Source: Clostridiales bacterium GWF2_38_85
Lineage (GTDB): Bacteria; Bacillota; Clostridia; Oscillospirales; CAG-382
Length of the DNA: 64,000 nt
Assembly: GCA_001797275.1 (NCBI GenBank)
Contig: MGOY01000014.1
Location: 62,001 to 126,000, forward strand
Reading direction: 5' to 3'
Part shown: one piece after another, positions 1 through 64,000 of the stretch
Numbering within the stretch: position 1 is the first letter of the stretch
How the letters are laid out: the number at the start of each line of letters is the position of its first letter
Notes under the pieces: model-generated
What the model was told of the DNA's origin: nothing
Databases searched by the model: none
The model's input: the letters and a program-made list of their open reading frames with translations, nothing else
Made by a program: the position numbers and the translations under genes

Positions 1-744
1 ACAAAGGTATTTGCACTCGGTGGTAAAATCACACACACCGGACTTGTTGAAATTCCGATGGGAACTACACTCCGTGAAATCGTTGAAGAAATCGGCGGCG
101 GTGTTCCTAACGGCAAGAAGTTCAAAGCAGCTCAGACAGGCGGACCTTCAGGCGGATGTATTCCCGCATCACATATCGACACACCTATCGATTATGATAA
201 CCTTATTGCCATCGGCTCCATGATGGGCAGCGGCGGTCTTATCGTTATGGATGAAGATAACTGTATGGTTGACATCGCAAAATTCTTCCTTGAGTTCACT
301 GTTGATGAATCCTGCGGAAAATGTACACCCTGCCGTATCGGCACAAGAAGAATGCTTGAGCTTCTTACTAAGATAACAAACGGAAACGGTACTCTCGAAG
401 ATATCGACCATCTTGAAGAGCTTGCAAAGCATATCAAAGCAACCGCACTTTGCGGACTTGGTCAGACAGCTCCCAACCCTGTTCTTTCAACACTGAGATA
501 TTTCAGAGATGAATATATTGCACATGTTGTTGAAAAGAGATGTCCCGCAGGAGTTTGCAAGAACCTTGTTTCTTACGAAATAGTTGCAGACAAGTGCAAA
601 GGCTGTACAGCATGTAGGAGAGCTTGCCCGGTTGGTGCAATAAGCGGTGAAGTTAAACAGTCTCACATTATTGACAAAAATAAATGTATTAAGTGCGGAG
701 TTTGCGTAACCAAGTGCAAATTTGACGCAATAATCAGAAAATAA
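1..744 (+). CDS. hydB: NADH-linked [FeFe] hydrogenase subunit B (HydB/HndC, NuoF-like), 5'-truncated
   Basis: This is the C-terminal 247 residues of the flavin/NADH-binding subunit of a cytosolic, probably electron-bifurcating hydrogenase; the N-terminal FMN/NAD-binding part lies outside the window, and frame 1 is open from base 1. Visible are the NuoF-type iron-sulfur motif SCGKCTPCR (about nt 310-340) and a C-terminal two-cluster ferredoxin domain with [12 protein letters not shown] and [12 protein letters not shown], the extension that separates HydB/HndC from NuoF. hydA follows 151 nt downstream across a structured spacer, so the two are probably cotranscribed. In this family the subunit passes electrons between NAD(P)H and the HydA chain. 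The identification is firm; bifurcation with ferredoxin is inferred from the family. Confidence 0.93.
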
Positions 745-753
745 GGAGTAGAA

Positions 754-836
754 AGTTTGAAAATAAATTTTCAAACTATGGGGTTCGTGCCTTTTCGCCC
801 TCCGAATAGTTTACTATTCGGTGTATTAAGGCGAAA
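754..836 (+). ncRNA. Structured hydB-hydA intergenic element (nested hairpins)
   Basis: Three inverted repeats occupy the hydB-hydA spacer. An AT-rich palindrome has arms at 754-763 and 768-777. A 7-bp outer stem TTTCGCC/GGCGAAA (793-799 with 830-836) encloses a perfect 8-bp hairpin CCGAATAG/CTATTCGG (802-809 with 814-821). No U-run follows, so it is not an ordinary terminator. It resembles in layout the pflB-pflA spacer near 36.25 kb, including a shared GTGCCTTT. It may act in mRNA processing, stability or attenuation; this is inference from sequence only. Confidence 0.5.
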
Positions 837-895
837 GTTTTACTTCATAAAACACAGCACAATTCCCAATCACTATGAAAGGAATAGTTATAACT

Positions 896-2632
896 ATGAA
901 TGTAAATGTAAAAATAAACGGTGTTAGCTACTCTGTACCGAGAAACGCAACAATTCTGGAAGCCTGCAAAGCTGCCTCTATCCATATACCTACATTATGC
1001 TATCTCAAAGGCTTGAGTGAAATCGGTGCCTGCCGCATGTGCCTTGTTGAAGTCAAGGGTGCGAGATCAATGGTTGCTTCCTGTGTTGCACCCGTTAACG
1101 AAGGTATGGAGATATTCACAAATACTCCTGCGATCAGAAGAGCAAGAAAGATGAACCTTGAGCTTATTCTTTCCGACCATGATAAGAACTGTCTTAACTG
1201 TGCAAGAAACCAGAGTTGCGAGCTTCAGAGATATTGCAGAGAATATGGTGTCGAAGACCAGAATTACTTCACAGGTAAGGTCAATGAATTCCGGAAGGAT
1301 AATTCTACATTGGCTATTGTCCGTGATAATAATAAATGTATACTTTGCCGCCGTTGCGTTGCAGCCTGTCAGGTTCAGCAGAAGGTTGGCGTAATCGGCG
1401 TTAACGATCGTGGCTTTGACACACATATTGGCTGCGCATTTGAAAAGAATCTTGGTGATTCACCCTGTATTCTTTGCGGTCAGTGCGTAGTTGTCTGCCC
1501 GACAGGTGCGCTTGTTGAAAAAGGACAAACCGACGATGTTCTTAATGCAGTTGCAGATAAAACAAAACATGCACTCGTCTGCACAGCTCCGTCAGTTAGA
1601 GCAACACTTGGCGAATGCTTCGGTATGGCTCCCGGCACTGATGTCGAAGGTAAGATGGTTGCGGCACTCAGAAGACTCGGCTTTGAAGGCGTATTCAATA
1701 TGAACCTAACAGCCGACCTTACAATTATGGAAGAAGCAACCGAGCTTATTGAGAGAATCCAGAATGGCGGAAAGCTTCCGTTGATTACATCCTGTTCACC
1801 CGGATGGATTAAGTATTGCGAACATTATTATCCCGAGTTTATCGAGAATCTTTCAAGCTGCAAATCTCCTCAACAGATGTTTGGCGCGCTTGCAAAGACA
1901 TATTATGCTCATAAAATGGGCTGGGATCCGGAAGATATCGTATTTGTATCGGTTATCCCTTGTACAGCAAAGAAATTCGAAGTTAAGCGTGAAGGTCAGT
2001 CAGCGGCCGGTGTTTACGACGTTGATTATGCGATCACAACGCGCGAGCTTGGCAAGATGATAAAGAGAAGCGGAATTGCATTCGACGAGCTTCCTGATGA
2101 AGAATTTGATAATCCGTTCAGTATCGGTTCAGGCGCAGGTGCGATATTTGGTGCAACCGGCGGTGTTATGGAAGCTGCTCTTCGTACAGCTGCTGAAGTT
2201 ATCCTTCAGAAACCCCTTGAGGTGCTTGATTTCACTGAGGTTCGCGGCATCGCAGGTATTAAGAAGGCAACTTATAAAATCGGTGATTTTGAGCTTAATG
2301 TTGCGGTTGCAAGCGGTACGGCTAATGCAGCTGAACTGCTCGATCTCGTAAAGAGCGGCAAAGAAACCTTCCACTTCATAGAGATCATGGCATGTCCGGG
2401 TGGATGTGTAAATGGTGGTGGTCAGCCGACACAGCCTTCATATGTGCTTAATAATATCAACCTTCGCGAAGTCAGAGCAAAGGTTCTCTATAATGCGGAC
2501 AAAGACCTTCCTTTAAGAAAGTCGCATGAAAATGCACAGGTTAAAGCAATTTACGATGAGTTCCTTGGCAAACCGGGCAGCCACAAGGCTCATGAAATTC
2601 TGCATACCTTCTATGTAAAAAGAGGGAAGTAA
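896..2632 (+). CDS. hydA: NADH-dependent [FeFe] hydrogenase catalytic subunit, group A (HydA/HndD)
   Basis: Catalyses reversible H2 formation at an H-cluster, working with HydB. Domains in order: 2Fe-2S ferredoxin (CYLKGLSEIGACRMC), His-Cys cluster (HDKNCLNCARNQSCELQRYC), two 4Fe-4S sites (CILCRRCVAAC and CILCGQCVVVCP), then the H-cluster domain with L1 TSCSPGW, L2 VIPCTAKKFE and L3 FIEIMACPGGCVNGGGQP. The TSCSPGW form is the one I associate with NAD(P)H-linked HydA rather than monomeric ferredoxin-only enzymes. The start at 896 is preferred over an in-frame ATG at 875 because GAAAGGA lies 877-883 at proper spacing. At 578 aa it is full length. A strong terminator follows. Confidence 0.95.
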   Translation: MNVNVKINGVSYSVPRNATILEACKAASIHIPTLCYLKGLSEIGACRMCLVEVKGARSMVASCVAPVNEGMEIFTNTPAIRRARKMNLELILSDHDKNCLNCARNQSCELQRYCREYGVEDQNYFTGKVNEFRKDNSTLAIVRDNNKCILCRRCVAACQVQQKVGVIGVNDRGFDTHIGCAFEKNLGDSPCILCGQCVVVCPTGALVEKGQTDDVLNAVADKTKHALVCTAPSVRATLGECFGMAPGTDVEGKMVAALRRLGFEGVFNMNLTADLTIMEEATELIERIQNGGKLPLITSCSPGWIKYCEHYYPEFIENLSSCKSPQQMFGALAKTYYAHKMGWDPEDIVFVSVIPCTAKKFEVKREGQSAAGVYDVDYAITTRELGKMIKRSGIAFDELPDEEFDNPFSIGSGAGAIFGATGGVMEAALRTAAEVILQKPLEVLDFTEVRGIAGIKKATYKIGDFELNVAVASGTANAAELLDLVKSGKETFHFIEIMACPGGCVNGGGQPTQPSYVLNNINLREVRAKVLYNADKDLPLRKSHENAQVKAIYDEFLGKPGSHKAHEILHTFYVKRGK

Positions 2633-2649
2633 GAAGTATTATCTAAAAA

Positions 2650-2690
2650 TTTTATACGGTCGGGGTACACCCCGACCGTATAAAAGCAAA
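2650..2690 (+). terminator. Rho-independent terminator after hydA
   Basis: A perfect 17-bp inverted repeat (2650-2666 with 2669-2685) with a GC-rich centre (GGTCGGGGT/ACCCCGACC) flanked by A/T runs. Because it is nearly symmetrical it could stop transcription from either side. Confidence 0.85.
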
Positions 2691-2732
2691 GTTAAAATAA
2701 CACAAAAAATCTTACTAATACTGAAAAAGTGC

Positions 2733-2761
2733 TTGACAAACAGTGTATTGTATGATAAAAT
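2733..2761 (+). promoter_or_regulatory. Sigma-A-type promoter of tRNA-Lys
   Basis: TTGACA at 2733-2738, 17-nt spacer, TAAAAT at 2756-2761, about 38 nt before the tRNA 5' end. Confidence 0.7.
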
Positions 2762-2798
2762 TCTAAAGTCGCTTACGAAAGCAATAAACTGAATATCT

Positions 2799-2874
2799 GC
2801 ACCTTTAGCTCAGCTGGTAGAGCAACTGACTCTTAATCAGTGGGTCCGGGGTTCGAGTCCCCGAAGGTGCACCA
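2799..2874 (+). tRNA. tRNA-Lys (anticodon CTT)
   Basis: A 76-nt cloverleaf with acceptor stem GCACCTT/AAGGTGC, discriminator A and encoded CCA. The D-loop reads AGCTCAGCTGGTAGAGC, the anticodon stem is ACTGA/TCAGT with loop CTCTTAA (anticodon CTT, codon AAG), and the T arm reads GGGTTCGAGTCCC. No other tRNA lies beside it. Confidence 0.96.
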
Positions 2875-3025
2875 AATATGTGGCAAGCCGTAATGTACCA
2901 TGAACACTGAACAATGAACAATTAACAATATATGATGGAAGCAAAAAAGCAAAGCCACATACTTGTACTGTTCAATGTTCAGTGTTCATTTTTCATTGTT
3001 AAATGTAAAATATGGGAGAATATAA
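2875..3025. repeat. Inverted repeat between tRNA-Lys and the four-helix-bundle pseudogene
   Basis: Arms at 2901-2929 and 2969-3002 are built from TGAACACTGAACAATGAACA and its near-perfect complement. The repeated TGAACA/TTAACA units can form a long imperfect hairpin. Such a palindrome next to a four-helix-bundle (23S IVS-type) ORF recalls the inverted repeats that bound intervening sequences in 23S rRNA genes of some bacteria, but no rRNA is present here. Confidence 0.6.
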
Positions 3026-3388
3026 ATGTATAAGGAAAGTATTTTAAGCGAAAAATCTTTGTATTTTGCAGCAAGCACAGTGAAGTTTTGTATTAAAGTT
3101 AATAAGGAAACTAACGAGAATATTATAACTAAACAATTGATACGCTTGTCAACAAGCATTGGAGCAAATATATGTGAAGTTAATTATGGTATTAGTAAAT
3201 CTGATTTTATATCAAAAATGCAAATTGCGATGAAGTAAGCTGTTGAAAGCGAATATTGGATGAAATTGTTATATAAGGCAGAATATGTTGCAGAAAATGA
3301 TGTAATTTATTTAATAAATGGTTGTAAAGAGATACAACAAATTTTAGTTTCTACATTAAAAACTGCAAAACAAAATAAAGAATTATAA
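3026..3388 (+). pseudogene. Four-helix bundle protein (23S rRNA IVS-type) broken by an in-frame stop
   Basis: The frame encodes 70 residues, meets TAA at 3236-3238, then stays open in the same frame to 3388. Together the two parts make a 120-residue product of normal length for the S23/IVS four-helix bundle family. Family-like features are LRLSTSIGANICE-type text before the stop (RLSTSIGANICEVNYGISKSDF) and AVESEYWMKLLYKAEYV after it. The stop sits where this family usually has Glu (MKEAxxE), so a single GAA-to-TAA change would explain it. The function of the family is unknown. A real nonsense mutation is most likely; a sequencing error cannot be excluded. Confidence 0.75.
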
Positions 3389-3459
3389 ACCAGTTGTAGT
3401 TATATAAACACAACAGGTTTTCTTTATAATAGAATTTCTTAACCTTTTTCTTATTCGAC

Positions 3460-3487
3460 TTGACATTCTAGTTTTATATTTTATAAT
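3460..3487 (+). promoter_or_regulatory. Promoter of the Gfo/Idh/MocA gene
   Basis: TTGACA at 3460-3465, 16-nt spacer, TATAAT at 3482-3487; the gene starts 33 nt downstream with AAAGGA as its ribosome binding site. Confidence 0.7.
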
Positions 3488-3520
3488 GGAAGCATAAGAA
3501 GTTTTGAAAGGATCAGGTAT

Positions 3521-4564
3521 ATGAAAAATATTGTTGTAGTGGGATTCGGTGGCATGGGTTCGTGGCATGTCGAATATATCCTTAAAAGCGATGTAGTTAA
3601 GCTCCTCGGTATTTATGATATAAAGGAATCCAGATCTGAAGCAGCAAGAACCAGAGGAATTTATGCGTTCTCATCGCTTGATGAGGTTCTTGCTGATGCA
3701 AGAGTTGATATTGTTCTGATTGCAACACCAAACGATGTCCATAAGGAGATTGCGGTTAAAGCACTTAACGCAGGGAAAAATGTTATATCGGAAAAACCGG
3801 TTACATTATCGAGCAGTAATCTTCAGGAGATGATCGATGCTTCTGTAAAGTCAGGCAAGCTGTTCACAGTACATCAGAACAGACGCTGGGACTGCGATTA
3901 TCTTGCTGTAAAGCAGATTTATGAAAGCGGAATTCTTGGTTATGTATTTAATATAGAATCACGTGTACATGGCTCAAGGGGCATCCCAGGCGACTGGAGA
4001 GGCAAGAAGGAACAAGGCGGCGGTATGATGCTTGACTGGGGTGTTCATATAATCGACCAGATTCTGATGATGGTCAAGGGTAAAATAACCCGGCTTTATG
4101 CGCATTTTGACCATATTACGAATTATGAGGTCGACGATGGCTTCAAGCTTGAACTTATCTTTGATAACAGTTTGCGTGTTTTTCTTGAAGTCGGAACCAG
4201 CAATTTCGTATCGCTTCCGAGATGGTATATGCAGGGCGAAAATGGTACGACAGTTCTGAACGACTTTGCCTGCGAAGGCAGAACGGTTTGTGTCGAGAAC
4301 TGGGATGAGAAGGATGTTATCCCCGTCAAAACAGCAGCCGGTCTTACAAAAACAATGGCACCTCGTAAAGACGACGCAATAGTAACTCACAGCATTCCTC
4401 AGATAGAATCCGATGTTCACGATTTTTACCGTAATGTTGTTAAGGCTGTAGACGGTATCCAACCTCAGCTTATAACCCATCAACAGTTGATGCGTGTTAT
4501 GAAGGTCATGGAAGCAGCATTCAAATCTGACGAACTTGGTCAGACATTGACAGTCGAATTATAA
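3521..4564 (+). CDS. Gfo/Idh/MocA family NAD(P)-dependent oxidoreductase
   Basis: A cytosolic sugar or cyclitol dehydrogenase-type protein of 347 aa, normal for the family. The N-terminal Rossmann motif is VVGFGGMGSWH (residues 4-14). The EKPV motif with its catalytic-region Lys is near residue 93 (ISEKPVTLS), followed by HQNRRWD and the C-terminal GGGMMLDWGVHIIDQ motif with the conserved Asp and His. The substrate cannot be read from the sequence. It is monocistronic: it has its own promoter and is followed by a family A repeat and a bidirectional terminator shared with the convergent AbrB gene. Confidence 0.9.
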   Translation: MKNIVVVGFGGMGSWHVEYILKSDVVKLLGIYDIKESRSEAARTRGIYAFSSLDEVLADARVDIVLIATPNDVHKEIAVKALNAGKNVISEKPVTLSSSNLQEMIDASVKSGKLFTVHQNRRWDCDYLAVKQIYESGILGYVFNIESRVHGSRGIPGDWRGKKEQGGGMMLDWGVHIIDQILMMVKGKITRLYAHFDHITNYEVDDGFKLELIFDNSLRVFLEVGTSNFVSLPRWYMQGENGTTVLNDFACEGRTVCVENWDEKDVIPVKTAAGLTKTMAPRKDDAIVTHSIPQIESDVHDFYRNVVKAVDGIQPQLITHQQLMRVMKVMEAAFKSDELGQTLTVEL

Positions 4565-4567
4565 ATA

Positions 4568-4672
4568 TATATTAAACTAACAAATGAATTGTGATTTTAT
4601 TAATTTAAAAAAAGCCAAAAAGCATAGGCTTTTTTCAAATTGCCAAAGTAATTCATTTATTAGTTTTATATA
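4568..4672. repeat. Family A inverted-repeat element, copy A1
   Basis: About 105 bp with termini TATTAAACTAACAAATGAATT and the complementary AATTCATTTATTAGTTTTATA. An inner hairpin AAAAAAGCC...GGCTTTTTT lies in the centre. It sits between convergent genes, just before a terminator. Confidence 0.8.
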
Positions 4673-4676
4673 GAAC

Positions 4677-4707
4677 AAAAATCGGGAAGCAATGCTTCCC
4701 GATTTTT
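4677..4707. terminator. Bidirectional terminator between the oxidoreductase and abrB genes
   Basis: AAAAATCGGGAAGC (4677-4690), loop AAT, GCTTCCCGATTTTT (4694-4707): a perfect 14-bp palindrome with A- and T-tracts usable on both strands. Confidence 0.9.
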
Positions 4708-4738
4708 GTGTGTAAACTGATTTTTTTGAGATTTTGGA

Positions 4739-4996
4739 TTAAAGGCTGCTTCCGTTGTTTGATTGAATAGCTGCTAAGCATTCGTCGCAAACTAACTTGC
4801 CTTTAAACATAATAACTTTTTCCGTGCTGCCGCAGAAAATGCAAGACGGATTGAATTTTCTGATGACGATTTTATCACCATCAGCGAAAATTTCGACAGG
4901 ATCTTTTTCGTTGATACCCAAGGTTTTTCTGAGTTCCATTGGAATAACAACTCTCCCAAGCTCGTCGATTTTTCTTACAATGCCAAGTAATTTCAT
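4739..4996 (-). CDS. AbrB/MazE/SpoVT-family transcriptional regulator with C-terminal zinc ribbon
   Basis: An 85-residue DNA-binding protein. The N-terminal swapped-hairpin AbrB domain reads GIVRKIDELGRVVIPMELRKTLGI, followed by DKIVIRK. A CxxC...CxxC zinc-ribbon-like tail (CIFCG at about residue 54 and CDECL at about 74) follows; this short two-part architecture is common in Clostridia, where relatives act as transition-state or sporulation regulators. The start at 4996 is chosen because AAAGGAG lies 9 nt upstream; an upstream in-frame start at 5038 adds residues outside the domain. Targets are unknown. Confidence 0.9.
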   Translation of the reverse strand: MKLLGIVRKIDELGRVVIPMELRKTLGINEKDPVEIFADGDKIVIRKFNPSCIFCGSTEKVIMFKGKLVCDECLAAIQSNNGSSL

Positions 4997-5154
4997 AACA
5001 TTTGCTCCTTTCCATAGGTTACAATTATAAAATAGCACAAATTATACCAAAAGTCAACACCTTGCATCATTAATTTACAATTTAGTCATAGATCAAATGA
5101 TGATAGATTGTCAATGACAAAATTAATAACAAAGTATCGCTAACAAACATATAA

Positions 5155-5958
5155 TCAGACTAAATTTATCAAATCATTGATGCCTTCTAAAACAATATCC
5201 CCTCTGTTCTCTTCGGTAACATCTTCTTCTTTTGTTTCGCCTGTAAGTACGAGGATTGATAAAATTCCATTGTTCTTTCCAAGAGCGATATCAGTGTAGA
5301 GTCTGTCACCAACCATAGCCATCTCATCGAATGAGAAATTACAAAGCCTTGCCATCATATCCGCGCTTTCCTTATGGGGTTTACCGAAATATCTCGGAGT
5401 TTTGCCTGTTGATGCGGTTATTAATGAACAAATAGCACCGCTGTCGGGAATAAATCCGGTTTCGGTAGGGCAGTTGAAGTCAGGATGTGTTGAATAGAAT
5501 AATGCTCCATTACGAATAAGAGTACATGCTTTTTCAAGTTTATCATATGTGAGTGTGGTATCAAAGCTTGAAATAACAATATCGCCCTGATTTCCATCGG
5601 TAAGATTAATACCTGCCTCAATGAAACTTTTTTCAAGGGCGGGAGTACCGACAAGGTATACGCTTTGTCCGGGGTGATTGGATTTTATGAAATCAATAGT
5701 AACATCACCGCTTGTAACAATATCTGACAATTCGACTTCATAACCCAAACGTTTCAACTTATCGAGGTAGATCGACTTGGATTTTGATGCGTTATTAGTA
5801 AAATAAAGAATTTTTCGTCTGTTTTTTTTAATTTTGCTGATGAATTCTCTTGAGCCGGATAATACCTTATCGCCAAGATAAATTGTACCATCCATGTCAA
5901 GTATAAATACGCGGATATCTTTGAGTTTCGCCAGTGTGTCTGCTGAGTTTGAAACCAT
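5155..5958 (-). CDS. HAD-IIA family phosphatase (NagD / p-nitrophenylphosphatase-like)
   Basis: A cytosolic phosphohydrolase of about 267 aa. HAD motifs: I FILDMDGTIYLG with the nucleophile and acid Asp pair, II YFTNNASKS, III Lys in FGKPHKESADM, IV MVGDRLYTDIALGKNNGI. The C2-type cap between motifs II and III defines subclass IIA. The start at 5958 follows AGAGG; an upstream in-frame ATG at 6030 would add 24 residues that do not look like the family. It stands alone on the minus strand. The physiological substrate (sugar phosphate or nucleotide) is not determinable. Confidence 0.9.
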   Translation of the reverse strand: MVSNSADTLAKLKDIRVFILDMDGTIYLGDKVLSGSREFISKIKKNRRKILYFTNNASKSKSIYLDKLKRLGYEVELSDIVTSGDVTIDFIKSNHPGQSVYLVGTPALEKSFIEAGINLTDGNQGDIVISSFDTTLTYDKLEKACTLIRNGALFYSTHPDFNCPTETGFIPDSGAICSLITASTGKTPRYFGKPHKESADMMARLCNFSFDEMAMVGDRLYTDIALGKNNGILSILVLTGETKEEDVTEENRGDIVLEGINDLINLV

Positions 5959-6583
5959 GAATTTTAACCTCTGTGAAATTTTAATAATCCTTAAATAAAA
6001 TATAATTTTATTACATTTATATTTTATCATATGTCGAAATAAATTGCAAGGAGTTTTTATAAAAAAGAACCATTATGTATATAAATGTTAGGTTGAACAA
6101 AAAATAAAGGCAGTAATTATGCAATATGTATAAAATTCTGACCAATACATAAAACGTTGAACAAAACTATGTTCAGATTTCGCATTTACAAATTTTATTA
6201 TACTGACAAACGAGTCTTGATGAGGGAATCTTGTTTTTGTTATACATATAAAACTATAAATGAATTACCTCAGCAATTTGAAAATTGCCTATGCTCTTTA
6301 GCTTTTTTCAAATTAATAAAATCACAATTCATTTGTTAATTTAATATAGTATACTATAAATACATTTTATACAGCTATTGTAAAAAATGTGTGATAGAAT
6401 GATGACACCTTTGGATAATCTATTGCTTATTTTTTTCTTATATGGTAATATATAAGCAACTTGAAAAAGAAGAATTAAAATTCTTATGATAATTTCGTGA
6501 AAAGCTCTTCCAAACATTAAGAAGGAGAATTTTTCGTATAAAATTAAAGTGTTGTTTATTATATACGAAAAACATATATTAAA
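5959..6583. other. Intergenic stretch with a repeat A copy and an inverted repeat
   Basis: No credible gene. It holds repeat copy A2 (6247-6350), AT-rich sequence, and a 10-bp inverted repeat TTTTCGTATA/TATACGAAAA (6531-6540 with 6562-6571) directly before the M55 gene. That repeat could be an operator or leader hairpin. An orphan GAAGGAG at 6521-6527 has no start codon at useful spacing. Confidence 0.6.
6247..6350. repeat. Family A inverted-repeat element, copy A2
   Basis: About 104 bp; left end ATAAAACTATAAATGAATT, right end AATTCATTTGTTAATTTAATATA, with an interior containing GCAATTTG and TTTTTTCAAATTAATAAAATCAC. It is in the opposite orientation to copy A1. Confidence 0.8.
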
Positions 6584-7393
6584 ATGAAGGGTATAGAAGG
6601 TAAAAAGTTTTACATCAGTGTGGATCTTGAAGGTGTCGCCTGCGTCGTCGGCTTTCCCGGGCAGGGACTCGGCACTGAAAGACAACTAACCTTTGCCGCA
6701 CAACAGGGAGTACGTGAAGCAAATGCGGTTGCGGCTGCATTATTTGATTGCGGAGCTTCAGAGGTCTGGATATGGGACTGCCATGGAAGCGGTGTAAACC
6801 TCGATTATACACAACTCGACAAACGTTGCAGAATTGTTCTCGGCAGTGGATGCGGTACCCGTTTTCCTTTGATAGACGAAACCTTCGGTGGTATTATTAT
6901 GATCGGTTATCATGCTTACGATTCAATAAAATCAACGCTTTCTCATGTGTACTCCTCAACTATATTTCAATACATGAAAATTAACGGAAAAAATGTTGGT
7001 GAAATTGATATAGACTCAGCATTTGCCGGTAAGCATGGTGTCCCCTTGATGCTCGTTGTAGGCGATGATGCATTATCAGCACAAGCTAAGGTAAATTTTC
7101 CGGATGCAGTTTCGGTTGAGACAAAGAAATCGCTTGGCTGGAATACAGCAATAAGCAAGCACCCTATTGCACTAACAGAAGAAATCTATGATGCGACAAT
7201 TACTGCCTGTGAAAATATTGCAGCGATGAAATATTTTACGATCCCCGAGCCGTTTATTCTGGAAATAAGATATAAAAGAATAGAAAATGCTCAAAATTGC
7301 GGATATCATGATATTAATGGGAAATCTTTTGAGATTGTTGATGAATACACACGAAAAGGAACCTTAGAAACTATTGAAAGAATGTTTTGGTGA
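6584..7393 (+). CDS. M55 family D-aminopeptidase (DppA-like)
   Basis: A zinc peptidase of 269 aa, the usual length for DppA, which releases D-amino acids from short peptides. Expected metal ligands are visible: the SVDLEG Asp/Glu pair at residues 12-17, His in WDCHGSG, His in MIGYHAYDS, and Glu in VGEIDIDSAFAGKHGVP. Many DppA proteins sit in peptide-permease operons, but here the only downstream partner is a zinc-ribbon membrane protein whose start follows after 16 nt. No Shine-Dalgarno is seen before the ATG at 6584 and an in-frame stop lies just upstream, so translation initiation may be weak. Confidence 0.88.
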   Translation: MKGIEGKKFYISVDLEGVACVVGFPGQGLGTERQLTFAAQQGVREANAVAAALFDCGASEVWIWDCHGSGVNLDYTQLDKRCRIVLGSGCGTRFPLIDETFGGIIMIGYHAYDSIKSTLSHVYSSTIFQYMKINGKNVGEIDIDSAFAGKHGVPLMLVVGDDALSAQAKVNFPDAVSVETKKSLGWNTAISKHPIALTEEIYDATITACENIAAMKYFTIPEPFILEIRYKRIENAQNCGYHDINGKSFEIVDEYTRKGTLETIERMFW

Positions 7394-7409
7394 AAGGAAC
7401 TTGCTATAT

Positions 7410-8417
7410 ATGACTGATGCATGGTTGACTCCCGGGCAAAAAAGAAGACAGGAAAAGCAAAAAATATATATGCCGCTTCAAACGTTGAATTTTGATTTCA
7501 TTTACCCGAACAGCCCGGTCGAGTTTGTCGACGGTTATATTTGCTATGAAACAGAATCCTATCGTTATTATGCTGTTTTGAAGCTTCAGAATGTAGGACA
7601 GAAAAAAATAAAGAGTGTTGAAATCAAATTTTTATGTTACCAATATGCTAATATACCTTATGAAAAAATCAGTTTCGTTTATTCCTTTGATAAAAAGACA
7701 TTAGGAAAAATAATAGAGAAAGACAAAGAAAACGAAAAGAAATTATTTCTTCACAAAGAAAAACCGCGTCCATTTATAGAACACGGCGACATTTTCGGAG
7801 ATGAAGTATATATCGAACTTCCGGACAGCTATTTTAAACGAATCGAGCTTGAGTTGATAACTGTAAGCTTTGAGGACGGAGAAAAAATTAAATTCGAGAG
7901 TTTACAATCTTACCGAGGCAAGAAATTTTCTCAGATGAATGATAAAAAAAAGTACGCCTACGAACGTGTTAATATTTACAGAGCTATCGAAGAAGAGTTT
8001 CCTATAAAGAATTTGCCGATAGCATTTGAAAACGCATGGTTATGCTGTTGCGGTCAGAAAAATATCATAAGTGATACAAGCTGCAGCCGCTGTCATCGCA
8101 GCCTTGATTGGCAGCTGTCAAATATTAATGAGGATTTTTTTGACAATGTTATCAAGCAGGAAAATGATGATCCGGGCAGCTTCCCGAATTACAAGAATTT
8201 TCTCAAAGCTTCCTTCAAGAGCGGAATGAATAACTATATTAATGAAATCGAGCTTGAAAAAAAACGCAAAATGGCAGAACAGGCAGAAGCTAATCTGAAG
8301 ATACAGATGGAATTGAAAGAAAAGAAATTACACCAGCTTTTACCGCGTATTGCTCTTTATTTTGCAGCTGTTTGGATTCTTATTATGATTCTAACCTTTA
8401 TCGTAAATACAAGATAG
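7410..8417 (+). CDS. Uncharacterised protein with zinc ribbon, coiled coil and C-terminal membrane anchor
   Basis: A 335-residue protein I do not recognise. The first ~190 residues look like a beta-rich domain (NSPVEFVDGYICYETESYRYYAVLKLQNVGQK). A four-Cys knuckle CCCGQKN...CSRCHRS follows near residue 216, then a Lys/Glu/Ala-rich helix likely to form a coiled coil (about 275-312). One transmembrane helix close to the C-terminus (IALYFAAVWILIMILTFIV) would leave the body in the cytoplasm. The start at 7410 is set by GAAAGGAA upstream. It probably shares a transcript with the M55 peptidase and ends at a strong terminator. Confidence 0.75.
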   Translation: MTDAWLTPGQKRRQEKQKIYMPLQTLNFDFIYPNSPVEFVDGYICYETESYRYYAVLKLQNVGQKKIKSVEIKFLCYQYANIPYEKISFVYSFDKKTLGKIIEKDKENEKKLFLHKEKPRPFIEHGDIFGDEVYIELPDSYFKRIELELITVSFEDGEKIKFESLQSYRGKKFSQMNDKKKYAYERVNIYRAIEEEFPIKNLPIAFENAWLCCCGQKNIISDTSCSRCHRSLDWQLSNINEDFFDNVIKQENDDPGSFPNYKNFLKASFKSGMNNYINEIELEKKRKMAEQAEANLKIQMELKEKKLHQLLPRIALYFAAVWILIMILTFIVNTR

Positions 8418-8433
8418 TATATTCGAAAAACAT

Positions 8434-8468
8434 ACAGCAGTGATGTAGAACGCATCACTGCTGTTTTA
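8434..8468 (+). terminator. Rho-independent terminator
   Basis: ACAGCAGTGATG (8434-8445) pairs with CATCACTGCTGT (8453-8464), followed by TTTATT. Confidence 0.85.
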
Positions 8469-8556
8469 TTAATTGATGTTTTAATTATATCGTTTGAAAA
8501 CAGTAAACAACATTCGTATTTTCATATATATTATCTTTTAATAAAATTAATTTATC

Positions 8557-10257
8557 TTACCGCATAACGTTGAATGATTGTACAAGGTTTAATTTACCGT
8601 AACCCCATTGCGTGTTGGGGAATATAGTACCTTCTATACGCGTAGCTCCTCTGATCAGATATGCCTTTATTTGAGATGTACTTAATGCAATATCATTACC
8701 TTCAACTATACCCCATTGAAGCATCAAAGCGCAAGCTCCTGCAGTAATTGCTGCTGCGACGCTTGTTCCGCTCATTAAACCATAGCCATACGGATAGAAC
8801 CCACCAACATTAACTCCAGGCGCTACAAGGTCGGGGGACATTGCCGGAAGTCGGGTGGGACCCCATGATGAATCTATGAACAGAGTGTTATCAAGAGAAT
8901 TATATGCTCCGCAAGTAATAACTCCAACTGCTGTTCCAGGTATTAAAATTGTATAATTTGGTGTCGGAGTAAGGAATTCTACACCAGGTGAAACAAATCC
9001 GGTGATAGGAAGATACGAATGATATTCACCATTCACGATATAATCACCATGTATTGTGATAATCCATACTCCTGTGGTGGGTTTTAATATTTTTATTATT
9101 GTTGCCTGACCGCCAAGTCCTCGTGTAGGATAGATATATTCAACAATAACTGTTGATCTTTCTAAAATTAACTTAGCTTCATATCGAACTCCTGATTTTA
9201 CAGGGATTCGATTTATTTTTTCTCCGGTAGGTGATCTTATAGAAACGGATAATCTGTCAGGTGAATAATTCCATGTATTAATAAAAATATCACTTGAATT
9301 TTCGCTGACTTTTAACTCAATATTTTGTACTTGATTTGTTTCTGTTATGTATCCATTAGTATGATGTTTTGCCTGACTTTCATTACCTGCAGCAATACAA
9401 ATACACACACCTGTTATTTTACTTATCCCGCTTAAGTAATCTTCAAACAGTGAAAACCCGTTATGTCCTCCGAGATTAGTCCCAAGGCCTATACAGATTA
9501 CAACCGGCCGTCCAAGCTCCTGAGATTTTTTCAATATGTACTCAATACCTATCATTATGGAAATTGATTCATATGCATGTTCCTGCTCTGGTGGTATAAG
9601 CCATTTCTCATAATAATACGGGCTTGCTTTTTTAAGTTTAACAATAAGCAATTCTGAGTCAGGTGCAGCTCCGATGAAATTATCAAGCTCACGACCGGCA
9701 GCAATTGAAGCTAAGAAAGTACCATGCCCTGAAGTATCCGTTTCGGGTACAATTGATAAAGGATTATCAGATTTCAATGCTGAATTTATTTCCTCTTGAG
9801 TATATTCTATTCCGAACGGTAATTCATACGGTACTATACCTCTAAGTGTCTGATCATAAATTGCCTTTATCTTACTTGAACCATCTTCGTATTTAAATAC
9901 TTCATTTGTATAATCGATACCGGTATCAATTATTCCGACCAGAACGCCTTGACCTCGCAAATTTAAATACGGTTGTTGCTGCATTTGTATAATTCCGGAT
10001 GCTTCAAGTGCTTGCTTATCTAATAAACCGAGAACTATAGATTCTGAGCTTGTAAAATAAGAACCTATATTACTTATAACAGTTTTAAGAGAACCTTTTT
10101 TTGTATAGGCGACTAAATAGTCACCGGTTAATACTTTCGTTGGTAATATATAAGGCTTATCTTTAAGATATTCAATAAAATAAACACTGTTCTGTACTAT
10201 AAAAGCCACTGTATCCGGAGAATCAACAAATTCTTTCAACCGTTCCGTATCTATCAT
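8557..10257 (-). CDS. CspB-like subtilase (S8 family), third gene of the csp cluster
   Basis: A subtilisin-family protease of about 566 aa without a signal peptide, resembling clostridial Csp germination proteases that activate pro-SleC in the spore. It has an N-terminal prodomain (~95 residues). The catalytic triad is visible: Asp in LVGIIDTGIDY, His in TSGHGTFLAS and Ser in MSGTSVAAA. About 130 residues of beta-rich sequence lie between His and Ser, as in the CspB jellyroll insert. The start is uncertain: GTG 10278 and ATG 10269 are in frame, but GAAGGA (10275-10270) favours ATG 10257. It is the last of three tandem paralogues, 50 nt after the second. Confidence 0.85.
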   Translation of the reverse strand: MIDTERLKEFVDSPDTVAFIVQNSVYFIEYLKDKPYILPTKVLTGDYLVAYTKKGSLKTVISNIGSYFTSSESIVLGLLDKQALEASGIIQMQQQPYLNLRGQGVLVGIIDTGIDYTNEVFKYEDGSSKIKAIYDQTLRGIVPYELPFGIEYTQEEINSALKSDNPLSIVPETDTSGHGTFLASIAAGRELDNFIGAAPDSELLIVKLKKASPYYYEKWLIPPEQEHAYESISIMIGIEYILKKSQELGRPVVICIGLGTNLGGHNGFSLFEDYLSGISKITGVCICIAAGNESQAKHHTNGYITETNQVQNIELKVSENSSDIFINTWNYSPDRLSVSIRSPTGEKINRIPVKSGVRYEAKLILERSTVIVEYIYPTRGLGGQATIIKILKPTTGVWIITIHGDYIVNGEYHSYLPITGFVSPGVEFLTPTPNYTILIPGTAVGVITCGAYNSLDNTLFIDSSWGPTRLPAMSPDLVAPGVNVGGFYPYGYGLMSGTSVAAAITAGACALMLQWGIVEGNDIALSTSQIKAYLIRGATRIEGTIFPNTQWGYGKLNLVQSFNVMR

Positions 10258-10307
10258 GTCAGATTCCATTCCTTCCACAGAATTATCAATTATGTATTAA
10301 TATATAT

Positions 10308-12014
10308 TTATACTTCACGCATCAGAATGAAGGATTGAATCAAATTCAACCTGCCGTAACCCCATTGGGTATTCGGATAAATTAATCCTTCAGCTCTTGT
10401 TGCACCTCTGATCAGATAGGCTCTTATCTGATAGGTACTTAAAGCAATGTCATTCTTTTCAACGATACCCCATTGCAGCATCAATGCCGCCGCTCCTGCA
10501 GTAATTGCATTTGCAACACTTGTACCGCTCATTCTACCTATACCGGTTGGAAAATAGCCTTCAACATCAACTGCGGGAGCAACAAAGTCGGGAGACATAG
10601 ACGGCAGGCGTGTCGGTCCCCAGGATGTCTGTGGATACAAGCTGTTGTCAAGTGAATTATAACCTCCGCAGGTTATGGGTCCGATCGCAGTTCCGGGAAC
10701 AACAATAGTGTAGTTGGGATTGGGTGTCAGGAATTCTACGTTAGGCGATATAAAATTTGTTATTGGCAGCCAGGTATGGTATTCACCGTTTAGAATAAGA
10801 TCACCATAAACGATAATTGTCCATATACCCGGAGTTGCACTAATAAGCTTGATAACAGTAAGCTGCCCGCCGTTTCCTCTTGTCGGGAAAATATATTCAA
10901 CAATAACCGTTGCCCGTTCGAGAACCAGTTTTGCTTCATATCTCGTTCCTGTTTTTGCCGGAACTCTGCCAACGAGCTCACCGGTTGGAGATTTAATAGA
11001 AACCGATAATCTGTCAGGGGCATTATTCCAGACAGTCATATATACATCAGTTGGATTGTCTCCGATCCTAAGTTCAATGTTTTGAGATTCATCCTCTTTT
11101 GCAATCGTACCCTGCATATGATGTCTTGCCTGACTTTCATTACCGGCTGCGGTGCAGAGACAAATTCCGGTTAGACTGCTTATTTTGCTCAGATACTCTT
11201 CAAAAAGTGTGAATCCGTCATGACCGCCGAGATTTGTTCCCACTCCCAGACAGATGACAACAGGCCTACCAAGCTCCTGTGCTTTTTTTAATATATATTC
11301 AACACCGACCATGATTGCTGAGGATTCGAAAACATTATCCTGCTCGGGTGGTATCAGATATTTTTCAAGATAATATGATCGGGCTTTTTTCAGCTTGACA
11401 ATAAGAAGCTCCGAATCCGGTGCAGCACCGATAAAATTGTCAATTTCGCGCCCGGCAGCAATTGAAGCAAGAAAAGTTCCGTGACCGACAGTATCCGTTT
11501 GCGGTACGATAGAATAAGGATTATCGGAAGCTAACGCTTCATTTATCATTTCCTGTGTGTATTCTGTTCCGATACTCAAATTATACGGTACAGTGCCTCT
11601 TACCGTTTGATCGAAAATACCTACGATTTTGCTTGTTCCGTCTTCGTATTTGAAAATGTCAAGAGTATAATCTATACCAGTATCAACAATGCCAACCAGT
11701 ACACCCTGACCTCTGAGGTCAAGAAACGGCTGCTGCTGAACCTGAATAATACCTGAAGCCTCGAGTGCCTGATATCCCATAAGACCGCATACAAACGACT
11801 CTGAGCTTACAAATGAGGAACCCAGATCTATTATAACATCATCAATATATGACTTGTCAACATACGAAACAAGATATCCACCCGTAAGAACGGTGGTCGG
11901 GTATATGTATGGTTTATCCTTTATATATTCAATGAAGTATTCACTGTTCTGTGCAATAAAATCAACAGTATTCGGTGCATCAATGAATTCACCTATCGAA
12001 TTGTATCCGTTCAA
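10308..12014 (-). CDS. CspB-like subtilase (S8 family), second gene of the csp cluster
   Basis: A close paralogue of its neighbours, about 568 aa. It has a prodomain, triad Asp in LVGIVDTGIDY, His in DTVGHGTFLAS and Ser in MSGTSVANA, and the same jellyroll-like insert between His and Ser. No signal peptide is seen, which fits synthesis inside the forespore or mother cell. A TTG start at 12014 is proposed because GAGGTGG (12029-12023) sits 8 nt upstream; the in-frame GTGs at 12026 and 12023 lie within that binding site. The gene begins within about 20 nt of the preceding csp stop, so the two are translationally close. Function is inferred from CspB homology and the adjacent sleC-like gene. Confidence 0.86.
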   Translation of the reverse strand: MNGYNSIGEFIDAPNTVDFIAQNSEYFIEYIKDKPYIYPTTVLTGGYLVSYVDKSYIDDVIIDLGSSFVSSESFVCGLMGYQALEASGIIQVQQQPFLDLRGQGVLVGIVDTGIDYTLDIFKYEDGTSKIVGIFDQTVRGTVPYNLSIGTEYTQEMINEALASDNPYSIVPQTDTVGHGTFLASIAAGREIDNFIGAAPDSELLIVKLKKARSYYLEKYLIPPEQDNVFESSAIMVGVEYILKKAQELGRPVVICLGVGTNLGGHDGFTLFEEYLSKISSLTGICLCTAAGNESQARHHMQGTIAKEDESQNIELRIGDNPTDVYMTVWNNAPDRLSVSIKSPTGELVGRVPAKTGTRYEAKLVLERATVIVEYIFPTRGNGGQLTVIKLISATPGIWTIIVYGDLILNGEYHTWLPITNFISPNVEFLTPNPNYTIVVPGTAIGPITCGGYNSLDNSLYPQTSWGPTRLPSMSPDFVAPAVDVEGYFPTGIGRMSGTSVANAITAGAAALMLQWGIVEKNDIALSTYQIRAYLIRGATRAEGLIYPNTQWGYGRLNLIQSFILMREV

Positions 12015-12032
12015 AAAATCCACCACCTCATA

Positions 12033-13739
12033 TTATATATTCGTTTGCATCATTTTAAAACTTTGCAGAAGGTTCATTCTGCCATAGCCCCATTGAGTAT
12101 TCGGATATTCTGTATTGGGTGAACGGTTGCAACCTCTGATAAGATATGCTCTTATCTGAAAGGTGCTTATCGCTATTTCATTCTTTTTGACAATCCCCCA
12201 TTGCAGCATCAATGCACCTGCTCCTGTTGTTATTGCGGAAGCAACGCTTGTACCGTTTAGCTTCCCATAACCATCAGGAAAGACACCGCCAACATTTACA
12301 CCCGGTGAAACGAAATCAGGAAGCATGATAGAAATTCTTGAAGGACCCCATGATGATAATTCATATAGGCTGTTATTTAATGTATTATATGCTCCGCAGC
12401 ATATAGGACCGATGGCTGTTGCAGGCACAACAATAGTATAGTTTGGATTGGGTGAAACGAATTCAACATCAGGAGGGCCGAGTCCTGTAAGAGGAAGCCA
12501 TGCATGTACAGTCCCATCTATAATTATATCCCCGTATACAAAAACAATCCAAATACCGGCAGTCGGTTCAATTATTTTTACAACAGTATTCTGACTGCCC
12601 ATACCGCGTGTCGGGAAAGTGTATTCGACTATAACAACACAGTTTTCATCTGTCAGCCTTGCAGTAAAGATTGTATTTGTTTTTGCGGGAATACGATTTA
12701 TGAATTCGCCGTTTGGCGACATTATTGCCACAGAAAGTCTGTCGGGTGCATTGTTCCATATCGATAAATAAATATCCTGTGAGTTTTCTCCGACTTGAAT
12801 TTCAATTTTCTGATTGTCCTCTGCTTTATCAATAAATCCTAAAAAATGATGCTTTGCCTGGCTTTCATTGCCTCCTGCAATACAAAGACATACTCCGGCG
12901 AACTTGCTGATATGACTCAGATACTCTTCAAAAATCGAAAAACCGTTATGACTGCTCAGATTTGTTCCCAACCCGAGGCAAATTGCAACCGGTCTGTTGA
13001 GTTCCTGTGCTTTCCCGAGTATGTATTCGATACCTGCAATAACAGTAGATGATTCGTAGACATTTTCCTGTTCGGGTGGGATAAGATATTTCTCGATATA
13101 ATAAGGACGTGCTTTTCTGAGCTTGACTACAATTAATTCTGCTTCGGGAGCTGCTCCGATAAAATCGTCTACCTCATTGCCTGCGGCAAGCGATGCAAGA
13201 AATGTACCGTGACCGACCGTATCCTGCTCAGGTACAATAGAATAAGGATTTTCGGAGTTCAGTGCATCATTAATCTGTTCTCTTGTATATTCTGTTCCGA
13301 TGGATAATTCATACGGGCCGTTACCTATGACAGTCTGGTCGTATATACCGACGATTTTACTTGAACCGTCAGCATATCTGAAAACATCATTCGTATAATC
13401 TATTCCTGTGTCCACAATACCGATTAGAACACCTTGACCTCTTAGATTGAGTGTATTTTTCTGCTGCACCTGTGTTATCCCCGAAGCATCAAGAGCCTGT
13501 TGGTCAAGCAGTCCTAACACAACAGATAAGCTGATATAGCTTTGACCAAGATCACGTATTACTTCATCAAGATTTTTTCTGTCAGTATAAGCAACCTTAT
13601 AACCGCCGCGGTAAGCATGTGTTGCAACTATTTCCGGATGCGCTTTCATATAATTATCGAAATATTCGTTGTCTTCTACAATAAAATCAACTATATTAGG
13701 TGAAGTAAAAAAATCATTTTCTTGGTCGTTAAAATTCAT
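12033..13739 (-). CDS. CspB-like subtilase (S8 family), first gene of the csp cluster
   Basis: About 568 aa with the same order of parts: prodomain, Asp in LIGIVDTGIDY, His in DTVGHGTFLAS, jellyroll-like insert, Ser in LNGTSVASA. The residue before the catalytic GTS differs from its paralogues (NGTS instead of SGTS), but all three triad residues remain, so unlike C. difficile CspC or the CspA part of CspBA none of the three looks catalytically dead. The start at 13739 follows TTTGGAGAA; an in-frame TTG at 13751 overlaps that site. It is preceded on the same strand by a small unknown ORF that probably begins the operon. Confidence 0.86.
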   Translation of the reverse strand: MNFNDQENDFFTSPNIVDFIVEDNEYFDNYMKAHPEIVATHAYRGGYKVAYTDRKNLDEVIRDLGQSYISLSVVLGLLDQQALDASGITQVQQKNTLNLRGQGVLIGIVDTGIDYTNDVFRYADGSSKIVGIYDQTVIGNGPYELSIGTEYTREQINDALNSENPYSIVPEQDTVGHGTFLASLAAGNEVDDFIGAAPEAELIVVKLRKARPYYIEKYLIPPEQENVYESSTVIAGIEYILGKAQELNRPVAICLGLGTNLSSHNGFSIFEEYLSHISKFAGVCLCIAGGNESQAKHHFLGFIDKAEDNQKIEIQVGENSQDIYLSIWNNAPDRLSVAIMSPNGEFINRIPAKTNTIFTARLTDENCVVIVEYTFPTRGMGSQNTVVKIIEPTAGIWIVFVYGDIIIDGTVHAWLPLTGLGPPDVEFVSPNPNYTIVVPATAIGPICCGAYNTLNNSLYELSSWGPSRISIMLPDFVSPGVNVGGVFPDGYGKLNGTSVASAITTGAGALMLQWGIVKKNEIAISTFQIRAYLIRGCNRSPNTEYPNTQWGYGRMNLLQSFKMMQTNI

Positions 13740-13765
13740 TGCATTCTCCAAATAGGTAATATTTT

Positions 13766-14035
13766 TTAATAAAAACTGTCCAGATTGTCCAGACTGAATT
13801 TGATTTCATGCCAGCCGAAAATATCCCATGCATAACCCGAAATCGTATTCTCATAAATAACAGTCGGATAAAACCAGAAGGCACTGTTTGTGCGGAGCCA
13901 AACATAAATATATTTATCTAAATAGTGATAGAGTAGATCCGGATTGCAGTTCTTCAGAATTGAGCTGTAGTTAGGTATCGTATTTGGTGCAGGAGATGGC
14001 GGCATCTTTTTTTCTTGTGACAAATTCTCAGCCAA
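13766..14035 (-). CDS. Small aromatic-rich protein leading the csp operon
   Basis: An 89-residue protein I cannot name. It has a Pro/Ser-rich N-terminus (MPPSPAPN) and an aromatic-rich, beta-like second half (YIYVWLRTNSAFWFYPTVIYENTISGYAWDIFGW). It has no obvious membrane segment or signal. The TTG start at 14035 is proposed because GAGGTG lies 6 nt upstream; the next ATG is 14005. It ends 26 nt before the first csp gene on the same strand, so it probably belongs to the germination operon. Function unknown. Confidence 0.65.
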   Translation of the reverse strand: MAENLSQEKKMPPSPAPNTIPNYSSILKNCNPDLLYHYLDKYIYVWLRTNSAFWFYPTVIYENTISGYAWDIFGWHEIKFSLDNLDSFY

Positions 14036-14153
14036 ATAACTCACCTCGAATATATAATTATTTATTAGCTTTATATTATTATATGAGGTTTTAGGACGAA
14101 AAGTACACATACAATAGAATATATCTGTTTGTTTTATCATAATATGTATTGAA

Positions 14154-14262
14154 TATAATACTACTTCTCATAAGAAACAATAGAAAAAATTCAACGAAAA
14201 AGTCCGTAAATCAAGGACTTTTCCTCGAATTTTATCACCGTTTTTAAATCGAATGAGTATAA
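14154..14262. repeat. Family B inverted-repeat element, copy B1
   Basis: About 109 bp between the divergent csp operon and sleC-like gene. Termini are TATAATACTACTTCTCATAA and the complementary GAATGAGTATAAG, with inner GAAAAAGTCC...GGACTTTTCCTCGAATTTTATCACCG. It is followed by TTATTAATTTAATATAG, which resembles a family A right end. Confidence 0.75.
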
Positions 14263-14299
14263 GCCAGTTTATTAATTTAATATAGATTAGGAGCAGCAT

Positions 14300-15547
14300 A
14301 TGAACTCAAGTAATACACCTGATATAGGCAGCCTGCAGGTTGCGGTTTATGCGACTGATATCGGAAAGCCAATTAACAATGCGCAAGTAAGAATCACACT
14401 GTTTAACGAAAGACAACCGGTTATTGAAGAATTACAAACAGATATCTCAGGTCAGACTCAGCTTGTCGAGCTGCCTGCGCCACCGCTGGAATATTCGCAA
14501 CAGCCGAATGAACCTCAGCCATACAGCGAATATGACGTCAGTGTTGTTTTCGAGGGATATAAACCGGCGATTATACAGGGAGTACAGATATTACCCGACA
14601 GTATTGCATATCAGAATGTTAATTTATTTCCGCTCGAAGTCCCCGGAGAACCGGTTGAGTCGATTGATATCGAAGCTCATACACTGTATGGAACCTTCCC
14701 ACCGAAAATTCCCGAGGAATCTGTAAAACCGCTGCCTGAATCCAAGGGATTTGTTGTGCTGCCTAAGGTTGTCGTGCCTGAATATGTTGTTGTTCATGCA
14801 GGGGTACCGACTAACAATAGAGCGCCGAATTACTGGATACCTTTCACTGATTACATAAAGAATGTTGCAAGCTGTGAAATCTACTCAACCTGGCCGGATT
14901 CAACGATAAGAGCGAATGTATTGGCGATCATCTCCTTCACATTAAACAGAGTATACACCGAATGGTACCGCGGTAAGGGGTATTACTTTACAATAACCAA
15001 TTCAACCGCATATGACCAGGCATTTGTTTATGGCAGGAATATATACCGCAATATATCAAACATAGTTGATCAGATATTCACCACCTTTGTTACCAAGCCT
15101 GATATTAAGCAGCCGCTGTTTACGCAGTATTGTGATGGCTCGAGATCATCCTGTCCGGGTTGGTTATCGCAATGGGGCTCAAAAGAGCTGGGGCAGAGAG
15201 GGTATACACCGATAAATATTTTGAAATATTATTACGGTCAGGAAATTTTTCTGCTGGATGCCGAAAAGGTTGAGGGCGTTCCGATCTCATACCCGGGAAC
15301 ACCGCTGAGGGTAGGTTCACGAGGAGCAAATGTACGTACCATACAGCTTCAGTTGAACGCAATCTCAAATAATTATTCCGCAATCCCAAAGCTGAGGGTT
15401 GACGGCATCTACGGACCGCTGACAAAGAAATCGGTTGAAACCTTCCAGAGAATATTCAGGCTTCCCGTAACCGGTATTGTTGATTATGCAACCTGGTATC
15501 AGATATCAAATATTTTCGTCGCTGTAACAAAGCTGGCAGAGTTATAA
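14300..15547 (+). CDS. sleC: SleC-like spore cortex-lytic enzyme precursor
   Basis: Germination-specific peptidoglycan hydrolase of 415 aa. In Clostridium, SleC is stored as a zymogen in the spore and activated by Csp proteases. Parts in order: an N-terminal prepeptide-like beta domain (SLQVAVYATDIGKPINNAQVRITLF), a SpoIID-like catalytic domain (about 190-330: IRANVLAIISFTLNRVYTEWY, CPGWLSQWGSKELGQRGYTPINILKYYYG) and a C-terminal peptidoglycan-binding domain (LRVGSRGANVRTIQLQLNAI...VDGIYGPLTKKSVETFQRI). The Glu in TEWY is a candidate catalytic acid by analogy with SpoIID. AGGAG precedes the ATG. It is divergent from three Csp-like proteases, its likely activators. Confidence 0.9.
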   Translation: MNSSNTPDIGSLQVAVYATDIGKPINNAQVRITLFNERQPVIEELQTDISGQTQLVELPAPPLEYSQQPNEPQPYSEYDVSVVFEGYKPAIIQGVQILPDSIAYQNVNLFPLEVPGEPVESIDIEAHTLYGTFPPKIPEESVKPLPESKGFVVLPKVVVPEYVVVHAGVPTNNRAPNYWIPFTDYIKNVASCEIYSTWPDSTIRANVLAIISFTLNRVYTEWYRGKGYYFTITNSTAYDQAFVYGRNIYRNISNIVDQIFTTFVTKPDIKQPLFTQYCDGSRSSCPGWLSQWGSKELGQRGYTPINILKYYYGQEIFLLDAEKVEGVPISYPGTPLRVGSRGANVRTIQLQLNAISNNYSAIPKLRVDGIYGPLTKKSVETFQRIFRLPVTGIVDYATWYQISNIFVAVTKLAEL

Positions 15548-15574
15548 AATGGACACATAATTTTTCGCAAATAG

Positions 15575-15622
15575 ATACCCGCTGAAAGAAGCACATTCTC
15601 AGCGGGTATATTTGTTTTTATA
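15575..15622 (+). terminator. Terminator of the sleC-like gene
   Basis: ATACCCGCTGA (15575-15585) pairs with TCAGCGGGTAT (15599-15609), followed by ATTTGTTTTTA. Confidence 0.85.
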
Positions 15623-15674
15623 CAAATGTCACTTTAAATTATTATAGATTATGATCATCTTGTTATTATTGCAT

Positions 15675-16484
15675 TCAATAAATTATCTTTACCGGTTCGC
15701 AGGGCTGGGCTATTCGCAGCGTTATATCACCGTCAACATCCTTCATCGCAACCCGTATTCCGGCAGTGTTCAGAGACAGGCGGCTTTCCGAAAATGCGAT
15801 ATCAGGCCTGTTGTTATCTCTGCTTAGATGAGCAAGCACTATGCATTTCGCTCCTGCTTCAACTAAAGAGGGAAGATATGTTGCACAATTTTTATTTGAT
15901 AAATGCCCTCTGTCAGATAGTATCCTCTGCTTCAGATAATATGGATACGCACCGCATTTAAGCATTTGTACATCGTGGTTTGACTCGATTACAATGTAAT
16001 CACAGCCAAGAAGATTTTCCTTTACGCTTTGAGACAGCTTCCCAATATCGGTTGCATAACCGAGCTTAGTTCCGTTTGCAAGTGTTATGCGGAAGCAGGT
16101 GCAGCTGAGCGAATCATGCGGAGTTTCATTTGTTTCAATTACAGTATCATCAAGATATACCTTATCACCGATTTCGTTGTTTATAATACATCCTCCGACA
16201 TAACAATTATAATTTGATAAAGTTTTTGCGCTGACACTTGTTATAAAGACAGGTATTTTATATTTTTTTGATATTGTTTCAAGTCCTTTAATATGATCAG
16301 TATGTTCATGCGTGATGAATATAGCTCTGATTTTACTGAGAGAACTGCCAAGTCTGCCTAGAGCTTCGTTTATAGCACGGCACGAAACACCGGCATCAAT
16401 CAGAAATTCATCGTGTCCGCTTTTTATATATGTAGCATTACCGCTGGATCCGGAGAACAGCGTATATGCTTCAACATCAATCAT
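15675..16484 (-). CDS. MBL-fold metallohydrolase (WalJ/YycJ-like)
   Basis: A cytosolic 269-aa protein. The metal-binding motif HEHTDH (FITHEHTDHIKGLE) is near residue 62, and further ligands appear as TPHDS, the Asp in YATDIGKL and the late LAHLSRDNN motif typical of YycJ. YycJ/WalJ proteins are 5'-exonuclease-like and linked to cell-wall or mismatch-repair functions in Firmicutes. Here it lacks its usual WalRK neighbours and instead ends a three-gene minus-strand set behind galactokinase and a small membrane protein (12-nt gap). The family is sure; the biochemical role is inferred. Confidence 0.88.
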   Translation of the reverse strand: MIDVEAYTLFSGSSGNATYIKSGHDEFLIDAGVSCRAINEALGRLGSSLSKIRAIFITHEHTDHIKGLETISKKYKIPVFITSVSAKTLSNYNCYVGGCIINNEIGDKVYLDDTVIETNETPHDSLSCTCFRITLANGTKLGYATDIGKLSQSVKENLLGCDYIVIESNHDVQMLKCGAYPYYLKQRILSDRGHLSNKNCATYLPSLVEAGAKCIVLAHLSRDNNRPDIAFSESRLSLNTAGIRVAMKDVDGDITLRIAQPCEPVKIIY

Positions 16485-16496
16485 GTAAAATCCCTT

Positions 16497-16832
16497 TCAG
16501 CTATTATTTTGTGTAAAGAGCAATGCAAGGTTCAGACCAAAGGACAGCAGCAGAATGTCAATCATAGCAACCAATATTAAGGGTAGAGCAAAAAGCAGCA
16601 GATATTTGTTTTGCAAATACCTTTTCTTCTCTTTCTCAGGTGCATCCCATGCTGGCTTTTCTGTTTTAAAACCTTTGTTGCGTATTATATATGTAAGAAC
16701 TAAAACACCTGCAACAGACAGGTAAATTACAGGCCCCCATATCACTTCAAACATAATTAAAAGGATATATACTGCAAACGACAGTATTGCCCATCCGAAT
16801 AGTATTACAGCTAATTTCTGATATTCTTTCAA
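16497..16832 (-). CDS. Small membrane protein of unknown function
   Basis: A 111-residue protein with three predicted membrane helices (about 8-28, 30-49 and 78-104), joined by a charged cytoplasmic loop (GFKTEKPAWDAPEKEKKRY). A TTG start at 16832 is supported by AAAGGAG 9 nt upstream. It lies between galK (17-nt gap) and the MBL gene (12-nt gap), indicating cotranscription. No family recognised. Confidence 0.75.
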   Translation of the reverse strand: MKEYQKLAVILFGWAILSFAVYILLIMFEVIWGPVIYLSVAGVLVLTYIIRNKGFKTEKPAWDAPEKEKKRYLQNKYLLLFALPLILVAMIDILLLSFGLNLALLFTQNNS

Positions 16833-16849
16833 CTTGCGATACTCCTTTA

Positions 16850-18136
16850 TTATTCTGTCGGAGGGACAGAAATTCCTGACTCACTCAACATTATAGCACC
16901 GTAATTTCTGACAGATAATACACTACAGCTGCCTTTGCCGAAAACACCGTCGATTTTAGACTTATATTCGTTAACCTTTTCACGTGGTACAAATGCCTGG
17001 ATCGTCCCTGCAAAACCACCCCCGTGAACTCTGCATTTATATCCTTCGCTGAGCGCAAGCGCAAGCGATAATCCCTGCTCGGAAAGGTTTTTGGTTGTAT
17101 ATACATTCTGAAGATATTTAAAGGATGAATCACCTGATGAGGTTGCAAGTGCCAGGAAGGTGTCGATATCACCAAGGTCGAGTGCGGATATTTGCATCGA
17201 TACACGTTTGTTTTCGTTAAAAAAGTGTATGGTACGCAATACTGCACGGTCACCATATGCTTTACGCAGCTCTGGTATATGTAAATAAAATTCTTTTTCA
17301 TCGATATCTCTGAGAACAGCTTTTCCGAAATGTTCGGCAATAACCTTCATTTCTTTGGGTACCGACGCATAATCGTCTGTCAGGTCGGCATGGTTCCCGC
17401 CTGTGTTTGTAATGCAAAGAGTATATCCGTAATCAGAAAGGCTTTTATCGATTTTTACAACAATCGGTTCTTCGGGATCTTTAAAGTCGATGGCAACAAA
17501 TCCTCCGACTGCACAAGCGGTCTGGTCCATCAGCCCGCAAGGCTTTCCGAAATAAACATTTTCAGATTGTTGAGCGATTTTTGCTATCTCAACTGCAGAA
17601 ACCGCGCCGTCATTATACAGAAAATTAAAGATGTTGCCAACCATAACCTCAAAGGCCGCAGATGATGACAGCCCACTGCCGGTCAGAACCTGTGATGTTG
17701 TAAATGCATCGAAACCACCGTATTTATAACCTTTTTGCTTGAAAAAAGCGCACATCCCGGCTGTCAGAGCAGTAGATGTACCTTTCTTGAACTTATTGGA
17801 GCTGAGACACGCGGCGATTACATAATCTTCCTTGTAACCCTCCGAGGTAATCCGGATAATGTCGCTGTCTCTTTTTGCAACTACAGCAATAATGTCAAGA
17901 TCAATGGCAGCAGCAATTACTTTACCGTGATTATGGTCGGTATGGTTGCCGCTGATTTCGCTTCTGCCGGGAACCGAAAACAATAACACATCATCTTCAC
18001 CGTAAATCGAAGTGAAACTGTTGATTGTTTTTATGTATCTGCTTCTGACATATTCAATATTATCATTATAAAGCTTGAAAAAATTCTTATCAAAGTCTCC
18101 AGCTTCAATTTTTTCAATCAGTTCGTTTGTTCTCAT
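16850..18136 (-). CDS. galK: Galactokinase
   Basis: A GHMP-family sugar kinase (428 aa) phosphorylating galactose at C1 for the Leloir pathway. The signature PGRSEISGNHTDHNHGKV is near residue 56, the ATP-binding loop LTGSGLSSSAAFE near 150, and the C-terminal GHMP motif VHGGGFAGTIQAF near 374. The galactokinase signature normally reads GRVNLIGEHTDYN; the variant GRSEISGNHTDHN is one I have seen in clostridial homologues and keeps the substrate-contacting TDHN. No galT, galE or transporter lies beside it, so the regulatory context is not informative. Confidence 0.88.
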   Translation of the reverse strand: MRTNELIEKIEAGDFDKNFFKLYNDNIEYVRSRYIKTINSFTSIYGEDDVLLFSVPGRSEISGNHTDHNHGKVIAAAIDLDIIAVVAKRDSDIIRITSEGYKEDYVIAACLSSNKFKKGTSTALTAGMCAFFKQKGYKYGGFDAFTTSQVLTGSGLSSSAAFEVMVGNIFNFLYNDGAVSAVEIAKIAQQSENVYFGKPCGLMDQTACAVGGFVAIDFKDPEEPIVVKIDKSLSDYGYTLCITNTGGNHADLTDDYASVPKEMKVIAEHFGKAVLRDIDEKEFYLHIPELRKAYGDRAVLRTIHFFNENKRVSMQISALDLGDIDTFLALATSSGDSSFKYLQNVYTTKNLSEQGLSLALALSEGYKCRVHGGGFAGTIQAFVPREKVNEYKSKIDGVFGKGSCSVLSVRNYGAIMLSESGISVPPTE

Positions 18137-18170
18137 AATAACCTCACTACTGTTAACTTAATTTTTGTGT

Positions 18171-18275
18171 TATATAAAACTAATAAGTGAATTATTACAG
18201 CAATTTGAAAAATGCCTATACTTTTTGGACTTTTTCAAATTAATAAAATCACAATTCATTTGTTAGTTTAATATA
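18171..18275. repeat. Family A inverted-repeat element, copy A3
   Basis: 105 bp; ends TATATAAAACTAATAAGTGAATT and AATTCATTTGTTAGTTTAATATA. It lies between pdxY-like and galK genes, both on the minus strand. Confidence 0.85.
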
Positions 18276-18281
18276 GAATCG

Positions 18282-19124
18282 TTATTGGTTTAATTTATAT
18301 AGTTGATTTTCAAATTCAAGTCCGTCTCTTGTTGGTGTTCCGGCTTTACGGGTGTAAAAAGAGGTTTCGGAGATGAAGTCGACAGCAATTCTCGCAGCTA
18401 TGTTTATGTTTTCATCATTAAGAATTTTTCCGAGCAGAATCGATGCAAATATGTCGCCCGTACCAGGGAAAAAGCAGTCACATCTCGGAGCTGAAACAAA
18501 ATCGAAATTATTGCTTTTACGGTCATAAATTAATGCGCCAATTTGATCCGCTTTATGAATACCGGTTATAACGACAGCTGAGTATTTATGTTTGGTCTGT
18601 ATCATATCACCGAGTTCGGCAGCAATGTCTTTCAGCTCATCAATATCCGGCTTGTCATTGTGCGGTCGGTTTGCCAGAATATATGCTTCCGTAACATTAG
18701 GAGTTATTATATCAGCTCGGCTGACTAAATATTTCATCCGCTCACACATCAGAGGGGTATAGGTTGAGTAAACATGACCGTTATCCCCCATAACAGGGTC
18801 TACAAGCACCAGCTGTTCACCAAAGTCATCAATTGCGTTGTTTACAATATCAATCTGCTTTTCATTTGCAAGAAAACCGCTGTAAACCGCATCAAATTCT
18901 AAATTCAATTGCTTCCAGTGATTAAGTATTTTTATCATCTCATCGCTCAGATCGAGGAATGTAAAGTCATCAAAACCACCTGTATGAGTCGAAAGCAGGG
19001 CAGTAGGAAGAACACAAGGCTCAACACCTAAAACAGAAAGCATTGGTGTTATAACTTGCATCGAGCAGCGACCGAGGCATGAGATATCGTGTATACAAAT
19101 AGCTTTTTTCAGTTTATTATACAT
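18282..19124 (-). CDS. Pyridoxamine/pyridoxine kinase (PdxY-like, ribokinase fold)
   Basis: A cytosolic vitamin B6 salvage kinase of 280 aa. The N-terminus ICIHDISCLGRCSMQVITPMLSVLG corresponds to the PdxK/PdxY substrate loop. LVDPVMGDNGHVYSTYTPLM contains the conserved DPVMGD, TPNVTEAYIL follows, and the catalytic region near the C-terminus is FFPGTGDIFASILLG with Gly-Thr-Gly-Asp. The ATG at 19124 is directly preceded by AAGAAAGG, unusually close, so the start is less certain than the family. It follows the Na/Pi transporter by 98 nt with two hairpins between. Confidence 0.88.
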   Translation of the reverse strand: MYNKLKKAICIHDISCLGRCSMQVITPMLSVLGVEPCVLPTALLSTHTGGFDDFTFLDLSDEMIKILNHWKQLNLEFDAVYSGFLANEKQIDIVNNAIDDFGEQLVLVDPVMGDNGHVYSTYTPLMCERMKYLVSRADIITPNVTEAYILANRPHNDKPDIDELKDIAAELGDMIQTKHKYSAVVITGIHKADQIGALIYDRKSNNFDFVSAPRCDCFFPGTGDIFASILLGKILNDENINIAARIAVDFISETSFYTRKAGTPTRDGLEFENQLYKLNQ

Positions 19125-19169
19125 CCTTTCTTAGGATAGCTGATGTTTTTTGGGAGCGTTTACGAAATT

Positions 19170-19235
19170 TCGGCAATACTTTATGCCTAAAAGCATAAAA
19201 CTCGTCGTCTGAAAGAGTTATTTCAGACTGCCTCT
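19170..19235 (-). other. Two hairpins between the Na/Pi transporter and the pyridoxamine kinase
   Basis: TTTATGC/GCATAAA near 19180-19200 and GTCTGAAA/TTTCAGAC near 19207-19230, the second overlapping the 3' end of the transporter gene. There is no U-run, so they are more likely processing or attenuation structures than terminators. Confidence 0.4.
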
Positions 19236-20998
19236 CCTAATTTATCAAAGTATTTTTGCTTAAATTGTTCAGCAAGCTGAGTATATGCTACAGGAGTCTG
19301 GGCATGCATGGATTTTAAGTATTTATGAGCATCCAGCTTTTCATCCTTAAGTTCGATAACATAAACAGCAAGGTTAGAACAGTGATCGGCAATTCTTTCA
19401 AAATCATTGAGCAGATCAAGGAAAACTATACCCGCATCAATTGTACAGTCACCGGTACGCAGTCTGTTGATATGTTGATTCTTCAGCTCGGTACAAATCA
19501 TGTCGATTATATCTTCGAGAGGTTCAACCATTGTCGCGATTTCGTAATCATCACTTCTGAATGCCACTGACGCAAGACCGAGAATTTCCTCGACGGCATT
19601 ATTGAAAATTTGAAGTTCTCTTTGAGCTTTTTCTGAAAATATAATACTTTTTTTATTCATTGACTGAGCAAGATCAGCAATATTCATTGCATGATCTGCA
19701 ATTCTCTCAAAATCGGAGATAGAATGCAGAAGTTTTGAAACCTGCTTAGACTCGTTTAATGTCAGATCGATGTCGGTAAGTTTAATCAGATATGTACCGA
19801 GTGCATCCTCCATAAGGTCGATTTTATCTTCTTTTTCAACGATAGCTTCGAAATCTGAAGGACTGTACTGTTTTATAAGATTATATGAAGCTTGATAGTT
19901 TTCAATAGCGCTATTTGCCATGTCATTAACTGTATTTACACATTGAGATATTGCATATGATGGAGACTGCAAAAAACGTTCATCAAGAAGCGATTGTTTT
20001 TTCTCAACCTTTTTGGTTTCTTTATCTTTAATTGTAAGAATTGCCAGCTTCTCAAGCGTCTTAGCAAAGGGAAGTAATAATATAGTGCTGGTTATATTAA
20101 ATATTGAGTGAATGACTGCAATTGTCAGGGGATTAACATTCTCATTCCAGAAAGCAAAGTGGACAATTGAATTAATTGTATATGCGAGAATAATAAATAT
20201 TATTGTACCTATAAGGTTAAAATATAGGTGTATCATCGCAGTACGTTTACCATTTTTCGATGCACCTATACTTGATAACAAAGCTGTTATACATGTTCCG
20301 ATATTCTGCCCCATTATTATTGGTAATGCGCTGGAGAAGGTTATTGCACCGGTTGCAGAAAGCGCTTGCAGGATACCGACAGAGGCTGAAGATGATTGTA
20401 TCAGTGCAGTAACCAAAATACCTGCAAGAATGCCAAATATCGGATTTGAGAACATAGTGAATATTTCAGCAAGTTTGGGATTTTCAGCAAGAATACCGGC
20501 AGCATTCGACATAGTCATCATACCAAACATAAGAACTGAAAAACCGAGCATTAATTGACCTACAGACCTGCGTTTTTCACGTTTGCTTGACATATAAAGA
20601 ATAATACCTATAGCAGCGACAATTGTTGACAGAGAAGATGGTTTTAAAAATTTGATTATTATATTATCACTTTGAAGTCCTATAATACTGAGAAGCCATG
20701 CTGTTATTGTTGTACCGATATTGGCACCCATAATAACACCGACGGCTTGTTTGAGCCTCATAATTCCCGAGTTAACAAAACCGACAACCATTACGGTTGT
20801 TGTTGATGAGCTTTGTATCAATCCGGTTACAACAGTTCCGAGAAGAACACCTTTGAATAAATTTCCGGATAGCTTTTCCAAGAGTTTTTCAAGCTTGCCA
20901 CCGGACAATTTTTCAAGCCCCGAACTTAACACTGTCATACCAAAAAGAAAAAGCGAAAGACCGCCGATCATTGTCAACAATGAAAAAATATCAAACAT
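19223..20998 (-). CDS. Na/Pi cotransporter family protein with C-terminal PhoU-like domain
   Basis: A membrane phosphate:Na+ symporter-type protein of 591 aa. The N-terminal ~320 residues contain two inverted Na_Pi_cotrans repeats with the QSSSTTTVMVVGF and QSSSASVGILQAL motifs, which hold the conserved QSS substrate- and sodium-site residues. The C-terminal ~220 residues are helical PhoU-like repeats (NDMANSAIENYQAS, FERIADHAMNIADLA, FERIADHCSNLAVYV) that usually regulate phosphate flux. It belongs to the NptA/YjbB-like bacterial branch. Transported ion and direction are inferred. Confidence 0.92.
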   Translation of the reverse strand: MFDIFSLLTMIGGLSLFLFGMTVLSSGLEKLSGGKLEKLLEKLSGNLFKGVLLGTVVTGLIQSSSTTTVMVVGFVNSGIMRLKQAVGVIMGANIGTTITAWLLSIIGLQSDNIIIKFLKPSSLSTIVAAIGIILYMSSKREKRRSVGQLMLGFSVLMFGMMTMSNAAGILAENPKLAEIFTMFSNPIFGILAGILVTALIQSSSASVGILQALSATGAITFSSALPIIMGQNIGTCITALLSSIGASKNGKRTAMIHLYFNLIGTIIFIILAYTINSIVHFAFWNENVNPLTIAVIHSIFNITSTILLLPFAKTLEKLAILTIKDKETKKVEKKQSLLDERFLQSPSYAISQCVNTVNDMANSAIENYQASYNLIKQYSPSDFEAIVEKEDKIDLMEDALGTYLIKLTDIDLTLNESKQVSKLLHSISDFERIADHAMNIADLAQSMNKKSIIFSEKAQRELQIFNNAVEEILGLASVAFRSDDYEIATMVEPLEDIIDMICTELKNQHINRLRTGDCTIDAGIVFLDLLNDFERIADHCSNLAVYVIELKDEKLDAHKYLKSMHAQTPVAYTQLAEQFKQKYFDKLGEAV

Positions 20999-21097
20999 AA
21001 TATTTTATTATTGCCCTAAAAAGAACCGGACAAATTATCCTCCTTATTTTACTGCTGAATCAGTGGATAGTGCATTTTTCACGAATAAAAGTATAGC

Positions 21098-21136
21098 ATA
21101 AAAAAATGCAAATTGAAATACCCAATTTGCATTTTA
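21098..21136 (-). terminator. Terminator downstream of clpC
   Basis: On the minus strand AAAATGCAAATTG pairs with AATTTGCATTTTTTTA (arms about 21101-21114 and 21122-21136), with a T-run at its 3' side. It lies after repeat B2. Confidence 0.75.
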
Positions 21137-21152
21137 CAATATTTTTATCAAC

Positions 21153-21259
21153 TTATACTAATTCGATTTAGAAGCAGTGATAAAATTCAAGGAAAAGTTT
21201 ATGATATAAGGACTTTTTCGCAGAATTTTATCTATTGTTTCTTATGAGAAATAGTTATA
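21153..21259. repeat. Family B inverted-repeat element, copy B2
   Basis: About 107 bp; left TTATACTAATTCGATTTAGA, right TTTCTTATGAGAAATAGTTATA, inner GTGATAAAATTC and AAAGT...ACTTTTT. It is in the opposite orientation to B1, B3 and B4. It lies in the clpC 3' untranslated region. Confidence 0.75.
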
Positions 21260-21274
21260 TCACATAAACACTAC

Positions 21275-23536
21275 TTAAATACTGATTAATTTTGTAGCCA
21301 GGTTATTTTCAATCTGCCTTCTGAGCCTGCTTTTCAACTCTCTTGCACCAAAGCCAACGCATTCTTCGGCAATTGCAATCGTTATATCATCCGGAATTTC
21401 TTCGTAAATACCTTTTTCGGCAAGTCTTTGACGCAGCTTATGTGCTTGCGACAATGCAATCTGAATCAAAGCTGCTTTATCGAGTGGTTGAAAGTGGATA
21501 ATCTCATCAATTCTGCTCAGAAGCTCAGGTGATAACAGCTCTTTTAGCTCCTTCTCGTTGCCATCGTAATTATTAAAACCAACTGTAGCTTTATTACTGC
21601 CAATATTAGAGGTCATAATTATTATAGAATGGCGGAAAGATGCAGTTTTACCCATTGCATCAGATAAAACACCTTCATCGAGTATCTGAAGAAGCAGAGC
21701 TGTAACATCGCAGTGAGCTTTCTCAATTTCATCGAACAGTACAACCGAATAAGGACAGTGCCTGATTCTTTCTGTCAACTTTCCACCTTCACCGTAGCCG
21801 ACATATCCGGGCGGCGAACCGATCAGCTTAGATATACTGTGCTTTTCGCTGAATTCAGACATATCGAAACGAATCAACCTGTCATTCCTTCCGAAAAGAA
21901 CTGTTGCGAGAGCCTTAGCGGTTTCGGTTTTACCAACCCCAGGCTGACCAAGAAATAAAAACGAACCGACAGGCCTGCTTTCATCGCTAAGACCTGTTCT
22001 CGATCTGCGGATGGCACAAGCAAGTGCAGAGATAGCTACCGGCTGACCTATTACCGATTTTGACAACTCGTTTTCAAGGGTTAAAAGCTTTTCGCGTTCT
22101 TTTTCGTCTGTGTTGCATGGAATACCGGTATTCTGTTCAATTATCCTCCTAATATCTTCAGCTTTGACAATTTGAACTTCATCCTTCGGATCCTCAGATA
22201 CGGTTTTTAATGCAAACTCTTCATCCCTCAACCTTGCGGCACGGTCAAATTGAGCGTATCTGAGAGCTTCATTTTTTTGCCTGGCTATCTCACTTAAAAC
22301 AAAAACAGTTTTCTTTCCGAAAATCATTGAGTTACGGCTTGCAGCAGCTTCATCAATTAAATCAATCGCCTTGTCGGGGAGATGCCTGTCGCCGATGCAG
22401 CATGATGAAAGCCTTACGGCTGCTTCAAGTGCTTCGTCGGCAATTAGTACATTATGGAACTGTTCGTACTTTTGTCTGATGCCTTTGAGTATTTCAAGAC
22501 ATTCCGATTCTGTCGGTTCATTTATCATCACACTCTGGAAGCGTCTTTCCAATGCTCCGTCTCTTTCGATACTCTTTTTATATTCGGTAAGGGTTGTTGC
22601 ACCGATTAGCTGGATTTCACCTCTTGCAAGAGCCGGTTTGAGTATGTTGGAAGCGTCAACAGCACCTTCGGCAGCTCCCGCACCTACCAAGGTATGAACT
22701 TCATCCACAAAGAGTATAACCTCACCGTCTGCTTTTACCTCAGATATAATATTTTTCATTCGTTCTTCAAACTCACCGCGGTATTTTGTTCCTGCAACAA
22801 CAACAGATATATCGAGCGATACAAGTCTTTTATTCATCAAGCTGGGCGGAACACGGCCTTCGGCAATCCGTTGTGCAACAGCTTCGACAACAGCAGTTTT
22901 TCCAACACCCGCTTCGCCTATAAGACAGGGATTATTTTTTGTGCGTCGAAGCAATATCTGGATAATCCGTTCCTCCTCATTGTTTCTGCCTATAACAGGA
23001 TCAAGCAGTCCTTCAATCGCAAGCTTAGTTATATCTCTGCCGTGTTTATTCAGCAAGGGAGTCCGTTCTTCGTCACGAAGTCTTACACAGCCTGCATCAT
23101 AGCTACCTTTTGAAATCATGCCGTCAAGCATAAGATATAGTTCAGTCAACTTGATTCCTTCTGCTGAAATCAACTTTGAAGCTACGCAATCCTCCTGAAG
23201 TAATGACATCAGGATATGTTCCGAACCGATGTAACACTGCATCTGAGACTTTGATTCGTCAGCTGCGCGTTTTAATATTTGCTTGCATCTCGGTGTCATA
23301 TCGGAAGCAGCAACATTGCTTGCACTACCGCTACCGACAAGCTTTATAACACGGACACGAATCTTATCGAGAGTAACTCCGCGTTCTGTCAGAAGCTTTG
23401 CTGCAGTCGAAGCAGGTTCACTGAGAATACCGAGCAGCAGATGTTCACTGCCGACATATGTGTGACCAAGACTTCTCGCAATCAACAGAGAGTTTTCTAA
23501 TACCTTTTTTGCATTTTCGGTAAATCTGCTTGTCAT
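21275..23536 (-). CDS. clpC: ClpC-type AAA+ unfoldase (Clp protease ATP-binding subunit)
   Basis: A HSP100 unfoldase feeding ClpP, about 753 aa. Parts in order: double Clp-N repeat (about 1-140; [31 protein letters not shown]), AAA-1 with Walker [11 protein letters not shown] and Walker [11 protein letters not shown], a short UVR-like middle segment ([11 protein letters not shown]), AAA-2 with Walker [11 protein letters not shown] and Walker [12 protein letters not shown], and a C-terminal D2-small domain. It is shorter than B. subtilis ClpC (~810). No mcsAB or ctsR is adjacent, unlike the usual operon. Start 23536 matches ClpC N-termini; ATG 23548 is possible. Neither has a Shine-Dalgarno, and a mini-ORF ends 2 nt before 23536. 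Confidence 0.9.
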
Positions 23537-23538
23537 AA

Positions 23539-23586
23539 TCAGCTGCATGGCAATGCTTGAATGATTTTATGAAAACTATATGCCAT
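23539..23586 (-). CDS. Possible 15-residue leader ORF upstream of clpC
   Basis: ATG at 23586 to TGA at 23539, encoding MAYSFHKIIQALPCS. A strong GGGAGGAG lies immediately upstream, though closer than ideal to the ATG. The stop is 2 nt before the probable clpC start, which itself lacks a ribosome binding site, so termination-reinitiation coupling is plausible. Low confidence; it could be chance. Confidence 0.3.
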   Translation of the reverse strand: MAYSFHKIIQALPCS

Positions 23587-23653
23587 GCTCCTCCCTTCAT
23601 TATATTCATTAATTTTTTGTCAGTCAGTGAACCTATGTATGGGTTGTTTTCCA

Positions 23654-23755
23654 ATATAAAACTAACATATGAATTTTCTAAGTCATTCGGGAAAAGATGA
23701 TGCTTTTCGATTTTTTCGAATGATAAAATTATGATTCATTTATTAGTTTTATATA
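23654..23755. repeat. Family A inverted-repeat element, copy A4
   Basis: About 102 bp; ends ATATAAAACTAACATATGAATT and GATTCATTTATTAGTTTTATATA. Inner GGGAAAAG...CTTTTCGATTTTTTCGAATG differs from A1-A3 but matches copy A8, suggesting two subtypes. It lies between divergent clpC and the CuAO-like gene. Confidence 0.8.
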
Positions 23756-23797
23756 GTATAGTTTATGAAATTATTTTTGAAAAGTTCAAATTATAGT

Positions 23798-23826
23798 TTG
23801 CATAATGGTAAATTGTATGCTATACT
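23798..23826 (+). promoter_or_regulatory. Promoter of the CuAO-like anchored protein gene
   Basis: TTGCAT at 23798-23803, 17-nt spacer, TATACT at 23821-23826, 40 nt before the proposed start. Confidence 0.55.
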
Positions 23827-23866
23827 GAATCCAAAGACATAAAATATGGAATGGAGGTGCAATCAT

Positions 23867-24688
23867 TTGAACGGTAAGCGAAGCGGTAATGATCAGATAC
23901 CACAGAAAAAACCGGTAGTGAAACAACCGCCTCAAAAGTCTGCAATTCCGCAGCACAAACGATCACCTCAAAGTACGAAAAATGAACCCGTAAAATATAA
24001 AGTCAGACCGGAAAACCGGAATAAGCGTCAGACACCGGCTTCACAAACAGCACATTCGGTTCGCAAACAAATTACTCCACGTCAAAAGAGGATAATTGAA
24101 GAAAGAAAAAGAAGAAAACGCGAATTCTTTACTGTTAAGCTAATAATATTCTTGACCTTTTATGTTCTGATTAGTCTTGCTTTTTCAGGTTTTATTGTAC
24201 TTTCGTTAAAAAACAGTACCAAAACTGAGCAGGTTGATTATCTTGAAGTAATAGTTGATGAAGAAAATACAATAAAATTGAACGCAGATGTGATTTATAA
24301 AGACAACATTCTATATATACCATATGAAAAGCTTGATAACTTATGCAACTTTGTTTTGACAGGGGACAACAATAAAATCACATTGATCATGAGCTCCGGC
24401 ATCGATTATGTAGCTTTTTATCGCAATTCTGACCTTATATATATTGGCGGCTCATCCTACCGCTTAACCTCACCGGTATTGTTTGAAAGCGATGACTATT
24501 ATATACCACTTGAATTTATTGATAATTATATGAAAGGCATCGTTGTTGAGTTTGATGAAAAGAAGGATAAATACACGGTAATGTTAACTCAGGAACCGCT
24601 TACTTTTGTCGGTAAATTTCCATCAACATCAGAGAGGGTAAACGAAAGCACAATCCCATCGGTAAACGAAACGTCAGAAGAAACATAA
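23867..24688 (+). CDS. Membrane-anchored protein with extracytoplasmic copper-amine-oxidase-N-like domain
   Basis: A 273-residue type II membrane protein. A Lys/Pro/Gln-rich basic cytoplasmic tail (residues 1-83) is followed by one membrane helix (LIIFLTFYVLISLAFSGFIVLS). An outer beta-rich domain contains NTIKLNADVIYKDNILYIPYEKLDNL and a second related copy ending YYIPLEFIDNY, the repeat pattern of CuAO-N-like stalk domains of clostridial surface proteins. A Ser/Thr-rich tail ends it. The TTG start at 23867 is proposed because GGAGG lies 9 nt upstream; the in-frame ATG at 23846 precedes that site. Role unknown; cell-envelope function inferred. Confidence 0.75.
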   Translation: MNGKRSGNDQIPQKKPVVKQPPQKSAIPQHKRSPQSTKNEPVKYKVRPENRNKRQTPASQTAHSVRKQITPRQKRIIEERKRRKREFFTVKLIIFLTFYVLISLAFSGFIVLSLKNSTKTEQVDYLEVIVDEENTIKLNADVIYKDNILYIPYEKLDNLCNFVLTGDNNKITLIMSSGIDYVAFYRNSDLIYIGGSSYRLTSPVLFESDDYYIPLEFIDNYMKGIVVEFDEKKDKYTVMLTQEPLTFVGKFPSTSERVNESTIPSVNETSEET

Positions 24689-24707
24689 GGTTAAACACAA
24701 AAAATAA

Positions 24708-24738
24708 CAGGTACAGTCTGAAAACTGTACCTGAATTT
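24708..24738. terminator. Bidirectional terminator
   Basis: CAGGTACAGT (24708-24717) pairs with ACTGTACCTG (24724-24733) between convergent genes. Confidence 0.75.
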
Positions 24739-24753
24739 ATTTATATTTGATCA

Positions 24754-26760
24754 TTAAATAAATGGCTTTGCGAAAATACTGAAGATACCGGGTATGTTAT
24801 GCAGCATATTATGCACTTCATTATCGAATATAAATGCGAATCCTATTGTTATTGTCATAACACAGAGTATAATTGTTACGATCGTTCCGAAAACCCTATG
24901 CTTTTTTCCCGATAATTCAAGCAGAATACAGATCCCGACCAATACCAGAATTGGTATTATATCGGCTGTATAACGCACATGAACACCCGCAAGGCACATA
25001 TCAAGGAATGATAGTAATAATGCTATTGCAATGAGTATTGTATATACAAAAATTTTAACCTTGTCTTTCTTCTTCAGTATACCCGGAATTGCAAATATAC
25101 CTAAGGTTGCAGGGTACCAGAATGCACCCATGTTTTGACCGAGATATACATATGTTCTGTAGTTTTCAAGGTTTCTTGCCGGCATATAGAGATACGGGAA
25201 TCGTTCGATTATTTTCGGAGCATGAAGGAAGTAGTGGAATATTGTCTGGGGTATCAGATAAAGTTTAATAGTATTGTACTTGACATTGCTGACCGTCAGT
25301 TGATAATTGTTGCCGAAATCAAAGGGTGACGAGAACCTGACTGAGTTATACCACATAATTGCGGCACCGCCGAATACAAGCGGCAGAGTGAATATAGCTG
25401 CAGCCATTAAACGTTGAGACAGCTTCGTTTCCTTTTCCATCAACACTGCAACGAAAAGTGGCAGTATTCCGAGTATATATAATGCCATATTAGGGCGGGA
25501 AGCGATTGTGAAAACGAAATACAGTCCCGACAGAGCAAACAATATATAACGTGCCGGATAAGTTTTGCATCTGCATGCTCTGAATGCAAAGTACATGAAT
25601 CCAAACAAAAAGCTGAGTCCCGAAATAACCGCAACAGTATAAAAGTTTGCGCTTGACTGCAGAAGAAAGATCATTCCTCCAAATACAGCGGTTGTCATAC
25701 CGAGAAGTAGCAACAACAAATTGACCCTTATATTGAATCTGATTATTATCTCACGCAACAGCAGGCAGAGAAATATTATCGCCGCCATCACAAGTATGGT
25801 GCATACCAGTATATCCGATGCCATATAGCCTGTCAATGCATAGAAGGGATAGTAAATGAGTACAACAGGTGCAATCCCGAAATATGAATAGGCATGACCG
25901 TCATATAATGCCTTATCCCATAACCAACTCATCGAGATTCCCCAACGCTGGCTTCTGTCGTAAGGATCATCAAGCTGAGTCAGAGCAGTCGGTACAGCTA
26001 AATCGAGTTCAATCTGCCCTTTTATAAATGCGTCGGTTTGTTGTATGTAATTGCCATAGGTTTCATAATCACCCTTGAGAGGGTATTCGTGAACAAGCGG
26101 ACCGCCCACTTGTGAGACCAACGCTGATATCATTAAGAGGAATAACACCAATGCTGAAATTGCTGTATTATGTTTCTTATTCTGATAATCAAAATCCTTT
26201 TTCCAAAGTCTGAAGTTGATAATAACCGCAACAGCAAGCAGAATTAACAGGGTAATGATGAATCTGATTATATTAAAGTTGAAATTTCTGCCTTGGTTAA
26301 TTACAATTCTGTTTATACGCATCCCGGTACAGCTTGAATCAAACCGGAGCTGAAGGTCATGAATTGCACCCTGCGAATATACTCCAAAAACCATTGAATC
26401 GGGTGTATCGGGAGAAAAATAGTATTTGCCCGTTTTGACGAACAGCTGTGATGAGTTATCGTCAGTTGTATAAATATCGAGGGATGCGAGTTTTTTATCT
26501 CCGGTTGCATAAATTCGTACATAACGTGTTGAAACATCAAGGTTATAAAAGGTTACAGTTCCGTTTTCACTTACATACAATACGTTATTTTCGGTATAAT
26601 ATATACTCTGACCGCATTCGGCTTCAGATATATCGATATCAATAACCTTCAGGTTTGATAATATTGGTGTAAAATACGATGAATTGAAAAGAAACAGTTC
26701 AATTACGACAGACAACAATAGAGCAATGCCGCAAAGGATCCATATTCTACTTCTTTTCAT
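24754..26760 (-). CDS. Polytopic GT-C-like membrane glycosyltransferase (uncharacterised)
   Basis: A 668-aa integral membrane protein. An N-terminal signal anchor is followed by an outer beta-rich segment (about 30-165) and then about 11 membrane helices. The loop after the second membrane segment carries [35 protein letters not shown] and [17 protein letters not shown], a pattern seen in bacterial GT-C fold polyprenyl-phosphate-sugar transferases. The ATG at 26760 (SD GAGGGTGA) overlaps the end of the flavoprotein gene by 14 nt, so it is the last member of the GtrA operon. It probably adds a lipid-linked sugar to an envelope polymer; substrate unknown. Confidence 0.7.
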
Positions 26761-28306
26761 GGTACTCACCCTCTGTATTTACATTCCAGACTGCGTTTTT
26801 GTCACTCTCCCCCTTTACTGCTTTTACAGCTTCCATTGCCGAAAGCATAGAATGGTCCATGTTATTGTATCTGTGCTGACCGTTTCTGCCTATGCAGTAG
26901 AGGTTGTCGAAGGTATCAAGATAGTCCTTCACCTTATCAAATTGTTTGTATGTACCGAAATAAGCGGGATATGCTTTTTTGACACGGATTCTGACACTGT
27001 CGCTGACATCAGAGCGGTTGATAATGTTTATTTTAACAAGCTCATCGATTGCAAAGTTGATGAAGTCTTCATCTGTCATATCCCAGAGATCGTCACCTTC
27101 GTTACAGAAGTATTCAAGACCGATCCACACCTTGTCATCAACCTTGTCAACCATGTATGGCGACCAGTTGTTGAATATCTGTATTCTGCCCAGCTTAACA
27201 TCGCGTTCCTGAACATAAATCCAGCAGTCGGGAACGATATTTCCGAGAGTTTTCATTTTTGTTTTGTTTTCAATCAGGAGTTTATCTACAAGAAGACCGA
27301 CCGTAATAAAATCACGGTAGGGAAGCTTTGATGCTATTTCTGCAACATCCTTGGGTACCGGCATGTTGATGGCGGCAACCAGGTCCTTAACAGGCATTGT
27401 GGAGAAGAAAATCTCGGCAGAGAGTGTTGCCTTAACACCGTCTTTGTTTTCAGCAACAACTCCGGTAATTTTATTGTTTTCGCATTTAACTTCGACAACC
27501 TTTGTATTTATTATAATTTTACCGCCGAGTTCCTCAACCTCACCGGCAAGGGTTTCCCAGAGTTGACCTGGGCCCTTTTTAGGATAGTAGTATTCTTCGA
27601 TAAGTGAGGTTTCGACATTTTTCGAATTGCCTTTTTTAAACGGTTTTGATATAATTGCCCAAACAGCTTTCATTAATGACAATCCCTTGACACGCTGCGC
27701 GCCCCAGTCGGCTGAAATCTTGCTTGGACTGATACCCCATACCTTTTCCGTGTAGTCTTTGAAGAACATTTTGTAAAGCGGAACGCCGAAGCGGTTTATG
27801 TAAAAATCCTCAAGTGAATTTTCCTTGAGTTTGAATATGGCTGCCCGGACATAACCGAATCCCGCCTTCATTGTGCGGGCAAATCCCATCGCTTTAATGG
27901 TTTCGGGTTTTATACTGATCGGATAATCGAAGAATTTACGAAGATAGAATATGCGGGATACTCTGCGTCTGATAAGAAATACCCTGTCTTCTTTTTCGGG
28001 ATCGGGGCCACCCTCAGCAAGCTTCTTTTCAACTCCGAGCTTTTTGTCATCATATGCAGGCTGCCCCTGCAACGGCATCAGCACCATCCAGAAATTCATG
28101 ATCTCATCACTCTTGGAAAAGAATCTGTGACCGCCTATATCCATACGGTTGTTGTTATGAACAGCGGTTCTCGAAATACCTCCGATATTATCCGATTCTT
28201 CGATTATTACCGGTATGTAGTCGGTTTCCTTGAGAAGCTTGTATGCGGCAGTCAGACCCGCAGGACCTGCGCCGATAATAACAGCGTATTTTTCGTTATT
28301 ACTCAT
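26747..28306 (-). CDS. NAD(P)/FAD-dependent oxidoreductase (UDP-galactopyranose mutase / amine-oxidase-like flavoprotein)
   Basis: A cytosolic flavoprotein of about 519 aa. The N-terminal dinucleotide motif is [17 protein letters not shown], then [12 protein letters not shown] and [14 protein letters not shown], which match the FAD-binding and substrate loops of UGM- and protoporphyrinogen-oxidase-like enzymes. The C-terminus has [22 protein letters not shown], the second FAD contact. Start 28306 follows AAAGGAA; an upstream in-frame start at 28324 overlaps that site. It lies between gtrA and a GT-C-like gene, suggesting it modifies a nucleotide sugar or lipid-linked sugar for export; the reaction is inferred. 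Confidence 0.82.
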
Positions 28307-28339
28307 TAAAGTATTTCCTTTCAAAAATATAGAAAGCTT

Positions 28340-28807
28340 TTATTTCTTAAAAACAATAATTTTCCTTGCAAGGTAGTTCCATATTAAAACGATACCGGCT
28401 GCGATCATATTGAATAAGATATCATCTATTCCAAGCAGATTAACACCAATAAACATGAGCAGCTGCTTTAAGCCATAACCGATTATACCGATTATGGTGA
28501 AAATCCAGAAAGCACGTGCATTTTTACCTTGTTCCTGTTGTTTTTGGGTTGTGAAAACCCAAAGTATGGATAATACATAATTTATAATCAATCCAATGAT
28601 AAATCCAACCGTAATTGCAATAGCATAAGGATAATAGTATTTGTCTATGTAGGCTTGTCCTAACCATGGAACAAATATAATATCTATTAAAACCCAATAA
28701 GCTAAAAAATCAAACACAAATGCTGTTCCGCCGACAAAACAATATCTGATAAATTCCAATATCAGACTTCTGTGTTCGTTATATAGTTTTTTTATTTTTT
28801 CTGTCAT
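28340..28807 (-). CDS. GtrA family membrane protein
   Basis: A 155-aa protein with four membrane helices. It begins with the GtrA signature FIRYCFVGGTAFVFDFLAYWVLI and ends with WNYLARKIIVF. GtrA proteins help move undecaprenyl-phosphate-linked sugars across the membrane. AGGAA precedes the ATG. It is the first gene of a three-gene minus-strand operon with the flavoprotein (33 nt downstream) and the GT-C-like protein, which together outline flipping, sugar processing and transfer for envelope glycosylation. Confidence 0.9.
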   Translation of the reverse strand: MTEKIKKLYNEHRSLILEFIRYCFVGGTAFVFDFLAYWVLIDIIFVPWLGQAYIDKYYYPYAIAITVGFIIGLIINYVLSILWVFTTQKQQEQGKNARAFWIFTIIGIIGYGLKQLLMFIGVNLLGIDDILFNMIAAGIVLIWNYLARKIIVFKK

Positions 28808-28983
28808 AATTAATTCCTCATGTTTGAGTATATAATAAATAATATAAATAATACTTTTTACAAGCGTGAAATGTTACATTAAAAATTTTAAATTATTCCG
28901 ATAGTTATTATACTCCCGAAAGTCATTTATGTCAATACTGGTAAAATGTATATCACATTTGTAAAATCAAAGGAGTCTGCATT

Positions 28984-29388
28984 ATGAAGAGATACAATTA
29001 TAAATTTTTCTGGGTTCCGGGCATAATTACATTACTTGCTTCATTTATTATACTGTTTTCAGAAACAAAATGGGTGTTGCTAAAGGATATCCAAGGCAAA
29101 AATCTGCTCGCTTTTGCAATACTGTCGCTGATATTCGCAATACCTGCAGCGCTTCTCAGCCTTTTCAGGCTGAAGATAGCATTGGTGATTTATTATATTT
29201 CATTGTTTATCGGGTTCGGTTATATGCTTTCAATATTTAATGCCGATATGGCAGGCTGGGGTGATCTCGCGGGTTTAATGTCGCTTTTCTTCATCTATCT
29301 GTTCGGGTTAGGTATCAGCCTTATTGCTCAGTTTGTATGGTATGTTTTCAGAAAATACCGTAATCCTAAACCCGATTTGTTCAAATAA
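28984..29388 (+). CDS. Four-helix small membrane protein of unknown function
   Basis: A 134-residue protein with four predicted membrane helices (about 9-25, 39-60, 62-81 and 92-121) and a basic C-terminus. AAAGGAG lies 9-10 nt before the ATG. It is monocistronic, divergent from gtrA and convergent with the DUF4097 gene. No family recognised. Confidence 0.7.
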   Translation: MKRYNYKFFWVPGIITLLASFIILFSETKWVLLKDIQGKNLLAFAILSLIFAIPAALLSLFRLKIALVIYYISLFIGFGYMLSIFNADMAGWGDLAGLMSLFFIYLFGLGISLIAQFVWYVFRKYRNPKPDLFK

Positions 29389-29390
29389 AA

Positions 29391-29426
29391 AAGACAGTGC
29401 CGGTTAAGACACTGCCAATTTATTTT
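29391..29426. terminator. Bidirectional terminator
   Basis: GACAGTG pairs with CACTGCC (29393-29399 and 29410-29416, one mismatch), with T-rich flanks on both strands between convergent genes. Confidence 0.6.
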
Positions 29427-29432
29427 TTTATG

Positions 29433-30317
29433 TTAATCTACAAAGTCAATATCGATGCTGCCGTTTGAGGTTCTTACATCAAGATATATATCACCACCGC
29501 TTTGATCTTCCGGCAGATTGTTATGACCGTTTGAAGTGTGGCTTGTTATTTCGAAATCCCTACGGTCGCCAATGATTGAACCTTTGATGCTTCCGTTTGA
29601 TGTCTTAAGAATTATTTGTTCGTCTGCATTGATCTTTGTAATATAAATACTGCCATTATTTGTTTCAAGCTCGATATCTTCGGCTGCAGTCAGGTTTTTT
29701 GCATCAACTTTTCCGTTGCTTGTATCACCGATAATATTGTCTGCTGTAATATCGGTGAGGATCAGCTTGCCGTTTGAAGAATGCACATCAAGATCACCTG
29801 TGATATCAACACCGGTCGCTTCGACGGTTCCGTTTGAGCTTCTCAGTCTGACATCATCGGAGACTGCAAGTTCGGTCATAGTTATGCCGCCATTACTGGT
29901 TTTTGCATTAATACTTCCCTTAAATTCTGATGGAAGCGATACTGTTATCGTTGTAGATTCGAAGCTGAAATTGAAAACAAAGTATTCGAACCACTTCAAC
30001 TCAGATATGAATTCCATCGAAAGTGTTCCACTGTCGCTTTTTTCAATATTATAATATTCCTTTTCGCTTTCGAAATAAGTGATATAGATTTTATTGTCGG
30101 TTGATTCAATGAATTCAATCGAATTATTTGAGTCGTCAAGAATAAATGCCTTTATACTTTCAACATTGGTATCATATGTTTTTTCGGTTCTGTCAGGTCT
30201 TGTGCTGAAGTTTTCAAAGTTAAAACCCGATACAGCAAATCCGACAGCAATCAAGGCAATACCGATTCCGAAAAGTATAAGCGCAACAATTAGAGCTGTT
30301 TTCAATCCTCTTGTCAT
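29433..30317 (-). CDS. DUF4097 family membrane-anchored beta-repeat protein
   Basis: A 294-aa protein with one N-terminal membrane helix (residues 5-30) and an outer right-handed beta-repeat domain. Each turn shows the DUF4097 pattern TSNGxI or SNGxV (TSNGGITMTE, SSNGTVEATGV, SSNGKLILTDI, TSNGKVDAKNL, TNNGSIYITKI, TSNGSIKGSI). Members of this family are thought to be adhesin-like or bactofilin-like envelope proteins, often encoded with PadR and DUF1700. Its ATG overlaps the DUF1700 stop (ATGA), showing translational coupling in that operon. Confidence 0.9.
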   Translation of the reverse strand: MTRGLKTALIVALILFGIGIALIAVGFAVSGFNFENFSTRPDRTEKTYDTNVESIKAFILDDSNNSIEFIESTDNKIYITYFESEKEYYNIEKSDSGTLSMEFISELKWFEYFVFNFSFESTTITVSLPSEFKGSINAKTSNGGITMTELAVSDDVRLRSSNGTVEATGVDITGDLDVHSSNGKLILTDITADNIIGDTSNGKVDAKNLTAAEDIELETNNGSIYITKINADEQIILKTSNGSIKGSIIGDRRDFEITSHTSNGHNNLPEDQSGGDIYLDVRTSNGSIDIDFVD

Positions 30318-30907
30318 ACCTTTTTCTCCTTTTTAATAAATATTGATTTGATTTGTCTGCCGATCCATGCTGTCAGCTTACACATCGCTTTTGTTACGGT
30401 CATAGCAGGGAATACAGCAAAAATCGAAAGTGCTATGCAGATAAGTCCGCCCCCGAGTGCCACCAGTCCTGTTGTTGGGCTTAGCGTGAACGCATAGATA
30501 CTTGCCACAGTCGATGCTATACCACCAACCCCGAGTCCGAAGACAACTGCGTAGCAGGCAATGATTACACCCAGGATTGCCATGTAAATACCGAATAGAA
30601 TACCGAGCGAAGCCATCAGCAGCGGAAACCAGATCGGAAATCCGAATACAATTATCAAAACGGTAATAACAGTCTGGTCAATATTAAACCTTGATTTGAT
30701 AAGTACCGGCAGCGGCATCTCATACATAATTTTTTCTGCAATTTTGGTAACATCCTCAAGACCGGCGACAGCTTCTTCTTCTGTCATGCCATCCTCGATT
30801 TTATCATCAAGTATCTCGCTGTAATAATTGATGAATTTGTCGATCTCGTATTGTGGCAGAGTTGATATTTTATTTTTTAATGCATTAAGAAATTCTGTTT
30901 TGTTCAC
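30314..30907 (-). CDS. DUF1700 family membrane protein
   Basis: A 197-aa protein. The N-terminal DUF1700 helical domain is FLNALKNKISTLPQYEIDKFINYYSEILDDKIEDGMTEEEAVAGL, followed by four membrane helices. A GTG start at 30907 is chosen because GGAGG lies 8 nt upstream; an in-frame ATG at 30940 would precede this site and overlap padR deeply. It is the middle gene of the padR-DUF1700-DUF4097 operon. In homologous operons the DUF1700 protein is considered a membrane partner of the beta-repeat protein; its function is not established. Confidence 0.88.
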   Translation of the reverse strand: MNKTEFLNALKNKISTLPQYEIDKFINYYSEILDDKIEDGMTEEEAVAGLEDVTKIAEKIMYEMPLPVLIKSRFNIDQTVITVLIIVFGFPIWFPLLMASLGILFGIYMAILGVIIACYAVVFGLGVGGIASTVASIYAFTLSPTTGLVALGGGLICIALSIFAVFPAMTVTKAMCKLTAWIGRQIKSIFIKKEKKV

Positions 30908-31217
30908 TGCATTGACCTCCTTTAATAAAGTTGTAGACATCCATAACGCTTTTCCATTCCTCGATGAATTCTATTATTTTTTTCTCACCCAGCGGAGTGA
31001 TTTTGTAGTATTTACGGAGCCGTCCGTTATGCTCAACCGAATAGACCGAAAGATGATTGCTGGTTTCAAGTCTTTTTAATATCGGATACAGCGTTGATTC
31101 CGAAATTTCTATGCAGGACGATACATCCTTGATGATCTGGTAGCCGTAGGAATCGCTATTCTTCAACACTGAAAGAACACAGACCTCAAGCAATCCCCGT
31201 TTCAATTGCACATCCAT
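30885..31217 (-). CDS. PadR family transcriptional regulator
   Basis: A 110-aa winged-helix repressor: LKRGLLEVCVLSVLKNSDSYGYQIIKDVSS, then the recognition helix ESTLYPILKRLETSNHLSVYSVEHNGRLRKYYKITPLGEKKI, the classic PadR text. The start at 31217 has AAGGAGG 8 nt upstream. It overlaps the DUF1700 gene by about 23 nt. It probably represses its own operon through the palindrome embedded in its promoter; the inducing signal (envelope stress in some relatives) is unknown. Confidence 0.93.
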   Translation of the reverse strand: MDVQLKRGLLEVCVLSVLKNSDSYGYQIIKDVSSCIEISESTLYPILKRLETSNHLSVYSVEHNGRLRKYYKITPLGEKKIIEFIEEWKSVMDVYNFIKGGQCSEQNRIS

Positions 31218-31242
31218 TTTGTATGCCTCCTTTTGTGTTATA

Positions 31243-31271
31243 TTATACACCGCATAGTATAATGTGTCAAG
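31243..31271 (-). promoter_or_regulatory. Consensus promoter of the padR operon with embedded palindrome
   Basis: On the minus strand TTGACA (31271-31266), exactly 17 nt, TATAAT (31248-31243). An inverted repeat ATTATAC (31243-31249) / GTATAAT (31258-31264) fills the spacer and overlaps the -10, a good candidate PadR operator. Confidence 0.8.
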
Positions 31272-31326
31272 GGGTATTATTATATAATATTATACAAAGT
31301 TTAAGTTATCTTTTCGGCAAAAACAA

Positions 31327-31362
31327 CCAAAAGCGTCAGGGAAAATATCCTGACGCTTTTGG
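31327..31362 (-). terminator. Terminator after the GLUG-like protein gene
   Basis: A 14-bp stem CCAAAAGCGTCAGG/CCTGACGCTTTTGG with TTGTTTTTG downstream on the minus strand. Confidence 0.85.
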
Positions 31363-31383
31363 CAAAAATTATTGAGGTATGGG

Positions 31384-32862
31384 TTAATCGAATATTCTAA
31401 GCCTGGGTTTTCCGTCAACAATCTTCCATATCTTCTCGAAGTCGAAGCCCTCAAAGCTGTCCTCGGTGTAGATGGTATCATCGTCAAGAGTGTAGCAGTA
31501 TTTGACACCAACAATAGTACCTTTGCCAAATGCTTTAATTTCATCAACAGTGTATTCATCTAAAAGAAACTTTGTAAGTATCTTTTCAAGTCTTATAATT
31601 TCTGCAGGAATTGCCCGTGGATCAAGAAGATAAGATTCAGAATCAATTTCTAATGTGTATAAATTATATTTAGTTGCTGTATATACAGATAAATCTGTTG
31701 AAGGGGTAACATAAACATAATATGCTTGAAATTTATCAGCATCATATTGACTTTCTGCTCTAATTTTATTTATAATCATCTCAAAATTATCTTTACTAAT
31801 CAAAACGGGAATAAAATAATCTTTTTTATTATTTATATCTTTTATAATAACGTTTTCTTCAGCATCTATATTTATTTTGCTTGCATCAATTGAAGTTAAC
31901 ATTGCTGCACTATTTGAACACATACCTGAAACATATAAGGTAGATTGTTCGTCAACAACATGATTATCACTTATTATATTAATTGCAACATCAGAATAGC
32001 AACTATCGATTAAATGAGCATTGCCGCATATCCCACCTATTTGTGCGGTATAGCTAGTTACTGATTTAAATGTGCCAACATTGACATTTGAAAGATGCAC
32101 ATTTATTTCAGAATCTTCAATGAAACATCCTGCAAAATAACTTCCCCTTCCAGCGATAAGTCCAATAGAATAATAGCTGAATGGATTTTCGGTTTTATAA
32201 TAATTGCTAAGCTTAATATCCAAAGTTGCTCCGGATATTCCGAGATTCATTATCAGACCTTTATATAAATCAAATTCATCTGCGGTTGATTCTTCTAAGT
32301 TTACCGATTGAGTATAATTAATAGTATAACCAAACAACCCTATATAATTACTTTCTGTATTATATCGCAAATTATAAATAATGTAACCATTACCATTTAA
32401 TATGCCAGTGAATATATTTGTATCTTTCGTATAGTTTATTTGAGTAATACCTCCCCCGATCGGTTTCCAGCCGCCTTCTAACCTGCCACCTTCCTCAAAG
32501 TCGCTGTCCTCGAAGTATAAGTCGTTCATCAGAATATAGTTGCCTTTGAGATTGTTTCTGATATTGTCGAGATCCTCAACAGTGTATATAGGTGTGAATC
32601 CTTCGGGTATTTCATCGGTTTTCTCTCCGCCTAAGAACCAGAGGTTGATAGTGTTGCGGAATTCTGGTGAAACTGCATATGCGGTGAAGCAGCCGGTTAA
32701 CATAATGCATAATATCAAAGTCGCGGTTATAAGTCCTCTGATTCGGCGTTTGAATGATAATGTTTTTTTATTTTCTGTTGCTTTTATTATGTCCGAGTAC
32801 AATGACTCCTTGTCAAAATCGAAATTAACCGAGGCTTTTTTCAAGTCGTTGTGGTTCAGCAT
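31384..32862 (-). CDS. Membrane-anchored GLUG-like repeat protein, partner of the ECF sigma factor
   Basis: A 492-aa protein with three parts. A short cytoplasmic N-terminus (residues 1-43) looks like the sigma-binding part of an anti-sigma factor (LKKASVNFDFDKESLYSDIIKATENKK). One membrane helix follows (LITATLILCIMLTGCFTAYAV). The outer region has GLUG-motif-like beta turns (GNYILMNDLYFE, GILNGNGYIIYNLRYN, NYIGLFGY, IGGICGNA). The ATG at 32862 (SD GGGAG) overlaps the sigma gene by 38 nt. Together they suggest a cell-surface signalling pair; the ligand and the anti-sigma activity are inferred. Confidence 0.7.
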   Translation of the reverse strand: MLNHNDLKKASVNFDFDKESLYSDIIKATENKKTLSFKRRIRGLITATLILCIMLTGCFTAYAVSPEFRNTINLWFLGGEKTDEIPEGFTPIYTVEDLDNIRNNLKGNYILMNDLYFEDSDFEEGGRLEGGWKPIGGGITQINYTKDTNIFTGILNGNGYIIYNLRYNTESNYIGLFGYTINYTQSVNLEESTADEFDLYKGLIMNLGISGATLDIKLSNYYKTENPFSYYSIGLIAGRGSYFAGCFIEDSEINVHLSNVNVGTFKSVTSYTAQIGGICGNAHLIDSCYSDVAINIISDNHVVDEQSTLYVSGMCSNSAAMLTSIDASKINIDAEENVIIKDINNKKDYFIPVLISKDNFEMIINKIRAESQYDADKFQAYYVYVTPSTDLSVYTATKYNLYTLEIDSESYLLDPRAIPAEIIRLEKILTKFLLDEYTVDEIKAFGKGTIVGVKYCYTLDDDTIYTEDSFEGFDFEKIWKIVDGKPRLRIFD

Positions 32863-33403
32863 TGTCTTTACTCCCTTCATTGAATTTAATTCTTAACTCA
32901 TCAAGAGTGCGGTAGATTCTGTTTGAAACTGCACAAAGCGGCAATTCAAGCCGGTCAGCGGTTTCCTGCAGCGACAAGTCAAACGAATACCGCAGTACAA
33001 AAATGCGGTAGGTCAGGCTGTCCTTGCCTTTGATGTATTTCCAGATATCGCTCAGCAGCAGCTCATCGAGTGTGCTGTCCTCAAAGCTGTCGCCGGCAAG
33101 CTCCTCAAGTACATCCTGAGGTTTTTCCTCGTCGTCGATTGAAACTGTTATAGCTTGCTTGTTCAGATAGCCATAGTGCCTACCCAGCTCATGCTTTGCC
33201 GTAGTTTTCAGGTACTGTACAGCGTTTTCGAACGGAATCGCACCTTTATTAAGCAGACGCTTGTAAAATGAAGTATATGTTATCTGTAGCAGATCCTTAG
33301 CATCATCAACATTCTTGATCCGTGCGATTACGTAGGTACTGAGCTCCTTATATGACTTGTCATATATCTCGCCAAAATATTTGTCTGCAATTTGCTTATC
33401 CAT
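32825..33403 (-). CDS. ECF-type RNA polymerase sigma factor
   Basis: A 192-residue sigma-70 family factor. The sigma-2 region is around VIARIKNVDDAKDLLQITYTSFYKRLL, which contains the core-binding DAxDLLQ text. The sigma-4 helix-turn-helix is FVLRYSFDLSLQETADRLELPLCAVSNRIYRTLDELRIKF. The long acidic linker (SIDDEEKPQDVLEELAGDSFEDST) is unusual but not exceptional. It is cotranscribed and overlapping with a membrane-anchored probable anti-sigma/sensor. A 9-bp hairpin TTCCACACC/GGTGTGGAA (33473-33498) lies in its leader. Confidence 0.85.
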   Translation of the reverse strand: MDKQIADKYFGEIYDKSYKELSTYVIARIKNVDDAKDLLQITYTSFYKRLLNKGAIPFENAVQYLKTTAKHELGRHYGYLNKQAITVSIDDEEKPQDVLEELAGDSFEDSTLDELLLSDIWKYIKGKDSLTYRIFVLRYSFDLSLQETADRLELPLCAVSNRIYRTLDELRIKFNEGSKDNAEPQRLEKSLG

Positions 33404-34016
33404 GCCGGTATCGCTCCTCTCTGATTACTATAAGGAGTAAAGTTAAAATTTTTAATCAAAGAAAATAAAATTTTCCACACCAGTTTTGGGGTGTGGAAGC
33501 ATTACAAAAGTAATATGATTTTTAATTATTTCCTTCTATATATTTTAACACTTGAGATTGTCCCGAAAATGTGTTATGATGAATCATTACATGGCATCCT
33601 TTCTTTGCGAATCTTGATGTTATAAATTCAATCGGCTTGTTAACAACAGTATACAACTGATAGCATAATATGTCAAGATATTATTATCAACCAATGTAAA
33701 CTATAATATAACAAAGCTTTAGTTTAATATATATAATAATTTTTAACTTTGATGTATCAAAATTCTACATTGCAAGCATCATAAATATCAACTGGTATAT
33801 TGCAATTTCGAGTAAAAAATACTAAAATAACAAATGAATTAATATTTATTAATTCGAAAAAATCCAAAAAGTATAGGCTTTTTTCGACTTGCTGAGGTAA
33901 TTCATTTATTACTTTAATATAGTGTAGAATAAAAACATAAGAATTACATCAGAATTCAATCTGTCATCAGATTCTGATGCTTTTCATCCTTATGATGACG
34001 GAGATAGGAGCTTGTT
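33404..34016. other. Divergent intergenic region between the sigma factor and pflB
   Basis: No gene recognised. It contains the leader hairpin of the sigma gene (33473-33498), AT-rich sequence from 33530 to 33810, and repeat copy A5 (33819-33921). A direct repeat of ATTCTGATG-like text (TCAGAATTC / TCATCAGATTCTGATG around 33950-33980) precedes pflB. Confidence 0.5.
33819..33921. repeat. Family A inverted-repeat element, copy A5
   Basis: About 103 bp; left ACTAAAATAACAAATGAATT, right AATTCATTTATTACTTTAATATA, inner AAAAAATCCAAAAAGTATAGGCTTTTTTCG. It lies about 100 nt upstream of pflB. Confidence 0.8.
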
Positions 34017-36233
34017 ATGGAATTCACAAGTGGCAACTGGCAAAAACATATTAATGTCAGAGATTTTATTATAAGAAATTATACTCCGTATAACGGAAAT
34101 GAAAGCTTCCTTGCAGCTCCGACCGAGAAAACTCTGAAGCTCTGGGAAAAAGTCAAAGAGCTGATGACAGAAGAACGAAATAGCGGCGGAGTACTTGATA
34201 TAGATGATAAGACAATTTCAACAATCACTGCTCATGCACCAGGATTTATTGATAAGGAGCTTGAGGATATTGTCGGTCTTCAGACTGATGAGCCTTTAAA
34301 AAGAGCAATAATGCCATATGGCGGTATTCGTACTGTCAGATCCTCGCTTGCGGCATATAATCGTGAGCTTAGCTCGGAACTCGAACGCATTTTCCGGCAT
34401 AGGAAAACTCACAATGACGGTGTTTTTGACGCATACACCGAAGATATGAAAAAGGCTCGCAGAAGCGGTATCATAACCGGTCTGCCCGATTCATATGGAA
34501 GAGGCAGAATTATCGGAGACTATCGTAGAATTGCACTTTATGGTGTTGATTATTTACTAAAAGAAAAAAAAGAAGCAAAAGAAAGATTTGTATTTGATAT
34601 AATAAACGAAGAAATAATCGGTCAGCGTGAAGAAATTTCCGAACAAATCCGCGCACTCGACGAGTTAAAAGTTATGGCTGTAAATTATGGTTATGATATA
34701 TCAGAACCGGCAACCGATACCAAAGAAGCTGTACAGTGGCTGTATTTCGGTTATCTTGCAGCGATAAAGGAGCAAAACGGCGCAGCAATGTCACTCGGCA
34801 GAGTTTCAACCTTCCTTGATATTTTTGCTGAATGCGATCTGCAATCCGGCAAATACACCGAAGCTGAGATACAGGAGATAGTTGACCACTTCGTAATGAA
34901 GCTGCGTATGGTACGTTTCCTTCGCACTCCGACATATGATGAGCTTTTTTCGGGCGACCCAACCTGGGTTACTGAAGCGCTTGGCGGTATGGGTATTGAC
35001 GGCAGACATATGGTCACAAAGATGACCTACCGCTTTATGCACACGCTTGTTAACCTCGGCTCAGCTCCTGAGCCTAATATGACGGTGCTTTGGAGTGTCA
35101 AACTGCCCGAAAGTTATAAGAAATACTGTGCAAAGCTGTCAATAGAAACTTCATCGATACAGTATGAAAATGATGACCTGATGCGTGTCGAATATGGTGA
35201 CGATTATGGTATAGCCTGTTGCGTGTCGCCGATGAAAATCGGTAAACAGATGCAGTTCTTCGGTGCAAGAGCAAACCTTGCAAAAGCTCTGCTTTATGCA
35301 CTCAATGGCGGCAAGGATGAGAAGAGCGGGGAACAGGTCGGTCCCGAAATGGCAAGGATTGTTTCTGATGAGACACTCGATTATGATGAGGTCTGGAGAA
35401 AATACGACCAGATTTGCAACTGGCTGTCCAGACTCTATATAAACACACTTAATATAATCCATTATATGCACGACAAGTATAGCTATGAACGCATCCAGAT
35501 GGCGTTCCATGATGAATCAATTTTCCGTACATCAGCTTGCGGTCTTGCAGGCTTTTCGGTTGTTGTCGATTCACTCAGTGCAATAAAATACGCAAAGGTT
35601 CATCCTGTCAGAAACGAAGCGGGATTGACGACAGACTTCGTAATTGAGGGTGAATATCCGATGTTCGGCAACAACGATCCCCGTTCAAATGAAATCGCAA
35701 GAATGGTAGTCGAGCATTTCATGAAAAAGCTGTACAAACACCGCACATACCGTCAGTCCAAACCAACAATGTCAATCCTTACAATAACATCAAATGTTGT
35801 TTATGGCAAGAAGACAGGCGCAACCCCTGATGGACGCAAGGCAGGCGAACCGTTCGCCCCCGGTGCAAATCCTATGCATGGCAGGGATTCCAACGGCTGT
35901 GTAGCTTCAATGATGTCGGTCGCATCGCTTCCGTTTGAGTTTTCGCAGGACGGTATCTCCTATACCTTCTCGATAGTTCCGGGTGCACTCGGCAAAAATC
36001 AGGTGCAGAGAGCCGATAACCTGGTATCTCTGATGGACGGTTATTTTACCGAAGGCGGTCATCATATAAATGTCAATGTTATCAACCGTGAGGTGCTTAT
36101 GGATGCAATGGATCACCCCGAACTTTATCCTCAGCTTACGATCCGTGTATCCGGTTATGCAGTGAATTTTATCAAGCTGACAAGAGAACAGCAGCTTGAT
36201 GTTATAAACAGAACTTTCCATACCAGGTTCTAA
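34017..36233 (+). CDS. pflB: Pyruvate formate-lyase (formate C-acetyltransferase)
   Basis: A glycyl-radical enzyme splitting pyruvate with CoA to acetyl-CoA and formate; 738 aa, normal length. The catalytic Cys pair is in [20 protein letters not shown] (about residues 400-403). The glycyl-radical site near the C-terminus is [26 protein letters not shown]. These motifs separate PFL from diol dehydratase and choline lyase relatives. AGGAG lies before the ATG. The activase pflA follows after 209 nt with a structured spacer between; a flavodiiron protein comes third, fitting protection of the oxygen-labile radical enzyme (inferred). Confidence 0.96.
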
Positions 36234-36318
36234 TCTGAAAATGAATTTTCAGATAAAGAATTTTGTGCCTTTGACTATACAGTAAAAGTCAATCTTGCTT
36301 CGCAAGAATGGCACAAAA
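36233..36318 (+). ncRNA. Structured pflB-pflA intergenic element (three-way junction)
   Basis: A 10-bp AT-rich palindrome ATCTGAAAAT/ATTTTCAGAT (36233-36242 with 36245-36254) is followed by a 9-bp outer stem TTTTGTGCC/GGCACAAAA (36261-36269 with 36310-36318). That stem encloses two hairpins: TTGACT/AGTCAA (36271-36276 with 36287-36292) and TCTTGC/GCAAGA (36293-36298 with 36302-36307). The architecture and the GTGCCTTT segment recall the hydB-hydA spacer. It is not a terminator, since pflA must be expressed; a processing or stability role is inferred. Confidence 0.55.
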
Positions 36319-36442
36319 CTCCGTGCAACTTATAAGAAATGACTAAAATTCGGAAAGAAAATTTTCAGAAATCGCATCTGAAAAAGAGATAACTGTAAAT
36401 CTGAAAGTAAACTTTAAGATAACGGAGAAAGGAAATATTTGC

Positions 36443-37171
36443 ATGAACCCAAAGACAACAGGACAAATTCATTCCTTCGAAACCTTCGGTGCTGTAGACG
36501 GTCCCGGCGTGCGTTTTGTCGTTTTTTTTCAAGGCTGTCCGCTCCGTTGTCTGTACTGCCACAATCCCGACTCATGGAATACCAATATCGGCAGAGTAAT
36601 TACTGCCGAAGAGCTTGTTAAGGAAATATTAAAATACCGCAGTTTCATCAGCAAGGGCGGTGTTACACTTTCGGGTGGTGAACCGTTTTTACAAAGTGAA
36701 TTCGCTGAAGCAGTAATAACGCTCTGTAAGCAGAATAAACTGCATACCGCAATCGACACCTCGGGCTATATTCCGCTGTCGGTATGCAAGGGTGCAGTTG
36801 ATGCCGCCGATATGCTGCTGCTTGATATAAAAGCGATAGATACACACATGGCAAAGAAGCTTACCGGAGCCGGTATAGAGAATGCGATTAAGCTGCTCAA
36901 CTATTGTGAGAGTATTAACAAACGTGTCTGGATACGGCATGTACTGTTGCCGGGCTGGACTCTTGATAAGGAGCAGGCACACAGTATGGGAGTATTTTTA
37001 AAGGACTATAAGTGCGTTGAGAAGGTAGAGCTGCTTCCGTTCCATAAATTCGGCGAATATAAATGGGAATCATTGAATCTTGAATATTCGCTCGGAAATG
37101 TTGAACCGCCCGAACCCGAACAGGTAGAGGAGATCAGGCAGATACTTATTGGTTACGGACTTAACGCATAG
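36443..37171 (+). CDS. pflA: Pyruvate formate-lyase activating enzyme (radical SAM)
   Basis: A 242-aa radical SAM enzyme that installs the glycyl radical on PflB. The 4Fe-4S/SAM motif CPLRCLYCHNPDSW (Cx3CxxC) is near residue 32. GGVTLSGGEPFLQ follows, with the SAM-binding GGE. The C-terminal region VELLPFHKFGEYKWESLNLEY matches PflA. Length is normal, without the extra ferredoxin insert of other glycyl-radical activases. AGAAAGGA precedes the ATG. It lies 20 nt before the flavodiiron gene. Confidence 0.95.
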   Translation: MNPKTTGQIHSFETFGAVDGPGVRFVVFFQGCPLRCLYCHNPDSWNTNIGRVITAEELVKEILKYRSFISKGGVTLSGGEPFLQSEFAEAVITLCKQNKLHTAIDTSGYIPLSVCKGAVDAADMLLLDIKAIDTHMAKKLTGAGIENAIKLLNYCESINKRVWIRHVLLPGWTLDKEQAHSMGVFLKDYKCVEKVELLPFHKFGEYKWESLNLEYSLGNVEPPEPEQVEEIRQILIGYGLNA

Positions 37172-37191
37172 AAAAGGAAGGTTTTATTTTT

Positions 37192-38307
37192 ATGGCAAGT
37201 TATAAAATAAGAGACAATATTTATTCAGTCGGTGCTGTCGACTGGGATATAAGAATATTTCACGGTTACGAAGTACCGAGAGGGACAACATATAACGCTT
37301 ACTTGATTCTGGACGAGAAAATTACATTAATCGATACAGTCAAAGCACCTTTTGTCGATGAGCTTATCGCAAATATATCAGAAATCATCGATCCGAAAAA
37401 GATTGATTATATAATTTCAAATCACACAGAGCCTGACCATTCGGGTTCATTGCCAAGACTTGCAGAGTTACTGCCTGACACAAAAATTTTCTGTACCGCA
37501 GCTGCTGACAGAGAACTGAAGGCAATATACAAACGCGAGTTCAACACGACAATAGTTAAACCCAGTGAAACACTCAACACAGGCAAATACACCTTCAGAT
37601 TTGTTCCTATGCCAATGGTTCACTGGCCGGACAGTATGTCGACATATCTGGTTGAAGAGAAATTTTTATTTTCAAATGATGCCTTCGGTCAGCATATCGC
37701 ATCAAATGAGAAATTTGATGATGAGCTTGGCAGAGATTTGTTCTTTGAACGCGCAGGCGATTATTATGCAAACATTGTTCTTCCGTTCGGTAAACAGGTA
37801 CTGAAGCTGATGAACGACACCAAAGGGCTTGACATCAGCTTGATCTGTCCGTCACACGGTGTTATGCTGAGAAGCTATATCGCTGATACAGTCGTAAAAT
37901 ACAGCGAATGGGCAACCGACAAGGTTGACGAAAAAAGAGCGGTTGTTGTATACGACACAATGTGGGGTGCAACAAAAAAACTTGCAGACAGCATTGCCGA
38001 AGAGTGGCGCGCTGTGGGAATTGATGTTGAGCTTATTTCGCTCAAGGAAAAGCATATTTCATATGCAATGTCAAGACTGCTTGAAGCAAAATATATTGCT
38101 GTAGGTTCACCGACGCTCAACCGTAATATGCTGCCGAGTGTCGCTGCATTCATAACCTATATGAGAGGTCTGAGACCGCAGAAGAGGATCGGGCTTGCAT
38201 TCGGCATCTACGGCTGGAGCGGTGAAGCTGCCGGTCAGATTGAAGCGGTATTAAATGAGCTTAAATTTGAAGTCCTTCCGTTGAGAAGATATATGTGGAA
38301 TATATAA
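37192..38307 (+). CDS. FprA-type flavodiiron protein, shortened at the C-terminus
   Basis: A cytosolic O2 or NO reductase of 371 aa. The metallo-beta-lactamase-like domain keeps the di-iron ligands: HTEPDHSG (His, Glu, Asp, His), His in MVHWPDSMS, Asp in FSNDAFGQH and His in CPSHGVML. The flavodoxin domain starts at VVVYDTMWGATKKLADSIAEE. It ends at LPLRRYMWNI, some 25-30 residues before the usual end of FprA proteins (~395-400), so the last helix of the flavodoxin fold seems missing. GGAAGG lies upstream of the ATG. Placement after pflBA suggests oxygen detoxification for the radical enzyme (inferred). Confidence 0.9.
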   Translation: MASYKIRDNIYSVGAVDWDIRIFHGYEVPRGTTYNAYLILDEKITLIDTVKAPFVDELIANISEIIDPKKIDYIISNHTEPDHSGSLPRLAELLPDTKIFCTAAADRELKAIYKREFNTTIVKPSETLNTGKYTFRFVPMPMVHWPDSMSTYLVEEKFLFSNDAFGQHIASNEKFDDELGRDLFFERAGDYYANIVLPFGKQVLKLMNDTKGLDISLICPSHGVMLRSYIADTVVKYSEWATDKVDEKRAVVVYDTMWGATKKLADSIAEEWRAVGIDVELISLKEKHISYAMSRLLEAKYIAVGSPTLNRNMLPSVAAFITYMRGLRPQKRIGLAFGIYGWSGEAAGQIEAVLNELKFEVLPLRRYMWNI

Positions 38308-38310
38308 AAT

Positions 38311-38360
38311 AAATAAAAACAAGAACACAGGGAGTATACTCTGTATTCTTGTTTTTATTT
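38311..38360. terminator. Bidirectional terminator between the flavodiiron and phosphoesterase genes
   Basis: An approximately 20-bp stem from 38311-38330 and 38341-38360 (AACAAGAA...TTCTTGTT), with A/T tracts at both ends. It overlaps the stop codon of the minus-strand gene. Confidence 0.85.
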
Positions 38361-39636
38361 AGTATTCAAAATACTTAGTCATTCCTTGCGCGGATTCAGA
38401 ACCGAATTTAACGACATTGACTGCTTGCTCAGTATAATCGACGATAAACATATTAACTGACATAGCTTTATCGGTATCATTGCGTTCAGGTGGTAAATGA
38501 ACAGGATTTTCATCTTCAGCCCATGAATCACGATAATGAGCGCAGGTATTGGTTGATACGAACATATTCAAATCATCAACCCGTTTAAAGCAATCGTCAT
38601 GGATATGTCCCGACCACCAGCCGGCAACTGCAATTTTACCCTGTTCTGAAAAGTCAACAGATATCTGACCGACATCATCATTGTATTCACCAGACCAAGA
38701 TGAACCGTTTTTAAAAGCCTGAACAATTTTTCTTAGAGGGGTATTGTCGGTAGCGTATCCGTGGAATATGGTATCAACCTCTGACGATGTATCCTTATAC
38801 GGTATCATGTGGCTGAAAAAGGTGACGGTCCAATCGGTCTTTCCTGTCATATCCAAAGCCTTTTTTGTCAGCCATTTAACTTGTTCTTTTGAGCCGACCT
38901 TCCGCACCCAATAACCCATTGTGCCATCATCATTTATATATGGTAAACCGTCAGGATTGGCTTTGAATTCAAATGAATTCAAGACTATTACACGGTTTTT
39001 GAGTTCGGGAATATCAACATAAAAATAACAGCCGTAGGGATTTGATGAATCTATTACAACATTGGGATCATCATATATGCCGAAAATATTGTACCAGTCC
39101 ATACCGGTAACAATATTATTGTAATCATCTTCATTTGTTCCCCAGTTTTCATCTGTAGCATTGTATTCGTGGTCGCCTCTTGTATAATAGACTGGGCAAT
39201 GACATTGATCCATGATTTCCTTGACTTTTTTGATCAAGTCAATCGCTGTATCGTGGTCGTACAAGCTGCTTGTTAAATCGCCAAGTACAATAACATAATC
39301 CACATCAAGTTGTTCGGTAATAATAACGATGTCGCGCAACTGGTCATATCTTGAGTCGTCAAGTGAGCTGACATGAACATCCTGAACAGTGATAAAGGTA
39401 ATACCTTTATTTTGTTGCAGATTATAGACCTTATTTTTATTTTGATATATATATGCTTGAGTATAGCTGTTTTCAAAACCGCTGAGATATGGATATTTGT
39501 CAGCTTCGCTTGTCATATTATCTTCGGAAGATTGTATATCTGATGTATTGTCTTTATTACCTGAGCATGATGCAATAATGCCTAATGTAAATGTAATTAA
39601 AATAATAAAGAAAGTTATTCTAAAGTTTTTTTTCAT
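38359..39636 (-). CDS. Calcineurin-like metallophosphoesterase lipoprotein
   Basis: A 425-aa surface lipoprotein. The signal peptide FRITFFIILITFTLGIIASC ends in a lipobox (IASC, Cys at ~24) and a Ser/Asp-rich linker follows. The phosphoesterase motifs are in order: DVH (ITVQDVHVSS), GDLTSS, GDHE (TRGDHEYN), SHMIPY and GHIHDD, supplying the two-metal site. The closest general types are extracellular 5'-nucleotidase- or purple-acid-phosphatase-like enzymes; the substrate cannot be stated. It is monocistronic on the minus strand. Confidence 0.88.
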   Translation of the reverse strand: MKKNFRITFFIILITFTLGIIASCSGNKDNTSDIQSSEDNMTSEADKYPYLSGFENSYTQAYIYQNKNKVYNLQQNKGITFITVQDVHVSSLDDSRYDQLRDIVIITEQLDVDYVIVLGDLTSSLYDHDTAIDLIKKVKEIMDQCHCPVYYTRGDHEYNATDENWGTNEDDYNNIVTGMDWYNIFGIYDDPNVVIDSSNPYGCYFYVDIPELKNRVIVLNSFEFKANPDGLPYINDDGTMGYWVRKVGSKEQVKWLTKKALDMTGKTDWTVTFFSHMIPYKDTSSEVDTIFHGYATDNTPLRKIVQAFKNGSSWSGEYNDDVGQISVDFSEQGKIAVAGWWSGHIHDDCFKRVDDLNMFVSTNTCAHYRDSWAEDENPVHLPPERNDTDKAMSVNMFIVDYTEQAVNVVKFGSESAQGMTKYFEY

Positions 39637-39686
39637 GCTTATTATATCCTTCTATAATATATATTCTAATACTTTTTTGCTGTATG

Positions 39687-39788
39687 TATTAAACAAACAA
39701 ATGGATATTGATTTGATCATTAGATAAAAACCCAAAAATCAAAGATTTTTTATTGAATGGCTGATGTAATTCATTTGTTTGTTTTAAT
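39687..39788. repeat. Family A inverted-repeat element, copy A6 (divergent)
   Basis: About 102 bp; left TATTAAACAAACAAATGGA, right AATTCATTTGTTTGTTTTAATCA, inner AAAAACCCAAAAATCAAAGATTTTTTATTG. It overlaps the stop codon of the DUF3267 gene by 5 nt. Confidence 0.7.
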
Positions 39789-40362
39789 CAAGATAACGAT
39801 TACCATAGAAAATTACATCTTTCTTAAAGCGTTTCTTATAATAGAAAAACATATAAATATCAGTATAACATCCTAATATATGTAGGTAGAGCAAAAACAA
39901 AGCGCTGAATCTGTAAATACCCGATACGAATATTGAAATAATAACCAATACAATTCCAATAATGATCAAAGGCGTAATCAATGATTTTTGCAATTGACTC
40001 GCTGTTACTTCACCTTTATAAAAGGCGGATACCGCTCTTGAACTTATTACGATACAACATTTATCATCAATTTTAAAGTCAGCAAAAATTATAAGATGCA
40101 ACAATTCATGAATCGGTGTAAGAACTACTATGAAAACCAACACTAATATAAAACAACATAATAAAAAATTTGTTTTGCCATATTCACTTACTATATTATT
40201 TTTAAATATCAAGGTCAAGGCAATGGTGATAATCCATATTGTAAAAAATATAAAATTGAAAACTTTTTTTAATTTACTATAATCATAGCTTACCTTCCAT
40301 CCATTTTCTTCGGTAATACCCATAGCATCATAATTTATATCTTTGTCTTTGCATATTTTCAT
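39784..40362 (-). CDS. DUF3267 membrane protein with HExxH-like motif
   Basis: A 192-aa membrane protein with about four helices. A HELLH motif (TPIHELLHLIIFADFK) near residue 85 marks the DUF3267 putative zincin family. An early acidic cytoplasmic segment (KDKDINYDAMGITEENGWKVSYDYSKLKK) precedes the first helix. Whether it is an active intramembrane protease is unknown. Its stop codon lies inside a family A repeat, so the end of the reading frame may have been set by that element; the C-terminus looks otherwise complete. Confidence 0.8.
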   Translation of the reverse strand: MKICKDKDINYDAMGITEENGWKVSYDYSKLKKVFNFIFFTIWIITIALTLIFKNNIVSEYGKTNFLLCCFILVLVFIVVLTPIHELLHLIIFADFKIDDKCCIVISSRAVSAFYKGEVTASQLQKSLITPLIIIGIVLVIISIFVSGIYRFSALFLLYLHILGCYTDIYMFFYYKKRFKKDVIFYGNRYLD

Positions 40363-40454
40363 TATATTTTACTCCTTCTATTGTCAGTGAAATTAATGTT
40401 TAGATTTCTCCAAAATAGAGTATTTGAAATTTAAATTTTTCGTTGTTAAAATAT

Positions 40455-41105
40455 TCATGAAAATATGCCTTCGTACTGTGTATCACCATAAAACTGGCTT
40501 TTTATTTTTGTTTTCGGGTTATATTTACGAAAATAATAATAACATGAACCGACTTTTGCTTGATTTGTCTGAAAATATTTTGAAACTTCATTAAAATTTT
40601 CTACATTGAATTTGCTGTAAAAGTAATAATAACCTACCCGCTTTTCAGACAACCTGAAGCCACTTTTCTGCGCAGTCCGAAAAGATGCCGGATTGTCAAC
40701 ATCCATTAAAACAATCATATAATACAATGAATATGTATCGAGCAGAAAATCTGAAGCTGCAGCACCGGCTTCTGATGCATAACCTTTACCGGTATATTCA
40801 CCGCACAGCATCCATCCTATCTGTACCTCGTTCAAATAGGATGGAATTGAGACTGTTATTACACCAATCACAGTATTTGTTTCTTTCAAAGCTATTGCAT
40901 AATATATTTCTTTATTGAAATTGCCTGAATCCGAAGCTGTCATAAAATATGATATCGCTTCCTTGATATCATCAATAGTTGCATCACGCTTAAAGAATGT
41001 CGAGTTGTATTTCAACACCTGCGGATCATATTTGATTTTATATAAAACCTCAGCATCAGACATCTGACAGTTACGAATGATTAATCGTTCTGTTTTTATG
41101 TACAA
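40455..41105 (-). CDS. GNAT family N-acetyltransferase
   Basis: A 216-aa acetyltransferase of the RimJ/RimL-like group: TERLIIRNCQMSDAEVLYKIKYDPQVLKYN at the N-terminus, IGVITVSI, IGWMLCGEYTGKGYASEAGAAASDFLLDTY (acetyl-CoA pyrophosphate loop), and VDNPASFRTAQKSGFRLSEKRVGYYYF. A TTG start at 41105 is supported by GGAGAG 8 nt upstream. A tail of ~45 residues extends beyond the usual fold. The substrate is unknown. It is followed by the DUF3267 gene and preceded by the ACT-MBL gene on the same strand. Confidence 0.87.
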   Translation of the reverse strand: MYIKTERLIIRNCQMSDAEVLYKIKYDPQVLKYNSTFFKRDATIDDIKEAISYFMTASDSGNFNKEIYYAIALKETNTVIGVITVSIPSYLNEVQIGWMLCGEYTGKGYASEAGAAASDFLLDTYSLYYMIVLMDVDNPASFRTAQKSGFRLSEKRVGYYYFYSKFNVENFNEVSKYFQTNQAKVGSCYYYFRKYNPKTKIKSQFYGDTQYEGIFS

Positions 41106-41152
41106 TTTTTATCTCTCCATAATTTTATATTTAATTGCTAAACTATTTGTAG

Positions 41153-42577
41153 TTACTTATAAAATATCTCTCCATGTCCGGGACAAACCAAATAATTCTT
41201 ATTATTGATTTGCTCAATGATCTTATTTCTTGTGATAGCTGCTTTTTTAGGATCCATATCAACGCTTGTCATTAAATAAGGTGCGATAACATTAAACTCC
41301 GCTTGCTCTTTTGTAAAACCTTTTATATTAACAAGTATATCACCCGTAAATATAATCTGTTTATTTTGGCATATATAAACCATTTCGCCTTGAACATGTC
41401 CCCCACAGCCTTCAAAAACCTCAAAATCCATATCTTCAAAAGTAAAATTTGAGATTTTAGAAAGATATTCGTCGGTATTTCTTTCTATTGTATCAATAAT
41501 TATCAGCTTCTTCAAATCCGGAGATTTATATTGCATGATGATACGGCTTAATTTGCTATATGGCGCACACTTTATGTTTTGTTCTCTGTAATCAGCCAAT
41601 CCTCTTGCTTCAAGAACGAAATTTTCATAGCTTGTTTTGTTAACAAAAATTTTATCGAAAATAGAAAACAATCCGCAATGATCCATGTCTGGATGTGTGA
41701 TATATAAACTTTTCTTTTTGGTATCGAAGTCTGCAAACATACCTCTAAGTAAAGATAGCATTTCAGACTGATAATAAGCAAATCCCGAATCGATAAACAG
41801 CAGTTCATCGCTGTCTTCGAGGATATATGTATTACTACCGCATGGCGGTTCTATGTTATGAAGCCTGACTCTCTCAGTTATTTGTCGAGTGGTTATTCGT
41901 GGGCAGAATTCATTGCCTTTATATTTAACAATTGATTTTGCGAATTCCCTGATGTAGTTAAAGGTTTTTTGCGGCGACTCATTTCGCTCATCAAGCATTT
42001 GCATAATCAGGTTCGAGTTAACAGTGAACTCATTTGTTTCCTGTTGTGAAAGCGATAACAGTTCTCTCATTTCATTTGCAAAGTCAATATAAAAAATTGT
42101 ATTATCCAGTACCTTTTCACTCGAATCATATTCAAGAAACCGGACATCACATATTGTAGAAATTTCATCAAGAATCTTTTTTACAGCATCGGGATCATCA
42201 ATTAAAAGTCCCATTTTGAAATATTGATATTCTGTTTCGTTTTCCTGAGAGCTAATATAGGAAATATTAATTTTATATTTATTCAATATTTTTAATACGG
42301 GAAAAACAGCTCCCGGTTTATCCTGCAATTTGAATTCAACTAAAATCACTTTAACTTTTTTGTTGTTGTCCTTTAAATATCCAACAGAAGATAGCTTTTG
42401 TGAAATCTGGGACAGTATTGATTCATCTGCTTCCACTTCAATGAAAAGTGTATGAATATCAACTGCTTTATTATAGTTCACCCTTGTTATATTAGCGTTA
42501 TATTTCGCAATAATTCTGCTTGCTTTTAAGAATGCTCCGGATTTATCGGGCATAGTTGTTATAAATGTTGTTTTCAT
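41153..42577 (-). CDS. Two-ACT-domain / metallo-beta-lactamase fusion protein
   Basis: A 474-aa cytosolic protein with an unusual domain order. Two ACT-like domains come first (1-75: KTTFITTMPDKSGAFLKASRIIAKYNANITRVNYN; 76-155: ILVEFKLQDKPGAVFPVLKILNKYKINISYISS). A linker of ~80 residues follows, then an MBL-fold domain (about 235-474) with CGSNTYILEDSDELLFIDSG, THPDMDHCG, GGHVQGEMVY, FTGDILVN and CPGHGE. The second His of the canonical HxHxDH is Asp here (HPDMDH). ACT domains normally sense amino acids, so an amino-acid-controlled hydrolase is inferred. A family A repeat lies just upstream. Confidence 0.82.
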   Translation of the reverse strand: MKTTFITTMPDKSGAFLKASRIIAKYNANITRVNYNKAVDIHTLFIEVEADESILSQISQKLSSVGYLKDNNKKVKVILVEFKLQDKPGAVFPVLKILNKYKINISYISSQENETEYQYFKMGLLIDDPDAVKKILDEISTICDVRFLEYDSSEKVLDNTIFYIDFANEMRELLSLSQQETNEFTVNSNLIMQMLDERNESPQKTFNYIREFAKSIVKYKGNEFCPRITTRQITERVRLHNIEPPCGSNTYILEDSDELLFIDSGFAYYQSEMLSLLRGMFADFDTKKKSLYITHPDMDHCGLFSIFDKIFVNKTSYENFVLEARGLADYREQNIKCAPYSKLSRIIMQYKSPDLKKLIIIDTIERNTDEYLSKISNFTFEDMDFEVFEGCGGHVQGEMVYICQNKQIIFTGDILVNIKGFTKEQAEFNVIAPYLMTSVDMDPKKAAITRNKIIEQINNKNYLVCPGHGEIFYK

Positions 42578-43021
42578 TGTTCTCTCTATTTCATTTATAT
42601 GAAACTATCAAATGAATTACCTCAACAATTTTGAAAAAGCCGATACGGCATGGCTTTTTAAAATTAATAATATCACAATTCATTTGTTAGTTTAATATAG
42701 CCTCAGTGTGAATGTATATTATATTATATTATATTATATCAGCATTCAATTTACATTTCAATACAATTTAAATTTCTACCAGCCAAATTATTTTTACATA
42801 TAAACATAAAAGATATAATATATGATATTGATGGAATAGAAATATAAATTTGATATCTGTACAAGTACAGTATCCACAATAATATTATTTCTGCATATAA
42901 ATCCAATTATAAACAATTAAATGCATATGTCTATATTAAATCAATATGTATCTTGAATAATAAAATTATATGATGTATAATCTATACATGAGTATTTAAA
43001 TTCAAATCCTGGAGAAAAAAT
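42578..43021. other. Intergenic stretch with repeat A7 and a pentanucleotide array
   Basis: No gene seen. It contains repeat copy A7 (42596-42699), five perfect tandem TATAT units (42715-42739) and about 280 bp of AT-rich sequence that probably includes the promoter of the following dehydratase gene, without a clear -35. Confidence 0.5.
42596..42699. repeat. Family A inverted-repeat element, copy A7
   Basis: 104 bp; left TATATGAAACTATCAAATGAATT, right AATTCATTTGTTAGTTTAATATA, inner AAAAAGCCGATACGGCATGGCTTTTTAAAATTAATAATATCAC. Confidence 0.85.
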
Positions 43022-44965
43022 ATGTCGGATAAGAGATCGATAAAAGAAATTCTTAATATGAAAATTTCCGCACGAAAACTTATTTTAATTCTTATAGATA
43101 TTACAATTATAGTATTGGTTTATGCATTCATAACATTCATGTTCTGGTTATATGCTCTGAATAAATTGTTATCTATGCATCTTAATATTATGAATGCCGG
43201 TGTATTAATATTTTGTTTGTTGTTATTTAGATTAGTATTCGGTATTTATTCAAGTGTCTGGAGATATGCAAATTCATATTCATATCTTAAATTAATAATT
43301 TTAGATTTTGCTGCCGGAATAACATATTTTATTATAACAATTATGGTAGGATATATTTATACACGAGGATGGCAATCGATATCGATTGTATGTATTATTA
43401 CTTTAGCTACCTTGGCATCCCGTTTTGTATATCAACAATATCATAGTCGCTGCCATCATCTTGAATCACTTGTAGGAGAAAAAATAAATGTTGTTATTAT
43501 TGGCGCCGGTCAGATAGGCGTATTGTTAGCAAGTGAATTAAAGATGAACAGCAAATCGAGATATAACCCATATTGCTTTGTAGATATAGATAAAGAAAAG
43601 ATCGGTAATAAAATATCGGGAATAAAAGTTATTGAAGCTGATAACAGCATAATAGAAAAACTTAAACAGATGCCGGTTAAAGAAATTATTATTGCCATAC
43701 CAAAGCTCAACGGTGATGAAAAACAAAAGCTATACAGGTATTATGAAAAAACCGGACTTAAGATAAAAATATATGACTTTATGTTCAGCCAAGAAGGCTC
43801 AGACGAAAATAAACGCGTCATTCGTGATATAAAAATCGAAGATTTACTGTTCCGCGAATCTATAAATATTGGTGATGAAGCGTCAATCCGATTTTATAAG
43901 GGCAAACGCATTCTCATAACAGGCGGTGGCGGTTCAATCGGCAGCGAACTTTGCCGACAACTCGCCAGATGCAAACCCGAACAGCTTATAATACTTGATA
44001 TATATGAAAACAACGCATATGAAATACAACAAGAGTTGTTACGCCTGTATGGTAGTAAGCTCAACCTTGCTGTCGAGATAGCATCAGTCAGAGAAAGGGA
44101 GCGTCTGGATTGTATATTCAGATGTTATAAGCCACATATTGTATTTCATGCCGCTGCTCATAAGCATGTGCCGTTGATGGAACATAACGGTTGTGAAGCT
44201 GTCAAGAACAACATTATGGGCACATATAATACAGCAGACATGGCAGAGAAATATGGCGCAGAGAAGTTCATTCTCATTTCTACCGATAAAGCTGTAAATC
44301 CAACAAATATAATGGGTGCATCTAAGCGTATGTGCGAGATGATAATCCAATGCCGTACAGACAGCAAGACATCCTTTGCATCTGTACGCTTCGGAAATGT
44401 ATTGGGATCAAACGGCTCGGTGATACCGCTGTTTAAAAAGCAGGTCGAAGACGGTGGACCTATAACTATTACTGACAAACGCATTATCCGATATTTCATG
44501 ACCATACCGGAAGCAAGTCAGCTTGTAATGCATGCAGGTATAATGGCACGAAAAGGCGAGCTGTTCGTACTTGATATGGGCAAACCGGTCAGGATAGTTG
44601 AACTTGCCGAGAACATGATCCGGTTATCAGGTTTGACTCCGTATAAAGATATAGATATTGTTGAAATCGGGCTTAGACCGGGTGAGAAGCTGTATGAAGA
44701 GCTTCTTCTGAAAAATGAAGACCTGACAGTAACGGTAAATAAACTTATATTTATTGAGAAAGACACACCTTTCACAAGAGCTGAGATAGATGACAAGCTT
44801 GACATTTTAAGAACAGCATTAATTGATTGCACGAACGCAGTCGATTCAGATGTGATAAAAAGAGCTATGAAAAATGTTGTATCAACATATGATGATCCGG
44901 AAACCGTCAACGGCAATGCAAACAACGCCGTTGAAATGAAGGGTTGTTATGATAAACTTTCTTGA
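43022..44965 (+). CDS. Membrane-bound nucleotide-sugar 4,6-dehydratase (CapD/PglF-like)
   Basis: A 647-aa polysaccharide biosynthesis protein. Four N-terminal membrane helices (residues 20-150) are followed by a first Rossmann module (VVIIGAGQIGVLLASEL) and then an extended SDR dehydratase domain with GGGGSIGSELCRQLAR, HAAAHKHVPLME, STDKAVNPTNIMGASKR and RFGNVLGSNGSVIPLFKKQVEDGGPITIT. It converts UDP-GlcNAc-type sugars to 4-keto-6-deoxy products for surface glycans or diacetamido-trideoxy sugars. The ATG at 43022 follows GGAG. No glycosyltransferase cluster is adjacent, so the final sugar is unknown. Confidence 0.92.
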   Translation: MSDKRSIKEILNMKISARKLILILIDITIIVLVYAFITFMFWLYALNKLLSMHLNIMNAGVLIFCLLLFRLVFGIYSSVWRYANSYSYLKLIILDFAAGITYFIITIMVGYIYTRGWQSISIVCIITLATLASRFVYQQYHSRCHHLESLVGEKINVVIIGAGQIGVLLASELKMNSKSRYNPYCFVDIDKEKIGNKISGIKVIEADNSIIEKLKQMPVKEIIIAIPKLNGDEKQKLYRYYEKTGLKIKIYDFMFSQEGSDENKRVIRDIKIEDLLFRESINIGDEASIRFYKGKRILITGGGGSIGSELCRQLARCKPEQLIILDIYENNAYEIQQELLRLYGSKLNLAVEIASVRERERLDCIFRCYKPHIVFHAAAHKHVPLMEHNGCEAVKNNIMGTYNTADMAEKYGAEKFILISTDKAVNPTNIMGASKRMCEMIIQCRTDSKTSFASVRFGNVLGSNGSVIPLFKKQVEDGGPITITDKRIIRYFMTIPEASQLVMHAGIMARKGELFVLDMGKPVRIVELAENMIRLSGLTPYKDIDIVEIGLRPGEKLYEELLLKNEDLTVTVNKLIFIEKDTPFTRAEIDDKLDILRTALIDCTNAVDSDVIKRAMKNVVSTYDDPETVNGNANNAVEMKGCYDKLS

Positions 44966-45031
44966 CCTTCATTATTTATCATAAGACAGTTTTGATGATA
45001 AATATATTATGGCAAGAATGATATATAAGCT

Positions 45032-45511
45032 ATGAAAGTAATTGTTCATATGAGAAGAAGTGACAGAGAAATTAAGAATTTCAATGATATTGTTGATGTT
45101 TTATCGCGTTGCGATACAATAAGACTTGGAATTAACAGAAACGATTATCCATATGTTATACCATTATCATTCGGATTTGAAGTTGAGAATGGCAAAGTTA
45201 ATATATATTTTCACGGTGCAAAAGAAGGACTCAAACATGAGTTACTTGTAAATAATAACCGTGTTTGTGTTGAAGCTGATATCTGTCATCGCTTCGTCGA
45301 TACCGGACATAATGTAACAGCAGAGTATGAAAGTGTCATTGGTTTTGGCAAGGCAGTCAAGGTGTTTGATTATGAAGCAGCAAATGGACTTGACCTGCTT
45401 CTAAAACACTGTGGGTTTGAGAATTATCAGTATAATAAATCTGTCAAAGACTTAATTACAGTTTATAAAATCACACTAAATGGAATTACAGGCAAACGGA
45501 GAACAGTGTAA
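45032..45511 (+). CDS. Pyridoxamine 5'-phosphate oxidase-like flavoprotein (NimA-type)
   Basis: A 159-aa split-barrel FMN-binding protein: RRSDREIKNFNDIVDVLSRCDTIRLGINRNDYPYVIPLSFGFE, YFHGAKEGLKHELLVNNNRVCVEAD, and TAEYESVIGFGKAVKV. This is the pattern of the 5-nitroimidazole reductase-related family widespread in anaerobes; physiological substrates are mostly unknown. No clear Shine-Dalgarno is visible for the ATG at 45032; the ATG at 45050 (MRRSDREI) matches the usual family start but also lacks one. Confidence 0.87.
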   Translation: MKVIVHMRRSDREIKNFNDIVDVLSRCDTIRLGINRNDYPYVIPLSFGFEVENGKVNIYFHGAKEGLKHELLVNNNRVCVEADICHRFVDTGHNVTAEYESVIGFGKAVKVFDYEAANGLDLLLKHCGFENYQYNKSVKDLITVYKITLNGITGKRRTV

Positions 45512-45652
45512 AATTAAGCTGCAATATAATTGAAATTCGCAGCTTATATAGTATAAATAAATCGTATAATGTAAGGATAAGTCAATGAAATAACACTTAA
45601 GAAACAAAGTCATGTGGCTTTAAAATGATTGGAGTTATTCGTTTTCGCAGCG

Positions 45653-45681
45653 TTGACAGCGACAATGTTTTGTAGTATATT
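45653..45681 (+). promoter_or_regulatory. Promoter of the NYN-domain gene
   Basis: TTGACA at 45653-45658, 17-nt spacer, TATATT at 45676-45681. Repeat B3 then lies inside the predicted 5' untranslated region. Confidence 0.65.
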
Positions 45682-45734
45682 TAATTTATAGAATAATGAA
45701 AATTAATATCATGTAAACAATAAATGCAACCGCA

Positions 45735-45839
45735 TATAATACTATTTCTATAAGAAACAGTAGAAAAACATCTTGAAAAAGTCCATACAGTAGACTTTTC
45801 CTCGAATTTTATCACTGTTTCTAAATAGAATTAGTATAA
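45735..45839. repeat. Family B inverted-repeat element, copy B3
   Basis: 105 bp; left TATAATACTATTTCTATAAG, right CTAAATAGAATTAGTATAA, shared inner AAACAGTAGAAAAA and ATTTTATCACTGTTT, and a core hairpin AAAAGTC...GACTTTT. Confidence 0.8.
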
Positions 45840-45872
45840 GAGAATATAGCTTTAGAATGTGAGGGAAATGCC

Positions 45873-46637
45873 ATGAATGATGACAAGAGATTTGCTGTGT
45901 TAATAGATGCAGATAATGTTTCGGATAAATATATCAAGCATATTCTCGACGAGATGACAAACTACGGACTTATCACCTACAAACGCATATATGGGGACTG
46001 GACAAAACCAGCGCTTGGAGCCTGGAAAACTGTGCTGCTCGATAATTCCATAACTCCGATTCAACAGTATGGTTATACAATCGGCAAGAATGCGACTGAT
46101 TCAGCTATGATAATTGATGCTATGGATATTTTATACAGCAAAAATGTCGAAGGCTTTTGTATTGTGTCCAGCGACAGCGATTTCACAAGACTTGCTTCAA
46201 GGCTTAGAGAATCAGGTATGTTTGTTGTCGGGATGGGCGAAAAGAAAACACCTTCAGCTTTCGTTGCAGCATGTAACCAATTTAAGTATCTCGAAATACT
46301 TGTTCAAAGTAATGAACCGGAAATTATCGCTACAGTTTCAACAGGAAGTACAAATAAAACAGATAATAAAGAATTGATAGATGAATCGATGACACCACTC
46401 AGCATTTTAATAAAAGCGATATCATCTATCATCAATGACACCTCCGATGATGACGGTTGGTGCCCGCTCAGCGATGTAGGGAATATATTAACAAAAAGGT
46501 TTCCAGATTTTGATGTCAGAAACTATGGTTATAACAAACTTACTCCGCTCGTACGCTCGCTGCATAACTATGAGATTAAATCAGAAAGAAAAAATAATCA
46601 ACGATTAATCTATATCAAGATAAACGAAAAAAAATAA
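45873..46637 (+). CDS. NYN-domain (LabA/PIN-like) protein with C-terminal OST-HTH/LOTUS-like domain
   Basis: A 254-residue cytosolic protein. The N-terminal NYN nuclease-like domain (1-145) shows RFAVLIDADNVS with conserved Asp residues, ATDSAMIIDAMDILY and FCIVSSDSDFTRLASRLRESGMFVVGMGEKKTP, the usual acidic catalytic set. The C-terminal ~75 residues (DGWCPLSDVGNILTKRFPDFDVRNYGYNKLTPLVRSL) match an OST-HTH/LOTUS RNA-binding fold. This NYN-LOTUS pairing is widespread and thought to act on RNA; targets are unknown. GAGGGAAA precedes the ATG. Confidence 0.88.
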   Translation: MNDDKRFAVLIDADNVSDKYIKHILDEMTNYGLITYKRIYGDWTKPALGAWKTVLLDNSITPIQQYGYTIGKNATDSAMIIDAMDILYSKNVEGFCIVSSDSDFTRLASRLRESGMFVVGMGEKKTPSAFVAACNQFKYLEILVQSNEPEIIATVSTGSTNKTDNKELIDESMTPLSILIKAISSIINDTSDDDGWCPLSDVGNILTKRFPDFDVRNYGYNKLTPLVRSLHNYEIKSERKNNQRLIYIKINEKK

Positions 46638-46716
46638 CTATAAATTATTATTGCAGAGTGACTTGAATATATAAAATATCTGAAAGTGTAGGATATGTTA
46701 ATCAATTATATTTTAG

Positions 46717-46821
46717 TATATGAAACTAACAAATGAATTTCTTAAGACATTCGAGAAAAACCAATGCTTTTCGGCTTTTTTTCGAATGATAAAATCTTGA
46801 TTCTTTTGTTAGTTTAATATA
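46717..46821. repeat. Family A inverted-repeat element, copy A8
   Basis: 105 bp; left TATATGAAACTAACAAATGAATT, right GATTCTTTTGTTAGTTTAATATA, inner GAGAAAAACCAATGCTTTTCGGCTTTTTTTCGAATG, the same subtype as A4. Confidence 0.85.
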
Positions 46822-46880
46822 GAAGCTTTGATAAGAATTTAAAAGCAACACCCTCCGATTATCGTAAAAAAATATGCTGA
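46822..46880 (+). pseudogene. C-terminal remnant of an AraC-family regulator
   Basis: Read in the frame ending at TGA 46880, the bases directly after repeat A8 encode SFDKNLKATPSDYRKKIC. This resembles the last helix and conserved tail of AraC/XylS regulators (F.K..G.SPS.YRKK). The rest of the gene is absent; the sequence upstream is the repeat. Its place before rhamnose gene remnants suggests a lost RhaS/RhaR-like activator. Only 18 residues support this. Confidence 0.45.
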
Positions 46881-46984
46881 AGCAACTAATCAGCAATTCA
46901 TATTGAATAGGCAATCGCAAAATATAGTTTTTAAGTCGTCAAGATGATAAGAAGGAACGCATAATACTGATTTTATATCCTCCA

Positions 46985-47013
46985 AAAGAGCAACAGAAGT
47001 TGTTCTTTTTTTT
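46985..47013 (+). terminator. Rho-independent terminator
   Basis: AAGAGCAAC pairs with GTTGTTCTT (loop AGAA), followed by a run of eight T. It probably once ended the AraC-like gene. Confidence 0.8.
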
Positions 47014-47022
47014 AAGGTAGTT

Positions 47023-47054
47023 ATGTTGACAACCAACATCAACAGATATATAAT
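47023..47054 (+). promoter_or_regulatory. Consensus promoter with palindromic operator before the rha remnant
   Basis: TTGACA 47026-47031, 17-nt spacer, TATAAT 47049-47054. The inverted repeat ATGTTG/CAACAT (47023-47028 with 47034-47039) overlaps the -35, as an operator would. Confidence 0.65.
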
Positions 47055-47186
47055 AAAATTAAAAATTAACTTAATGATACTTTTTCAATTGACAATTTTT
47101 GTTTTAAATGTAAAAGTTAAAACAAAAATTCGATTATAACGAACTGCTCAAAACCTCCGGCTCAGCAAAAAGGATGGAAAAAAATC

Positions 47187-47971
47187 ATGGAAAGTATGTT
47201 AAATAATGCGAAGCGGATATTGAGCTTTGACTTCGGAGCATCGAACGGAAGGGCAATTCTGTTCCGGCTCGAAAACGGCTGTTTACAGCAGCAGCAGGAG
47301 GAACACAGGTTCGAAAACAATCCGATTACAATCAATAATACTCTCTGCTGGGATATTGATAGCCTGACGAATAATCTGTTTACCGGCATACAAAAAGCTA
47401 TGCAGTCGGGTGGATTCGACGCAGTCGGCATCGACACCTGGGGCGTTGACTTTGCGCTAATCGGATTTAACGGTAAGCTTGTTGATTTACCTGTCCATTA
47501 CCGTGACAACCGTACGGAAGGCATCGAAAAAGAGGTATTCAAACGAATATCACCCGAAGAGCTGTATTCACGCTGCGGAACTCAATATAACTGCATAAAT
47601 ACATTGTATCAACTTGCATATCTTTCATATAACCAATCCGATATTATTAAAAGAACAGATAAAATACTTATGGTTGCAGATTATTTCGCATATCTGCTGA
47701 CAGGCGAGATGCGGCTTGAGCTGACAAATGTATCAACAACAAATCTACTTAACCCTGCGGTGTTGATGTTATTGCAGGTCCTGTTGAAGCCACAGCAATC
47801 GGGAATGCGGTTGTCTGTCTTATCGGAGCCGACGAAATAAAGGATTACGAACACGCAAAACATATAATACAAAACAGTATCGAAACAATAACATATTATC
47901 CAGAGAGCCGAGCCTATTGGGATTCGGAATATATACGTTTTAAAGAAATCAGAAAGGAAGTCGAAAAATGA
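47187..47971 (+). pseudogene. rhaB: Rhamnulokinase with a large internal deletion
   Basis: The N-terminal ~190 residues are rhamnulokinase (FGGY kinase): ILSFDFGASNGRAILFRLENG, GIDTWGVDFALI, YRDNRTEGIEKEV, STTNLLNP. At about 47756 the reading frame shifts directly into a C-terminal segment, CGVDVIAGPVEATAIGNAVVCLIG..., which runs in frame 2 to TGA 47969-47971. About 210 residues, including much of the ATPase domain, are missing compared with ~475-aa RhaB. The uninterrupted first frame runs on to 47840 as nonsense sequence. Catalytic function is surely lost. It still has a strong promoter and leads remnants of rhaA and rhaD. Confidence 0.88.
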
Positions 47972-48081
47972 ACACAGAGAAAGCATACCTGATTGCAAAA
48001 GAAATGTATTCTGAAATCGGTGTCGATACCGATGCAGTGATGAAAAAACTCGAAAACATAAAAATATCCCCGCAATGCTGA
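47968..48081 (+). pseudogene. rhaA: L-rhamnose isomerase N-terminal fragment
   Basis: The ATG at 47968 overlaps the rhaB stop (ATGA) as in an intact operon. The 37-residue frame MNTEKAYLIAKEMYSEIGVDTDAVMKKLENI...ISPQC matches the start of RhaA (AKE.YA..GVD.D.AL..L..IPIS.HCW). It ends at TGA where it runs into a fragment of another gene in a different frame. More than 370 residues are missing. Confidence 0.75.
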
Positions 48082-48304
48082 GCTACTTCAGGACAGAAGA
48101 CTTGTGGTATGGGCACATCATGGTATATTTGGAACAGGGAATAATTTTGACGAAGCCTTCGGTCTTATGGAGGCGGTCGAAATAGCAGCTGAAATATATA
48201 TGAAAATAAATAAATCAGCCATAACTCCCGGTATTACGAATACCCAGCTCAGAGAGCTGGCAAATGCATTCAACATCACCCCAAGACGAGGGTATCTTGA
48301 TTAA
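48077..48304 (+). pseudogene. rhaD: Rhamnulose-1-phosphate aldolase C-terminal fragment
   Basis: Frame 2 from about 48077 encodes AELLQDRRLVVWAHHGIFGTG.NFDEAFGLMEAVEIAAEIYMKI and ends ...FNITPRRGYLD. This is the class II aldolase RhaD tail, including the His of HHG (a zinc ligand region in RhaD) and the DEAFGL motif. About 200 N-terminal residues are gone. It joins the rhaA fragment directly, so one deletion of roughly 1.7 kb removed the rhaA 3' part and the rhaD 5' part (size estimated from family lengths). Confidence 0.8.
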
Positions 48305-48357
48305 TAAAAAAATCAGACAAGTTATCACTAACTTGATATATCTATTTTCTATACAAT

Positions 48358-48394
48358 AAAAAGAACACAGGGATTATACTCTGTGTTCTTTACT
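48358..48394. terminator. Bidirectional terminator between the rha remnant and the lipid kinase gene
   Basis: AAAGAACACAG (48360-48370) pairs with CTGTGTTCTTT (48381-48391), with A/T tracts on both sides. Confidence 0.85.
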
Positions 48395-48405
48395 ATTATT
48401 TTTAA

Positions 48406-49350
48406 TTATGCTTTTACCGCAATCGGTTTAGGTACAATGATCCTCATTGATTTCGGCAGCAGTGATATTTCCGGATTGGTCATCTTGTAAATTTCACCGT
48501 CAACATTTACATTGATCGGCTTTTCAGCAAGGATTTTCAACTTTCGACATCTTAAAAACTCAACTATTTTTAACTTTTCAAGATGTTCACCGCGTTTGAA
48601 TATCTGTACCAGATTTATGATTTTTGATATAGGAACTGATGGAATTCTAATAAAGTCGAGCAGTCCATCACTCAGTTCTGCGATAGGAGCTGCTTTAAAG
48701 CCGCCGCCGTACCATCTGCCATTTGCTGCAATTACGAGAAGGTAATCACGGTTAACAGCATCAATTGGGTTACCGTCGACCTCAAAAATGAATCTGTGCT
48801 TAAGCGAGGTGAACAGGTTTTGAATCAAGGAAAGGTTGTATGCCATACTACCGCTGACAAAAGGCAGCTTTTTATATTTCTTCATTCCGTTTGCGATAGC
48901 TGCATCAAAGCCGACAGAAACAATATTAATGCTCGCTTTTGTTTCAATAATTTTATCATTGACAGTAAGCAGGTCAATCGCATCGATATCACCGTCAATC
49001 ATACGGTCGAGGGAGAGAAAATCAGCTTTTACAAGCGGTTCATATGCTTTTACAAAATCGTTTCCTGAACCAATCGGTATTGCACCAACTGCACAGTTTA
49101 GGTGCTTGTACGCACCTGTAACAACCTCACTGAGCGTACCGTCACCGCCGCAGGCATAAATTCTAAGCTGGCTGGTACCCATCTTATCACCCCAGCTGTC
49201 AGCGATTTCGGTTGCTTCAAATGGACGTGTTGTTGAAACAATATCATAATTGTCGGTCCGATTTATAAAGCATTCCTTTATTTTTGCGGTTAATTCTTTT
49301 GTTTTGTCAACTTTACCTGCTGTAGGGTTGATAATAAAAAGATGATGCAC
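48406..49350 (-). CDS. Diacylglycerol/lipid kinase family protein (DgkB/YegS-like)
   Basis: A 314-aa cytosolic lipid kinase. The N-terminal NAD-kinase-like fold has LFIINPTAGK and YACGGDGTLSEVVTGAY (GGDGT phosphate loop), then VGAIPIGSGNDFVKAY; the C-terminal beta domain contains RWYGGGFKAAPIAELSDGLLDFI. A GTG start at 49350 is used (AGG 8 nt upstream; no ATG fits). In Firmicutes DgkB recycles diacylglycerol from lipoteichoic acid synthesis; whether this protein does so is inferred. Confidence 0.88.
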   Translation of the reverse strand: MHHLFIINPTAGKVDKTKELTAKIKECFINRTDNYDIVSTTRPFEATEIADSWGDKMGTSQLRIYACGGDGTLSEVVTGAYKHLNCAVGAIPIGSGNDFVKAYEPLVKADFLSLDRMIDGDIDAIDLLTVNDKIIETKASINIVSVGFDAAIANGMKKYKKLPFVSGSMAYNLSLIQNLFTSLKHRFIFEVDGNPIDAVNRDYLLVIAANGRWYGGGFKAAPIAELSDGLLDFIRIPSVPISKIINLVQIFKRGEHLEKLKIVEFLRCRKLKILAEKPINVNVDGEIYKMTNPEISLLPKSMRIIVPKPIAVKA

Positions 49351-49671
49351 ATTTAATACCTGTACGATTGAAATGTCAATTTTAATCGTTATATCCCTTC
49401 CGTATTAATAAACTTCCCAAATCTCTTATATTCATTATATATTAACAATCGGCAGAAATCAATACATCAAAACACATTTCGCTTGACAATTTAGAACTGT
49501 GATGGTATCATATGATATAATAAGTTTCAGCAGACCTACAGAAAATGCGAAGCATTTTCACAAATGCCAACTGAACAGACGAAAAGACACTATCAGACCT
49601 AGTGTTGGCATTATTGTATAATTAAAACAATGAATTAATTTACAGCATTAGAAATTAAGGAGAATTCCGGA
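49351..49671. other. Promoter and structured 5' region of the PsbP-like lipoprotein gene
   Basis: Promoter TTGACA 49483-49488, 17 nt, TATCAT 49506-49511. The leader then holds a hairpin GAAAATGC/GCATTTTC (49541-49548 with 49552-49559), a 9-bp long-range pair AATGCCAAC/GTTGGCATT (49563-49571 with 49604-49612) and an 8-bp direct repeat CAGACCTA (49531 and 49594). I match it to no known riboswitch. Confidence 0.5.
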
Positions 49672-50214
49672 ATGAGAATTAAAATAATATCACTCGTGAT
49701 TATCTTAGCATTCGGTTTGATACTCGGCGGTTGCAATAGTATTGGAAATGATACATCAATACCCGATGGAATGGTTATAGCTGAAAATGACCTGGCAGAT
49801 TACACCTTCTGTTATCCGGAGGACTGGGAGCTTGACATGAATTCTACAATGATGTCGGTTATCGGCGGTGGAACAGCACTTCATCCGGCAAATAAAAGCA
49901 TATCGGTAATGGTGCTTGATCTTGCAAATCCGAATGTCGGAGCAATTGATTTCTGGAATGAATATAAAGCTTCTTTTGACGGTACATTTAAGGAATTTAC
50001 AGCTGAAGAACCGACTGAAGTAACAGTTGATGACAATATCGGATGCACTGTTGTTTATACAGCGAAAATAACCGATGCAACATACAAGTATGCGCAGACT
50101 ATAGTTATCAAACAGGGAACTGTGTACCTGATAACCTTTACAGCAACACCCGATGATTATAACGAGACAATTGACGTCTATAACAATGTACTGAATACAT
50201 TTAAATTTAAATAA
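49672..50214 (+). CDS. PsbP-like / DUF1795-like lipoprotein
   Basis: A 180-residue exported lipoprotein. The signal peptide RIKIISLVIILAFGLILGGC ends in a lipobox (LGGC, Cys ~22). The mature part (NDLADYTFCYPEDWELD..., ISVMVLDLANP..., GCTVVYTAKI...YAQTIVIKQGTVYLITFTATPDDY) has the alternating beta pattern and the YP.DW motif of the PsbP/DcrB-like fold. Function unknown; an envelope role is inferred. AAGGAG precedes the ATG. A structured leader and its own promoter precede it. Confidence 0.8.
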   Translation: MRIKIISLVIILAFGLILGGCNSIGNDTSIPDGMVIAENDLADYTFCYPEDWELDMNSTMMSVIGGGTALHPANKSISVMVLDLANPNVGAIDFWNEYKASFDGTFKEFTAEEPTEVTVDDNIGCTVVYTAKITDATYKYAQTIVIKQGTVYLITFTATPDDYNETIDVYNNVLNTFKFK

Positions 50215-50234
50215 ATAACAATACCAAATAAGTT

Positions 50235-50268
50235 ACCCTCCGAAGCAATCCGGAGGGTTGATTTTTTC
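50235..50268. terminator. Terminator between the lipoprotein and yebC genes
   Basis: ACCCTCCG (50235-50242) pairs with CGGAGGGT (50251-50258), followed by TGATTTTTTC. Confidence 0.85.
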
Positions 50269-50316
50269 TATTATTTCGTATGAGAAATAATAGAATTACA
50301 TTGTTTTTCGTTATAT

Positions 50317-51048
50317 CTATCTCTCTTCATCGTTTTCCCAGTTGTGCCATACATTCTGGACATCGTCGTTATCCTCGAGCATCTCAAGCAATCTGTTCAT
50401 CTTGGTTATGCTTTCCTCATCATCGATGCGGACATATGTGGAAGGTATCTTTTCAACCTCAGCAGAAAGGAAGCTGTAGCCCTTGTCGGTAAGTACTTTT
50501 TTGACATCATCAAGCTCTGTCGGATCGGTGAATACCTCGAAAACCTCATCTTCTTTTGCAAAGTCAACAGCACCCGATTCAAGAGCATCCTCCATGAATT
50601 TATCCTCGTTTATATCTTCGCTTTCAATGACTATTACACCCTTGTCAGCAAACATAAATGAAACGCATCCGGTCGTACCGAGATTACCGCCGTATTTATC
50701 GAAGTAGTGACGCATATCTGCACCGGTTCTGTTACGGTTGTCAGTAGTGGTTTCGACAATGATAGCAACTCCTAAAGGACCATAACCCTCATAGAATATG
50801 ACATCATAATTCACACCCTCACCACCGGCTGCTTTCTTGATAACACGATCAATGTTGTCATTGGGTACATTGTTAGATTTAGCTTTCATAATCAAATCAC
50901 GCAGCTTGCTGTTGATACTCGGGTCAGAACCGCCTTCTTTTACTGCAATAGCGATTTCTTTGCCTATTTTTGTGAAGACCTTTGCTCTTTGAGCATCTGT
51001 CTTCTCTTTTTTGTGCATAATATTTTTCCATTTGGAATGCCCTGACAT
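50317..51048 (-). CDS. yebC: YebC/PmpR family (TACO1) protein
   Basis: A 243-aa cytosolic protein starting with the invariant MSGHSKWKNIMHKKEKTDAQRAKVFTKIGKEI. FYEGYGPLGVAIIVETTTDNRNRT is present, and an acidic C-terminus follows. The family acts in translation (relief of stalling on proline tracts) and was earlier considered a transcription regulator. GGAGAG precedes the ATG. It lies 21 nt after argS on the same strand and is likely cotranscribed. Confidence 0.95.
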   Translation of the reverse strand: MSGHSKWKNIMHKKEKTDAQRAKVFTKIGKEIAIAVKEGGSDPSINSKLRDLIMKAKSNNVPNDNIDRVIKKAAGGEGVNYDVIFYEGYGPLGVAIIVETTTDNRNRTGADMRHYFDKYGGNLGTTGCVSFMFADKGVIVIESEDINEDKFMEDALESGAVDFAKEDEVFEVFTDPTELDDVKKVLTDKGYSFLSAEVEKIPSTYVRIDDEESITKMNRLLEMLEDNDDVQNVWHNWENDEER

Positions 51049-51069
51049 ATAAAACTCTCCTATATGATG

Positions 51070-52770
51070 TTATATAACTTCTGTCTCGCGAAGGCCAATC
51101 AGATTGAGTGTATTACCGAGAGTGGTGTTTACAGCTTTGGCAAGCTGAAGTCTGAACTGTCTGCAATCGATTTCGGATTTTAAAATGTTATTATTATGGT
51201 AAAACAGATTGAACGCCCAGCAAAGCTCAAGTGCAAAACGCGTTATAACCGAAGGCTCATAAGTATTGATTGCTTGAATAACTTTGTTGGGAAAGTCGGA
51301 TAAGCATTTGATCAGTGCTATTTCTTCAGCGTTAGGGGTATAATCACAGCTGTCTGTATCCTCGGCTTCACTTTCGTTTTTTCGAAGTATGCTTGCTGTA
51401 CGCGCATAAGTGTATTGTACATAAGGTCCGGTATTGCCTTCGAATGAAAGCGCTTCCTCCCAGTCGAAGTTTACATCCTTGATACGGTTGTTTAGCAGGG
51501 AATTGAATACCACTGCACCGACACCGACAGCTTCCGCAACCTCAGCTTTGTTCTCAAGCTCGGGGTTCTTGTTTTCTATAACAGCGGCGGCATGTTCGAT
51601 TGCATCCTTGAATAAATCATCAAGCAGAACGACATTACCGGTTCTGGATGCGATTTTTTCGCCGCCTATGCTGTATGTCCCGTACGGGACATGAACCAGC
51701 CTGCCAGCCCACTCGTAGCCCATCAGCTCAAGCACCTTGAACACTTGTGTAAAGTGAAGGCTCTGACCTGCTGAGGTAACATAAAGTGCCTTATCGAATT
51801 TGTATTCGTTCTGACGCCATATAGCTGCGGCAATATCACGGGTTGCGTATATTGTTGAACCGTCCGATTTAAGTATTAAAACAACAGGCAGCTTGAATTC
51901 GTCGAGTCTGACGATGTATGCGCCGTTGTCAAGCTCAAGAAGATTTTTTACTTTCAACTCATCAATTGCTGTCTGCATCTTGTCATTATAAAAGCTTTCA
52001 CCGTTGTAGCTGTCGAATTCTATTCCGAGCAGCTTATAAGTCTTTTCATATTCAGAAAGGCTGATTGCTTTGAATTTTTTCCAGAGCGATGTGCTTTCTT
52101 CATCGTATTGCTCCAATTTGCGAAATTCGTTTTTTGCCAATTCATGAAGTTCTTCGTTCTCTTCGGATTCTTTTGTGAACCTGACATATAGGTCAACAAG
52201 CTCATCCATCCCGCGTTCTGCCAGCTTTTCTTCGCTGCTCCAGAGTTTGTATGCAGCGATAACCTTGCCAAACTGAGTACCCCAATCGCCGAGGTAGTTT
52301 ATGCCGATACATTTATAACCGCAGAAGCTGTGCAGCTTTTTCAGTGAGTTGCCGATGATAGTCGTACCAAGATGACCGATATGAAAACGTTTTGCGATAT
52401 TTGGTGACGAATAATCGATAACAACGACTTTGTTTACACCAATATTACTCTTGCCGAAGTCAGCTCCGGCATCAAGTATCAATTTAAGAATTGAAATAAA
52501 GTAATCCGGTCTTACGAAAAAATTTAAATATCCACCGACAGCTTCTATTCGATCTATAAATTCAAAGTTTTCTGTTTCAAGTCCTGCCTTTAACTCTGCT
52601 GCAATTGCAGGCGGTGCTTTTCTTAGTGCCTTGCTGAATTTAAAGCAGGGCACAGCAAGGTCGCCAAGCTTCGAATCTGCCGGCAGTTCAATAGCTGAAG
52701 CAATATCGATGTCTGTGTTGGGCAGCAACAATTTTATTTTTCGTGCTATTAGTTCTTTTATCTGTTCCAT
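51070..52770 (-). CDS. argS: Arginine--tRNA ligase
   Basis: A class I synthetase of about 566 aa. An N-terminal ArgRS-specific domain (1-105) is followed by the HIGH motif FHIGHLGTTIIGNSLKKL. The KMSKS-equivalent region reads KIASRTGNVVLLDDL, a variant of the common MSTRKGNVV without the usual second Lys, which occurs in ArgRS. The C-terminal DALR anticodon-binding domain contains VQYTYARTASIL. The ATG at 52770 is preferred because AGGAA lies about 9 nt upstream; the in-frame ATG at 52779 touches it. The gene sits directly downstream of an amino-acid ABC transporter on the same strand. Confidence 0.95.
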   Translation of the reverse strand: MEQIKELIARKIKLLLPNTDIDIASAIELPADSKLGDLAVPCFKFSKALRKAPPAIAAELKAGLETENFEFIDRIEAVGGYLNFFVRPDYFISILKLILDAGADFGKSNIGVNKVVVIDYSSPNIAKRFHIGHLGTTIIGNSLKKLHSFCGYKCIGINYLGDWGTQFGKVIAAYKLWSSEEKLAERGMDELVDLYVRFTKESEENEELHELAKNEFRKLEQYDEESTSLWKKFKAISLSEYEKTYKLLGIEFDSYNGESFYNDKMQTAIDELKVKNLLELDNGAYIVRLDEFKLPVVLILKSDGSTIYATRDIAAAIWRQNEYKFDKALYVTSAGQSLHFTQVFKVLELMGYEWAGRLVHVPYGTYSIGGEKIASRTGNVVLLDDLFKDAIEHAAAVIENKNPELENKAEVAEAVGVGAVVFNSLLNNRIKDVNFDWEEALSFEGNTGPYVQYTYARTASILRKNESEAEDTDSCDYTPNAEEIALIKCLSDFPNKVIQAINTYEPSVITRFALELCWAFNLFYHNNNILKSEIDCRQFRLQLAKAVNTTLGNTLNLIGLRETEVI

Positions 52771-52821
52771 AATCCGCATTTCCTATTTTAATAATACGAT
52801 GTAGTGTGGTAATATTATATT

Positions 52822-53544
52822 TTACAACACCTTTGATAAAAAGTCAACAAGTCTCGGGTGTTTTGGTTCGGAAAAAAATGTTTTCGGTTCATTTTGCTCA
52901 AGGATAACGCCTTCGTCAATGAACATAACCCGAGTTGCAACCTCTCGTGCGAAGCCCATTTCATGTGTTACCACAACCATTGTCATTCCGGCTTCAGCAA
53001 GCTCCTTCATTACTACAAGCACCTCACCGACCATTTCGGGATCAAGCGCTGAGGTTGGCTCATCAAAAAGCATTACATCAGGTTGCATTGCGAGTGCTCT
53101 GATGATAGCAACTCTTTGCTTTTGCCCGCCTGAAAGCTGCGATGGGTATGCTGTTGCCTTGTCGGTAAGCCCGATTCTGTCAAGCAGCTGCTTTGCTCTT
53201 GCGTTTGCTGCCTGCTCACTTTCGAGTCCCAGAGTAACAGGAGCTAAGGTGATGTTTTTAAGTATAGTAAGGTGAGGGAATAGGTTGAACTGCTGGAAAA
53301 CCATTCCCATCTTTCTGCGATGAAGATTAATATCGGTTTTAGGTGATGAAATATTAAAACCTTCAAACCATATCTCACCGCTTGTTGGTACTTCGAGAAG
53401 GTTAAGGCAGCGTAAGAATGTACTTTTGCCTGAGCCTGAAGGTCCGACAATAACGACCTTTTCACCCTTTTCTATGGTTTCGTTTATATTTTTTAAAACA
53501 TGATTTTTACCAAAGAATTTGTTTAGATTATTAACGGTTATCAC
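52822..53544 (-). CDS. Polar amino-acid ABC transporter ATP-binding protein
   Basis: A 240-aa ATPase typical of GlnQ/HisP. Walker A is GPSGSGKST; the Q-loop is [15 protein letters not shown]; the signature is [11 protein letters not shown]; Walker B is [14 protein letters not shown]; the H-loop is [14 protein letters not shown] start at 53544 is chosen (GGAGG 10 nt upstream); an in-frame ATG at 53565 precedes that site. It overlaps the end of the permease gene by 14 nt, as in coupled transporter operons. Substrate inferred as a polar amino acid. Confidence 0.93.
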
Positions 53545-54232
53545 TCTTGCGCAGCCTCCTTTCAAATAATCCGAGCAACTGGGTAAGCCCTATTACAATC
53601 ATAAGATATACAATTGAAACAGTGATATACGGAGCGAAGAATTCATATGTTTTCCCGGTAATTTGTTGTGCAGCACGTGTCAAATCTCTTATACCGATAT
53701 AAGCAACAATTGAAGTTTCCTTTATCAAAGCAATAAATTCATTTCCTAAAGCAGGAAGAATATTTTTAATTGCTTGAGGTAATACAATAAGCCGCATTGT
53801 TTTAAATGAACTTAGTCCGAGTGTTCTTCCTGCTTCGGTTTGACCTTTATCAACAGCAAGTATACCGCTTCTAATAACCTCAGAAACATAAGCTCCGCTG
53901 TTTATACCAAAAACAATTATTGCAGTTAAAACAATAGGTGCATTTTTATATATTGCGGGGAATATTGCGAAATGTGCTAATAGCAGTTGAACAAGAATAG
54001 GTGTTCCTCGAATTATTGTAGTATACAATGAGCATAAAAGTTTTAAAAGAACCATAAATACATTTTTAGATTTTGAAATTTTAACAATAGCAACCACTGT
54101 ACCAAGAACAGCTCCGATAATCAGAGCACAAAGAGAAATAAAAAGGGTATTCCCCAATCCTTCAAGGATTAGCTTGTAACCTTCCTTTTCAACTATACCA
54201 AAATAAAAATCATGAAAAAATTTATCAAACAT
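53531..54232 (-). CDS. Polar amino-acid ABC transporter permease
   Basis: A HisM/GlnP-type membrane permease, about 233 aa with five to six helices. The conserved 3-TM start is [29 protein letters not shown]. The coupling EAA loop is [44 protein letters not shown]. The start at 54232 ([10 protein letters not shown]) fits the family; ATG 54244 is also in frame and neither has a strong binding site. A 12-bp hairpin separates it from the binding-protein gene. Confidence 0.92.
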
Positions 54233-54253
54233 AACAACCCGCATCTAATGAAG

Positions 54254-54283
54254 ATAATGGGCAGACGGTTATCTGCCCATTAT
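54254..54283 (-). other. Intercistronic hairpin after the substrate-binding protein gene
   Basis: A perfect 12-bp stem ATAATGGGCAGA/TCTGCCCATTAT with a 6-nt loop and no T-run. Such hairpins often stabilise the upstream binding-protein mRNA and reduce read-through into the permease. Confidence 0.65.
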
Positions 54284-54316
54284 AACATTCTGTTTATTTT
54301 ATTATTTACTTAATTA

Positions 54317-55186
54317 TTATGATAACCACTTTGCGAGAAGACTGTCAATGAATCCTTCATCCTTGAGTTCCTGAATCGCATTATCAATTTTCTCTTTAAG
54401 TTCTGTGTTGCCCTTCTTTATAGCGATACCATAGGTTTCGGTTGTTAAAGCAACATCAACAATCTTTATGCTGTCATTATCTTTTGATGCAAGCTCAGCA
54501 ACAGTATTATCCATGATGATAACATCAACATTACCGTTAAGCAGGTCTGTTATTGCAAGGCTAATATTTGCATAGGATTTTACTTCAGCATCTGCAATCC
54601 CCGGAAATTTCCAATCCTCATCACCATTTGCATATGCTTCTCCTGTGAAGTTTGTGCAGACACCGATTTTTTTGCCAACAAGCTGAGCATCTATATCATC
54701 TTTTGTTGTACCTGTGAAAACTGCATCATCACTTTTTACGATAAGAATTTGTGAGGCATCGAAATAAGGCTCTGAAAAATCAACGGCTTGAAGTCTTGTT
54801 TCATTAATTGTAAGACCGGAAGCTGCGATATCGCAAGCATCGGTAGGAATGGAAGCTACAACAGATTCAAAAGGCATATCAGAAAACTCGATTGTCATAT
54901 TAAGTTTTTCGCCTATTGCATTTACAAGATCAATGTCAAATCCGGCGATCTCTTGGTTGTCATCAATGAATTCCCAAGGTGCAAATTCAGCGTTTGTTGC
55001 GACCTTTAGAACGACGGCAGTTGTCGATTCTGTATCAGATACAGCTGTGGATTCGTTTTCAGATTCAGTTACTGATGCTGAACCTGAAGTATCAGCAGCA
55101 CTTGAGGTGTTTGTTGTATCACCATCACATCCTGCAAATGAAAGAACAAAAGTGAATACTAAAAGTATAGCTAAAAATTTCTTCAT
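54317..55186 (-). CDS. Amino-acid ABC transporter substrate-binding lipoprotein
   Basis: A 289-aa cluster-3 periplasmic-type binding protein. The signal peptide KKFLAILLVFTFVLSFAGC has a lipobox (FAGC) and a Ser/Thr-rich linker of ~35 residues follows. The SBP domain has VATNAEFAPWEFIDDNQEIAGFDIDLVNAIGEKL, EFSDMPFESVVASIPTDACDIAASGLTINETR, DFSEPYFDASQIL and IGVCTNFTGEAYANGDEDW. It is the first gene of the operon, with its own promoter at 55220-55247. The argS gene three places downstream makes a basic amino acid an attractive but unproven substrate. Confidence 0.92.
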   Translation of the reverse strand: MKKFLAILLVFTFVLSFAGCDGDTTNTSSAADTSGSASVTESENESTAVSDTESTTAVVLKVATNAEFAPWEFIDDNQEIAGFDIDLVNAIGEKLNMTIEFSDMPFESVVASIPTDACDIAASGLTINETRLQAVDFSEPYFDASQILIVKSDDAVFTGTTKDDIDAQLVGKKIGVCTNFTGEAYANGDEDWKFPGIADAEVKSYANISLAITDLLNGNVDVIIMDNTVAELASKDNDSIKIVDVALTTETYGIAIKKGNTELKEKIDNAIQELKDEGFIDSLLAKWLS

Positions 55187-55219
55187 TATTGTAAAACTCC
55201 TTCATAAAAATATATGTAT

Positions 55220-55247
55220 ATTATACACCGTATTCATTGAATGTCAA
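55220..55247 (-). promoter_or_regulatory. Promoter of the amino-acid ABC operon
   Basis: On the minus strand TTGACA (55247-55242), 16 nt, TATAAT (55225-55220). Confidence 0.75.
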
Positions 55248-55297
55248 GCATTATTCATTATTAGTGTATTAAATAATATCGCTTTTACTGTAATCTA

Positions 55298-56659
55298 TCA
55301 TTCTGCAAGCTTTGCCTGAAGGTACAGCGCACATTCAAGGCGTTTGCGTTCCAGCTCACAGCCTATATGATAGCATTTACTCATATCTCCGCCTTCATAC
55401 TTAACGCTTGCGGCAACACATCCGCCGCCGCAAAAGAATTTTGCGAAGCAGTTTTGGCATTCGGGTTTTGTGTATATATTCGTAGATTTAAATTTCTTTC
55501 TTAACTGAGCAGATTCATCGTTGAATCCATCATATATATTTCCCAGCTTGTAATTGTCCATTCCGGCAAATTGATGGCAGGGGAAAAGCGCACCGGGAGG
55601 TGTAACCGCAAGATATTCGCAACCGGCACCGCAGCCCTTTACACGCTTGTAAACACATGGACCTGCTTCAAGGTCAACGTTGAAGTGGAAAAAGTTGATC
55701 TTATCGCCGCTTGATTTTCTTTTTGCAAGTTCGATTGCAAGTTTTTCGTATTCTTTGTATATCCGGGGCAGCATTTCCTCTTTTATTGCGAGTGGGTGGT
55801 TGTTTTCAAGCGCTACCGGTTCGACAGATATTTCTTCAAAGCCGCAATCCGCAAGATGAAAAACATCACTCGAAAAGTCGAGGTTTTTCGCAGTAAATGT
55901 ACCTCTGACATAGTAGCTTTTACCATTCTGCTGACGCATTTCCGCAAGCTTTTTGAATTGAGGCATTATTTTATCATATGTACTGCCGCCTTCGGGAAAA
56001 CGGCGCATGAAATCGTTGACACTCTTTCTGCCGTCGACCGAAAGAACGAGATTGAACATTTCACGGTCAAGATATTCGATTGTTTCGTCATCGAGCAGCG
56101 CACCATTTGTGGTCAGCGTGAAGTTAATGTGTTTACCGGCTTCGGCAGCACGTTTCTTCCCATATTCGGTAACAGCTTTTACGGTGTCCATTGCCATAAG
56201 CGGTTCACCACCGAAGAAATCAACCTCAAGATTCTCGATTTTTGCTGAATGCTCAATCAAAAAATCGATCGCTTTCATACCTACTTCAGGAGCCATTATT
56301 TCACGCTTGCCGCAGTATTCGCCTGCATCCGCAAAGCAATAGCCACATCTCATATTGCAGTCGTGTGCAACATGAAGACATAAAGCCTTGATTGGTATGA
56401 CTGAATTTTTTGGAAGATCGACGATAAAATCGGGTGAAAACAATAATTTTTGCTCATACAGAGAGTAAAGCTCGCTGTAAGCAAGCTTTACTTCGTTTTT
56501 ATCGTATTCAAGATTATACAGGATCTCAGGGGTTTCTTTTGTCAGCGGTGGTGTAAGCAGTTTGCATATATCATACGCCAGCTTATAAAACGAATGCAAA
56601 GCTCCGCTGTTTACATCAAGAGCAAGGTATTCGCCGCCGATTTCAAAGGTGTGTAACAT
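55298..56659 (-). CDS. SCIFF peptide maturase (radical SAM/SPASM, thioether-forming)
   Basis: A 453-aa RiPP enzyme that installs Cys-to-alpha-carbon thioether bridges in the SCIFF peptide. An N-terminal peptide-recognition region (HTFEIGGEYLALDVNSGALHSFYKLAYDI) precedes the radical SAM motif HDCNMRCGYCFADAGEYC, then FFGGEPLMA. The C-terminal SPASM-like cluster region has CGAGCEYLAVTPPGALFPCHQF, CQNCFAKFFCGGGCVAAS and CYHIGC for auxiliary Fe-S clusters. Its ATG overlaps the stop codon of the SCIFF precursor by one base, a tight translational coupling. The pair is nearly universal in Clostridia; its biological role is unknown. Confidence 0.95.
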   Translation of the reverse strand: MLHTFEIGGEYLALDVNSGALHSFYKLAYDICKLLTPPLTKETPEILYNLEYDKNEVKLAYSELYSLYEQKLLFSPDFIVDLPKNSVIPIKALCLHVAHDCNMRCGYCFADAGEYCGKREIMAPEVGMKAIDFLIEHSAKIENLEVDFFGGEPLMAMDTVKAVTEYGKKRAAEAGKHINFTLTTNGALLDDETIEYLDREMFNLVLSVDGRKSVNDFMRRFPEGGSTYDKIMPQFKKLAEMRQQNGKSYYVRGTFTAKNLDFSSDVFHLADCGFEEISVEPVALENNHPLAIKEEMLPRIYKEYEKLAIELAKRKSSGDKINFFHFNVDLEAGPCVYKRVKGCGAGCEYLAVTPPGALFPCHQFAGMDNYKLGNIYDGFNDESAQLRKKFKSTNIYTKPECQNCFAKFFCGGGCVAASVKYEGGDMSKCYHIGCELERKRLECALYLQAKLAE

Positions 56660-56823
56660 TATTTGTTGTTGTCCTTATTAAGGCGTTTCTTGTTTTCACA
56701 TTGTTGGTTAGCGACTGTGCAGGAGGTTTTGCATGCTGATTGGCAGGATGAACGGCATTCTCCGCAGCCTGCAAAGGTTGTATCGCTGTATGTCTTTTTA
56801 TTGATTGTTTTGATGTTTTTCAT
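56659..56823 (-). CDS. Six-cysteine SCIFF precursor peptide
   Basis: A 54-residue RiPP precursor, MKNIKTINKKTYSDTTFAG followed by the core CGECRSSCQSACKTSC and a basic tail ending NKDNNK. The Cys spacing Cx2Cx3Cx3Cx3C with one later Cys fits the SCIFF family (six cysteines in forty-five residues). AAAGGAA lies before the ATG at 56823. The stop TAA shares its final A with the ATG of the maturase. It is too short for most gene finders, so it is easily missed. Confidence 0.95.
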   Translation of the reverse strand: MKNIKTINKKTYSDTTFAGCGECRSSCQSACKTSCTVANQQCENKKRLNKDNNK

Positions 56824-56854
56824 AATAATTTCCTTTCAGATGTTTTATCATATA

Positions 56855-56884
56855 ATTATAACATACAGTCGTTACTTTATGCAA
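56855..56884 (-). promoter_or_regulatory. Promoter of the SCIFF operon
   Basis: On the minus strand TTGCAT (56884-56879), 18 nt, TATAAT (56860-56855), about 32 nt before the peptide ATG. Confidence 0.6.
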
Positions 56885-56908
56885 GTATTTTTTGAAAAAA
56901 ATAAGCAA

Positions 56909-57014
56909 GTAATACTATTTCTATAAGAAACAGTAGAAAAATTTCTTGAAAAAACCCATATAGTAAAGACTTTTCCTCAAATTTTATCACTGTTTCTAAA
57001 TAGAATTAATATAA
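56909..57014. repeat. Family B inverted-repeat element, copy B4
   Basis: 106 bp; left GTAATACTATTTCTATAAG, right CTAAATAGAATTAATATAA. It is nearly identical to B3 apart from the central loop. Confidence 0.8.
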
Positions 57015-57105
57015 ACAAATAATATGCCGAAATGATTGCAATTTAAATTCCGTCATGTTATAATTATTCGATGAATTATTAGATTTCAAGGAGCAAATAT
57101 ATTAT

Positions 57106-57777
57106 ATGCAATTTAAAACAGAGCTGCATTGCCACACCTCACCGGTAAGCAGATGTGCGCATTCGGATGCAGCAAAGCTGCTATCGGAATATAAGGCCGC
57201 AGGATATACAACCGTAGTACTGACAAATCATATGTCAATGGCGACATTTGAGAACATCTCAGGCTCATGGAAAGATAAAGTCAGGTATTATGTAAACGGA
57301 TACAAGCAGCTTAAACAACTGGCAGGTACTGAAATGAATATTCTGCTTGGCACAGAGATAAATCTTGAAGGATCGACAAACGATTATCTTGTCTACGGAG
57401 TGGATGAAAAATTTTTTCTTGACAATCCTCAACTTATACAAATGAATCTTCACAGTCTTTCAGAGCTATGCAGAAGCAAAGGACTACCGTTATATCAGGC
57501 ACATCCGTTCAGAAAATTCATGGCAATAGTCAGACCTGAGTATCTTGACGGAATTGAAGTCAACAACGGAAACATCAGGCATGATTCAAGCAACCCGATT
57601 GCAGAGCTTTGGTCAGACAGATATAATCTGAAGAAAATAAGCGGATCGGATTATCATGATCCGGCTGATCTGACAGTTAACGGATTAGTGACAGATATCC
57701 CGATAAAGACGAACGATGAGCTGATTTCTGTCCTGAAAAAAGACAATTATAAGCTACTTCGCTCAGATTTGAAATAG
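57106..57777 (+). CDS. PHP-domain metal-dependent phosphoesterase
   Basis: A 223-aa cytosolic protein. ELHCHTSPVSRCAHSDA (HxH plus His) begins the PHP metal site; TVVLTNHMS, LLGTEINL, YQAHPFR and SGSDYHDPADL complete the expected His/Asp ligands. Related stand-alone PHP proteins hydrolyse phosphate esters such as histidinol phosphate or small nucleotides; the substrate here is not readable. AAGGAG precedes the ATG. It is followed after 19 nt by an amidohydrolase gene, then an SDR gene. Confidence 0.88.
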   Translation: MQFKTELHCHTSPVSRCAHSDAAKLLSEYKAAGYTTVVLTNHMSMATFENISGSWKDKVRYYVNGYKQLKQLAGTEMNILLGTEINLEGSTNDYLVYGVDEKFFLDNPQLIQMNLHSLSELCRSKGLPLYQAHPFRKFMAIVRPEYLDGIEVNNGNIRHDSSNPIAELWSDRYNLKKISGSDYHDPADLTVNGLVTDIPIKTNDELISVLKKDNYKLLRSDLK

Positions 57778-57796
57778 TAAATAGAAGGTATAAAAA

Positions 57797-58594
57797 ATGA
57801 TAATAGATTTTCATGTGCATTGCTTCCCCGATGCACTTGCAAAAAGAGCTATCCATGAGCTTGCTGAACGTGCAAATTTGTACCCACACAGTAACGGAAC
57901 AATAAATGGTACTGTTAAGCACATAAAAGATTCGGGTGTTGATAAATTTGTATTGTTGAACATTGCAACCAAGCCAAAACAACAAAGGACTATCAATGAC
58001 TGGGCAATTTCACTGATCAATGATGATACGGTTATACCCTTCGGAAGCATTCACCCGTTTTGTGACGATAAGATTGAAGAGTTAAAAAGGTTACATAATG
58101 CCGGTATTAGAGGAATTAAAATTCATCCCGATTACCAGAATTTCTTTGTTGATGATCCATGTATGGATTGTGTTTACGAGGAATGCGGTAAGCTCGGTAT
58201 GATTATATCATTTCATGCCGGTGTTGATCTCGGACTTTCGCAAATTGTGCACGCAACACCGACAATGATAGCAAAAGCAGTAAAAAAGCACCCTGGGACA
58301 ACCTTCATTGCGGCACATATGGGCGGTTATTGGCACTGGGATGAAGTACTCGAACAGCTTTGCGGTATTAACAACCTGTATCTTGATACAGCATACTGCG
58401 GTGTTACGATGCCTGTAAAAAAAGCAGAAGAAATAATCGCAGCTCACGGAGCCGATAGAATACTTATGGCAAGTGATATGCCATGGGAAATTCCTTCTGA
58501 ATCTATCAAAATGATAAAATCATTGAATATTTCTGAATCTGATAAAATAAACATTATGGGCGGTAATGCCGAAAAATTATTAAATCTGATCTGA
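57797..58594 (+). CDS. Amidohydrolase-family metal-dependent hydrolase
   Basis: A 265-aa TIM-barrel hydrolase of the amidohydrolase-2 type: IIDFHVHCFPD (HxH metal site), FGSIHPFCDD, GIRGIKIHPDYQNF, ISFHAGVD, FIAAHMGGYWHWDE, and MASDMPWEIP (the metal-binding Asp). Relatives include aminocarboxymuconate-semialdehyde-decarboxylase-like and resorcylate-decarboxylase-like proteins. AGAAGG precedes the ATG. It is the middle gene of a three-gene plus-strand set with PHP and SDR proteins; a shared carbohydrate-acid pathway is possible but unproven. Confidence 0.87.
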   Translation: MIIDFHVHCFPDALAKRAIHELAERANLYPHSNGTINGTVKHIKDSGVDKFVLLNIATKPKQQRTINDWAISLINDDTVIPFGSIHPFCDDKIEELKRLHNAGIRGIKIHPDYQNFFVDDPCMDCVYEECGKLGMIISFHAGVDLGLSQIVHATPTMIAKAVKKHPGTTFIAAHMGGYWHWDEVLEQLCGINNLYLDTAYCGVTMPVKKAEEIIAAHGADRILMASDMPWEIPSESIKMIKSLNISESDKINIMGGNAEKLLNLI

Positions 58595-58611
58595 AAGGGA
58601 TAAATATTAAA

Positions 58612-59439
58612 ATGAGCACAAAGAAAACAGCGGTAATAACCGGCGCAGGAGGAGTTTTATGCTCCGATTTTGCAAGAATGTTGGCTAAGGAAGGCTATCA
58701 GGTCGCTCTTCTCGACCTTAACGAAAAAGCAGCGCAAGCGGTAGCTGATGAGATAAACAGCAGTGGCGGCAAAGCAATTGCATATGGTGCAAATGTACTT
58801 GAGAAGGAGAGTCTTGAGGCCGTTCATCAAAAAGTTAAGAGTGAGCTTGGTGATTGTGATCTGCTGATAAACGGTGCGGGCGGAAACAGTCCCAAATGTA
58901 CAACCGACAAAGAGATATACAATGAGGGTGATCTTGATAGCGGTATCAAGACATTTTTCGATCTTGACAAGAGCGGTTTCCGGTTTGTCTTCGATCTTAA
59001 CATAATAGGAACACTGCTTCCCACACAGTGCTTTGCTATTGATATGCTTGGCAAAAAAGGATGTAGCATAATAAATATATCATCAATGAATGCTTTCAGA
59101 CCTCTGACAAAAATCCCGGCTTATAGCGCTGCAAAAGCAGGTATATCAAACCTTACCCAATGGCTTGCAGTGCATTTTGCCGGTCAGGGCATCAGAGTTA
59201 ATGCTATAGCTCCCGGCTTTTTTGTAACCACCCAGAACATAGCGTTGTTATTTGATGAAAACGGTAATCCCACACCGAGGACCGAAAAAATCCTTGCCGC
59301 AACTCCAATGCGCCGTTTCGGTGAAGCTCATGAATTGCTTGGAACACTAAAGTGGCTTATCGATGATAACGCATCGGGATTTGTTACCGGTACGGTAATA
59401 CCTGTTGACGGTGGATTCTCAGCATATTCGGGTGTTTAA
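58612..59439 (+). CDS. SDR oxidoreductase, D-mannonate oxidoreductase-like
   Basis: A 275-aa short-chain dehydrogenase. The cofactor motif is VITGAGGVLCSDFARML; LLINGAGGNSPKC is the NNAG equivalent. The catalytic Ser-Tyr-Lys set is INISSMNAF and YSAAKAG, and PVDGGFSAYSGV lies at the C-terminus. The long insert with FFDLDKSGFRFVFDLNIIGTLLPTQ matches Firmicutes SDR-type UxuB/fructuronate reductases. Mannonate/fructuronate specificity is inferred; no uxuA or uxaC lies beside it, but UxaC itself is an amidohydrolase-superfamily enzyme. GAAAGGGA precedes the ATG. Confidence 0.85.
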   Translation: MSTKKTAVITGAGGVLCSDFARMLAKEGYQVALLDLNEKAAQAVADEINSSGGKAIAYGANVLEKESLEAVHQKVKSELGDCDLLINGAGGNSPKCTTDKEIYNEGDLDSGIKTFFDLDKSGFRFVFDLNIIGTLLPTQCFAIDMLGKKGCSIINISSMNAFRPLTKIPAYSAAKAGISNLTQWLAVHFAGQGIRVNAIAPGFFVTTQNIALLFDENGNPTPRTEKILAATPMRRFGEAHELLGTLKWLIDDNASGFVTGTVIPVDGGFSAYSGV

Positions 59440-59467
59440 TCTTTCAATTATATTTACACGTTTATTT

Positions 59468-59516
59468 AAAAAACACACTCTGTTAAACATTTGTATAACA
59501 GAGTGTGTTTTTTGTT
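59468..59516 (+). terminator. Strong terminator after the PHP-amidohydrolase-SDR set
   Basis: A perfect 18-bp stem AAAAAACACACTCTGTTA/TAACAGAGTGTGTTTTTT (59468-59485 with 59496-59513). Confidence 0.9.
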
Positions 59517-59633
59517 ATAAAAATACTATGTTGTCATAAACAAATTTATTAAAAGTATTAAAAATGTATTGCATAAATAGGGTAAATGTGATAATATAAT
59601 TACATCAAATGGATAGAAAATTTGGAGGTTGCT

Positions 59634-61814
59634 ATGAAAAAGATTTTGGCATTGGCATTATCATTACTCCTTGTCTTACCGTTTGCAGTATCAATTTATG
59701 CTGTAGACCTTTCGACACTCGGAACTTTGAACAGTTCTACCCCATCTACGGTTGTTTCGGGATTAAACCTGGCAACATACGATTTTACCGATTCAAACAG
59801 TGCAAAACAACTTGCATATGTTATGGAATTCAATCCTAAGACAAGCAATTTACAACCTTACATGTATCATAAATATAATGGTAGCGGTGTAAAGGTACTT
59901 TCGGATGGCAATTATGCTGAAACTGACCTTGGCATTGATGTTGTCGGCGGTATAAACGCAGACTTTTTCTCAATGAGTACCGGTTCATATGGTGTTACAA
60001 ACAATATGTATATTTCAAATGGCAAAGTAGCAACCGACAGTGTTGGCTCTACTCAGAAACAACTTGTTTTTGACAGCGCTGGAAACGCATCGATTGTAAC
60101 ATCCAAATTGGATTATAAGATTTTTGTTAAAGGTGAGGAATGGACTTATATAGATCCAACATATCTCGGTAAAACTACAGCTCTCGTGCATATAAACAAA
60201 CGCTCTGATACATGGTCGGATCGTATATATTATTATGACAGCAGCTGCGGAACAAAGACCGACTCCACTCTTGCGGGAACAGAAATTGTTGTAAAAAAAC
60301 TTGATGGAACCGATCTTGTTATTGGCGGAACCTTAAAGGGAGAAGTTGTTGAAGTAAGAAAAGATTCTTTCAATTCCTCATTAACTGCCGATCAATATAT
60401 TCTGTACATAAAGAACGGCTCGCAGCTTCAGACTTTAGCTGATTCATTGGTTGCCGGTGATAAAATTGATATTCTGGTTACCGAAACAATAGCAGTGTCA
60501 AAAGATACTATGGAAAATGCATTGACAACAATACCGGTTCCGATCCAGGTTGTCAAGAATGGTGTTAATATTGTCGGAACAGCCGAATTTACAAACTACG
60601 GAGTAACAAATGATCCCGCACAGAGAACAGCAGTTGGTGTTAAGGCTGACGGCTCGGTTGTTTTCATGGCTTGTGACGGCAGAAAAGCTGATACAGGCGG
60701 AGCAATAGGTCTGAACTTTGACCAAGTTGCAAAGCTTATGCTTGAAATGGGATGCGTCGAAGCTTTCAATCTTGATGGTGGCGGTTCAACTCAAATGATA
60801 AAAGAAAATTCGGAAGGCACACTTGAGTATGTTCATGCTTCAACCCGTTCGGTTGCAAACAGCCTTCTTATTGTAGAACGTCCGACAGTAGCTCAAGCAA
60901 AGATTGATGCACTTCAAGACCTTGTTGACGATATAACTGCAGCGTATGAATTCAATATGCCTGCTACAATCAATAAATTCTGGACAGAAGCAAAATTTGT
61001 TCTTGCAACTTCAACTTCAATGATCGGTGATTATACAGGAGCATTAACAAGATTACTTGATGCTTATGAGAATCAAGGCAGTGTATACAAGAATCTTGCA
61101 TTTGGCAAGACATATACTTCATCTCAACCCTGGGATGGAAACTATGCAGATACAAATAATGCAGAGTTAACAGATGGCGGTTATGGTGCTGTGGATTATG
61201 GTGTACACTGGGTAGGATATCACAAGAATAGAGATATAGTAAATGGTAAGCATTTTGCAACTATAGACCTCGGCTCAGTCAAATCCGATATACTTTCATT
61301 CAAAGCTCAGTTCCTCTGTGATGTAGGAGCAGGTGTACCGCTTCCTACAGCAGTTGATGTTTTGATATCAGACAACGGAACAACCTTTACAAAGGTAGCA
61401 TCTGTTACCGGACTCACAGCGAATCAATTTGACAGCAAAAATGTTAGAGAGTTATTCAACATTGATTTGATCCCGAGTTCAGCAGTTTCTGCCCGTTATG
61501 TAAAATTCGAATTCACATCGGGTGGTACATTCACATTTGTTTCAGAACTTGAGGTTTTTGCAGCAGAGGATGTCGTTGTTATTAAGGAAGAAACAGTATC
61601 AGATACTTCATCCGAGACATCGTCTGAAACATCATCCGAGACTTCGTCTGATACTTCAATTGAAACATCTTCGGAATCAACGAACGATTCATCTGAAATT
61701 GTATCTATCCCGGATACAGGTGATAAAGGTGCTGATCTGGCGGTAGTTGTACTGCTAATAACTCTTGCAACAGCTGCATTCGCAGTAATAACAAGAAGAA
61801 CAGTAAAAAGATAA
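59634..61814 (+). CDS. Surface phosphodiester glycosidase (NAGPA-like) with discoidin-like domain and cell-wall anchor
   Basis: A 726-aa exported protein. Signal peptide (1-23, KKILALALSLLLVLPFAVSIYA). A phosphodiester glycosidase (NAGPA) domain follows, with NADFFS early and the signature FNLDGGGSTQM near residue 385. A helical linker (AQAKIDALQDLVDDI), a discoidin/F5-8C-like beta domain (NLAFGKTYTSSQPWDGNYADTNNAELTDG...) and a Ser/Thr/Glu repeat (SETSSETSSETSSDTS) come next. The end IPDTGDKGADLAVVVLLITL...RR resembles an LPxTG sortase signal, with IPDTG as variant. GGAGG lies before the ATG; the upstream in-frame TTG 59622 is unlikely. It probably acts on extracellular glycan phosphodiesters. 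Confidence 0.87.
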   Translation: MKKILALALSLLLVLPFAVSIYAVDLSTLGTLNSSTPSTVVSGLNLATYDFTDSNSAKQLAYVMEFNPKTSNLQPYMYHKYNGSGVKVLSDGNYAETDLGIDVVGGINADFFSMSTGSYGVTNNMYISNGKVATDSVGSTQKQLVFDSAGNASIVTSKLDYKIFVKGEEWTYIDPTYLGKTTALVHINKRSDTWSDRIYYYDSSCGTKTDSTLAGTEIVVKKLDGTDLVIGGTLKGEVVEVRKDSFNSSLTADQYILYIKNGSQLQTLADSLVAGDKIDILVTETIAVSKDTMENALTTIPVPIQVVKNGVNIVGTAEFTNYGVTNDPAQRTAVGVKADGSVVFMACDGRKADTGGAIGLNFDQVAKLMLEMGCVEAFNLDGGGSTQMIKENSEGTLEYVHASTRSVANSLLIVERPTVAQAKIDALQDLVDDITAAYEFNMPATINKFWTEAKFVLATSTSMIGDYTGALTRLLDAYENQGSVYKNLAFGKTYTSSQPWDGNYADTNNAELTDGGYGAVDYGVHWVGYHKNRDIVNGKHFATIDLGSVKSDILSFKAQFLCDVGAGVPLPTAVDVLISDNGTTFTKVASVTGLTANQFDSKNVRELFNIDLIPSSAVSARYVKFEFTSGGTFTFVSELEVFAAEDVVVIKEETVSDTSSETSSETSSETSSDTSIETSSESTNDSSEIVSIPDTGDKGADLAVVVLLITLATAAFAVITRRTVKR

Positions 61815-61835
61815 ACAATAGAGTTGATAAACAAA

Positions 61836-61872
61836 AGAAGCACACTGATTTGACGGTGTGCTTCTTGTATTT
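61836..61872 (+). terminator. Terminator after the surface glycosidase gene
   Basis: AGAAGCACAC (61836-61845) pairs with GTGTGCTTCT (61856-61865), followed by TGTATTT. Confidence 0.85.
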
Positions 61873-62019
61873 AATAAAAGTAAACCTAAAATTATTTTTA
61901 CAAATCTTCTGTCCAGTATATAAATAGGGTTATAAGAGACTAAAAGAATCCTTTAATATGGGTTGTAATCTTTCGGGAAAGTATAATTATCAATCATTAA
62001 ACTGTATCTCCATTAAAAA

Positions 62020-63420
62020 TCAAATAGAAAACGCCGCATCAGCGTAACATTGTCCGACTTGTTTAATTAGCTCCGAAAGCTTAATGCGAAAATTTCTATT
62101 TAAAAGTGCCTTACGGTCTGCATCAAAAAAATATCCACCCTGAAAGTCTAATATTTTTTGTATTGCCTTATTTTCTTTATTATATGCCTGATTAAGTTTT
62201 TCAATTTGTATTTTCATATCGGGGCAGATTTTCAATGCGCGTTCCAAATAACTTTGTTTATTGTACATGTTAGTTCCAACCATAACCATGCAGCTTCCGT
62301 ATGTATCTAAAGGTCTTGCGAGCATGCTCTCATCTTGAAAATTTTCATCGCATAATAATGAATCTGCCCAATCTTCAAATGCTTGTTTACCGAAGCTGGT
62401 TTTTTCTGTTGACTGTAGCGAAGCCAACTTTGGAATGTTTAATATTGAACGTCGAATACTATCAGATATAGAAGGCGTATTTATCTTCTTTTTTATAAAT
62501 ACCAATCCCTCTGATCTATCCAACCCGTTTCTTTTCTGAAAAAATTCATTGGATAATTCAAGATCCATGGGGTTATCTTCCTTAACCTCATCTGTAAATT
62601 GAGACCATCCTATTAATACATCGCCATTCTCATCGTAGCCAAATATAATTGAACAAGTTGGGGGTCCGACTATACCGAATGTAAGTACGGGATAACCTTT
62701 ATCTATTGATTCAACAATTCTTCTGACATACTCCGGCTTGTTTCTCTGTATATCATCTTCGTGAATATATTCGAATTCATATCCGCAGGCATCAAATGCA
62801 GCTCGAATAGGCACTTGTGTATTCCGGCATTTTAATGAATATTCATTATTATATTGCCAATCTGGTTTACCCCATGTTTGTGTAAATAAATCACCCGTTA
62901 TTCCGGCAAAAAAAGTGAAATTATAGTTCTCATTTTCGTTAAATGCCCTCATGACGGTACGCATACAACTGTCGAACATATAATTTTCTGATTGAACATC
63001 ACATAATTTAACAATATTGGGTATTAGCTTTCTAGTCATTATAAATCCACCTTTTATGTTTATTTGTATTGTGAGTGGACTAAAATATTTCAGATTATCG
63101 TTCGATTCACGCGCAACTGAAGGAGTAATACCATGAAATCGCATAAACGCTTTGGTAAAGCTCTCAGGAGAATCGTATCCATATTTCAAAGCAACATCAA
63201 TGACTTTGGATTTTAATACAGATAATTCATGACCGGCAAGCGTTAATCTTCTGTTTCGAATATAATCGCTTATGGTAAAACCTGTAACAATACTGAATAT
63301 TCTTTGAAAGTGATGATTTGATGAATATAAATATTTTGCAATCACTTCGTTGCAAATATCATCCGTTAAATTGTCTTCAATAAAGTTTATTGCTTTTTGT
63401 GTGTCATTAATCCAATCCAT
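62020..63420 (-). CDS. AraC-type HTH regulator fused to a BtrH/C39-like domain
   Basis: A 466-aa protein with an atypical order. The N-terminal ~110 residues are an AraC/XylS DNA-binding domain (IEDNLTDDICNEVIAKYLYSSNHHFQRIFSIVTGFTISDYIRNRRLT, VIDVALKYGYDSPESFTKAFMRFHGITPS). The remaining ~340 residues resemble a papain-like C39/BtrH-type module: NYNFTFFAGITGDLFTQTW, NTQVPIRAAFDACGYEFEYI, KGYPVLTFGIVGPPTCSIIFGYDENGDVLIGWSQF, and a helical C-terminal part. A catalytic Cys/His pair is not obvious, so a ligand-binding role is possible. An ATG at 63420 begins the HTH. The second-domain assignment is tentative. Confidence 0.75.
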   Translation of the reverse strand: MDWINDTQKAINFIEDNLTDDICNEVIAKYLYSSNHHFQRIFSIVTGFTISDYIRNRRLTLAGHELSVLKSKVIDVALKYGYDSPESFTKAFMRFHGITPSVARESNDNLKYFSPLTIQINIKGGFIMTRKLIPNIVKLCDVQSENYMFDSCMRTVMRAFNENENYNFTFFAGITGDLFTQTWGKPDWQYNNEYSLKCRNTQVPIRAAFDACGYEFEYIHEDDIQRNKPEYVRRIVESIDKGYPVLTFGIVGPPTCSIIFGYDENGDVLIGWSQFTDEVKEDNPMDLELSNEFFQKRNGLDRSEGLVFIKKKINTPSISDSIRRSILNIPKLASLQSTEKTSFGKQAFEDWADSLLCDENFQDESMLARPLDTYGSCMVMVGTNMYNKQSYLERALKICPDMKIQIEKLNQAYNKENKAIQKILDFQGGYFFDADRKALLNRNFRIKLSELIKQVGQCYADAAFSI

Positions 63421-63622
63421 TTTAGTTCCTCACTTCATGAATATATAATAAATTAAATAATAGATTAAATCCTGTCTTTTTGTGCTTTAATCTGTCCATA
63501 ATATAAATTTTCTCCGTATCCTTGCCACTTGCCTTTCGTCAAGGTTATATTAATTATTATATAGTTTAACATACTTTTTTGAATATTTCAATGTAAGGTG
63601 GACAAAATATTAGGTTTTAGTA

Positions 63623-63651
63623 TTGACATTCTAAGTTGCACGGGTTAAAAT
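63623..63651 (+). promoter_or_regulatory. Promoter of the NUDIX gene
   Basis: TTGACA 63623-63628, 17 nt, TAAAAT 63646-63651. The -10 overlaps the ATG at 63650, so translation probably starts at the downstream TTG 63686. Confidence 0.65.
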
Positions 63652-63685
63652 GGACATTATTTGTGTTTATTTGGAAGCTTCAAGT

Positions 63686-64000
63686 TTGAGAAAAATCGAT
63701 TTACGATTCAATGAAGATAATAAACTTTTTGGTTTTCGTAGTACTGGTGTGTTAATTCACAACGGACGGATATTGATTCAAAGGGGCGTTGACGATACTG
63801 AATTTGCTTTACCGGGCGGTTGTGTTGCTTGGGGTGAAACGAGTGCTGAAACTCTCGTGCGTGAATTTAAAGAGGAACTTGGTGTAGATATAGTTATTAA
63901 AAGATTAATATGGGTTGAAGAGGTTTTTTGGAAATGGGGAGATAAAAATGCTCACACTCTTTGCCATTATCATTTGATTGCTTTGACAGATGTTTCACAG
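63686..64000 (+). CDS. NUDIX hydrolase, truncated at the window end
   Basis: A frame open to the end of the window (105 codons from TTG 63686; 117 if ATG 63650 is used). The NUDIX box is GCVAWGETSAETLVREFKEELGV, with the G...E...REx2EE pattern. It is preceded by FGFRSTGVLIHNGRILIQRGVDDTEFALPGG, the fold entrance. GGAAG lies 8 nt before TTG 63686, and the promoter overlaps ATG 63650, so the TTG start is favoured. Substrate cannot be told. Confidence 0.88.
   Translation, partial: MRKIDLRFNEDNKLFGFRSTGVLIHNGRILIQRGVDDTEFALPGGCVAWGETSAETLVREFKEELGVDIVIKRLIWVEEVFWKWGDKNAHTLCHYHLIALTDVSQ

Follow-up and report, generated by a model that had tools for sequence, protein, structure and literature searches.

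A stretch of 64,000 nucleotides (hereafter the window) carries, at positions 47187-48304, a locus of 1118 bp that is very probably (about 0.9) a pseudo-operon, left when deletions cut down a normal rhaB-rhaA-rhaD operon. The window lies within contig C14 (337,230 bases) of a draft genome (G000) of 2.83 Mb in 47 contigs that is 96% complete. Reading of the locus in three frames identified parts of rhaB, rhaA and rhaD in order, on one strand and with the normal rhaB-rhaA spacing, and no complete frame for a rhamnulokinase, an isomerase or an aldolase (Table 1). Intact genes are present in relatives, and a second copy was not found in the 96%-complete draft. The remnant shares gene order, gene ends, strand and family matches with the intact rhaBAD operon for L-rhamnose catabolism of a congener (G001), but is without about 2.4 kb of its 3.5 kb, and complete enzymes cannot be read from it. 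The finding is one of ordinary gene loss, with a pathway caught part-way.

Table 1. Coordinates of the rha remnant, its putative signals and the first repeat family, in window positions
Feature	Position	Strand	Remarks
Perfect sigma-70 consensus (TTGACA, 17 nt, TATAAT)	47026..47054	+	12/12 matches; upstream of remnant
Inverted repeat	47094..47130	+	two 14-nt fully complementary arms, 9 nt spacing; one of 25 inverted pairs
rhaB (rhamnulokinase) N-terminal part	47187..47755	+	~190 codons from ATG 47187; TIGR02627 match
Deletion junction 1, within rhaB	47754..47758	+	frame changed; codon comparison with G001
rhaB C-terminal part	47756..47971	+	71 codons + stop; from TGC 47756, frame differs from N-terminal part
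rhaA (L-rhamnose isomerase) 5' piece	47968..48078	+	first 37 codons; PRK01076, Pfam RhaA
Deletion junction 2, rhaA' to 'rhaD	48076..48081	+	codon comparison with G001
rhaD (rhamnulose-1-phosphate aldolase) 3' piece	48077..48304	+	last 75 codons; stop 48302-48304
Terminator-like hairpin	48360..48391	+	13 pairs; after remnant, before convergent gene 48406-49350
Repeat family 1 copies	4568-4672, 6246-6349, 18171-18278, 23654-23756, 33819-33921, 39687-39784, 42596-42700, 46717-46822		

Gene pieces and the intact operon of a congener

Beyond the first joint, the N-terminal rhaB frame reads on in the wrong register until the stop codon at 47838-47840, giving a frame of 217 aa open from 47187. The stop of rhaB (TGA, 47969-47971) overlaps the start of rhaA (ATG, 47968-47970), and the rhaA frame runs into a TGA at 48079-48081, that is, at the second joint. 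Each of the four pieces matches the expected end of its curated NCBIfam family. The N-terminal part of RhaB aligns with positions 3-182 of 454 in TIGR02627 (E 3.4e-54) and the C-terminal part with positions 411-453 of the same profile (E 8.3e-10) and 417-484 of 489 in PRK10640 (E 2.9e-10); the RhaA piece matches PRK01076 at 4-39 of 419 (E 8.1e-7; profile positions 2-36 of 414 in the genome-wide search), and the RhaD piece TIGR02624 at 196-270 of 270 (E 3.9e-20). Because the pieces are fragments, none is at the NCBIfam whole-protein cut-offs. The Pfam cut-offs were passed by the RhaB N-terminal part, the RhaA piece (22.3 bits, cut-off 22, over Pfam RhaA positions 1-37) and the RhaD piece, and the Pfam scan of the RhaB C-terminal part gave no match. 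Taken together, the E-values, the order of the genes and the intact counterpart in the congener exclude a chance origin of the pieces.

The comparison at genus level comprises two genomes, the present one and that of G001 (~2.6 Mb), in which rhaB, rhaA and rhaD are all intact and follow one another as in the remnant (C28:62536-65996; operon span 3482 bp), adjoined by an alpha-L-rhamnosidase gene. A comparison with intact relatives had been proposed in the first-pass annotation, and the whole operon of G001 supports the two internal deletions and the preserved rhaB-rhaA-rhaD order described there. Both reading frames and the TIGR02627 matches likewise agree with its description of rhaB ends joined in different frames at about 47756, as do the family matches with that of the first 37 codons of rhaA, in operon overlap, fused to the last ~75 codons of rhaD; by codon comparison with G001, its junction coordinates of 47756 and 48077 are correct within a few bases. 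Identity to the G001 proteins is 51.6% for the RhaB N-terminal part, 38.8% for the RhaB C-terminal part and 56.8% for each of the RhaA and RhaD pieces. Better relatives than G001 exist for two of these, reaching up to 58% for the RhaB C-terminal part and 64.5% over 31 residues for the RhaA piece. At the first junction 236 codons (708 bp) of G001 rhaB are without counterpart, and at the second 1724 bp, which extend from codon 38 of rhaA to codon 193 of rhaD. Synteny with G001 is uninformative, because matches to the neighbours of the remnant are scattered over several other contigs and one of them, to diacylglycerol kinase, is on a contig of 3,887 bases.

Regarding regulatory signals, 9 promoter-like sites were counted in positions 46600-48450, against 7.3 expected from shuffles (sd 2.4), and 2 terminator-like sites against 1.2 expected. 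As these counts are near chance (the other eight promoter-like sites score 9 or 10), only the quality of the promoter at 47026-47054 is remarkable, and it is probably the old rha promoter. The inverted repeat between this promoter and rhaB is a possible operator or leader hairpin, and the terminator-like hairpin, which sits between the remnant and the convergent gene, may serve either. The gene upstream (45873-46637) encodes an NYN domain and an OST-HTH/LOTUS domain.

Deletion junctions and age of the inactivation

The junctions were analysed with G001, a distant relative, as the only reference. At junction 1 the left reading holds as far as a proline codon (CCT, 47754-47756), the right one from a cysteine codon (TGC, 47756-47758) onward; outside those codons each frame loses its likeness to G001, so that the sides can share from 0 to about 5 bases. 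At junction 2 the left side is read as TGC-TG(G), from the tryptophan that follows cysteine in G001 and has a single codon, and the right side as GCT-GAG. Given an ancestral GCT codon for alanine (GCG in G001), the bases GCTG at 48077-48080 would fit either side. Any flanking repeats would escape a repeat search of the sequence as it now stands, because a deletion leaves one copy. As judged against G001 alone, the sides of each junction can share only a few bases, which suits ordinary illegitimate recombination. One deletion would have taken out the central part of rhaB, with a change of frame, and another all of rhaA beyond codon 37 together with rhaD except for its last 75 codons. For both, the probable mechanism is ordinary illegitimate recombination or replication slippage at few shared bases. 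Within the pseudo-operon reading, it is possible but rather unlikely that one complex event, for example template switching in replication, produced both junctions. The distance between these is just ~320 bp, and no further stop or frame lesion is present in the remnant segments, as a single event would have it; two separate deletions, on the other hand, need no special cause, since the second would be neutral once the operon was dead.

No internal stop is found in the 372 codons of the four pieces, and the inactivation therefore looks recent. With transitions weighted 2:1, 3.9% of random substitutions create stops, and at a neutral divergence of 0.069 per site (~7%) the chance of zero stops in 372 codons would be only 5%, an age estimate that assumes neutrality since these deletions and leaves indels uncounted.

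Conservation was assessed against relatives retrieved with phmmer (E <=1e-30 versus G001) and having frames of 430-560 (RhaB), 380-470 (RhaA) and 230-420 aa (RhaD), length limits that left out shorter, longer or cut genes. In alignments of 37, 31 and 16 rows, respectively, where a gene fetched as two loci may appear twice, the invariant columns retained are 23 of 23 in the RhaB pieces, 4 of 4 in RhaA and 6 of 7 in RhaD; among further columns with at least 90% conservation the figures are 21/30, 1/3 and 5/6. In a leave-one-out test for relaxed constraint, with doubles removed (27, 30 and 15 relatives) and ranks counted from the most conserved, the remnant came 27th of 28 in RhaB, 31st of 31 in RhaA (7 columns only) and 13th of 16 in RhaD. 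Only one RhaB ranks below it, the intact gene of G001, which departs at 12 of 57 conserved columns against 9 of 54 in the remnant, so a low rank is no proof of decay.

Other copies, retained function and rhamnose use

In a genome-wide profile search of the draft, RhaA and RhaD each gave a single match, which in either case was the piece in the remnant. The RhaB family was represented by the two pieces of the remnant and by two weakly matching stretches (E 2.9e-9 and 6.0e-5) of one 496-aa frame on contig C46; no full rhamnulokinase was found in the draft. An intact copy could sit in the missing part of this assembly of 47 contigs and 96% completeness. Two alternative families of rhamnose enzymes were searched. 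The Gram-positive isomerase family RhaI had no match in this genome, and its single match in G001 was weak and fell on the rhaA gene itself. The fused aldolase-dehydrogenase family had eight matches, all confined to positions 403-673 of its 676-position profile, taken here to be the dehydrogenase half; as only these positions were matched and all 14 of 14 control genomes match as well, the matches are uninformative on rhamnose and the family was rejected as a replacement. RhaM (PF05336) was found in neither G000 nor G001, and its absence from the former is thus uninformative, the latter bearing the operon.

Both deletions are probably present in the cell itself. An operon intact in the cell, of which the assembler skipped two stretches, is conceivable in a draft of 47 contigs whose congener has the operon whole, but very unlikely: the missing middles were sought by profile search elsewhere in the assembly and not found, the locus is well inside a contig of 337 kb, and the coding readings flanking each joint allow only a few shared bases. 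Assembler collapses normally require long repeats. The deletions may also be a minority-strain variant. Hardly credible is the retention of the remnant for a function of its own, be it through a truncated N-terminal RhaB protein or through RNA made from the strong promoter. The persisting perfect-consensus promoter and terminator-like hairpin, the open 217-aa frame and the remnants free of stops might be cited for it, but the 217-aa product would be without the second half of the kinase and end in an out-of-frame tail, the open frames are just as well accounted for by recent inactivation, and the family search showed the remnant in one of 63 genomes, namely its own.

Under the pseudo-operon reading, with no complete kinase, isomerase or aldolase at the remnant, the organism is most likely without the classical RhaB-RhaA-RhaD route, and the predicted phenotype is loss of rhamnose use by this route. 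An alpha-L-rhamnosidase frame of 757 aa is still open in the genome (C22:6088-8361). It might be speculated, with considerable doubt, that the organism cuts rhamnose off glycans and leaves the sugar to its neighbours, as a new cross-feeding donor whose pathway was just lost.

Distribution among relatives and genome context

Matches to RhaA were found in 26 of 63 genomes of the family, of which 24 are full length, one (G016) is cut at the end of a contig of 30,726 bases and one is the present remnant; the remaining 37 had no match. Across the order, 33 of 60 genomes, including this one, have a RhaA match. Such patchy presence is as expected of an optional sugar pathway. Other short remnants in the family may have been missed, because the present one was itself at the edge of the search (E 9.5e-4, limit 1e-3). 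A DNA search with the remnant matched 11 of 60 genomes, its own included, and the others over short pieces only. A member of the order (G057, C15:4515-6810) has rhaB followed directly by rhaD, and a RhaA match is absent from that genome; it was rejected as a remnant of the same type, its rhaB and rhaD frames being long and open.

Three broader statements of the first-pass annotation are not supported, the first being that the two deletions are independent. The retention of gene ends with loss of the middles had been called unusual, but any deletion inside an operon leaves the outer ends. An "ongoing reductive loss" beyond the rha operon is not supported by the present data: the genome, at 2.83 Mb, is larger than the ~2.6 Mb of G001, and the evidence on genome-wide reduction otherwise consists of one window, with one other broken gene noticed and with ORFs of at least 90 aa covering ~86% of its length, a mechanical figure in which the rha pseudogene is counted. 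Further remnants in the window were looked for in segments from ten gaps, of which two (from one gene) were scanned against Pfam, along with three neighbouring genes. A 23S_rRNA_IVP (PF05635) gene at 3026-3385 is interrupted by one in-frame TAA (3236-3238).

The window also contains several repeats. A first near-palindromic family of ~105 bp, MITE-like by its size and symmetry, has 8 copies in the window (Table 1) and is present in at least 40 places in the genome, query included (40 of 114 first-look candidates were scored); none was found in G001 and nine other relatives at E 0.001. A second near-palindromic family of ~105 bp (14153-14263, 21152-21260, 45737-45840 and 56910-57014) is 82-92% alike within the window and is present on other contigs of the genome too. 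A third type of ~120 bp (49512-49633) recurs with 94-95% identity at two places in the same genome, one on C14 and the other on C8.

No published work on this rha locus was found by title in a literature search. In Yersinia pestis CO92, glpK and glpX are disrupted by large deletions and presumed to be pseudogenes, and the rhamnose-negative phenotype is possibly due to a point mutation in RhaS or to a missing lactaldehyde sink (PMC3220653). Loss of sugar use in that strain resembles the remnant in that catabolic genes are damaged, and differs from it in that the sections of the paper drawn on here do not ascribe the loss of rhamnose use to deletions in rhaBAD (PMC3220653). The remnant described here illustrates how a sugar pathway can be lost through a few kilobase-scale deletions with the promoter left standing, and is a useful but minor snapshot of pathway loss.
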